33,359 nt of DNA from an uncultured Lachnospiraceae bacterium. Its GTDB lineage: Bacteria; Bacillota; Clostridia; Lachnospirales; Lachnospiraceae. Under the pieces are notes generated by a model, which did no database searches, was not told where the DNA came from, and saw only the letters and a list, made by a program, of their open reading frames with translations. A program made the translations under genes and the position numbers. Location of the stretch: the NCBI GenBank assembly GCA_902785985.1, contig CADABA010000016.1, forward strand, positions 9,518 to 42,876, given 5' to 3'. Shown here piece after piece: positions 1-33,359 of the stretch (positions are counted from its first letter, which is position 1; the number at the start of each line of letters is the position of its first letter).

Positions 1-109
1 TGTGGCTTCAAAAATATGTTAGTACCGCTGCCAGTGCGAGCGAGCGGGAGCGTCCCGACGTGGAAATATTTATTCCGGGAGCCTTAAAGTAAAGGATGCG
101 GGAAGTTTT
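1..109 (-). repeat. Interspersed inverted-repeat element, copy A (cut by window edge)
   Basis: Read on the minus strand, this starts with AAAACTTCCCGCAT (96-109) and continues with a block (CTTTACTTTAAGGCTCCCGGA) that recurs almost exactly in the copy at 10236-10380. A small hairpin, CGGGA-GCG-TCCCG, lies further in. It sits just downstream of nrdG in the same orientation. No ORF is visible. The far end, if there is one, lies outside the window. Confidence 0.6.
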
Positions 110-133
110 CGTAACATACCATTGTGGCAGTTA

Positions 134-661
134 TCAGTCCGGAAGCTTGTAAAGGATCGTGCGGCCTTCCGCGAGTGATGCCTTCAGATCAATGATCCGC
201 TGATTGGAAGACCCGCGGAAACGGAGCGTAATATCCTTTTTTGCCAGTACGAACTCTCCGTCGACCAGGACATCGATTCTCGAGAGCATCTCATCCGTCA
301 CCTCGCACCTTGCCCTGCTCTCCTTCAGGAGATCGTCTTCCAGTGTATAGCCTGTATAACACCAGATGGATTTCTTCGGGAACTCATTATTGATCCTTCG
401 GAGCAGGTAGACGAGCTCCATCTGATTGGCCGGCTCGAACGGTTCTCCGCCGAGCAGTGTAAGACCCTTCACGTAACCCGGTTTGAGGGCCTCCATGATT
501 TCCATCTCTGTCTCCCAGGTATATTTATTTCCATAGGAAAAATCCCAGGTCTCCGGCTGAAAGCAGCCGGGACAGTGATGTGTGCAGCCGCTCACGAACA
601 GCGTGACACGGACGCCGATCCCGTTCGCTATATCTGTTTTTTTCAAATCTCCATAATACAT
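134..661 (-). CDS. nrdG: Anaerobic ribonucleoside-triphosphate reductase activating protein
   Basis: This is a radical-SAM activase of about 175 residues, the usual NrdG length. It uses a 4Fe-4S cluster and S-adenosylmethionine to create the glycyl radical on NrdD in the cytoplasm. The cluster motif CxxxCxxC is visible as C26-T-H-H-C30-P-G-C33, and a GGEPF motif follows near residue 70, where the radical-SAM fold contacts SAM. The ATG at 661 is preceded by GGAGGGGCT. Its partner nrdD is not adjacent but about 10 kb away on the same strand (10517-12688). An extended -10 promoter at 855-863 implies a leader of roughly 190 nt, mostly made of an inverted-repeat element. Downstream of the stop lies another copy of the same repeat family. 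Confidence 0.95.
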   Translation of the reverse strand: MYYGDLKKTDIANGIGVRVTLFVSGCTHHCPGCFQPETWDFSYGNKYTWETEMEIMEALKPGYVKGLTLLGGEPFEPANQMELVYLLRRINNEFPKKSIWCYTGYTLEDDLLKESRARCEVTDEMLSRIDVLVDGEFVLAKKDITLRFRGSSNQRIIDLKASLAEGRTILYKLPD

Positions 662-717
662 AGCCCCTCCCCCGCCGCATCCGCGGCTCTCACGACTCTT
701 CCTGTATTCTTCTTACG

Positions 718-845
718 AAAACTTCCCGCATTCGAAATCCCGATGGCACCCGGGAAACCCAGGGAAAGGCCGCCCTTTTCGGAGCTGGAACGCGAGGCGT
801 TCCCGAATCCCGGCTGCCGCCGAATAAATGCATGCGGGATGTTTT
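718..845 (-). repeat. MITE-like inverted-repeat element, copy B, within the nrdG leader
   Basis: The element is 128 bp and bounded by 14-bp terminal inverted repeats: AAAACTTCCCGCAT at 718-731 and ATGCGGGATGTTTT at 832-845, matching at 13 of 14 positions. Inside is the palindrome GGAACGC-GAG-GCGTTCC, which other copies share (19807-19826 and around 10280-10300). It lies between the nrdG start and its probable promoter, so it would be transcribed as 5' leader. No target-site duplication is obvious and it encodes no transposase. Confidence 0.65.
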
Positions 846-854
846 GGTCTTTCT

Positions 855-863
855 ATTATAGCA
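855..863 (-). promoter_or_regulatory. Extended -10 promoter for nrdG
   Basis: The minus strand reads TGCTATAAT, a perfect extended -10 (TGnTATAAT). No good -35 is visible, which is tolerable with an extended -10. Predicted transcription starts near 848, just outside the terminal repeat of element B. I see no NrdR box here, unlike upstream of nrdD. Confidence 0.5.
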
Positions 864-920
864 GACCGGGCGCATAAACGGTACTGTCATTCCTGCTTCC
901 TGACCACTGTGCTCATAAAG

Positions 921-956
921 AGCGCTTCTTTTACAGCCGCGCATCAAAGAAGCGCT
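921..956. terminator. Stem-loop between the L,D-transpeptidase gene and nrdG
   Basis: AGCGCTTCTTT (921-931) pairs with AAAGAAGCGCT (946-956), a perfect 11-bp stem with a 14-nt loop. Only a short T-run follows on either strand, so it is a weak or auxiliary terminator at best. It may back up the stronger terminator at 1017-1073. Confidence 0.35.
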
Positions 957-1016
957 TTGCATCCCTGCAGGATGCAGCAGGATCGCTCTATTGTTCACGA
1001 CTGAGCCAATTTCCGC

Positions 1017-1073
1017 ACAAAAAAACCGCTGTATGTGGCCGCATCCTTTCTCTTTGCAGCCATATACAGCGGT
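1017..1073 (-). terminator. Intrinsic terminator of the L,D-transpeptidase gene
   Basis: On the minus strand ACCGCTGTATATGGC (1059-1073) pairs with GCCACATACAGCGGT (1025-1039), a 15-bp stem with one G-U pair. It is followed directly by a run of seven T. It lies about 110 nt downstream of the stop codon. Confidence 0.85.
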
Positions 1074-1181
1074 CGACCTTTACGATATTGCGAAAATCCG
1101 CCGGAACGTGATGTTTTCATTTACCGGTTCCGCTTCTGCATCCTTTATACGAATACAGCTGCGATGCTCCGATCTTATGTT

Positions 1182-2729
1182 TTATCCGAATACAACGACC
1201 GGCGTTCCGACGCTCAGCTGCTCAAAAAGCACAGCTGCGACCGCCTCCGGAAGATTTACACAGCCGTGAGAACCGTTCTCCAGATAAATATCTCCGCCGA
1301 ACGTTGTTCTCCATGTGGCATCATGCATTCCGATCCCGTTATCAATGTCATAGGGAAGCCAGTACTTCACAAGAGTATAGTACGACCTTGTGGTGCCGTC
1401 CTGCAGGAGCGGACCAAGCATCGTAACATAAGTCTCTTTATTCTGCAGATAATAGATTCCACGCGGTGTCGGTGTGCTGTTCTCAGATCCCGTTACAATC
1501 TCACTCTCGGCGGCCAGCTGTCCGTTATTATAATAGAAGAGATGCTGCTTCGAGAGATCAAGTTCGACATATGTATTTCCAATGCCGAGATCTGCGGGCG
1601 TAAGACTCGCATCCAGAGAATAAATCGGCGGACGCTCTGTGCTTGTATGTCCCATGATCTCATTATAAAGCTGCTCAGCTTCCGCAGCCTGATCGATCTG
1701 AACGCCGTTGGTAGTGATCTGTGCTCCATTGCCCTGCGCACTTCCGATTTCGACAACACCGCTCAGTGTAGACTGGAACGAGACCGTATTCTTCACACTG
1801 TCCACTTCCGCTGCCAGCCCTGCGACATAGGCGTTCACATTGCTGCGTATAACAGCATCATCAAGGTAATATCCGCCGTTCTCATCACGGCTGATCCAGC
1901 CGATCAATGTCGATGCATCCAGCGTCTTTGTTCCGTTCTTCAACGTGTGGGTAATGCTCGTCTGCAGAAACGTATTCAGCTCATCCCTCATCGCGATCAG
2001 GTTAGGATTGTCCGCATAGACGATCGGCTGTTCATAGGCATTGACATTTGCGGAAATATCCACACTCTGCGTCCCGCCTGCAATCGCCTCCTCAATCGAC
2101 GAGAGGACGACATCATAACGAAGCATCGATCCCTGTGTCTCCCCGACGATCGCAAAAGAGTTATTCTCGATCTGAAGATATGCGTTTGTCGGTGCCATCT
2201 GGCTCCCGATCTGCAGCTCCGGGAGCGAACTGATCCGCGCATCCAGCATTTCCGGACTGTACGTTGTAGCCTCACTGACGGTGAACGTATGAACCTCCCC
2301 CATCTTGCCGGATAGCCACCCGAGCCTGTTCTGATGATCGACCAGATCCTGTACACCGCCGGAAGGAGCATATGCGTATCCGAACTCATCGCCGGTGACG
2401 GTCTCCTGCCTTCCTCCGCGGAAAGTCAGTGTAAGCGAGAAATTCTCAACTCTCTCACGGATCTCTGATTCAACCTCAGCTGCAGTCTTGCCGCCCGCAT
2501 TGATTCCGTTGATGATCGTCCCTTCGATAAAACGGTCTTTATACGTTCCTGCGACAACCAGGAACGCAGTTCCCAGACAGGCCAGAAGCAGGCCTAATAG
2601 TATAAGTAATTTTACATAAAGCGGAACGGATACTCTTGCACGCTTTGCAGCCGTTCTCCGGTTCCTGCCCGATGAACGGCTTCTCTTATGTCCTGAAGAG
2701 CCTGCTCTGTCACGAAGAGCGATATCCAT
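1182..2729 (-). CDS. L,D-transpeptidase (YkuD family), membrane anchored
   Basis: This 515-residue enzyme probably forms L,D cross-links in, or attaches proteins to, peptidoglycan outside the membrane. A basic N-terminus (residues 1-33) precedes one hydrophobic segment (about 37-61), giving a type II anchor. The middle contains repeated peptidoglycan-binding-like sequence of the kind found before YkuD domains (DRFIEGTIINGINAGGKTAAE). The C-terminal YkuD domain carries S-H-G-C-V-N with catalytic Cys near residue 490, and the protein ends 25 residues later. The ATG at 2729 is chosen because GGGAGGTAAT lies just upstream; an ATG at 2810 lacks such a site. It is a single-gene unit with its own terminator and a probable promoter at 3092-3100. 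Confidence 0.92.
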   Translation of the reverse strand: MDIALRDRAGSSGHKRSRSSGRNRRTAAKRARVSVPLYVKLLILLGLLLACLGTAFLVVAGTYKDRFIEGTIINGINAGGKTAAEVESEIRERVENFSLTLTFRGGRQETVTGDEFGYAYAPSGGVQDLVDHQNRLGWLSGKMGEVHTFTVSEATTYSPEMLDARISSLPELQIGSQMAPTNAYLQIENNSFAIVGETQGSMLRYDVVLSSIEEAIAGGTQSVDISANVNAYEQPIVYADNPNLIAMRDELNTFLQTSITHTLKNGTKTLDASTLIGWISRDENGGYYLDDAVIRSNVNAYVAGLAAEVDSVKNTVSFQSTLSGVVEIGSAQGNGAQITTNGVQIDQAAEAEQLYNEIMGHTSTERPPIYSLDASLTPADLGIGNTYVELDLSKQHLFYYNNGQLAAESEIVTGSENSTPTPRGIYYLQNKETYVTMLGPLLQDGTTRSYYTLVKYWLPYDIDNGIGMHDATWRTTFGGDIYLENGSHGCVNLPEAVAAVLFEQLSVGTPVVVFG

Positions 2730-3056
2730 TATTACCTCCCACAAGCTATACTGTATCTTTGCAGTGCCTTTCGCATTCCGCCTGCGCTCCATGCTCACTG
2801 GATCAGGCACCGCTCAGATAAACAGAATTTTTACATCAACAGTCGGTCCACATGCATTCCTGTTCTCATCTGTTCGTCAGAAAGCATTTGGAAAGCCGCA
2901 CTTACTGCACGGTCTTTCACTGTAAAACCGTGACCATTGTACTTCAAACGAAATAAAAAGACAACGGTCTCAATTCATTTTCAATCTTATGTACAAAAAG
3001 AAGAGCAATTTTCACCGATTATGATAGATTTTGACCATTTAACGTCACTCTGTGCA

Positions 3057-3082
3057 AATATGTGAAATCCCATCCACATATT
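3057..3082 (-). promoter_or_regulatory. Hairpin at the predicted 5' end of the L,D-transpeptidase mRNA
   Basis: AATATGTG (3057-3064) and CACATATT (3075-3082) are perfectly complementary with a 10-nt loop. The hairpin begins a few nucleotides after the predicted transcription start. It could be an operator palindrome or a 5' mRNA-stabilising stem; the sequence does not decide. Confidence 0.4.
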
Positions 3083-3091
3083 GTGTTTTTC

Positions 3092-3100
3092 ATTATACCA
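3092..3100 (-). promoter_or_regulatory. Extended -10 promoter upstream of the L,D-transpeptidase gene
   Basis: The minus strand reads TGGTATAAT, a perfect TGnTATAAT. No convincing -35 is found 16-18 nt upstream. The implied leader to the ATG at 2729 is about 350 nt. Confidence 0.5.
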
Positions 3101-3180
3101 CACATCAAGTTCTTGTGCCCTTCTTTCCCTTCAGATACGCCAATGCGTATATTCCGAAAGCATTCTCAGAATATGCGGAT

Positions 3181-3438
3181 TCATATCTTCTTTCCTTTCC
3201 CGGCAGTCATATAACTGAGAAGGAAGGATGTAAATATAGTCACCGCTCCGGCAATCGCCCCGAAGACTGCTCCGTGCATGGTGCCGAAACTCGCCTGCGG
3301 ATCCCCTCCCACAAATGTAACGAGTGAAAAGACCGAGGGAGATGATCCCAGCACATACCCTCTGACTTCAGCGATCCCGCTGATGATCCCGCCCACGCCC
3401 GCTGTTCCCTTTTGTTTCCTTTTTCTCCATGATTTCAC
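3181..3438 (-). CDS. Small hypothetical membrane protein
   Basis: An 85-residue ORF starting at ATG 3438, with GGGGTG six nucleotides upstream as a weak ribosome binding site. The product has a very basic start (MKSWRKRKQK), a glycine-rich hydrophobic stretch (AGVGGIISGI), a longer hydrophobic alanine/glycine-rich segment near residues 56-76, and a lysine-rich end (GKGKK). That pattern fits a protein with one or two membrane helices. I do not recognise a family. It stands alone between the L,D-transpeptidase promoter and a short repeat element. It may be a real small gene or a chance ORF. Confidence 0.45.
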   Translation of the reverse strand: MKSWRKRKQKGTAGVGGIISGIAEVRGYVLGSSPSVFSLVTFVGGDPQASFGTMHGAVFGAIAGAVTIFTSFLLSYMTAGKGKKI

Positions 3439-3525
3439 CCCTTTTCACGAAGATAACTGCTGCATCGCGAAAACAGATCTCTCCCTGATCTCTTAACCGC
3501 TGCACAGTAACACAGACTTCTTAAC

Positions 3526-3592
3526 AAAAGCCTCCCGCATCCAGACCATAAGGCTTCGGGAAGGGACCACACTGAAGCATGTGGGAAGTTTT
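3526..3592 (-). repeat. Short inverted-repeat element (67 bp), possible MATE-gene terminator
   Basis: The ends AAAAGCCTCCCGCAT (3526-3540) and ATGTGGGAAGTTTT (3579-3592) are variants of the terminal repeats of element B at 718-845. Within it, on the minus strand, AAGCCT pairs with AGGCTT followed by TTTG, so it could also end transcription of the MATE gene, whose stop is about 85 nt upstream. It looks like an internally deleted copy of the same family. Confidence 0.45.
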
Positions 3593-3677
3593 GGCTTCTT
3601 ATTGGCTCCTCAGCCGCTGCAAATTATTCCCGGGTCCGCGTGATGTGTAAAATGAAACAGGAACCTGTAACGATTTC

Positions 3678-5381
3678 TCAGATCCGTTCGGAGACATGTC
3701 TGTTCCTGAATCTGATGAAATATGTGAGCTCGAGCACACAGCATGTCATCCAGCCTACCGGATAACCGAATCCGACGACATAGGGCGTATAGGCGATCCT
3801 GCTGCCGATGAACAGATAAATCTGCCGGATCAGAACAAAACACAGAAGCATGCAGAACATCGGGACCCTGGATTCTCCTCTTCCCCTGAGCGCTCCGGCC
3901 AGAACATGGTTGACCGCATTGAACATCAGGAAGTACGTGTTCATGCGCAGAAAAAGCACGCCGTAATAAATGACCTCCTCATCGTTCGTGAAGAGCGCTG
4001 TCGCCTGCGGCGCGAGCACGATCAGGATCGTCGCGATCACCGCCGTCACTCCGACCGCCATCTGGATCGATCTTGCCGCTCCTTTATTGGCCCGCTCCGT
4101 TCTGCCCGCTCCTATATTCTGGCTGACAAAGGTCGTGGCCGCCTGGCTGAGCGAATTGATCGGCAGGAAAATGAAAGAATCCAGTTTGTTGTAAGCCCCC
4201 CATCCGGCCATGCACCCGGAGCCGAATCCGTTGATATAGGACTGCACGAACACGTTGGATACGGAAGTGATCACGGACTGAATTCCAGTCGGCAGACCGA
4301 TCCCGAAGATCATCTTAAGGATCGGAAGATCGATCTTAAGATCCTTAAGAGTCAGCTTATAGATATCTTCCGTTCTCAAAAGAAGCAGGAGAACAAGGAA
4401 CGCCGAGAGGAACTGTGAAATGATCGTTGCATAGGCCGCCCCCGCGATCCCCGCCTTCAGCACGATGACAAAAAAGAGATCCAGCACGGTGTTCAGGAGA
4501 CTCGTAAAAATAAGGAAGTACAGCGGCCTCTTTGTATCACCCACCGCTCTCAGAATACCGCTTCCCATATTGTAGAGGAGGAGTCCCAGTGCCCCTCCGA
4601 AGTAGATCTCCAGATAGACCTTCGCCTGCGGGAATACATCCTCCGGGGTCTGCATGAGCTTCAGCATGGCCGGGACGAGTACGAACCCTGCAAGCGTAAA
4701 GAAGATACCGAAAAGGATCGTGACCGCTATTGCAGTCTCCACAGTCCTGTGAAGTTCCTGCAGTTTGCGGGCTCCGAAATACCGGCTGATCACAACACCG
4801 CCGCCGATGGAGAAGCCGTTAAAGAAAAAGATCATGATATTGACGATCATAGTCGTCGAGCTGATCGCAGCCAGTGCCTCTGTTCCGACAAAATTACCGA
4901 CGACGATGGAATCCACCGTGTTGTACAGCATCTGGAAGACATTTCCGAAGAGGAGCGGGAGCGCGAATGCAGTCAGATGCCCGGCGATCGACCCCTCCGT
5001 CATATCCCGCACGGTCGACTTCTTCTGCATCTCCGCCTTTTCCGGTATCTCTGTCTCCTTTGAGATCTCTGCCGCCGGCATCTCTGTCTCCTTTGAGATC
5101 TCTCCCTTTTCCGGTATCTGTGCCCCCTTCGGGATTAACGCTTTCTCCGGCAGTTCTGTCGCCTTTGAGTTCTCTGCCCTCTCCGGCCTCTGTGCCCCCT
5201 TCGGCATTTCCACTTTCTCCGGCCGTTCTGTCTTCTCCGAGGGCGAAGTTCCATACTTTGAATCGCTGTTCCCGGATAACGATCCTGTTATTCCGGCTCC
5301 TTCGATGCCGAAATCATGATCCGTTTCCCCGTCTCTTTCGGCTGTTTGATTTTTATCCACTGTAGTTCTCTCAAAACGCAT
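3678..5381 (-). CDS. MATE family efflux transporter with repetitive N-terminal tail
   Basis: This 567-residue protein has a C-terminal body of about 445 residues typical of MATE/NorM-like exporters (DinF/MepA branch), which expel drugs or metabolites in exchange for Na+ or H+. Recognisable family segments include PLLFGNVFQMLYNTVDSIVV near the start of the body, GDTKRP in the middle and ALRGRGESRVP near the end. The first ~125 residues are unusual: hydrophilic, charged, and built of about six 12-residue repeats (PEKxExPKGAQx / PEKxEISKETEx). The ATG at 5381 is chosen over a TTG at 5390 because GGAGG (5391-5395) lies 9 nt upstream of the ATG but touches the TTG. Only 17 nt separate it from the helicase gene upstream, so the two are probably co-transcribed. 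Confidence 0.92.
   Translation of the reverse strand: MRFERTTVDKNQTAERDGETDHDFGIEGAGITGSLSGNSDSKYGTSPSEKTERPEKVEMPKGAQRPERAENSKATELPEKALIPKGAQIPEKGEISKETEMPAAEISKETEIPEKAEMQKKSTVRDMTEGSIAGHLTAFALPLLFGNVFQMLYNTVDSIVVGNFVGTEALAAISSTTMIVNIMIFFFNGFSIGGGVVISRYFGARKLQELHRTVETAIAVTILFGIFFTLAGFVLVPAMLKLMQTPEDVFPQAKVYLEIYFGGALGLLLYNMGSGILRAVGDTKRPLYFLIFTSLLNTVLDLFFVIVLKAGIAGAAYATIISQFLSAFLVLLLLLRTEDIYKLTLKDLKIDLPILKMIFGIGLPTGIQSVITSVSNVFVQSYINGFGSGCMAGWGAYNKLDSFIFLPINSLSQAATTFVSQNIGAGRTERANKGAARSIQMAVGVTAVIATILIVLAPQATALFTNDEEVIYYGVLFLRMNTYFLMFNAVNHVLAGALRGRGESRVPMFCMLLCFVLIRQIYLFIGSRIAYTPYVVGFGYPVGWMTCCVLELTYFIRFRNRHVSERI
5019..5222 (-). repeat. 36-bp in-frame tandem repeats encoding the MATE N-terminal tail
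   Basis: Successive units read PEKVEMPKGAQR, PERAENSKATEL, PEKALIPKGAQI, PEKGEISKETEM, PAAEISKETEI and PEKAEMQKK. Units alternate between a PKGAQ and an SKETE type, suggesting a 24-residue (72-bp) duplication built on an older 12-residue one. One unit is a residue short but stays in frame. Confidence 0.8.
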
Positions 5382-5398
5382 GACAAACAACCTCCAAA

Positions 5399-8300
5399 TC
5401 AGGTGAGGAGTTCCAGGAGCTCCTCTCTGCTGATTGCCGCGGACGACACACCTTCCGCCTGCAGGATATCGTCGGCCAGTTGCCGCTTGCTCTCCTGCAT
5501 TTCCACAATTTTCTCCTCGATGGTCCCCTTGACGATCAGCTTATAGACATTGACGACCTTCGTCTGTCCGATCCGGTGGGCTCTGTCCGTTGCCTGATTC
5601 TGAACTGCGAGGTTCCACCACGGATCATAGTGAATGACCACATCCGCACCGGTCAGATTGAGACCCGTACCGCCCGCCTTCAGCGAAATCAGGAACAGCG
5701 GGACCGTCCCTGTATTGAACTCCCGAACGAGCTCGATCCTCCTCTCCTTGGGCGTAGCACCTGTGATCTTATAATACTCGATTCTTTTCTTTTTCAGCTC
5801 CTCCTCCAGTTTCTCAAGCATTGCTGTGAACTGAGAGAAAATGAGCGCCCTGTGCTCCCCGTCGATCAGGGAGTCGATCAGTTCAAGACAGAGCTCTTTC
5901 TTGGCCGACTGCCCGTCATAATCCGAAAACATCAGGGACGGATCACAGCAGATCTGCCGGATATGCGTGAGCTCCGCAAGAATCTCGATTTTCCCTTTCC
6001 GGAAATCAGCCTCATCGACGGTCTGCAGCTTTCTACGCATGCGGACGACCTGTCCGTCGTAGAGCTTCTGCTGCCTGCTTTCCATATGCGCGTACCGCAG
6101 CTCCTCGAGCTTCTCCGGGAGGTCTTTCAGGACTTCGCTCTTCTTCCTCCGCAAAATGAAGGGCGCAGCCATCCTGCGCAGCCTCTCGCGTGCCTCCTCA
6201 TCCCCGGACTTTACGATCGGCGTCTCGATCCCGGATCTGAATTCCTCGAATGAATACAGAAGCCCCGGCATCAGATAGTCGAAAATACTCCAGAGTTCTG
6301 TGAGCCTGTTCTCGATCGGTGTTCCTGTCAGGGCATACCGTGTATCCGCCCGGACAAGCTTTAAGGACTTCGCCGCTGCGGTATTATGATTCTTGATATA
6401 TTGCGCTTCATCCGCGACGAGGAAGCGGAACTGCGCATCCTCATACATAGAGATATCCCGTTTCAGGAGGTCATACGATGTGATCAGCACGTCCGCATCC
6501 TCCCGATTCTCAATAATCTCTTTCCGCTCCTTCCGGGTTCCCGTGACCGTTACAACTTTCAGACTGTCAGCAAAAGTGCGGATCTCTTCCTTCCAATTGT
6601 AGACCAGGGAAGCAGGGGAGACAATGAGGGAAGGACGCCTCTCCTCCGGATTCTCATTTCTGACGGCCAGAAGCACCGTGATCACCTGCAGCGTTTTTCC
6701 GAGACCCATATCGTCAGCCAGAATACCTCCGAAATGGTAAGCATCCAGTGTCCGAAGCCACCGGTAACCGGTCACCTGATACCTTCTCAGCGTCCCTTTC
6801 AGAGTCGCAGGCACTTCAAAATCCGCTTCGCCGATCGTCTTGAATTCCTTGATCAGAGACTTGAACCGGCTGTCCCTCGTAGCATAAAGATCCTGAGACG
6901 CCTCCATCATCCTGTCCAGATAGAGCGCCCGGTATGCGGGAATGTGCATTTTCCCGGCGACAAATTCCTTAAGAGGAATATTCACAGCCTCAAGCATTTC
7001 CGAAAGGTCCGCGACGGATTCATTTTCATCCAGCTTAAAGAAATCGCCGTTCTTAAGTGTTACATATTTCTTTTTCTTTCGATAACTGTAAAGAATGTCG
7101 AGGAGCTCATCGGGCGTAAGCTCCGTGGAGCTTACCGACAGATCAAGCAGGCCGTCCGAGACACTCAGGCCGATATCGAACCGGGCTCTTTTGCGGATCC
7201 GAAGAGTGCGGAACCGTTCTGTCATCCGCACCTCGCTCCGCTTCATGATCTCGGGAATTCCCCGGTCAAGAAGGTCAAAGACCAGATCGCTTTCCTTCGG
7301 CGCGAAAAGAATGCGGTACTGCGGATCATAATTTGAGAGATACTGCCGGAGAAGTTCGAGCATTCCCTGCTCATCCTCAAAATTCCGGAAGGATTCACTC
7401 CCGTTTCCGGCAAGATGATCTGTCAGCAGGAATCTTACTGAATCATAGAAGACATCACAGCGCCCGATTATGTTTCCGGAATCCACATCAAAATACGTAA
7501 TGAATTCCGGCTCCGGTGCAAGAATGGTCCCGATTTCCGCTTCGACTTCGGGCGAAGATTCGATTTTTACGGCATCCTGAAGACCCGGCAGAGCTCTCCT
7601 GTAAAAATCGGAAAGATACGAACGCCCGATCATGATCCGTATACATCCTTCCTGCTCTGCCCCGAGGATGGGACGCAGAAGGGCATACCGGTCATCCGGA
7701 ATCCGGTTCAGGGATCCCTCTGAGATGTAATAGGCATGCCCGATTCCCCTGAACGTTCTGGGCACATCTCCTGCAAGGAGGATCCCCTCGATGACTCCGC
7801 TTCTGCTCCTGTTCAGTTCCAGCTGAAGCGTTATGGAAAGATCGCGGACTCCGAATTTGATCGCGCTCTTCGTTTTTCCGCCTTCTGTCCTGTCCGTAAA
7901 CTCGAGCGTCTCCCCAAGCGCCGCGTCAAAAAAATTGTCGAGGTTCTGCCCTTCCAGAACAATTTTGTCTTTGGTCCGGGAGATCTCGGAATTATAGTAC
8001 CGTGAATTTCTGATCCTGGATTCGAACTGACTGATTTGAATCTTTTCATCCTGAAGGAAAGCATCGAGAAATGTATTCCACTTTTCAGACCCGGGAAGCA
8101 GATACTCTCTGCCAAGCGTAAGCTCGGTCTTCGTACCGAAATGCATCTGCCCGCCTTTTTTCATCACTTCCGCAAACTCGTTCAGATCCTTTATTTTATA
8201 ATATTTCCCGGCCCCGGCGCGAAAACAGACAGAAAGTCCGCTCTCCTCCAGAGTAAGATACGGTATGATCGAAAGGGAAGGAACAATATTCCGGTCCGGT

Positions 8301-9298
8301 TCCCTCTTCACCCCGGCAATCTCAGAAAGAAAATGCAGACCGGACAGATTCGTGGCATCCCCCGGATTATTCTTTTTCAGATAGTCCTGCAGCAGGTAAA
8401 TCGCAGCCAGCTGGTGCTCGCAGGCCGGTTCGTCCTTCCCGTAATACCGCGCATTGCGGCAGCCCCACTCAGTGCATGAGGAAGCTAAAATTCGTTCCCG
8501 GCCAAATGTAATGCAGGCTGTCCAGTCGGAATAATAATTTTTCGATTCGCCCGTCAGGACTGCTGTGCCGGTCAGATCCTCGGATCCCCACCCCTCATTG
8601 TACCGCAGCGAGACCCGGATCATCGGATCTTCACGCCTGATATACTCCAGAGCTTTCCTTCTGGCCGCTGCCGTATATTTCAGGTCAGATAAATAATTTT
8701 CATAATGAAAGTAGTGGTAGTCAGATGGAACGAACTGTGTCCCTCCCTCATCATTCCTGCGGTCTGCGATCTCTTTTTGCTGAAGTCCGCAGAGCGCCGG
8801 AAGCAGGTCTGCGGCGGGGTCTTTCTGTGCAGAGGATCCCGCGCCGTTATTCATACCTGCTCTCTTTTTCGCTGCGGAAGCGGCGGCTCCGGTACTTTCG
8901 GCTGCTCCCCGCTCCCGGACGGTATCCCGGGAGGCAGCTGCTTTTTCCGCTGCGGAGGATCCGTGTATCCCGGGAACTGATTTTCCTCCCGCAGCATCGT
9001 CTTCGGGTGCGAGATTAACGATTCTGCCCAGATACTCTTCCAGATAGAAAAGTCCGGCAGCCATGTGCTTACATTCGGCCTTTCCTGCAAAGGGGCACGA
9101 GCACTGAAGCTTCGTCACATTCCCCCCGGCATCTGTCCCGATGGAAACCGTATAATTTCGCATGCCCCGAACATGCATAGTGTATCCCTCGGAGTTCTCT
9201 GTAAAGTCTTTTACCCGACCGCTGCGATAATACGCTTTCCCTCTTTCCAGGATCGTACTGTTGAATAAGCCGGTCCAGTTCCCCTGCTTTTTCGCCAT
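5399..9298 (-). CDS. SNF2-family DEAD/DEAH helicase with SWIM zinc finger
   Basis: This 1299-residue protein is a Swi2/Snf2-type ATP-dependent DNA translocase. An N-terminal SWIM finger is visible as C66-x-C68-x7-C76-x-H78. A second, SWIM-like cluster occurs near residues 275-295 (C-x4-C-x12-C-x-H). Between them is an Ala/Gly-rich linker. A long SNF2-associated region follows, then the helicase core: motif I ADDMGLGKT (about 859-867), motif II DEAQ (about 964), motif III LTGTPIENR, motif V GGTGLNL and motif VI DRAHRIGQ. The ATG at 9298 is preceded by GGAG at 8 nt; an in-frame ATG at 9484 has no such site and lies almost on the predicted transcription start. The probable role is remodelling protein-DNA complexes during repair or transcription. 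The MATE gene follows in the same transcript. Confidence 0.93.
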   Translation of the reverse strand: MAKKQGNWTGLFNSTILERGKAYYRSGRVKDFTENSEGYTMHVRGMRNYTVSIGTDAGGNVTKLQCSCPFAGKAECKHMAAGLFYLEEYLGRIVNLAPEDDAAGGKSVPGIHGSSAAEKAAASRDTVRERGAAESTGAAASAAKKRAGMNNGAGSSAQKDPAADLLPALCGLQQKEIADRRNDEGGTQFVPSDYHYFHYENYLSDLKYTAAARRKALEYIRREDPMIRVSLRYNEGWGSEDLTGTAVLTGESKNYYSDWTACITFGRERILASSCTEWGCRNARYYGKDEPACEHQLAAIYLLQDYLKKNNPGDATNLSGLHFLSEIAGVKREPDRNIVPSLSIIPYLTLEESGLSVCFRAGAGKYYKIKDLNEFAEVMKKGGQMHFGTKTELTLGREYLLPGSEKWNTFLDAFLQDEKIQISQFESRIRNSRYYNSEISRTKDKIVLEGQNLDNFFDAALGETLEFTDRTEGGKTKSAIKFGVRDLSITLQLELNRSRSGVIEGILLAGDVPRTFRGIGHAYYISEGSLNRIPDDRYALLRPILGAEQEGCIRIMIGRSYLSDFYRRALPGLQDAVKIESSPEVEAEIGTILAPEPEFITYFDVDSGNIIGRCDVFYDSVRFLLTDHLAGNGSESFRNFEDEQGMLELLRQYLSNYDPQYRILFAPKESDLVFDLLDRGIPEIMKRSEVRMTERFRTLRIRKRARFDIGLSVSDGLLDLSVSSTELTPDELLDILYSYRKKKKYVTLKNGDFFKLDENESVADLSEMLEAVNIPLKEFVAGKMHIPAYRALYLDRMMEASQDLYATRDSRFKSLIKEFKTIGEADFEVPATLKGTLRRYQVTGYRWLRTLDAYHFGGILADDMGLGKTLQVITVLLAVRNENPEERRPSLIVSPASLVYNWKEEIRTFADSLKVVTVTGTRKERKEIIENREDADVLITSYDLLKRDISMYEDAQFRFLVADEAQYIKNHNTAAAKSLKLVRADTRYALTGTPIENRLTELWSIFDYLMPGLLYSFEEFRSGIETPIVKSGDEEARERLRRMAAPFILRRKKSEVLKDLPEKLEELRYAHMESRQQKLYDGQVVRMRRKLQTVDEADFRKGKIEILAELTHIRQICCDPSLMFSDYDGQSAKKELCLELIDSLIDGEHRALIFSQFTAMLEKLEEELKKKRIEYYKITGATPKERRIELVREFNTGTVPLFLISLKAGGTGLNLTGADVVIHYDPWWNLAVQNQATDRAHRIGQTKVVNVYKLIVKGTIEEKIVEMQESKRQLADDILQAEGVSSAAISREELLELLT

Positions 9299-9498
9299 AA
9301 AAGTTCTCCATTCATACTGCAGGCCATTCGCGTCTGCCATATCCATATGATCAACTTGCACAGATTTTCTGCTCTCCCATCCCCCCGGTCCTGCTCCGTA
9401 CATTTTCAGTTTCCTGTCCGTTTTTCTCCGGATCGTATTTCGATTTCTTATCAGATATTCTCCGGGTTTCCGGGAAGGGCCCATGAAGATTAGCTGTA

Positions 9499-9507
9499 AT
9501 TATATCA
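9499..9507 (-). promoter_or_regulatory. Extended -10 promoter for the SNF2-MATE unit
   Basis: The minus strand reads TGATATAAT, a perfect extended -10. The predicted start near 9492 gives a leader of about 190 nt to the ATG at 9298. This argues against translation from the in-frame ATG at 9484. Confidence 0.5.
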
Positions 9508-9591
9508 CACACGTCACTTTAAGGTACAGTACAGGACAGAACCTGCAGCTGTCAGAAAGAATTTCTGTAACATCAGACCGGAAAACAGTAC

Positions 9592-9621
9592 TTGCATGGA
9601 ATTAATGACGGGTGTTAGACT
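9592..9621 (+). promoter_or_regulatory. Probable promoter of the DUF3232-like gene
   Basis: TTGCAT (9592-9597), an 18-nt spacer, then TAGACT (9616-9621) preceded by TG at the extended -10 position. The leader to the ATG at 9742 would be about 115 nt. Confidence 0.4.
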
Positions 9622-9741
9622 CTTACTGCACCGCAGGCACGTCTTGCTGAAAATTCGAACAGAGAGACATTGCCCGCATTGCGTCGAGCCGCGAGTTTTT
9701 CCACTCCTCTCTGTGGAATATGATCTGAAAGGAGATGACCT

Positions 9742-10143
9742 ATGCCAACAACATACGACAGTTACGCAGCCATGCCGCAGTCACTGACACTCGAGGAAAT
9801 GCGATCGGTACACGATGCTATACTGACTGAAGTCGGTTCGGATCCGGATGCTTTGGAACTGTATCAGGACCTGATAGAATCTTCTGTACGCTACGCAAAA
9901 TTCAGAATGGACTGGCGGTTCTTGAATGTTGAGGAAAAAATGGATATTGACAGTGACCGGACTTCCGCGCACACCTCCTGTATCACAAAGCTTAATATTC
10001 TTGCGCGGTGTCTGCGGACACAGCAGAAACCTGCCACGTGGCGCGACACGCTGGGGGATGCAGAAGCCGACCCATATATCCGAAAACGTCTCGGTGACTT
10101 TGCCTGCTATCTCGCTTTTGTCACCGCATTGAATGCAAGATAA
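9742..10143 (+). CDS. Hypothetical protein, DUF3232-like
   Basis: A 133-residue soluble protein starting at ATG 9742, with AAAGGAGATGACCT upstream as a strong ribosome binding site. It has no signal peptide or membrane segment. The pattern R-T-S-A-H-x7-L-N-I-L-A-R (about residues 73-89) followed by W-R-D-x-L-G-D (about 99-105) and GDFACYLAFVTALNAR at the end resembles, from memory, a small clostridial family of unknown function (DUF3232). That assignment needs a profile search. It is transcribed opposite to the helicase gene and followed by a strong terminator, so it is a single-gene unit. No function can be inferred from the neighbours. Confidence 0.75.
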   Translation: MPTTYDSYAAMPQSLTLEEMRSVHDAILTEVGSDPDALELYQDLIESSVRYAKFRMDWRFLNVEEKMDIDSDRTSAHTSCITKLNILARCLRTQQKPATWRDTLGDAEADPYIRKRLGDFACYLAFVTALNAR

Positions 10144-10178
10144 TGGCGGAGTTATTTTTCTCTCTTACAATGATATTA

Positions 10179-10226
10179 AAAAGAAGCAAGACTGTCATCC
10201 ATGCACCGGCCTTGCTTCTTTTCTTT
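10179..10226 (+). terminator. Intrinsic terminator of the DUF3232-like gene
   Basis: AAAAGAAGCAAG (10179-10190) pairs perfectly with CTTGCTTCTTTT (10211-10222) around a 20-nt loop, followed by a T-rich tail. It begins 35 nt after the stop codon. Confidence 0.8.
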
Positions 10227-10235
10227 TCACTTACT

Positions 10236-10380
10236 AAAACTACTTCCCACATCCTTTACTTTAAGGCTCCCGGATTCAAGAACGCCTCAGCGTTCCTGCC
10301 GCGACGTGCGCGGCGGGTTTCACTTTGCGCATTCATCATAGATTTACATCATGAATATTCTGCGTCAGAGAGTAAAAAAT
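10236..10380 (+). repeat. Interspersed inverted-repeat element, copy C
   Basis: It begins AAAACTACTTCCCACAT (10236-10252), a variant of the element terminal repeat. It then shares the CTTTACTTTAAGGCTCCCGGA block with copy A. Next come the palindromes GAACGC-CTCA-GCGTTC and GCCGCG-ACGTG-CGCGGC. It ends with GCGCATTCAT...TTCTGCGTCAGAGA, which also ends copy D at 19804-19985. In both cases the poly-A/T tract of a terminator follows at once. Confidence 0.65.
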
Positions 10381-10408
10381 CAGGCCGCATTCTCAAAGAG
10401 CGCGGCCC
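10374..10408 (-). terminator. Intrinsic terminator of nrdD
   Basis: On the minus strand GGCCGC (10402-10407) pairs with GCGGCC (10383-10388), with an inner CTC/GAG pairing, followed by GATTTTTTAC. It lies about 110 nt after the nrdD stop and directly abuts repeat copy C. Confidence 0.75.
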
Positions 10409-10516
10409 GATACATTTAATGTTCATTTCTTGTTGCAAATCTTCAAAAATTTCCCGGTCATGATTCACAAGTTTTTTAATGGAAATCACAGAAAATTTTT
10501 CTGATTATTTCAGACA
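10409..10516. other. nrdD 3' untranslated region
   Basis: AT-rich sequence between the nrdD stop and its terminator. It contains the short palindrome CAGAAAATTTTTCTG near 10490-10504. No gene is seen. Confidence 0.4.
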
Positions 10517-12688
10517 TCAAAGATGAAGGACTCTCTCCTTGATCTCCTGTGTCCGTCCCTGATTCCAGTACTGTGTTCCGATATATCCGCAGGTCCTTCT
10601 CGCGACGTTCATCGTATTCTGATCGCGGTTCCCGCAGTTCGGGCACTCCCAGACCAGTTTGTCGTCCTTGTCCGTGACGATCATGATCTCTCCGTCATAT
10701 CCGCACTTCTGGCAGTAGTCGCTCTTGGTGTTGAGCTCTGCGTACATGATATTGTCATAAATGTACTCAATGACTGCCAGGACCGCATCGATATTATTCG
10801 ACATATTCGGAACTTCGACATAGCTGATCGCTCCGCCCGGAGACAGCTCCTGGAACTCGGATTCGAACTTCAGCTTCGTGAAAGCGTCGATCTCCTCTGT
10901 GACATGAACGTGATAGCTGTTCGTAATATAATTCCGGTCCGTGACCTCCGGGATCTGACCGAAGCGCTTCTGCAGGCACTTCGCGAACTTATAGGTCGTG
11001 GACTCGAGCGGTGTCCCGTAGAGGCTGAAGGAGATGTTCGTCGCAGCTCTCCACTTTGCGCACTTGTCATTCATGAACTGCATGACCTTCAGCGCAAAAT
11101 CCTTGCCCGCCGGATCTGTGTGGGATACGCCCTTCATATACTTCGTGCACTCGCACAGGCCTGCGTAGCCGAGGGAGATCGTTGAATAGTTGTTGAAGAG
11201 CAGCTTATCGATCTTCTCTCCCTTCTTAAGCCTGGACAGTGCGCCATACTGCCAGAGGATCGGAGCAACATCCGACGGCGTTCCGAGCAGTCTCTTGTGG
11301 CGGCACATCAGCGCTCTGTAGCAGAGCTCTGTCCTGTCTTCCATCAGCTTCCAGAAGGTCTCCTCATCCTTTCCGGATGAGCAGGCAACGTCGACAAGAT
11401 TCAGTGTGACAACACCCTGGTTGAAGCGGCCGTAATACTTGTGCTCACCGTTCTCTCCCAGACCTTCCTTGTCCGGTGTGAGGAAGGATCTGCATCCCAT
11501 GCACGGATAGACGTCACCGTTCTTATACTCCCTCATCTTCTTCGCGGAAATATAATCCGGGACCATCCTCTTGGCTGTGCACTTTGCAGCAAGTCTTGTC
11601 AGATAGTAATATTTCGAATCTTCGTAGATGTTATCCTCATCCAGGACATAGATGAGTTTCGGGAATGCCGGTGTGATCCAGACGCCTTTCTCATTCTTGA
11701 CGCCCTGGATACGCTGTCTCAGCATCTCCTCGATGACCATCGCGAGATCGTCTCTCAGCTGTCCTTCCGGAACCTCATCCAGATACATATACACCGTGAT
11801 GAACGGAGCCTGTCCGTTGGTCGTCATAAGTGTAATGACCTGATACTGGATCACCTGAACACCGCGGTTGACTTCCTTGCGGACGCGCATCTCGGCGATG
11901 CTGTTGATCTGCTCCTCCGTTGCCTCCATATTGGACTCGGCGAACTCTTCGCGGACTTCCTTTCTGAATCTCTGACGGCTGACCTCTACGAACGGGACCA
12001 GATGGGACAGCGTGATGCTCTGTCCGCCGTACTGGGAGCTCGCGATCTGCGCAATGGCCTGTGTCGCGATGTTGCAAGCCGTTGCGAAGCTGTGCGGCTT
12101 CTCGATCATGGTCTCGGAGATGACCGTGCCGTTCTGGAGCATATCCTCAAGGTTGACCAGGCAGCAGTTGTGCATATGCTGTGCAAAATAGTCGGAGTCG
12201 TGGAAGTGGATAATTCCTTCCTCATGCGCGCGAACCACCTCATCCGGAAGAAGAAATCTTCTCGTCAGGTCACGGCTGACTTCGCCGGCCATATAATCAC
12301 GCTGAACGCTGTTGACCGTCGGATTCTTATTGGAATTCTCCTGCTTCACTTCCTCGTTGCTGCATTCAATCAGGCTGAGGATCTGGTCGTCGGTCGTATT
12401 GGCCTGGCGTACGAGCGCATGCTTGTAACGATAGGTGATATACTTTCTCGCCACCTCATAGCGTCCGGCACCCATAATGCCGTTCTCGACCATATCCTGG
12501 ATCTCCTCGACATTGGCTGCGCGTGTAAGGCTCTTGCAGTTGTCTTCAACTTCACGCTCGATGTCCTTGATCTGGCTTTTGCTCAGTCTCATCTTTTCAG
12601 AGACTTCCTTATTTGCTCTCTCTATTGCGGCAGTGATCTTACGACCGTCAAAAATCATTTCCTTACCGCTTCTTTTAATAATCTTCAT
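10517..12688 (-). CDS. nrdD: Anaerobic (class III) ribonucleoside-triphosphate reductase
   Basis: This 723-residue glycyl radical enzyme reduces ribonucleoside triphosphates to deoxy forms under anoxia. The N-terminal ~95 residues form an ATP-cone allosteric domain (MKIIKRSGKEMIFDGRK). The central barrel includes LVNLEDMLQNGT and CMGCRSFL. Near the C-terminus are paired zinc-binding CxxC motifs (C659/C662 and C682/C685) and the glycyl radical site R-R-T-C-G-Y with Gly near 701. The ATG at 12688 has GGAG six nucleotides upstream. The frame stays open further upstream to 13003, but that stretch contains the promoter and NrdR boxes and is not coding. Its activase gene nrdG lies about 10 kb away. 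Upstream on the same strand is tadC, 298 nt away. Confidence 0.97.
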   Translation of the reverse strand: MKIIKRSGKEMIFDGRKITAAIERANKEVSEKMRLSKSQIKDIEREVEDNCKSLTRAANVEEIQDMVENGIMGAGRYEVARKYITYRYKHALVRQANTTDDQILSLIECSNEEVKQENSNKNPTVNSVQRDYMAGEVSRDLTRRFLLPDEVVRAHEEGIIHFHDSDYFAQHMHNCCLVNLEDMLQNGTVISETMIEKPHSFATACNIATQAIAQIASSQYGGQSITLSHLVPFVEVSRQRFRKEVREEFAESNMEATEEQINSIAEMRVRKEVNRGVQVIQYQVITLMTTNGQAPFITVYMYLDEVPEGQLRDDLAMVIEEMLRQRIQGVKNEKGVWITPAFPKLIYVLDEDNIYEDSKYYYLTRLAAKCTAKRMVPDYISAKKMREYKNGDVYPCMGCRSFLTPDKEGLGENGEHKYYGRFNQGVVTLNLVDVACSSGKDEETFWKLMEDRTELCYRALMCRHKRLLGTPSDVAPILWQYGALSRLKKGEKIDKLLFNNYSTISLGYAGLCECTKYMKGVSHTDPAGKDFALKVMQFMNDKCAKWRAATNISFSLYGTPLESTTYKFAKCLQKRFGQIPEVTDRNYITNSYHVHVTEEIDAFTKLKFESEFQELSPGGAISYVEVPNMSNNIDAVLAVIEYIYDNIMYAELNTKSDYCQKCGYDGEIMIVTDKDDKLVWECPNCGNRDQNTMNVARRTCGYIGTQYWNQGRTQEIKERVLHL

Positions 12689-12800
12689 AATAAACTCCAC
12701 TCCTCCGCATGCTGCCGTACATCCGCTCAGGCTGTCCGATTGCACCCTCATCATATTCTGAATTGTCTTGCAATTCCTATGATTCGGGGGTATCTTTTTG

Positions 12801-12847
12801 ACACCAGATTGTGTGCCTTTCAACAAAAAAGACACTATATCTTGTGG
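12801..12847 (-). promoter_or_regulatory. Tandem NrdR boxes upstream of nrdD
   Basis: The first box, ACACTATATCTTGTGG (12832-12847), matches the NrdR consensus acaCwAtATaTwGtgt at about 14 of 16 positions. The second, ACACCAGATTGTGTGC (12801-12816), matches at about 11 of 16. Their centres are exactly 31 bp apart, about three helical turns, which is the known arrangement for this nucleotide-sensing repressor. They lie at and just downstream of the predicted start of promoter P2. Confidence 0.7.
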
Positions 12848-12856
12848 TGCATAAAA

Positions 12857-12885
12857 ATGATACTCTATGAAGGTATGGATTTCAA
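12857..12885 (-). promoter_or_regulatory. nrdD promoter P2
   Basis: On the minus strand, TTGAAA (12880-12885) is followed by a 17-nt spacer and TATCAT (12857-12862). The predicted start near 12850 touches the first NrdR box. A separate TATAAT at 12894-12899 could be a second, upstream -10 but lacks a good -35. Confidence 0.55.
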
Positions 12886-12986
12886 GAGGTAAAATTATAC
12901 AAAAAGGGCATGTAAGGTTGTCTGTACTTTCTATGAGATTATTCTTGACAAATACATGGTTTTCTGTTTTCGCGCAAAAAAACGGG

Positions 12987-14312
12987 TCACAGGAATGAGA
13001 CAAAAGCAGGCGTCATAATGACCGCGATCACGACCAGAAGCATCAGCATTGTCGGGAAAATCAGCTTTGTTCCTGCCTTCTCCCCCAGGATCCTGGCCTT
13101 TCGTTTCCTCTCCTCAAAGGCCTCGTCTGCCTCCCCTGACAGGAGATCGATCAGTTCCCGGCTCCCGCGCCGCATATTCTGTACAAGGAGAGCCGCAAAT
13201 GTCCTGTATCTGATCTCGCAGGCGCGGCGTCCCATGCTTTCATAGGCCTCCGCCTCGGAAAGGCCCTTTTCCATGTCGCTGCACAGGCGGAGGATCTCCT
13301 CGAACCCTTCCCGTCTCCGGCCGCCGTTCTCAAGACTCTCCTTATAGTCGGATGCCATCATAAGAAACGCGCTTCTCATACTGAGTCCGGCGCAGAGCAG
13401 AAGCACAAGCTTGCTCACAATATGCGGATAATCCATGAGCATCTCCTCTTTCTTCCGCTCCGCATCCGCCTCACGGTTCCGAATCCCGGAAAAAAGAAGG
13501 AGGATCGATAAAATGAAACCCGTAAGAAGCAGCGAGAGACCTCTGTCTCCGCCGGCCCGCTCCCAGACTGCACGCTTCCCGCCGACGGTATCCGGAAGAA
13601 TGAGATTTTCATTTTCCGGACTGTTTTCTGAGGCGATCGCACTGAGTATCTGTTTTCTTCGTGACTCCGACTCTGTAAGGATCCTCGGATAGGCACAGAT
13701 CTGTATTTCCTCTTCCCTGGTATCTTCTCCAAGAGAGATGGCTGCAGTCAGTTTGACCGGGGTTCCTTCCGGATCCGCCGCGTCAAGAAGGGTGCCGTCC
13801 CAGTCGATCACGTCCGGCCGGTCGGTAAACCAGGAAACGGAAAAAGGAAGACCCTGCAGAGCAGACGGAAAAAGGACGTTGTCATCGACATGGTCTGCCG
13901 GCATGTCCCCGAGACAGGCTGCCGGAAGTGCTTTCGCGGCGCTGGCGAACATTTCCTCGATCTCAGCCTCCGTGTAAGCTCTGGGATCCACCTCGACTCT
14001 GATCTCCTCTTCTTCCTCCCCCACACGGGCCACAAGATCCTCCGTGAAGCTTACCCCGCCGTACCCGTCCCGTCGGATAAATCCCCGAAGGACAGTATCC
14101 TTTTCATAATACAGAAAGCTGGCTGCCGCTGCAAGGATATTCGAGATAAAAAGCGCCGCCAGCGCTGTGCGCACCACCCGGTCCGGAAGACCGAGCGAAG
14201 AAAAGATCTTCCGATTCACAAAGCCCGCAGCTTTCCCGAAGAAGCCTCTGACCCGGAAAAAAAGGATCCCGAAAGCGGCAAGGAGAACCGCATAGACCAA
14301 AAATATCCTCAT
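12987..14312 (-). CDS. tadC: TadC-like type II secretion F-domain protein with Ig-like insert
   Basis: This 441-residue inner-membrane protein is probably one of two platform subunits of the Tad/Flp pilus. Hydrophobic segments lie at about 1-19, 50-68, 255-277, 305-320 and 420-441. The C-terminal part (about 285-441), with the MLMDYPHIVSKLVLLLCAGL segment and cytoplasmic helices ending in RKARILGEKAGTKLIFPTML, is T2SSF-like. Between the second and third membrane segments is an unusual ~180-residue region; residues 135-210 read like a degenerate bacterial Ig-like domain (SVSWFTDRPDVIDWDGTL...VKLTAAISLGED). The start has AGGAGG eight nucleotides upstream. It follows tadB by 12 nt and ends the tadA-B-C unit. 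Confidence 0.8.
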   Translation of the reverse strand: MRIFLVYAVLLAAFGILFFRVRGFFGKAAGFVNRKIFSSLGLPDRVVRTALAALFISNILAAAASFLYYEKDTVLRGFIRRDGYGGVSFTEDLVARVGEEEEEIRVEVDPRAYTEAEIEEMFASAAKALPAACLGDMPADHVDDNVLFPSALQGLPFSVSWFTDRPDVIDWDGTLLDAADPEGTPVKLTAAISLGEDTREEEIQICAYPRILTESESRRKQILSAIASENSPENENLILPDTVGGKRAVWERAGGDRGLSLLLTGFILSILLLFSGIRNREADAERKKEEMLMDYPHIVSKLVLLLCAGLSMRSAFLMMASDYKESLENGGRRREGFEEILRLCSDMEKGLSEAEAYESMGRRACEIRYRTFAALLVQNMRRGSRELIDLLSGEADEAFEERKRKARILGEKAGTKLIFPTMLMLLVVIAVIMTPAFVSFL

Positions 14313-14324
14313 AGAAACGCCTCC

Positions 14325-15398
14325 TCACACGTGGATTTCAACAATTTTCCTCCCCCAGAAAAGGGAAACAGCATATACCAGAAGGCAGGCCGTCATAACG
14401 ACAGCTCCAAAAGCAGTTGTGTAGAGAACATCCAGGAAACCGGGAGAAGTCAGCTGCATGTACAGAAGGATCACACCCGGCATAATGCTCATGATCCTCT
14501 GCTCATATTTTTTCGCAGCCACGCTCGTCTCGATTTCCCTCTCCACATCCATGCGTTCTCCGATTCTTTCGGCCGTCTCCATTGTCACCTCGGACATATT
14601 TCCCCCGAGCTTTCTCGCCGCGCAGAAAACGGAAGCGAAATTTCCGATCTCCTCGGATCCGGAGCGGACTGCAAAATCGCTCAGGACAGTCTCCGCAGGG
14701 ACCGAAATTCGGATCCTGGCGTTGATCCGATGCATCTCAAGAGTCATATCCGCGTCCGCTCCGATGACGTCGCAGAGATCTCTCTCAGCCTCAAGGAAGG
14801 CATTTTCCACAGAGTATCCGGCCCTTAAGGAGATGGCGATAAAGCTGATCGCCTCACGAAAATCTCTCTCCAGCTTTTTTCTCCGTTCCCGGCCGTGATC
14901 CCGGATGCGCACCCTGTAGAAGAGGATCCCGGCAGGGAGCAGCAGAAGGAGTGCCGGGAAGCGCTTATAAAAGAGATAGTCGATGACCGAAACGAGAAGG
15001 AACGCCTCAAGAGCATAGCGGATTTTCGTCCTCACGTCCGGCCGGCATGTACGGTAGTCAGGACCATCCGCACCGTCCTGAGGAATCCTTTCCTCTTTCT
15101 GCGCCGCTTTTACAGAAAACCGTAAGGCATTCCCCTGCCCTTTCTCCTCTCCATACGCACTTCCCGGCCGTTTCCGACCGCCCGTGCTCTGCCGGATAAC
15201 CGGATTCTCTGTGATTTTCCCGTTCCTCCTGACGTCCGTGTAAGCAAAGCCTCCTCTGTTCTTCCCGATGCCCGTGTCCCCAAAGCTTTTCCTGCTCTTC
15301 CTGTTTTCCTTCCCGCAGCATGCCCTTTGACTGCGCCCGGGCAGATCTCTACCGAAGAGCGTCCGGGACTTTTGCCCGTGTTCAGTGATCTTCTGCAT
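14325..15398 (-). CDS. tadB: TadB-like type II secretion F-domain protein
   Basis: This 357-residue protein is the second probable platform subunit of the Tad pilus, partner of TadC and the TadA ATPase. The first ~110 residues are hydrophilic and rich in Arg, Lys and Gly, with no recognisable fold. Two closely spaced membrane segments follow (around YALEAFLLVSVIDYLFY and FPALLLLLPAGILFYRV). The T2SSF domain contains AISLRAGYSVENAFLEAERDL, and two C-terminal membrane segments finish the protein. The ATG at 15398 is preferred because GGGAGGA lies seven nucleotides upstream. An in-frame ATG at 15482, which would leave 4 nt after tadA, has no good site but cannot be excluded. It sits between tadA and tadC. 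Confidence 0.82.
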   Translation of the reverse strand: MQKITEHGQKSRTLFGRDLPGRSQRACCGKENRKSRKSFGDTGIGKNRGGFAYTDVRRNGKITENPVIRQSTGGRKRPGSAYGEEKGQGNALRFSVKAAQKEERIPQDGADGPDYRTCRPDVRTKIRYALEAFLLVSVIDYLFYKRFPALLLLLPAGILFYRVRIRDHGRERRKKLERDFREAISFIAISLRAGYSVENAFLEAERDLCDVIGADADMTLEMHRINARIRISVPAETVLSDFAVRSGSEEIGNFASVFCAARKLGGNMSEVTMETAERIGERMDVEREIETSVAAKKYEQRIMSIMPGVILLYMQLTSPGFLDVLYTTAFGAVVMTACLLVYAVSLFWGRKIVEIHV

Positions 15399-15486
15399 AC
15401 TGTCTTCCTCCCGTCCTTTCCCTGCGGAGCCTGTCTGTGCATAAGAACCCTCTCCGTCAAACCTGTCCGCACAGTTTTTCATTTTC

Positions 15487-16692
15487 TCATGACCGCTTCC
15501 GGCTTATTTTTCGCAGCCTCTCAAGTCTCAGCGTATTCATAAGCTCCCCGGTCTTAATCAGTTCTTCCTCTCTGTCGTCCCACCTGAACAGACTGTGGAT
15601 CCCGACCTCATCCTGTCTCATCCCGTCCACTTCGGCGATTTCAAGCACTCTGCGTTTTCCGTCCCGGAGCCTTCCCAGGTGGATCAGAATGTCGACGCCG
15701 CCTGCGATCTGTCTTCGGATCGCGGCAAGAGGAATCGGCAGCGCCATAATGACCATCGTCTCAAGCCTTGAAATCGCGTCGTAACAGGAGTTTGCGTGAA
15801 TACTGCAGGAGCTTCCCTCATGGCCTGTATTGAAGCACTGCAGCATATCAGCCGCTTCTCCTCCGCGCACTTCCCCGACAATGATCCGGTCCGGCCGCAT
15901 TCTGAGGCTTGATCGGATGAGATCTCTGATCGTGATCTCGGTATTGCCCTCCATATTCGCCATTTTTGCCTCAAGGCGAACAAGGTTGTCGATTCCCTGC
16001 AGCTGCAGCTCCGCGTTATCTTCAATGGTTATGATTCTTTCATTTTTCGGAATGTAATTCGACAGCGCATTCAGAAAGGTCGTCTTGCCTGCGCTCGTCC
16101 CGCCGCTGATCACACTGGAATAGCCCGCCCGGACCAGATCCTCCAGAAAAAGCGCGGCCTCCTCCGTGAGACTTCCGAGACGGATCAGCTTATCCATCGT
16201 GATCGGTTCCTTCGGAAATCGTCGGATCGTGAGGATCGGCCCGTTCAGCGCAGCCGGCGAGATGACTGCATTGACACGGCTCCCGTCCGAAAGGCGGGCA
16301 TCCACAATAGGACTCCGCTCGTTAATGACACGATTGCAGCGGCCTGCGATCAGCTGTATGACATCATCCAGCTTTTCCGGCGAGGAAAATCCGCGGGGGA
16401 GACGCTGAAGAACGCCGCCCTTCTCCACAAAGATCCGGTCCGGCCCGTTGACCATGATCTCGACGACATCCGGGTCATCCACAAGATCCTGCAGGATGTC
16501 GAGCCGCCTGACCGAATAGAAGAGCTCTCTGGAAATACGGGTCCGCTCTCCGATCGTCAGATATTTTTCCCTGTGTGCGGCATTTACAATGCCGGTTATG
16601 GCACTGCGGATCTCCTCGTCTGAAGGATCACCTGTCATTGCGGGAGACGTCATGAGCTCCGCGCGGAGCGAACGGAATAATTCATCGTACAA
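15487..16692 (-). CDS. tadA: CpaF/TadA family type II/IV secretion ATPase
   Basis: This 401-residue cytoplasmic ATPase powers assembly and perhaps retraction of the Tad/Flp pilus. The Walker A motif GGTSAGKTT is at about 196-204, the Asp box ITIEDNAELQL follows, and Walker B is I-I-V-G-E-V-R-G-G-E-A. A conserved HANS sequence marks the family His box. The start is TTG at 16692: GGAGGG (16699-16704) is six nucleotides upstream, an ATG at 16685 is in another frame, and the next in-frame ATG (16653) would cut conserved N-terminal sequence and has no site. It is the first gene of a tadA-tadB-tadC unit. I find no clear promoter between it and the Nudix terminator upstream. Confidence 0.93.
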   Translation of the reverse strand: MYDELFRSLRAELMTSPAMTGDPSDEEIRSAITGIVNAAHREKYLTIGERTRISRELFYSVRRLDILQDLVDDPDVVEIMVNGPDRIFVEKGGVLQRLPRGFSSPEKLDDVIQLIAGRCNRVINERSPIVDARLSDGSRVNAVISPAALNGPILTIRRFPKEPITMDKLIRLGSLTEEAALFLEDLVRAGYSSVISGGTSAGKTTFLNALSNYIPKNERIITIEDNAELQLQGIDNLVRLEAKMANMEGNTEITIRDLIRSSLRMRPDRIIVGEVRGGEAADMLQCFNTGHEGSSCSIHANSCYDAISRLETMVIMALPIPLAAIRRQIAGGVDILIHLGRLRDGKRRVLEIAEVDGMRQDEVGIHSLFRWDDREEELIKTGELMNTLRLERLRKISRKRS

Positions 16693-16754
16693 AAGATTCC
16701 CTCCTTACCGTTGATTTACCCACCGCTTACAGAAGCGAAGATTTACTCCCGCTG

Positions 16755-16793
16755 AAAAAACAGAAAACAGCAGGCGCGTCTGCGTCTGCTGTC
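16755..16793 (-). terminator. Intrinsic terminator of the AraC-Nudix unit
   Basis: On the minus strand ACAGCAG (16786-16792) pairs with CTGCTGT (16767-16773), and the stem continues inward as CGC/GCG after one mismatch. It is followed by TTTTCTGTTTTTTC. It lies about 125 nt after the Nudix stop and separates that unit from tadA. Confidence 0.75.
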
Positions 16794-16918
16794 ATTATAA
16801 GGAACCATTTCGGATTTATGCCATGCTCACCTTTTCACAAAGTGCTCCCGGATTTTTCGTGCGAATTTACGGGTACTCACTGAATGCAGGAGCCGGCACC
16901 CTGTTCAGAAGAAAATCT

Positions 16919-17581
16919 TCACTCTTCTTTCCACAGACCGGAAACAAAATACATCAGCGCGCACCATGTATAGACGGAATAGAAATTCCCGTTGTCATCG
17001 CGCCCTTCCCGGAGAATTCTCCGCGCATCCTCCTCCGTATAAAGCTCGTACCCGCTGAAAAGCTCTGTCCCGACCGCGCCTGACCGATCAACTCCCTCAA
17101 AGCTGTCCATTGTGATGACAGCGCAGGCCAGCGCATTGCTCTCATCGGTCATGCCGGGAGAGCTGAAAAGCAGCGGATTCACAAGCCGGATCCTGTCCGT
17201 CTCACCGACGGGAAGACCTGTCTCCTCCAAAATCTCTCTCTTCGCTGTGAGAAGGGCCGGTACCTCAGCCCCCCTGTCCTCGGGGTCGATCAGACCTGCC
17301 GGCGGGCTCAGAAGAAACCGGCCTGTCGGATATCTGAATTCATAGGACAGGAGAAGCTTCGGCTCCTCCCCCCTGACCTTCACGATTACAAAGCAGGAGA
17401 CCGCGTCCGGGATCATGGTCTGAAATTCACTGTCGGACTTGAGCGCAGTGAGATCTTCGGCTTTACTCCTTGTCGCATTATAATAATGCTTCCCCGGTTC
17501 ATACTGCAGGTCGAACACATTGATAAAGCGTGTCTCCAGCAGCTGCTTTACTCCATCCATTGTAAGCCTTGGTTTTTGCAT
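16919..17581 (-). CDS. Nudix hydrolase
   Basis: This 220-residue protein probably hydrolyses a nucleoside-diphosphate derivative such as ADP-ribose. The Nudix signature ends in R-E-I-L-E-E-T-G-L, with an upstream Gly and Glu slightly further apart than in the canonical box, suggesting a loop insertion (LIDPEDRGAEVP). The preceding region (FVIVKVRGEEPKLLLSYEFR) is a typical Nudix core strand pair. The ATG at 17581 is chosen because GGAGG ends eight nucleotides upstream; a GTG at 17596 and an ATG at 17587 overlap or crowd that site. It lies 64 nt downstream of the AraC-type regulator gene and probably shares its transcript. Substrate unknown. Confidence 0.88.
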   Translation of the reverse strand: MQKPRLTMDGVKQLLETRFINVFDLQYEPGKHYYNATRSKAEDLTALKSDSEFQTMIPDAVSCFVIVKVRGEEPKLLLSYEFRYPTGRFLLSPPAGLIDPEDRGAEVPALLTAKREILEETGLPVGETDRIRLVNPLLFSSPGMTDESNALACAVITMDSFEGVDRSGAVGTELFSGYELYTEEDARRILREGRDDNGNFYSVYTWCALMYFVSGLWKEE

Positions 17582-17645
17582 TTTCATTTCCTCCACTCCG
17601 ATGCTTTATCTTTTTGCGGCAGATACTGTCAGGCTCTGCTGCGCT

Positions 17646-18494
17646 TTACGAGTCTTCATTTTCCGTCTCCCGTGCCTCCATCCGGCATTCTGTAGGCGAT
17701 TGTCCTGTCATTCTCCGGAAGGCCTTCGAAAAATAAAGGCCGTTATCGTATCCCACCGATGTTGCGATCGAACCGACAGTCAGATCCGTCGTCCGCAGAA
17801 GGGCAGACGCCTTGCGGATCCTGTAGCGCTCAAGATATTCCTTCGGCGAGATCTCGAGGTAGCGAATGAACATTCGGAAAAGGGTGCTCCTGCTCACGCC
17901 CACGAAATGCGCCACATCCTCGATCGAGATCGTGTAGGAATACCGTGAGTCGATAAAAGCGATCGCCCTTCGCACAATTTCAGCATCCCGGTCACGCACC
18001 GGATCGATGTACTCCGCTTTCTCAGCCAGCAGAGCGAGCAGACCGTACAGATGCCCGGTCATCGCGACCGTATTGTAAAACTCACTTCCATAAGAATCAT
18101 AGACCGCACACAGGCAGCTGTGCAGACGGTCCCCATAGGCGATCTTCTCCATCACAAGCCTGTCCGGAGCAAAATCCGATGCATTGAGAAGCGCTCTCGC
18201 GTCACTTCCGTTAAAGCCGACCCATTCGTAGCTCCACGGATCGTCCAGGTCCGCCTGATAGCTGATCTCCATGCCCGGAAACACAATAAAAACATCTCCG
18301 GCTGATATCGGACGCTCCTTATCCCCGACGGTATATGTGCCTTTCCCGCCCGTGACAAAATGGATCAGAAAATGATCCCGGATCCCGGGTCCCCATTTAT
18401 AACCGGGCGTACACTGCTGCCTGCCGACATTGTAGACTGACAGAGCCATCATAGATTTTTCTCTGACTTTGTTACTGACTTTGAAAGTCTCCAT
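17646..18494 (-). CDS. AraC family transcriptional regulator
   Basis: This 282-residue protein has an N-terminal cupin-like ligand-binding half (about 20-130, including GTYTVGDKERPISAGDVFIV), as in sugar-responsive clostridial AraC regulators. Its C-terminal half (about 180-275) carries two helix-turn-helix motifs: VAHFVGVSRSTLFRMF and IATSVGYDNGLYFSKAFRR. The ATG at 18494 is chosen although its ribosome site is weak (GGGGGA); ATG 18506 is an alternative. The predicted start of transcription near 18595 rules out the longest in-frame version from 18596. It is divergent from galE, 245 nt away, and followed by a Nudix gene. The effector is unknown; control of galE is possible but unproven. Confidence 0.9.
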   Translation of the reverse strand: METFKVSNKVREKSMMALSVYNVGRQQCTPGYKWGPGIRDHFLIHFVTGGKGTYTVGDKERPISAGDVFIVFPGMEISYQADLDDPWSYEWVGFNGSDARALLNASDFAPDRLVMEKIAYGDRLHSCLCAVYDSYGSEFYNTVAMTGHLYGLLALLAEKAEYIDPVRDRDAEIVRRAIAFIDSRYSYTISIEDVAHFVGVSRSTLFRMFIRYLEISPKEYLERYRIRKASALLRTTDLTVGSIATSVGYDNGLYFSKAFRRMTGQSPTECRMEARETENEDS

Positions 18495-18601
18495 GCCATC
18501 CCCCATGTTCTCTGCAGGAGAGCCTGTTCCACATCTCATGACCGGGCAGACAGGACTGCCGGACCTCCCGCAGGATTCAGCTGCATTGTCTTCCATTCCT
18601 T

Positions 18602-18630
18602 ATTGTACTGTCAGGACATTTATTCTGCAA
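18602..18630 (-). promoter_or_regulatory. Probable promoter of the AraC-Nudix unit
   Basis: On the minus strand, TTGCAG (18625-18630), a 17-nt spacer and TACAAT (18602-18607). It gives a leader of about 100 nt. The rest of the intergenic region up to galE is AT-rich and probably holds the galE promoter, but I cannot place it convincingly. Confidence 0.55.
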
Positions 18631-18739
18631 CAAAATTACATCTATCAAAATCGAAAAACTATTGTGGAACGGCTGAATTTAAGGCATTCTAATATCAGAT
18701 GATCAAAGATCCGAAAGGCAGAAAAAAGGAGTCATACTT

Positions 18740-19756
18740 ATGAAAATTTTAGTAACGGGCGGAACAGGTTTTATCGGAAGTCATACATGTGTGGAGCTTC
18801 TCAACTCCGGCTATGAAGTTGTCATCGCTGATAACCTCTACAACTCGAAAGAGCTGGTCGTTGATCGGATCGAGACAATAACGGGCAAGCGCCCTGTTTT
18901 CTACAATCTGGATATCTGCGACCGCGAAGCACTCAACGAACTTTTTGACAAAGAAAATATCGACGCGGCTATTCACTTTGCCGGGTACAAGGCAGTCGGC
19001 GAGTCCACGCAGAAACCGATCGAATATTATCACAATAATATCGAGTCAACTCTGACCCTGTGCGATGTCATGCGGAAACACGGCGTAAAGAAGATTGTTT
19101 TCTCCTCCTCCGCAACTGTCTACGGCGATCCGGCTTTCGTTCCGATCACCGAGGAATGCCCTCTCGGCGAGACCACAAATCCGTACGGCGCAACGAAATC
19201 CATGCAGGAGAGGATCCTCACGGACATCTGGAGGAGCGATAACGAGTGGCAGGTCATGCTGCTCCGCTATTTCAATCCGATCGGAGCACATGCAAGCGGC
19301 CTCATCGGCGAAGATCCCAAGGGCATCCCGAACAATCTTCTCCCGTATGTTGCGCAGGTAGCATCCGGCAAGCGCGAGTGCATCCATGTATTCGGCAACG
19401 ATTATGACACACCGGACGGAACCGGCATCCGTGATTATATCCACGTAGTAGACCTCGCCAAGGGTCATGTGAAAGCCATCGAGGGTATGGAGACGCTCCC
19501 GGGTGTTCAGATCTTTAACCTCGGAACCGGCAACGGATACAGCGTTCTTGATATCATCAAAGCGTTCTCCGCAGCCTGCGGAAGAGATCTTCCCTACGTC
19601 ATTGACCCGCGCAGACCGGGCGATGTCGCGCAGTGCTACTCCGATCCGACCAAGGCAAAGGAAGTCCTCGGATGGGTCGCTGAGAAAAATATCGAAGACA
19701 TGTGCAGGGATGCATGGAACTGGCAGAGCAGGAACCCCAACGGATATAACGAATAA
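18740..19756 (+). CDS. galE: UDP-glucose 4-epimerase
   Basis: This 338-residue cytoplasmic short-chain dehydrogenase-type enzyme interconverts UDP-glucose and UDP-galactose with bound NAD+, feeding galactose use and surface polysaccharide synthesis. The NAD-binding motif GGTGFIGSHT is at residues 7-16. The catalytic triad is visible as Ser near 124 (SSSATVYG), Tyr149 and Lys153 (NPYGATK). Length is normal for GalE. The ATG follows AAAGGAGTCATACTT. It is a single gene on the plus strand, divergent from the AraC regulator and closed by a strong terminator. Confidence 0.96.
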   Translation: MKILVTGGTGFIGSHTCVELLNSGYEVVIADNLYNSKELVVDRIETITGKRPVFYNLDICDREALNELFDKENIDAAIHFAGYKAVGESTQKPIEYYHNNIESTLTLCDVMRKHGVKKIVFSSSATVYGDPAFVPITEECPLGETTNPYGATKSMQERILTDIWRSDNEWQVMLLRYFNPIGAHASGLIGEDPKGIPNNLLPYVAQVASGKRECIHVFGNDYDTPDGTGIRDYIHVVDLAKGHVKAIEGMETLPGVQIFNLGTGNGYSVLDIIKAFSAACGRDLPYVIDPRRPGDVAQCYSDPTKAKEVLGWVAEKNIEDMCRDAWNWQSRNPNGYNE

Positions 19757-19803
19757 CTCCCGTTTCTCCGTGAACCTTCCTCATGCGGTGATACAGCTTC
19801 AGA

Positions 19804-19985
19804 ATCAGGAACGCCTCGGCGTTCCTGCCGCGCCGCACAAGGTGCGAAGCACCTTTCTAATTATGCGGCTGCGATCCGCCGGAGGCTTTCATCTCTGACG
19901 CGGGTCTGTATCCCATACAAAAGAAAAGTTTCAATTTGCGCATTCATCTCATGATTGAAATCACGAGAATTCTGCGTCAGAGATT
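19804..19985 (+). repeat. Interspersed inverted-repeat element, copy D (longest)
   Basis: It begins with the perfect palindrome AGGAACGCC-TC-GGCGTTCCT (19807-19826). It continues through a module shared with copies E and F (GTGCGAAGCA, then CTGCGATCCGCCGGAGGC), and ends with GCGCATTCAT...TTCTGCGTCAGAGAT as in copy C. ATCTCTGACGC near 19889 and GCGTCAGAGAT near 19974 form a perfect 11-bp inverted repeat enclosing the right half. A degenerate trace of the terminal repeat (AACCTTCCTCATGC) precedes it near 19773. It fills the space between the galE stop and its terminator. Confidence 0.65.
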
Positions 19986-20040
19986 AAAAAAGTGCGCTTC
20001 GGCGGACCGGAATCATACCGGCGCCGAAGCGCACTTTTTA
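19986..20040 (+). terminator. Bidirectional terminator between galE and the broken Nudix gene
   Basis: AAAAAGTGCGCTTCGGCG (19987-20004) and CGCCGAAGCGCACTTTTT (20022-20039) form a perfect 18-bp stem with a 17-nt loop that can itself pair CCGG with CCGG. The flanking A and T tracts let it work in both directions for the converging genes. Confidence 0.92.
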
Positions 20041-20069
20041 TTCATCTTATCTCTGTCTCAGGAGGCGGG

Positions 20070-20160
20070 ATTCTTCAGCAGGAACACCCGCGTTCCTGCC
20101 GAACTGCACAGAGCGCAGAGCACCTTATCCGGCGGCTGCGGTCCGCCGCAGGCTTTCATC
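20070..20160 (+). repeat. Interspersed inverted-repeat element, copy E
   Basis: AGGAAC-ACCCGC-GTTCCT (20080-20097) matches the core palindrome of the family. It is followed by GCGCAGAGCACCTTATCCGG, and CTGCGG-TCCG-CCGCAG forms a second hairpin. It ends GGCTTTCATC like copy D and reaches the 3' end of the broken Nudix gene. Confidence 0.6.
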
Positions 20161-20580
20161 ACCCGCGTTCTCTCAGCATCCGCAGATTGCTGTAGGCCAG
20201 GATCCCGGCCACAGTCTTTGCGTCCTGCAGCTCCCCGGCATAGATCCTGCGGCAGAGTTCGGAAAGATCCCACGGCTCGAGTCCGATCTCCTCCGCGTCA
20301 TCAAGATCCTGATCACCTTCCCGGGAGAGATCCTCCGCCAGATAGATATCCGTGAACTCGCTGCACCAGGCCACCGCAGGACGGATCTTTGTCAGAAGCG
20401 TAAGCTTCCCGGACTTCCGTCCGGGAGGACCGGGACAATACACGCCCCGCCCTTCCTGTGATCCACAAAGTCCCAGTATTCCTTCTTTCCGTTCGGGAGC
20501 TCCATGGTATCTTTGTAGATATCGAGCACACTGCCCCGGTATACGAGCTCCCGGTCGATTCTTCTCAGCTTATGTTCCAT
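20159..20580 (-). pseudogene. Nudix hydrolase (ADP-ribose pyrophosphatase type), internally deleted and frameshifted
   Basis: The N-terminal part (ATG 20580; MEHKLRRIDRELVYRGSVLD...VPVLPDG) and the C-terminal part (KLTLLTKIRPAVAWCSEFTD, DAEEIGLEPWDLSELC, AGELQDAKTVAGILAYS) are clear pieces of one ADP-sugar pyrophosphatase. They lie in different frames, with the join near 20400-20425. The segment between them, which in this family carries the RQYR strand and the catalytic REUxEExGU box (roughly 40-50 residues), is absent. Either frame alone gives a protein without a metal-binding active site. A CCCGGAC-TTCC-GTCCGGG hairpin sits exactly at the join. It follows rnfB by only 5 nt and would be the last gene of the rnf transcript. 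Confidence 0.82.
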
Positions 20581-20585
20581 AATCC

Positions 20586-21323
20586 TTACGATGCCGGCTT
20601 CTCCGCCGCCTGATCCTGAGGCTCAAGCCTGTTGACGATGACCTTGGACGGGCACTTGACGGTGCAGTCGCCGCAGCCCGTGCACTGCGAATAATCGATA
20701 TGCGCCAGGTTGTTGGCGAACGTCATCGCCCCGTTCTTACAGCGGATCTGGGCTTTGACAGCCTTGCCCTTGTCCCGGCTCGCGCACGCGACGGCGTAGA
20801 CTGCAGTATCCGGAATGATCTCGATCAGGTGCTGCGGACATGCCTTCGCGCATTTACCGCAGCCGACGCACTTCGTGCGGTCGACATACGCGATCCCGTC
20901 CACGATGTGGATCGCGTCAAAATCGCACTGCGCAACGCACTCGCCGAAGCCGAGACATCCGTCCTGGCAGAGCTTTTCACCCTTGCCGGGGATCGCCGCT
21001 GCCGCAGAGCAGGACCGGATCCCGACGTAATTGCTGTTATTGACAGCCTTATCGCAGGTCCCGGAGCACCGCACGAAAGCGACCTGACGGGGACACTTAT
21101 TGACCGGTGCCTCTCCCTTCGCGATTGCAGCAGCCAGACCATCGCATCCCGGATAGCCGCAGGCGCCGCAGTTGTTGCCGGGCAGGCACTCGCGGACCGC
21201 CGATTCCTTCGGATCGACCGCGACCGCGAACTTGTTTCCCGCAAAGACCAGCATGACTCCGACAAAGAGTGCCACAAGGCCGAGCAGGATAATTGTAATT
21301 ACCAGTAATGCACCGCTACTCAT
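20586..21323 (-). CDS. rnfB: Rnf complex subunit B (ferredoxin-like), with two apparent internal deletions
   Basis: This 245-residue subunit passes electrons from ferredoxin into the Rnf complex. It has an N-terminal membrane anchor (about 5-28), then a 4Fe-4S domain with C46, C52, C55, C60 and C77. Two ferredoxin motifs follow (C119-x3-C123-x5-C129-x3-C133, and CVGCGKCAKACP at 152-162), and a final CTGCGDCTVKCP at 214-224. Compared with remembered clostridial RnfB proteins, about 25 residues are missing after C77-P78, and one four-Cys motif is missing near residue 195, where a single Cys runs straight into NGAMTFANN. The reading frame is kept in both places. The gene follows rnfA by 12 nt. 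Confidence 0.93.
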   Translation of the reverse strand: MSSGALLVITIILLGLVALFVGVMLVFAGNKFAVAVDPKESAVRECLPGNNCGACGYPGCDGLAAAIAKGEAPVNKCPRQVAFVRCSGTCDKAVNNSNYVGIRSCSAAAAIPGKGEKLCQDGCLGFGECVAQCDFDAIHIVDGIAYVDRTKCVGCGKCAKACPQHLIEIIPDTAVYAVACASRDKGKAVKAQIRCKNGAMTFANNLAHIDYSQCTGCGDCTVKCPSKVIVNRLEPQDQAAEKPAS

Positions 21324-21335
21324 ATTCCTGCCTCC

Positions 21336-21920
21336 TTAGCCCAGTGTGCTGAATCCGTAAAATGCCATTCCCATGAGCGTCGCGGCAAAAAGGACGATCG
21401 GAGCTCCCTTGATCGGAGCCGGGATGTCGTTGTCCTCGATCTGCTCACGGATGCCGGCCAGCAGTACGATCGCGATCGTATAGCCGACGCCTGTTCCAAA
21501 ACCGGCCACAACGCTCTGAATGAAGTTATAGCCGCCCGTTACGTTGTTCAGGGCCACGCCGAGAACCGCGCAGTTCGTCGTGATCAGCGGAAGATAGATA
21601 CCGAGCGCCTTGTAGAGGGCAGGCATCGTCTTCTTCAGGAACATCTCGACGATCTGAACAAGCGCTGCGATGACGATGATAAAGACGATCGTCTGCAGAT
21701 AATCAAGTCCGAGCGGACTCAGAATAAAAGTGTACAGAAGATTCGCCACCGCAGATGCAATCGTGATGACGAAGATGACCGCTCCGCCCAGTCCGGCCGA
21801 ATTTTTGATCTGGCTGGACACGCCGAGGAAGGAGCAGATACCGAGGAACTGGCTCAGAACGACGTTGTTGATGAGCGCAGCACCGATGATGATCATTATA
21901 AGGGATGTTTCTCCGCTCAT
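21336..21920 (-). CDS. rnfA: Rnf complex subunit A
   Basis: This 194-residue integral membrane protein of six predicted helices is of normal length for RnfA/NqrE. It pairs with RnfE to form the core that carries electrons across the membrane and couples to ion movement. Family segments are clear: INNVVLSQFLGICSFLGVS near the start and LPLITTNCAVLGVALNN in the second half, each carrying the conserved Cys thought to bind an Fe-S centre between RnfA and RnfE. Its start overlaps the rnfE stop by 4 nt (ATGA), so translation is likely coupled. Confidence 0.97.
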   Translation of the reverse strand: MSGETSLIMIIIGAALINNVVLSQFLGICSFLGVSSQIKNSAGLGGAVIFVITIASAVANLLYTFILSPLGLDYLQTIVFIIVIAALVQIVEMFLKKTMPALYKALGIYLPLITTNCAVLGVALNNVTGGYNFIQSVVAGFGTGVGYTIAIVLLAGIREQIEDNDIPAPIKGAPIVLFAATLMGMAFYGFSTLG

Positions 21921-22609
21921 GCTTTTGCCTCCTTCTTCTCACAGTTCTCTTTGTCGGAAACGCCGCAGGCTGCGCAGCCTGCCTCACAGCCCGCGCTCTC
22001 GACCCTCCTGTTAGCCTCTGTCTTGATGTGCAGCGCGTTCATGACCATGACAATAAATCCAAGGACGAGGAAAGCGCCCGGCGCCTTGATGAGAAGCGCG
22101 ACCGGCTGGAAACTCTCCGGCATGATCTGCACGCCGCAGAGCGTTCCGTTCCCGAAAAGTTCACGGAAAAATGCAATGCACACAAGGCCGAACGTGAAGC
22201 CAAGACCCATGCCGATTCCGTCCATGGCGGACAGGAGCGGCGGATTCTTGGAGGCATAGGCCTCTGCGCGTCCGAGAATGATACAGTTGACAACGATCAG
22301 AGGGATATAGACACCCAGAGATGCGTTGAGTTCGACGAAATATGCCTTCATGATGAGCTCGACGACCGTGACGAACGACGCGACAATGACGATGAATGCC
22401 GGCAGACGGACCTCATCCGGGATAATCTTTCTCACCAGCGAGATTACAATGTTGGAAATTACGAGAACCGCGATCGTGCAGGCTCCCATACCGAGGGCAT
22501 TGGTAACGGACGTGCTGACGGCGAGCGCCGGGCACATGCCGAGCATCATGATAAAGACGGGATTTTCCTTTATGATGCCGTTATAAATACGTTCAAGATT
22601 TTTATTCAC
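21917..22609 (-). CDS. rnfE: Rnf complex subunit E, with Cys-rich C-terminal tail
   Basis: This 230-residue integral membrane subunit is homologous to RnfA and opposite to it in the membrane. The start MNKNLERIYNGIIKENPVF is typical, as are GMCPALAVSTSVTNALGMG and LIVVNCIILGRAEAYASKN. The body ends near residue 203. A hydrophilic tail of about 28 residues follows with four cysteines (C-E-A-G-C-A-A-C then C seven residues on), which could bind metal or be a simple extension. It lies 14 nt after the rnfD-rnfG gene and overlaps rnfA. Confidence 0.95.
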   Translation of the reverse strand: MNKNLERIYNGIIKENPVFIMMLGMCPALAVSTSVTNALGMGACTIAVLVISNIVISLVRKIIPDEVRLPAFIVIVASFVTVVELIMKAYFVELNASLGVYIPLIVVNCIILGRAEAYASKNPPLLSAMDGIGMGLGFTFGLVCIAFFRELFGNGTLCGVQIMPESFQPVALLIKAPGAFLVLGFIVMVMNALHIKTEANRRVESAGCEAGCAACGVSDKENCEKKEAKA

Positions 22610-22623
22610 GTCTCATCCCCCCT

Positions 22624-24225
22624 TCACTCTGCCGCAGTGACCTGATTCCGGAAGAAATCAAGTGCCGCGTTCACAGAATTGACAACTGCTCCGGATGTGA
22701 CGGAAGCGCCGGAGATCGAGTCGATCTCCTCATCCGTTGTGGAACCGCCTGCCTTGTTGAGCTTGAAGGACTCGACATTCTTGTCCTTGAACTGGTCTCT
22801 GAAGGCCGGCTCCACAGCCTTCATACCCATGCCGGCGGTCTCAGAGATCTTGGTAAATGCAAGGCCGGTGACCGTGCCGTCCGCCAGGAAGCCGACCGAC
22901 ATCGTAATTTCACCGTCATAGCCTTCCATGGAAGTGACGCTGATCGCATAGCCGACGATATTGCCCGAATCATCGGTACCGACCGCGACTTCCCTGATAT
23001 AGACACGCCCGAAAGCTCCGTCTCCGTAGCCCGTTTCCGCAAATTCCGCGACCTTGGCATTCAGACTCTCGTCAAAGTCGAACTTGGTCGCAGCCGGAAG
23101 GACTTCCGCGTAGGCGGCGAGCTTGGCCTGCTTTTCATTTTCCGCGATCTGCGAAGCCGTCATCATGTTGACTCCCGCCAGCGCACCGCCCGCGACCAGT
23201 GTGATGACCGTGAGGACGATTGCCGCAGCCGGAATAATGGATTTCTTCTTCGGAGCCGAGAGCTCTTCAAGAGAAGGAATAACGCTCGCACCCGGTTTTC
23301 CGATGCCGAACGGCTGCGGGACCGGAATGCGGTCGATGAGCGGTGTGAACAGGTTCGCGAGAATGATCGCGAACGTCGTGCTGTCCGCCATGCTCCCCTG
23401 TACACGGAAGATGGCCGAAAGGAACCCGTAGATCACACCGAAGAGGAGCTGGCCCGTCCAGGTCATCGGAGATGTGACCGGATCCGTAGCCATGAAGAAC
23501 GCGCCGAGCAGGAAACCGCCGCCGACAAGATGCGCGGCGAGATACTGAATATCGAACCCGCGTCCGCCGAGGGCAAGTATGAAAATCAAGAAGCTCACGA
23601 TACTTGCGACGGGGATCTCCCAGCTGATCGTGTCGGATGCGATGAGCCAGATCCCGCCGATCAGGACGCAGATCACGCTGACACCGATATGACCCTTCGC
23701 AAAACCGAAGAACATATCCGAAAGGCTGTAATAATCCCCGTTGCCCAGCGCCGCCAGAGGCGTTGCTCCGGTGACCGTGTCATAGCTGTAGTCCGTCATG
23801 GCCTTTCCGAAGGAGATCAGAAGGAACGCACGTCCTGCAAGAGCCGGGTTCATAAAGTTCTGTCCGAGACCGCCGAAGAAGCACTTCGCCACGAGGATGG
23901 CGAAAATACTTCCGAGGATCGGAAGATAGACCGGGCTCGAAGGCGGCAGACAGAGCGCGAGAAGCCAGCCGGTGACGATCGCGGATCCGTCTTTCAGGGA
24001 GTTCGGCCGTTTTGTGATAAGATTGAAAATAAATTCCGTTCCGCACGCCGCCGCAATGCTGAGTGCCACCACCAGCATCGAGTAGAGGCCGAAATGCCAT
24101 GCGGCAAAAACCGTCATGGGGACCATGCCGATCATGACGTTGCCCATAACGCCGAATGTCGTCAGAGGACTTCTGAAATGCGGAGAGGAGGATACATTGA
24201 GGATCGGACTTTTGTTCTCGTTCAT
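22624..24225 (-). CDS. rnfD: Fused Rnf complex subunits D and G
   Basis: One continuous 533-residue ORF joins two normally separate subunits. Residues 1-305 are RnfD, a polytopic membrane protein with T-G-A-T (152-155), the site where RnfD/NqrB proteins carry covalent FMN. A short linker (SLEELSAPKKK) leads to a membrane helix (about 330-352) and an extracytoplasmic RnfG domain (about 355-533) ending with S-G-A-S-V-T (505-510), whose last Thr is the expected second covalent FMN site. Both flavins would need an ApbE-type transferase, not seen here. The ATG at 24225 overlaps the rnfC stop (TAATG). The frame is open across the join, so this is a real fusion in this sequence. Confidence 0.94.
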   Translation of the reverse strand: MNENKSPILNVSSSPHFRSPLTTFGVMGNVMIGMVPMTVFAAWHFGLYSMLVVALSIAAACGTEFIFNLITKRPNSLKDGSAIVTGWLLALCLPPSSPVYLPILGSIFAILVAKCFFGGLGQNFMNPALAGRAFLLISFGKAMTDYSYDTVTGATPLAALGNGDYYSLSDMFFGFAKGHIGVSVICVLIGGIWLIASDTISWEIPVASIVSFLIFILALGGRGFDIQYLAAHLVGGGFLLGAFFMATDPVTSPMTWTGQLLFGVIYGFLSAIFRVQGSMADSTTFAIILANLFTPLIDRIPVPQPFGIGKPGASVIPSLEELSAPKKKSIIPAAAIVLTVITLVAGGALAGVNMMTASQIAENEKQAKLAAYAEVLPAATKFDFDESLNAKVAEFAETGYGDGAFGRVYIREVAVGTDDSGNIVGYAISVTSMEGYDGEITMSVGFLADGTVTGLAFTKISETAGMGMKAVEPAFRDQFKDKNVESFKLNKAGGSTTDEEIDSISGASVTSGAVVNSVNAALDFFRNQVTAAE

Positions 24226-25577
24226 TATTTTCCGCCCTCCTTCTTCGCCTGATTCAGTCTGTTAAGTGCCATTGCAGCCGGCTTGGCCTGCTTGAACAGC
24301 TGCGTAAGCGGACGCTTTGCCGGACATGCATAATTACACGTTCCGCACTGAATGCAGTCCAGACCGTGTACATCGATAAATCTCTGCAGATTGTTCCGTT
24401 CAACGGCCTCCGCCATCATCTGCGGATAGAGACCGAGCGGACAGACACGGATGCACTTGCCGCAGCGAATGCAGTTCGTCATCTGCTTCTGCGCCGTCTC
24501 GACATCGTCCTCGAGAAGGCATGTCAGTGCATTGTTCCGCTTTTCGAGCGGAATATCGAGGTTCGGGATCGCAACGCCCATCATGGGGCCGCCGAGGATC
24601 ACTTTCTTTGAGCCTAACCGGATATCATCCTCGAAGGTGAGGATCTCAGACACGAGCGTACCGAACTTCACAATATAATTGGCCGGATTGGCAGCTCCGC
24701 TTCCGGTGACCGTAAGCCCGCGCTCGTAAAGCGGAGTATTCAGACATACTGCCTTGTAGATCGCCGCAAGTGTCGCGGTGTTGTCCACGATCACGCCGAG
24801 ACTTGCGGGAAGCGCGCCGGACTCCATATACTGGCCCGACACAGCGTGTACAAGATTCCGCTCACCTCCCTGCGGGTACTTTACCTTGAGGACGAGAACA
24901 GAGAACCGGTCATCTCCGGAGATCTCCTTCCTGATGGCCTTGATCGCGTCGGGCTTGTTTTCCTCGATCGCGATGACCGCCTTCGCCGTCGGAAAGATCT
25001 GCAGGACGACCTTCAGACCGTTGACGACCCAGTCCGGGTGCTCGACCATCAGCCTGTCATCGCAGGTGATGCCCGGTTCGCACTCGGCACCGTTGGCTAC
25101 GATCCACCGGATCTCCTCCGGATTCTTCGGCATGAGCTTGACATAGGTCGGGAAACCCGCTCCGCCGAGACCGACGATACCGGCTTCCTTGACTTTGTCA
25201 ATGATTTCCTTGCCTGACATTGTCGTGTAATCACTGAACTCACCGACACCTTCCGCAGGTGTATATTCCCCGTCATTGGCGATGACGATCGACTCCACCA
25301 GGACACCTGCATTATTTAAGCGGGGTTCAATGATCTTGACCTTCCCTGAGACCGACGAATGGATATTCGCGGAAATGAAACCATCCGCCTTCGCGATCAG
25401 CTGGCCGACCTTGACGAGGTCGTTCTTCTTAACGACCGGCACCGCCGGCTTGCCAAGATGCTGACTCAGGGGAAACACAAGATCTCCCTTGGGGAGAAAA
25501 ACTTCGAAAGGCTTCTGCGCCGAGAGCTCTTTATACCCCCTCGGGTGGACGCCTCCTCTGAATGAATATTTTCCCAT
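24225..25577 (-). CDS. rnfC: Rnf complex subunit C (NADH/FMN and Fe-S subunit)
   Basis: This 450-residue peripheral subunit exchanges electrons with NAD(H). The N-terminal barrel-sandwich region starts FRGGVHPRGYKE. The nucleotide/flavin loop GLGGAGFPTYVKL is near 136-148. Two 4Fe-4S motifs follow near the C-terminus: CIRCGKCIRVCP and CIQCGTCNYACP. The ATG at 25577 follows AAGGAAGAAGC. It is the first gene of rnfC-(DG)-E-A-B, the standard clostridial order, expressed from a consensus promoter at 25798-25826. Confidence 0.97.
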   Translation of the reverse strand: MGKYSFRGGVHPRGYKELSAQKPFEVFLPKGDLVFPLSQHLGKPAVPVVKKNDLVKVGQLIAKADGFISANIHSSVSGKVKIIEPRLNNAGVLVESIVIANDGEYTPAEGVGEFSDYTTMSGKEIIDKVKEAGIVGLGGAGFPTYVKLMPKNPEEIRWIVANGAECEPGITCDDRLMVEHPDWVVNGLKVVLQIFPTAKAVIAIEENKPDAIKAIRKEISGDDRFSVLVLKVKYPQGGERNLVHAVSGQYMESGALPASLGVIVDNTATLAAIYKAVCLNTPLYERGLTVTGSGAANPANYIVKFGTLVSEILTFEDDIRLGSKKVILGGPMMGVAIPNLDIPLEKRNNALTCLLEDDVETAQKQMTNCIRCGKCIRVCPLGLYPQMMAEAVERNNLQRFIDVHGLDCIQCGTCNYACPAKRPLTQLFKQAKPAAMALNRLNQAKKEGGK

Positions 25578-25654
25578 GCTTCTTCCTTTCCAGTTGTTAA
25601 CTTACGTCATTTCCTACCAGATGATTAGCCACCGCTTTCGAATATTGCTTCGAA

Positions 25655-25701
25655 TGACAGAAAAGATGGACTTTTCTCCGCCTTTGTCCATCTCCCTGTC
25701 A
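25655..25701 (-). promoter_or_regulatory. Large hairpin in the rnf leader
   Basis: TGACAG (25655-25660) pairs with CTGTCA (25696-25701), and AGATGGAC (25664-25671) with GTCCATCT (25686-25693), giving a 14-bp stem with a small asymmetric internal loop and a 14-nt loop. No T-run follows on the minus strand, so it is not a simple terminator. It lies between the promoter and rnfC and may stabilise the message or be a control element. Confidence 0.5.
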
Positions 25702-25797
25702 TCCTTTCAAATAGTCAAACGATATCACAAGTTCGATATTTTACTATGCAATTTTCACGAAATTATGGAGGATAATATATTAATTCTGATAATTAAA

Positions 25798-25826
25798 ATT
25801 ATAAATTTCAGCTGATTCCTTGTCAA
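25798..25826 (-). promoter_or_regulatory. Consensus sigma-A promoter of the rnf operon
   Basis: On the minus strand TTGACA (25821-25826), a 17-nt spacer and TATAAT (25798-25803): both hexamers are perfect. The predicted start near 25791 gives a leader of about 215 nt before rnfC. Confidence 0.85.
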
Positions 25827-25846
25827 GAAGATGGGATGTTTATAAT

Positions 25847-25895
25847 ACGGGACAATGAGTTAGTTCACCATAATGTGCAAACAGTCCCGTTTTTA
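25847..25895. terminator. Stem-loop downstream of the TadZ-coupled membrane protein gene
   Basis: ACGGGAC (25847-25853) and GTCCCGT (25884-25890) form a 7-bp stem with a 30-nt loop. A TTTTT tract follows on the plus strand; on the minus strand, where the neighbouring gene ends, the following tract is only ATTATAA. It is the only candidate terminator before the rnf promoter. Confidence 0.45.
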
Positions 25896-25896
25896 A

Positions 25897-28158
25897 TCAG
25901 ACGCCTTCGATTCGGCAGGAATTGACGGTCAGCGTCTCCCCTCCTTCCGGTTCGAGGACGATCTGCGTGCTGCCGGGATCAAGATACAGGATAAACTCTC
26001 CCGCCTCCCCCGATCCAAGACGCATCGTGCTCCCGTATCCGTAATTCGCTTTGTCTGCAGAAAGCTCCCGCATGTCTTCCTCCTCCGGACATACCTTCTC
26101 CGTTGAAAAGCAGGAACCGTCCCCGCGTAGAATCACCTCCCCGCTGCCGTCATCCGCCGTCACTTCGAGGATGAGGCGAACAGCCCTGCTCTCCCGACTG
26201 AAAGTATGGAACTCAAGCCGTGTGATTCCGGAAGCAGGCGTTCCGTCAAATGTCACCGGGCTTTCTCCGATGCTTCCTCTAACAGAGAGCACCGTGATCA
26301 GGTCCTCCCGGTCTTCCCGATTCAGGATCACATTCTCCTTCCCATCCTCGATATAGATCTCGGCATCTGCCGGCACGTCGTATCCGGCCGTCACATGCTC
26401 CCATCCATATCCTCTGATCTTAGAGAGCCCATATGTTTCCGGATCCATATACCAGATGTGGTTTTCCCTGCCAAAATAGGAAAAAAGGGTCTGGGCATGG
26501 CTCTCCTCGCTGCTGCTCACATAGAGAAGATCGTGCCCGGAGAGTTCTCTGACATGAAGCAGCATCTCCCAGTCCGGCCGGCCGTCCTCCGTCAGGTAGG
26601 TACGGTTCGCATTGGAATCCCGCTCATTTGTATATTCGATCGAGCACCGCAGAAGATGTCCGCAGGACATTCCGACAGAATAGCCTTCCGTGATCAGCGC
26701 GCAGGCAAAAAGTACATACGATGCGAAAAGAAAGCGAAGGCATCCCGTTCTTCTTCCGGTCCTTCGAAGATCCCGGCATATTCCGGTAAGCAGGATCCAT
26801 GCTCCGAGGATAAGGCCCGGAAAACCAAGCTGAAACACTTTGTAGAATGCATATTGTGCCTCATAGTCGAGGGCCAGGAAAATGAACGACAAAGCAAATA
26901 CGGACGACGCATTCGTGTATCTGAATTTTTTTGTCTGCAGAAAAGCCAGAATGAGGCCTGCTGCCCCCATGAAAAGCAGGACATAGGATGCGATCGTCAC
27001 CGCAAAGATGTACCTGCTCCCCCGTTCTGTCAGCCTTGTACCGAAGTATGCGTAGGTGAGGGCTGCCCTCGAATAGGCGTAATGGTAGATAATGTTGAAT
27101 GCCGTCCGGACAGAGCTCGTTCCCAAAAGTTCCGTCAGCAGGTGGTCGAAGACCGGAAGAACAGTGACCGGGACGGCAAGAAGCGTAAGAAGCGCATAGC
27201 GAAGGTCTCTGATCTTCATTTTTCCGGCAAAGATCAAAGACGCGGCGGTCAGCACATAGAGCCCTGTAAATATGTACACGCCGTCAAGGACCGTCTCGAT
27301 AAAAACAGCGATGAAGACCCCGGCGAAAAGACTGCCGGTACAGTCCGGCTTTTCAAGGATCCGTACGAAAAACGTACATGCAAAAAGCGTCCCGCCGACC
27401 AGCATTGTCATCGGGAGAAAGCAGTTCAGCATGGAGATGACGACCATAGGGCAGAGTGCAGCCCCGACGGCAGCGGCTCCCCTGGTGAAGCCTTTCATTT
27501 CCGCACCGTCAAGAAATGTGACCGCGCCGCAGAAGACAAAGAGCACGGCCAGATTCCCGACCGCTCCCGAGACCGCGGAGGCATCCGCATGCGCCCAGGA
27601 GGAGATCAGGCTGAACATGAGCACAGGGCAGATCCGCTCCATCCCGTCATTGCAGATGGAAGCCCAGGACAGCCAAAGAGCATTTTCCTTCGCATAGAGG
27701 TCTTTCCACTCGCTGTGCGGAATTGTTTTCCATGCTTCCCCTGCTGCCGCATAGTAGCGAAGATCTGAGAAGTCATCCATTCTGTACCGGATCGGATCCA
27801 TGGACAGAAAGCCGAAGTTCAGCAGAATAAATACAAGGACCGCGGCAGCGATGAACCAGACGGGAGGGAGCAGACGTCTGAGCAGCCCCTTTCTGTGCAT
27901 TCTCCAAAGAAAAATGCCGCACGTAAGGACCGCGAACACAAGCAGGACCCACGCAAATCTGCCGGCAGGCATCCCCATGCGCGTCAGATACATGGAAGGA
28001 ATGGCGTAAAAAATATATCCGAAAAAAACTGCGCAGGCCCAGGTCACCTCCGGAGCCGGGCAGTTCGAAAGCTTCCTGTTGAGATAATACCCTGCAGGCA
28101 GCCCCGCAATGAAAAAAGGAAGGGTTCCGGCAATGAGGATGACAAAGGAATTATACAT
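25897..28158 (-). CDS. Large polytopic membrane protein, translationally coupled to TadZ
   Basis: A 753-residue protein I cannot assign. The first ~500 residues alternate hydrophobic segments and short loops, about ten to thirteen predicted helices, in a way that recalls GT-C glycosyltransferases or polysaccharide polymerases. A conserved-looking loop, MDDFSDLRYYAAAGEAWK, follows the fourth or fifth helix. The last ~230 residues are hydrophilic and probably extracytoplasmic. The ATG at 28158 overlaps the TadZ stop by 8 nt, and the frame upstream of it is only a shadow of tadZ. This tight coupling suggests a role with the Tad pilus, such as glycosylating a pilin, but that is inference only. 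Confidence 0.8.
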   Translation of the reverse strand: MYNSFVILIAGTLPFFIAGLPAGYYLNRKLSNCPAPEVTWACAVFFGYIFYAIPSMYLTRMGMPAGRFAWVLLVFAVLTCGIFLWRMHRKGLLRRLLPPVWFIAAAVLVFILLNFGFLSMDPIRYRMDDFSDLRYYAAAGEAWKTIPHSEWKDLYAKENALWLSWASICNDGMERICPVLMFSLISSWAHADASAVSGAVGNLAVLFVFCGAVTFLDGAEMKGFTRGAAAVGAALCPMVVISMLNCFLPMTMLVGGTLFACTFFVRILEKPDCTGSLFAGVFIAVFIETVLDGVYIFTGLYVLTAASLIFAGKMKIRDLRYALLTLLAVPVTVLPVFDHLLTELLGTSSVRTAFNIIYHYAYSRAALTYAYFGTRLTERGSRYIFAVTIASYVLLFMGAAGLILAFLQTKKFRYTNASSVFALSFIFLALDYEAQYAFYKVFQLGFPGLILGAWILLTGICRDLRRTGRRTGCLRFLFASYVLFACALITEGYSVGMSCGHLLRCSIEYTNERDSNANRTYLTEDGRPDWEMLLHVRELSGHDLLYVSSSEESHAQTLFSYFGRENHIWYMDPETYGLSKIRGYGWEHVTAGYDVPADAEIYIEDGKENVILNREDREDLITVLSVRGSIGESPVTFDGTPASGITRLEFHTFSRESRAVRLILEVTADDGSGEVILRGDGSCFSTEKVCPEEEDMRELSADKANYGYGSTMRLGSGEAGEFILYLDPGSTQIVLEPEGGETLTVNSCRIEGV

Positions 28159-29164
28159 CGTCCGCCACCCTCGCCGCGATCCGGCCGAGTCCGGTCCAGA
28201 CCAGCTGCTCCGCATACCGGTCCCGGTTCTTCGGAAGATCCTCCGGGGGGAGCCTGAGCACTCTGATCTTTTCCCGTATCTTCGGAATACCGCACTGGTC
28301 GATCCAGGACTCAAAGGCATCCATCCGGACTTTTTCCGGAATATCCTCCGCAGCCGGCATGAAGATCCTGTCGCAGCTCTCCAGAAAATCGCGGAGTAGA
28401 CCCAGCCCGTCCCCGAGATCCAGCACCAGATATTCATATCCGGTCTCCTGTCCGAGCAGATCGAAGAGCTTTTCCCACTCCTTAAAACTGATTCCATGAA
28501 GCTCCTGCCCTGACAGGCACGGCGGAATATAATCGAGCTCCCCGACCCGCCTGACTGCAGGTATGATCGACGCAGCGGCATCCTTCTCCCCCTGACGCAT
28601 GGAATAGAGGATATCGGAAATGTTTTCCTCAAAATTCTCATGGAAAAGCCCGGACAGGCCTGAAAAATCCTCAAAATTCATATAAAGGACCGGGCTTCTT
28701 CGAGCCAGCACCTGCCCCAGCGCGAGGGCAAAGGACGATGTGAGCCCGGAATGGGCAGGGGAATACACGCCAAGGATACGCAGATCCGGCTTGACGGCCT
28801 CGTCCGAAGTCTTCTCTCTCTCCGGTGTCGCTGCGGATCCGTAGAATGCCATGACTTCCCGCACGACATCGTTTGACGACTGGTACTTATAAATGTGCGG
28901 GTACCGGTCTCCCGTTCCCTGCACTGCTTTCTCTGACAGAATGATGATCCGCTCTACCGGCCATCCGGATATCTCGTCACTCATCACACGCTCCGAGACA
29001 AGAAGGATATCCGCCCGCCCTCCCGCAATATACGCTTTTACCTGATTGAAATCCGTAAATACGTGCACTTCCAAAGGAATGCTCCCCTTTCGGCTGATGT
29101 ATTCCATGAACCGAACCGCATATTCCGTCTCCGGATCAAAAAGGACCATGATCTTTCTTCGCAA
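28151..29164 (-). CDS. tadZ: TadZ/CpaE-like pilus localisation protein
   Basis: This 337-residue protein has an N-terminal receiver-like domain (MVLFDPETEYAVRFMEYISR...ADILLVSERV) and a C-terminal MinD/ParA-type ATPase domain. The P-loop region reads G-V-Y-S-P-A-H-S-G-L-T-S and lacks the usual GKT lysine, which is a known trait of many TadZ proteins. The family places the Tad pilus machine at a cell pole. The start is TTG at 29164: GGAGGA is seven nucleotides upstream, while the internal ATG at 29149 is poorly spaced. The gene lies 185 nt after the prepilin peptidase and overlaps the membrane protein gene downstream. Confidence 0.82.
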   Translation of the reverse strand: MRRKIMVLFDPETEYAVRFMEYISRKGSIPLEVHVFTDFNQVKAYIAGGRADILLVSERVMSDEISGWPVERIIILSEKAVQGTGDRYPHIYKYQSSNDVVREVMAFYGSAATPEREKTSDEAVKPDLRILGVYSPAHSGLTSSFALALGQVLARRSPVLYMNFEDFSGLSGLFHENFEENISDILYSMRQGEKDAAASIIPAVRRVGELDYIPPCLSGQELHGISFKEWEKLFDLLGQETGYEYLVLDLGDGLGLLRDFLESCDRIFMPAAEDIPEKVRMDAFESWIDQCGIPKIREKIRVLRLPPEDLPKNRDRYAEQLVWTGLGRIAARVADDV

Positions 29165-29349
29165 AGCCGTTTCCTCCTGATAACCCTTATTCTGTGATGT
29201 CCCGCTCCATACGGGACCTTCCGATCTCACCATATACAAAAGGCATTCGAAAAGTATTCCTTCTGCCGGCCCTTCCGGCAAAACATTTCTTCATCCGCTG
29301 ATGCCCGAATCTCCCGGCAGACCTGCACCCGAAGCGCCGGCAAAGCATC
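29165..29349. other. Gap between prepilin peptidase and TadZ genes
   Basis: About 185 nt without a convincing gene. I looked for a short Flp-type pilin (GxxxxE followed by a hydrophobic helix) and found none. A CCGGAAGGGCCGG inverted repeat is present near 29268. Confidence 0.4.
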
Positions 29350-29901
29350 TCATCCTGTCATGCCGATCAGGCCATACAGCGCGGTAAGTTCGAGCGCAGT
29401 TTCCGCTGCAGCAGCCAGAAAGACCGGAAGCGCAAAGTGAATATTTTCAGGCCGTTCTCCCTCCATCCTGTACCGGGAGATTTTTCCATCCAGAAGCGCC
29501 TCTCTGACATACGCTCTGAAATATCCGGCACGGTCGGAAAAACGCACACGTCTGACAAAAACGATTACGGAAACGAGACTTCCGAAAAAGATCGAGAGCA
29601 CGAAAAAACGGCTGCTCCCGGGCCACCCGAGAAGTCCTCCTGCCGCCATGAGAAGTTTGATGTCTCCGGCTCCCATCATTCCCAGGCGGAAGAGCAGAAA
29701 AAGAATGAGGAAGGGGAAGCCTGCCCCCATGAGGCAGGAAACCATACCCTCCATCCCGAAAGCAGCCGTCCGACAGACGCATCCCGCGGAAAGCCCGAAA
29801 AGGATCAGTGCATTCGGAATTTTCCCGGTTCTCAAGTCAAAAAAAAGCGCCGCTCCTGAAAGAAGAAGGAGCAGCGCGCACTTTACCGTAAGATATGTCA
29901 A
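29350..29901 (-). CDS. tadV: A24 family prepilin peptidase (CpaA/TadV type)
   Basis: This 183-residue membrane aspartyl protease cleaves the leader from Flp-type prepilins. Both catalytic signatures are visible: Asp near residue 22 in F-F-D-L-R-T-G-K-I-P-N, and G-A-G-D with Asp near 80. There is no N-methylation domain, as usual for the TadV type. The start is uncertain. GGAGGTGA (29907-29914) overlaps the ATG at 29907, leaving no room, but is five nucleotides from the in-frame TTG at 29901, which I therefore prefer. It heads the second Tad block. Confidence 0.88.
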   Translation of the reverse strand: MTYLTVKCALLLLLSGAALFFDLRTGKIPNALILFGLSAGCVCRTAAFGMEGMVSCLMGAGFPFLILFLLFRLGMMGAGDIKLLMAAGGLLGWPGSSRFFVLSIFFGSLVSVIVFVRRVRFSDRAGYFRAYVREALLDGKISRYRMEGERPENIHFALPVFLAAAAETALELTALYGLIGMTG

Positions 29902-30088
29902 CTGCATCACCTCCGAAGAGTACAGGAAGCCTGCCGCCCGCACTTTTGCGCACAGCAAAAACTTCCGCCGCGAATCCGCAGCAGAACAGGGGATCCTTAA
30001 GAAGGACAGTCCTTCCGGCTTTTTCGTTCCCGGTCTCCCGCCGTCTGCGTACGGAACCTGTCTCATACACATGACGGCAGTAAGATCG

Positions 30089-30180
30089 GAAACTCTCAGG
30101 CGTTCCTGCCATGCCGGGCGGAGTGCGCAGCATATTCATCTTGAATCGTCTGCAATCCGCCGAAGATTTCACTCCCTGTC
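30089..30180 (+). repeat. Interspersed inverted-repeat element, copy F (degenerate)
   Basis: AGGCGTTCCTGCC, then GTGCGCAGCA, then TCTGCAATCCGCCGAAGATTTCAC follow the same order and spacing as copy D. The left half of the core palindrome has decayed. It lies between the clostripain terminator and the prepilin peptidase gene. Confidence 0.5.
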
Positions 30181-30278
30181 ATGTATACAGTACATATTCA
30201 TGACCACCCGTTCTGCGCGGTGAAAAATATCCCCCAAAGACCGGATGACCTCTTCAGATCTGATGCGTTCACTATAAC

Positions 30279-30314
30279 AAAAATACAGGATCCCGGGAAT
30301 ACCGGAATCCTGTA
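30279..30314 (-). terminator. Intrinsic terminator of the clostripain-like gene
   Basis: On the minus strand TACAGGATTCCGG (30302-30314) pairs with CCGGGATCCTGTA (30284-30296), a 13-bp stem with one G-U pair and a 5-nt loop, followed by TTTTTGTT. It lies 54 nt after the stop. Confidence 0.9.
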
Positions 30315-30367
30315 CGAAGTTCAGTATGGATTTTTCGTGCAAAACATGAATCCGCTTTTCGGAATGG

Positions 30368-32890
30368 TCACTGCGGGATAACAGGTGTCCAATAGCTGTT
30401 ATCGTACACATCTGTCAGACAATAGGATGCGACGAATGTGTTGCCGTCCTCGGTATCCAGTTCCAGATTCTCGATCACGAACTCCATGTCCTCTGTGATC
30501 GTGAGCGGCTCGCCGACCCTGTACCCGTCCTCGAAAGTTCCGTCATAGTGATAATAGTCACATACGAACTCAATCGTCGAATCCACAAGCTCCGGATCCG
30601 CTATATCCGTGATCTTGCCCATGATCGCCTCGACAGAATCCGTGTTCTGGACTGTGCTGATGCCGACGACAGTACCTTTCGGCTCAAGATTCGAGAATGT
30701 AACGATCAGATAACAGTGCGTTTCCCCGTTCAGGATCGCCGGAATCTTGCCTATAATGTTATAGTTCGACCCATCCGAATAGGCGCTCAGCATGTAGTAC
30801 GGAACCACCTGCCCGTTAAGTGTCATCCATGTGCCGTCCCAGCTTCCGACAAGGTCATAATCCTCGTCAAATTCCATCACGTTATCGAGTCCGAGATTGA
30901 GATATCCCCCTCCGTCGTCAACGAACACGTTGAGCTCGACAGACTCGATCAGATTCCACTGCTCATCGCTGAGCTTTAAGACGTTCTTCCCGTTCTTCAC
31001 GGTCCAGACAAGCTCGGATGCGACGATCGAATTATCGGCGTAGTACTGCTGCTTCTCTTTGATCAGGTCCGTGTTGAGCCAGTCGGAGTTTTCTTCGGTA
31101 AGTCCGTTAACTTCCTTGCCCGGAGCAATTCCCCTTGCACCCAGGAATGCATTGAGGAGCTGTCCGATCATCTCGTAGTTCGCGTCAGCACCGCCGTAGG
31201 AAGTACCGGAAGAACCCGAACCCGTCGAGCTCCCGTAACCGCCGCCGAACAGCGAGTAAGCCGGTGAAGACGTACCGCCGCCGGAGACCTGACCGCCGAC
31301 AAGAAGGCTTGCAAAGTTTTTGCAGGCTTCGGTATAGTTCGAGTCAAACCCGATCGCGTTCAGTGTTTTCAGGATCGTGCTCACATAGGATGTCTTCCTG
31401 TACGGGAAGTACACGGATACACCGTAGGCATTATAATAGCTCTTGCAGGTCATGTTATATTTGACGATTCCGCGGAGCGCTTTTGCAAGAGCATCGCTCT
31501 CCTTCGTTCCGAGCTTATCGCAGAAGTCGATGAGGTCGATCTGGTCAATGCGCTCGGACGACGCGAACTCCAGAGATTTCTGGCGCGCATTGGCGACAGT
31601 CTGATATCCGTCTCCCCTGATCATCTCGTTCAGAGATTTGGAAAATGCAGACAGCGCCTGCGGGATCGTCCCATGTGCTTCCGCAAGGTCGATAACGGAG
31701 AGCGTTGTCGAGTCGCCTCTGGTCTTTCTGGCGTTATCCGTTGTAAATGTATCGCAGATGACCTTGCCGAGAGACAGCGTATCAATGGACGTATTGCTGC
31801 TGAGTTTCGTCAGCCAGTCTGTATAATACCAGCCGTATCCCGGCTCTGTCTCCTCCGACGCAATCAGATAGTCCGCAAAAGGCTCGATCGCCATTGCATT
31901 CTCAAGATTTGCCATAAGGCAGGCGTCATAACCGATGAAATCGAACCGGGTACCGCCGTTCTTCAGCGCCTTCACGATATCGTAAAGCATCATGGAACCG
32001 CTGCTCCTGAACTTTTCATCGTAACCATAGCCGGAAAGAGTCCCGCCGCCGTGATCCCAGAGGATCAGTTCATAGCGGTCAGCCGGGAATTTCTGCTTTG
32101 TATAGTTTATGAAAGAACTGAGCGTATCCGCATAGGTCATCGCAACACTGCCGATGTTGGATTCCAGCTTTTCGACACCGCCTGACTTCACGCGGTAGAT
32201 CTGATTCGTGCTGCTGGAGACGACGGAATTCTTCCATCTCGAGCATCCGCCCGTGTAGACGATAATGTTCACTTTATCCGGGTCGATCTTTGCGGAAGCC
32301 ATCTCGTTAAGGTCGCTCGTCGCCATGCCGTAGTTGGACTCAAGATCCGTACCGCACATATAGACCATGACCGTCACTCTGTCCTTGCCGCCGCCGATGA
32401 TCTTAGTGTATTTCTCCCGCGCGCCCTCGGCGACCTCACTGTTGACTGTCCCGGAGCCGTTGGAGGCTGCCGCTTCATTATACGTGCCGCCTGTTCCATA
32501 GCTGCCGCCCGATCCGCCCGATGAGCTGCCGCTCTCGCTCGCCGGCTGATAGTAATCAAAGAAGGATGGTCCGGAAGAGCCCGATTGGCTGCCGCCCGAT
32601 GAACCTCCGGAGTTTCCGAATACGAAATAGAGGACTATTACGACCACGACGAGCGGAAGCAGTTTCCCCATTCCGCCGGCTCTCGTTACGCCCGCTCTTC
32701 GGCCGGGTCCGGCGGACTGCCCTCCGCCGGAGTTTCCCGGACCTGTCTTTCCTCCGGAGAATCCGGGCTTGCTGCCTATTTTCCCGCTCTGCGGCCCGGA
32801 AGAACCGACCCCTTCTCCACGCTTGTGTATGGTGGCTTTTCCGGTTCCGACCTGTTTCTCACGGCCAACCGGTCTTTGCTTTCTGTCCAT
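30368..32890 (-). CDS. Clostripain (C11) family cysteine protease, membrane anchored
   Basis: This 840-residue protein has a basic, Gly-rich cytoplasmic start (1-75), one membrane helix (about 76-92) and a long Gly/Ser linker, so the rest lies outside. A caspase-like C11 domain follows (about 170-540), with the catalytic His near 280 in L-I-L-W-D-H-G-G-G and the catalytic Cys near 324 in Y-D-A-C-L-M. Such enzymes usually cleave after Arg or Lys and may self-process. A second Gly/Ser linker (about 545-590) precedes a C-terminal domain rich in Asp and Tyr that I do not recognise. The ATG at 32890 follows AGGAGG at six nucleotides; an upstream in-frame ATG at 32938 lacks a site. Confidence 0.92.
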   Translation of the reverse strand: MDRKQRPVGREKQVGTGKATIHKRGEGVGSSGPQSGKIGSKPGFSGGKTGPGNSGGGQSAGPGRRAGVTRAGGMGKLLPLVVVVIVLYFVFGNSGGSSGGSQSGSSGPSFFDYYQPASESGSSSGGSGGSYGTGGTYNEAAASNGSGTVNSEVAEGAREKYTKIIGGGKDRVTVMVYMCGTDLESNYGMATSDLNEMASAKIDPDKVNIIVYTGGCSRWKNSVVSSSTNQIYRVKSGGVEKLESNIGSVAMTYADTLSSFINYTKQKFPADRYELILWDHGGGTLSGYGYDEKFRSSGSMMLYDIVKALKNGGTRFDFIGYDACLMANLENAMAIEPFADYLIASEETEPGYGWYYTDWLTKLSSNTSIDTLSLGKVICDTFTTDNARKTRGDSTTLSVIDLAEAHGTIPQALSAFSKSLNEMIRGDGYQTVANARQKSLEFASSERIDQIDLIDFCDKLGTKESDALAKALRGIVKYNMTCKSYYNAYGVSVYFPYRKTSYVSTILKTLNAIGFDSNYTEACKNFASLLVGGQVSGGGTSSPAYSLFGGGYGSSTGSGSSGTSYGGADANYEMIGQLLNAFLGARGIAPGKEVNGLTEENSDWLNTDLIKEKQQYYADNSIVASELVWTVKNGKNVLKLSDEQWNLIESVELNVFVDDGGGYLNLGLDNVMEFDEDYDLVGSWDGTWMTLNGQVVPYYMLSAYSDGSNYNIIGKIPAILNGETHCYLIVTFSNLEPKGTVVGISTVQNTDSVEAIMGKITDIADPELVDSTIEFVCDYYHYDGTFEDGYRVGEPLTITEDMEFVIENLELDTEDGNTFVASYCLTDVYDNSYWTPVIPQ

Positions 32891-33110
32891 TTTATTCCTC
32901 CTTCTCTTATAGATACCGCCAGAACTTTTCTTTTTCAAAAGTCCGGTATCCTGGGTACTCAGGAATCGGATAGTAATATTTTAATAGAAAACCCTCTTTC
33001 TGTAAATTGCCGATTCCATGCGGAAAGGATTTCGGCTCAGCTTCCTTTGGGAGATCCGCCCCTCCAAAACGGCAAACGGGCTTCCTGTACATTCCGAAGA
33101 AAATATCCTC
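32891..33110. other. Intergenic region upstream of the clostripain-like gene
   Basis: No gene seen. On the minus strand TTGAAA and TATCTA are separated by 17 nt near 32910-32940 and could be a weak promoter. I could not find a clear terminator for the nitroreductase gene that ends at 33111. Confidence 0.3.
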
Positions 33111-33359
33111 TTACCTGATCCTGAATGAAATATCCCGGACGTCCTTCTTCGGCACATAATAATCCCTGTTCTCATCCAGATAATACTTGAGCTTTCCGTC
33201 CTCACCGACCGGAACGACCGTCGACTTATGCGTCGGATACCCGAATGCGATCGCCGTATGGATCTCATACTTTTCCGGAATCGCGAGCGCTTCCCGGATC
33301 GCCTTCCGGTCGATCGCGCCCATGATGCAGCTTCCGACTCCGTGATACCATGCAGCCAT
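33111..33359 (-). CDS. Nitroreductase family protein (C-terminal part, cut by window edge)
   Basis: The last 82 or so residues of a flavin-dependent nitroreductase-type oxidoreductase, whose N-terminus lies beyond the window. The pattern W-Y-H-G-V-G-S-C-I-M-G-A-I-D-R, then I-A-F-G-Y-P, then a YYLDEN...YYVPKK ending is typical of the C-terminal half of FMN-binding nitroreductases of about 170-180 residues. Substrate cannot be told from this part. Confidence 0.82.
   Translation of the reverse strand: MAAWYHGVGSCIMGAIDRKAIREALAIPEKYEIHTAIAFGYPTHKSTVVPVGEDGKLKYYLDENRDYYVPKKDVRDISFRIR

Follow-up and report, generated by a model that had tools for sequence, protein, structure and literature searches.

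The window analyzed here, a 33,359-nucleotide stretch of the genome of an uncultured Lachnospiraceae bacterium (G000; contig C16, positions 9518–42876), belongs to an assembly of 3.88 Mb in 449 contigs with an estimated completeness of 78%. The initial annotation, made from the sequence alone, had described seven intergenic stretches that share modules, and both our reading of the window and genome searches bore this out. It had also treated all seven as one mosaic family. Instead, two families are superimposed: elements with terminal inverted repeats (TIRs; family A) make up copies 1–4 and hairpin modules (family B) copies 4–7, with copy 4 alone holding parts of both. Hairpin modules lie between the head and tail of a few family A copies, which explains why a single mosaic family was seen. 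No transposase domain was detected among the 20 large open reading frames (ORFs) of the window that were scanned, as the annotation had stated. Within the window, a MatE-family ORF (3678–5390, minus strand) contains repeats with a 36-bp period in its 5′ part (5006–5218).

Family A is a MITE with 17-bp TIRs (ACTnAAACTTCCCRCAT) and a length of ~212 bp when complete, whose head (ACTAAAACTTCCCACATCCTTTACTTTAAGGCTCCCGGA) and tail (TCCCGGTCGCCGCCCCATAAATACATGTGGGAAGTTTGAGT) are unlike each other. Copy 1 (1–112, minus strand), located by BLAST, TIR word search and alignment, extends from the head end to the middle of the core discussed below; its TIR at 96–112, identified by sequence reading and TIR word search, reads ACGAAAACTTCCCGCAT on the minus strand. 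The 5′ part of the tip core (positions 1–59 of 89 in the covariance model) fills positions 1–59 on the same strand and runs off the window edge after scoring 48 bits (E = 2e-7). The rest of this copy lies to the left of the window across eight N bases (C16:9510–9517); a delta module ends before these bases, and a TIR-like end lies at C16:9397. Copy 2 had been reported as a complete element at 718–845 with inverted ends matching at 13 of 14 positions. The match holds, but the true ends read ACTn...nAGT, so the element spans 715–848 (plus strand), and it is a 134-bp derivative with both TIRs in which a GGAACGC..GCGTTCC hairpin replaces the standard interior, whereas complete copies in relatives have the full ~212 bp. 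No target duplication is visible, with two of five bases matching. Copy 3 (3524–3595, plus strand), found in the paired-TIR scan, is a 72-bp deletion derivative with both TIRs; TTCTT flanks it on each side one base out of register, leaving two of five matches in strict register. Copy 4 begins with a MITE head (10233–10274, plus strand), consisting of a TIR with an inserted ACT followed by CCTTTACTTTAAGGCTCCCGGA, for which no tail end was seen.

Aligned copies resolve family B into hairpin modules, namely beta (GAACGCC..GGCGTTC plus GGTGCGAAGCACC), delta (TTTATCTCAGTGGG..CCCACTGAGATAAA), epsilon (TTTATTCTTCATCGCG..) and zeta (ATCTCTGACGC..GCGTCAGAGAT). Its share of the window comprises the rest of copy 4 (10275–10372) and copies 5–7. 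In copy 4, the MITE head is followed by a beta module (10275–10317, plus strand) with a ATTCAAGAACGCC..GCGTTCC hairpin and a CCGCG..CGCGGCGG hairpin, and then by a zeta module (CTCTGACGCAGAAT...; 10318–10372, minus strand) adjoining a T-run. Copy 5 (19804–19985) combines a beta module with a GGTGCGAAGCACCTT hairpin and a CTGCGATCCGCC block (19804–19893, plus strand) and a zeta module with paired ends CTCTGACGC/GCGTCAGAG behind a T-run (19889–19985, minus strand). Copies 6 (20070–20160) and 7 (30089–30180) are decayed beta modules on the plus strand. The first 20 kb of contigs C1–C10 (200 kb) contained 20 beta hairpins, 11 delta, seven epsilon and five zeta modules and 15 TIR words, compared to 0 for reversed controls; a separate count over six of these ten contigs gave 12 beta, seven delta, four epsilon, three zeta and two TIR. 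Neither TIRs nor target duplications of family B were seen by eye. A run of at least four T within the preceding eight bases was present at nine of 17 zeta copies, a position that suggests a target preference for terminators. Zeta modules behind T-runs were noted at window positions 19984 and 10372 (minus strand) and at L146, L160, L163, L169, L173, L174 and L176.

The modules recur genome-wide far above chance, as the description of an interspersed family had implied. The 13-mer TIR core AAACTTCCCRCAT occurs 104 times in the whole genome with at most one mismatch, compared to eight times for the reversed pattern, and whole-genome BLAST with four window copies matched at least 41, 51, 52 and six places, which are lower bounds, as 40 first-look candidates were scored per query. 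Paired-TIR elements, with both ends at most 450 bp apart, were collected from 618 kb of sequence comprising the window and 40 stretches less overlap, many of them picked for containing TIRs. Among the 27 elements, with 53–359 bp between TIR cores, the five bases outside ACT...AGT were duplicated exactly in 11 and at four or more positions in 15, while 2,000 shuffles of the right flanks gave a mean of 0.65 and a maximum of five exact duplications. The duplication extends to six bases in register in only one of the 27. Ten of the 11 exact duplications occur in a T-N5-A context, which fits equally well with strictness in the choice of target and with a duplication of 7 bp whose outer bases resemble the element ends. 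In relatives, 11 of 26 end pairs have 195–205 bp between TIR cores, corresponding to ~212 bp from ACT to AGT once the four further bases on each side are counted. BLAST with one copy found matches in its own genome and ten of 36 same-genus genomes, three of which (G027, G034 and G036) match only in or around the core, and in none of 24 genomes from other families of the order. Spacers compared between G000 and G035 are too diverged to show a clean empty site; one interior deletion between short repeats is apparent from L177:2277 and L238:4366–4585. Copies 1–3 of the window, like the head of copy 4, are members of a MITE family with TIRs and 5-bp target duplications. Two further repeats were recorded: a tandem array at L012:1582–1762, with units like CGGGAGCCTTCCAGGACCCTGACTGAGAAGCCTCAGAC, that grows from a MITE head module, and an intergenic repeat (GCAATTGCGAAAGTCTGTGCTTCATGGAAATTGT...) at L238:2524–2827, L275:568–723 and L216:825–928, which fills spacers of a relative that differ in sequence in the window species.

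The transposase mobilizing the MITE is probably encoded elsewhere in the same bacterium. TIR pairs 0.45–6 kb apart enclosed no transposon among the loci examined before a lead came from G013, where a DDE transposase follows a TIR located close to the end of a contig. The protein was matched in nine of 41 genus genomes at E values up to 1e-20, the window genome among them. There, the copy (L357) is an insertion sequence (IS) of 1,574 bp with ends ACTAAAACTTCCCACAC and ACTAAAACTTCCCATAG at 585 and 2158, which differ from the 17-base TIR consensus by one and two mismatches; its 467-codon open frame matches the IS4-family model NF049925 of NCBIfam (E = 1.2e-159). This copy is without a target duplication, while in G019 the copy (L358) retains both ends and is flanked by TATTT, a 5-bp duplication equal in length to that of the MITE. 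No transposase match was found in the MITE-bearing genomes G005, G023 and G026 (completeness of 81%, 76% and 97%). IS and MITE have only ~17 bp in common. Judged from these sequences, the IS4-family transposase is the likely driver of the MITE. The annotation had offered a non-autonomous mobile element or a REP/BIME-like family and proposed to look for a transposase with similar ends. Such an IS exists in the same genome, and, together with TIRs and a duplication of fixed length, this autonomous relative with the same ends identifies the elements as MITEs; the REP/BIME part of the proposal did not stand, as discussed below. At L197:132–972, a repeated reading-frame pattern (ITPAYAGNT / GSPPHTRGT), a putative CRISPR array by its appearance, lies beside the IS4-family element.

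The MITE folds as one hairpin, with the 204 nt between the TIR cores reaching −88.3 kcal/mol (z = −9.1 relative to dinucleotide shuffles). Its tip is a core of ~90 nt, GGGACGCTYCCGCTCG-N-GCAGCGGTAC-stem-GTACCGGC-N-ACGCCC, with one-sided bulges and invariant unpaired bases. An exact pattern for the 5′ half matched 83 stretches of named genomes. These carriers include Eisenbergiella tayi DSM 26961, the complete genome of Lachnospiraceae bacterium CE91-St56, rumen and gut metagenome-assembled genomes (MAGs) mostly labelled Lachnospiraceae or Clostridia, one Hungatella MAG and one Quinella-labelled contig. On the latter (Quinella sp. 1Q5; L287), the core element is by eye nearly identical to those of Lachnospiraceae MAGs, with mis-binning and transfer as alternatives. 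The 3′ half, which lay outside the search pattern, is also conserved and has been lost in some copies. With a covariance model (R1) and ten candidates scored per genome, the core was found in at least 29 of 392 genomes of the order, representing 15 of 174 genera and one family, and in at least four of 398 genomes of the phylum, all within the same family. At L304, L315, L316 and L318, cores form inverted pairs 77–245 bp apart. A blastn search of plasmids and phages with a 204-bp stretch (L271:2817–3020) and a search of viral contigs with the core pattern yielded no match, and no protein adjoining the core was found at the examined loci.

In the core set first gathered by the exact 5′-half pattern, the pairs hardly vary, and three showed two-sided change compared to 2.9 after shuffling. 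After divergent members were added (alignment A3, 47 distinct sequences, fitted to the covariance model), compensated changes appeared at 12 of 16 pairs (7.2 shuffled) and in 77 cells (19.4 shuffled), a signal mostly lost in slid controls; the 22 pair types were not in excess of the 20.3 after shuffling. Neither the window nor the cores of 24 loci matched a family of Rfam 15 at the gathering score. The only sub-threshold matches over cores were to microRNA models, the best with E = 0.013 and 33 bits compared to a gathering score of 170. RNAalifold on mixed arms served as a guide only. The MITE is a long imperfect hairpin tipped by a covarying core that is present in many Lachnospiraceae genera, with arms, ends and duplication lengths that vary by lineage.

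This variation is evident in CE91-St56, where the core lies within a 238-bp element with ends GGGTGCAGATAAAA. These ends occur 91 times in that genome with at most one mismatch, compared to three times for the reversed control. A 9-bp duplication is exact in seven and matches at eight or nine of nine positions in ten of 19 rows, which represent 18 elements, one of them entered twice for its alternative left ends; three shuffles gave 0 or 1. As at least two end types with different duplication lengths carry the core, different transposases are implied. No IS with the CE91-St56 ends was found among 30 loci, in which the sole end pair 450–3000 bp apart (L393:1277–2979) consists of MITE-type ends. 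The arms diverge further. At six of 11 E. tayi loci and at L250 of CE91-St56, arms of 86–133 nt per side form near-perfect palindromes; the five other E. tayi loci were excluded for a lost 3′ half, N bases, a locus edge or failure to be matched by the script. Within a locus, these private arms are 94–100% complementary over 77–123 bp, while arms of different loci have no detectable similarity past the 12–25 bp beside the core. Of the changed cells in the 67 arm pairs of 14 CE91-St56 elements, 45 were compensated, at 17 pairs (shuffled mean 11.9), and 28 were uncompensated, including seven G.U and 11 A.C.

How such complementarity is maintained bears on the choice between explanations. Core and arms could form a functional non-coding RNA or a cis-regulatory leader, with selection on the RNA keeping the arms paired, and the covarying core with its bulges, invariant unpaired bases and lack of an Rfam match at threshold is what such an RNA would offer. 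We regard this as unlikely. Selection on a transcript should favor G.U, yet the 91 arms of all groups contain 88 G.U and 115 A.C mismatches, so RNA-level selection on the arms is unsupported; these pooled counts, from which five of 96 cores with arms shorter than 15 nt were dropped, are not phylogenetically independent. The same arms have 231 C.T and 71 A.G mismatches, an excess that probably stems from shared ancestry of a few positions. The orientation of cores relative to neighboring genes is also unbiased (23 ++, 22 −−, 18 +− and 12 −+ for 75 intergenic cores with both neighbors called), based on crude ORF calls that place eight of 95 cores inside frames, and the elements are flanked by target duplications. 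Our analysis instead points to DNA-level copying between arms as the main cause of their complementarity, and template switching would best account for the patterns. Errors of assembly might also be suspected behind the long private palindromes of E. tayi, given its draft genome and several repeat copies at contig ends in the window genome, but locus L250 has the same core and private-arm architecture in the complete CE91-St56 genome, which makes this explanation very improbable.

Two other explanations would change the classification of the elements. Elements of the REP/BIME type, mobilized by a REP-associated tyrosine (Y1) transposase, would be consistent with the high copy number, intergenic location, palindromes and the inverted core pairs at four loci. 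However, Y1_Tnp gave no match at E values up to 0.001 in the core-rich genomes G068, G340, G350, G363, G395 and G423, although other core-bearing genomes do have Y1 matches, and no core was found in 30 Y1 loci searched with flanks of up to 1.5 kb per side. Target duplications, in addition, fit a DDE enzyme. On the Y1 results, we rejected membership in a REP/BIME and RAYT system, to which we assign only a marginal chance. Somewhat less remote, but still improbable, is one BOX-like mosaic family with family A, beta, delta and zeta as parts of a single element. It draws on shared junctions and on the few copies with hairpin cargo between MITE head and tail, comprising delta and beta in L177:436–802, beta in L175:4971–5140 and another hairpin in L173:7574–7766. 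Against this, beta, delta, zeta and epsilon words are missing from all 11 complete MITEs of relatives, and paired-TIR elements in the 618 kb enclose few of them (beta, two of 37; delta, two of 49; zeta, 0 of 17; epsilon, 0 of 21; beta hairpin alone, seven of 92). Family B consists of interchangeable hairpin modules that sometimes are cargo between MITE head and tail and mostly lie outside TIR elements.

MITEs are normally recognized by their ends, while their insides are arbitrary. Passages of PMC3049150 define them as cross-mobilized by IS with similar TIRs. Our elements agree with MITEs in being short, multicopy and hairpin-forming, with TIRs, target duplications and a same-genome IS with matching ends, but differ in that the inside rather than the ends is conserved between lineages and that one core occurs with two unlike TIR and duplication types. 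Compared by architecture only, the BOX elements of pneumococci and S. suis, as described in passages of PMC3049150, likewise have a fixed head and tail and variable middle modules in some copies, whereas the middle modules here mostly stand alone and an IS partner was identified by its ends. REP/BIME elements with RAYT (PMC2817692 and PMC3733652) are similarly intergenic and of high copy number, with inverted pairs in some genomes; the elements studied here, in contrast, are at least 200 bp long, have target duplications and occur in several carriers without a Y1 match. A REP is described in the latter source as a 20–40-bp palindrome with a GTAG or CGTC tag, whereas CGTC, in alignments read by eye, precedes the core in certain arm types but in neither E. 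tayi nor CE91-St56. Template-switch hairpins, as presented in passages of PMC8794818, share perfect stems and multi-base compensated changes with our arms, which differ in being joined to a conserved mobile tip motif and, in E. tayi, reach 86–133 bp. Among the abstract openings and passages of open-access literature that were searched, none describes this element, and the searched passages of a MITE review (PMC10969869) are without mention of Clostrid- or Lachno- names, IS4 or chimeric elements.

Taken together, we favor, with a probability of about 0.8, an IS4-linked MITE with 5-bp duplications, a conserved tip core and template-switched arms, accompanied by a separate module family. In this scheme the IS4 transposase would act in trans, moving the MITE by cut-and-paste to targets of the form T-N5-A. 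Template switching during replication may repeatedly rewrite one arm from the other, which would keep complementarity, make arms private to a locus and could erase TIRs. The core might be kept because some factor reads the folded single strand, in which case it could be carried by unrelated transposon ends. A bolder and tentative idea, which we hold to be possible rather than probable, is a family-wide mobile palindrome whose heritable part is the folded tip, a core readable as a single strand, which travels with the ends of unrelated transposases (5-bp and 9-bp duplication types) and seeds or maintains private arms by template switching. If true, the hairpin tip and not the ends would define the mobile element, and a protein of the host or of the element would act on that tip.

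The repeats are genuine and, for the most part, ordinary: MITEs that have an IS4-family partner, interspersed with hairpin repeats of a second family. What stands out is the structured tip, which is conserved across a bacterial family despite the turnover of ends and arms. As this inside is conserved across genera and its surroundings change, something appears to select the hairpin tip. The core is a candidate structured motif, unrecognized by Rfam in the loci tested, and the private near-perfect palindromes are natural loci for studying how bacteria create, repair and tolerate long palindromes.
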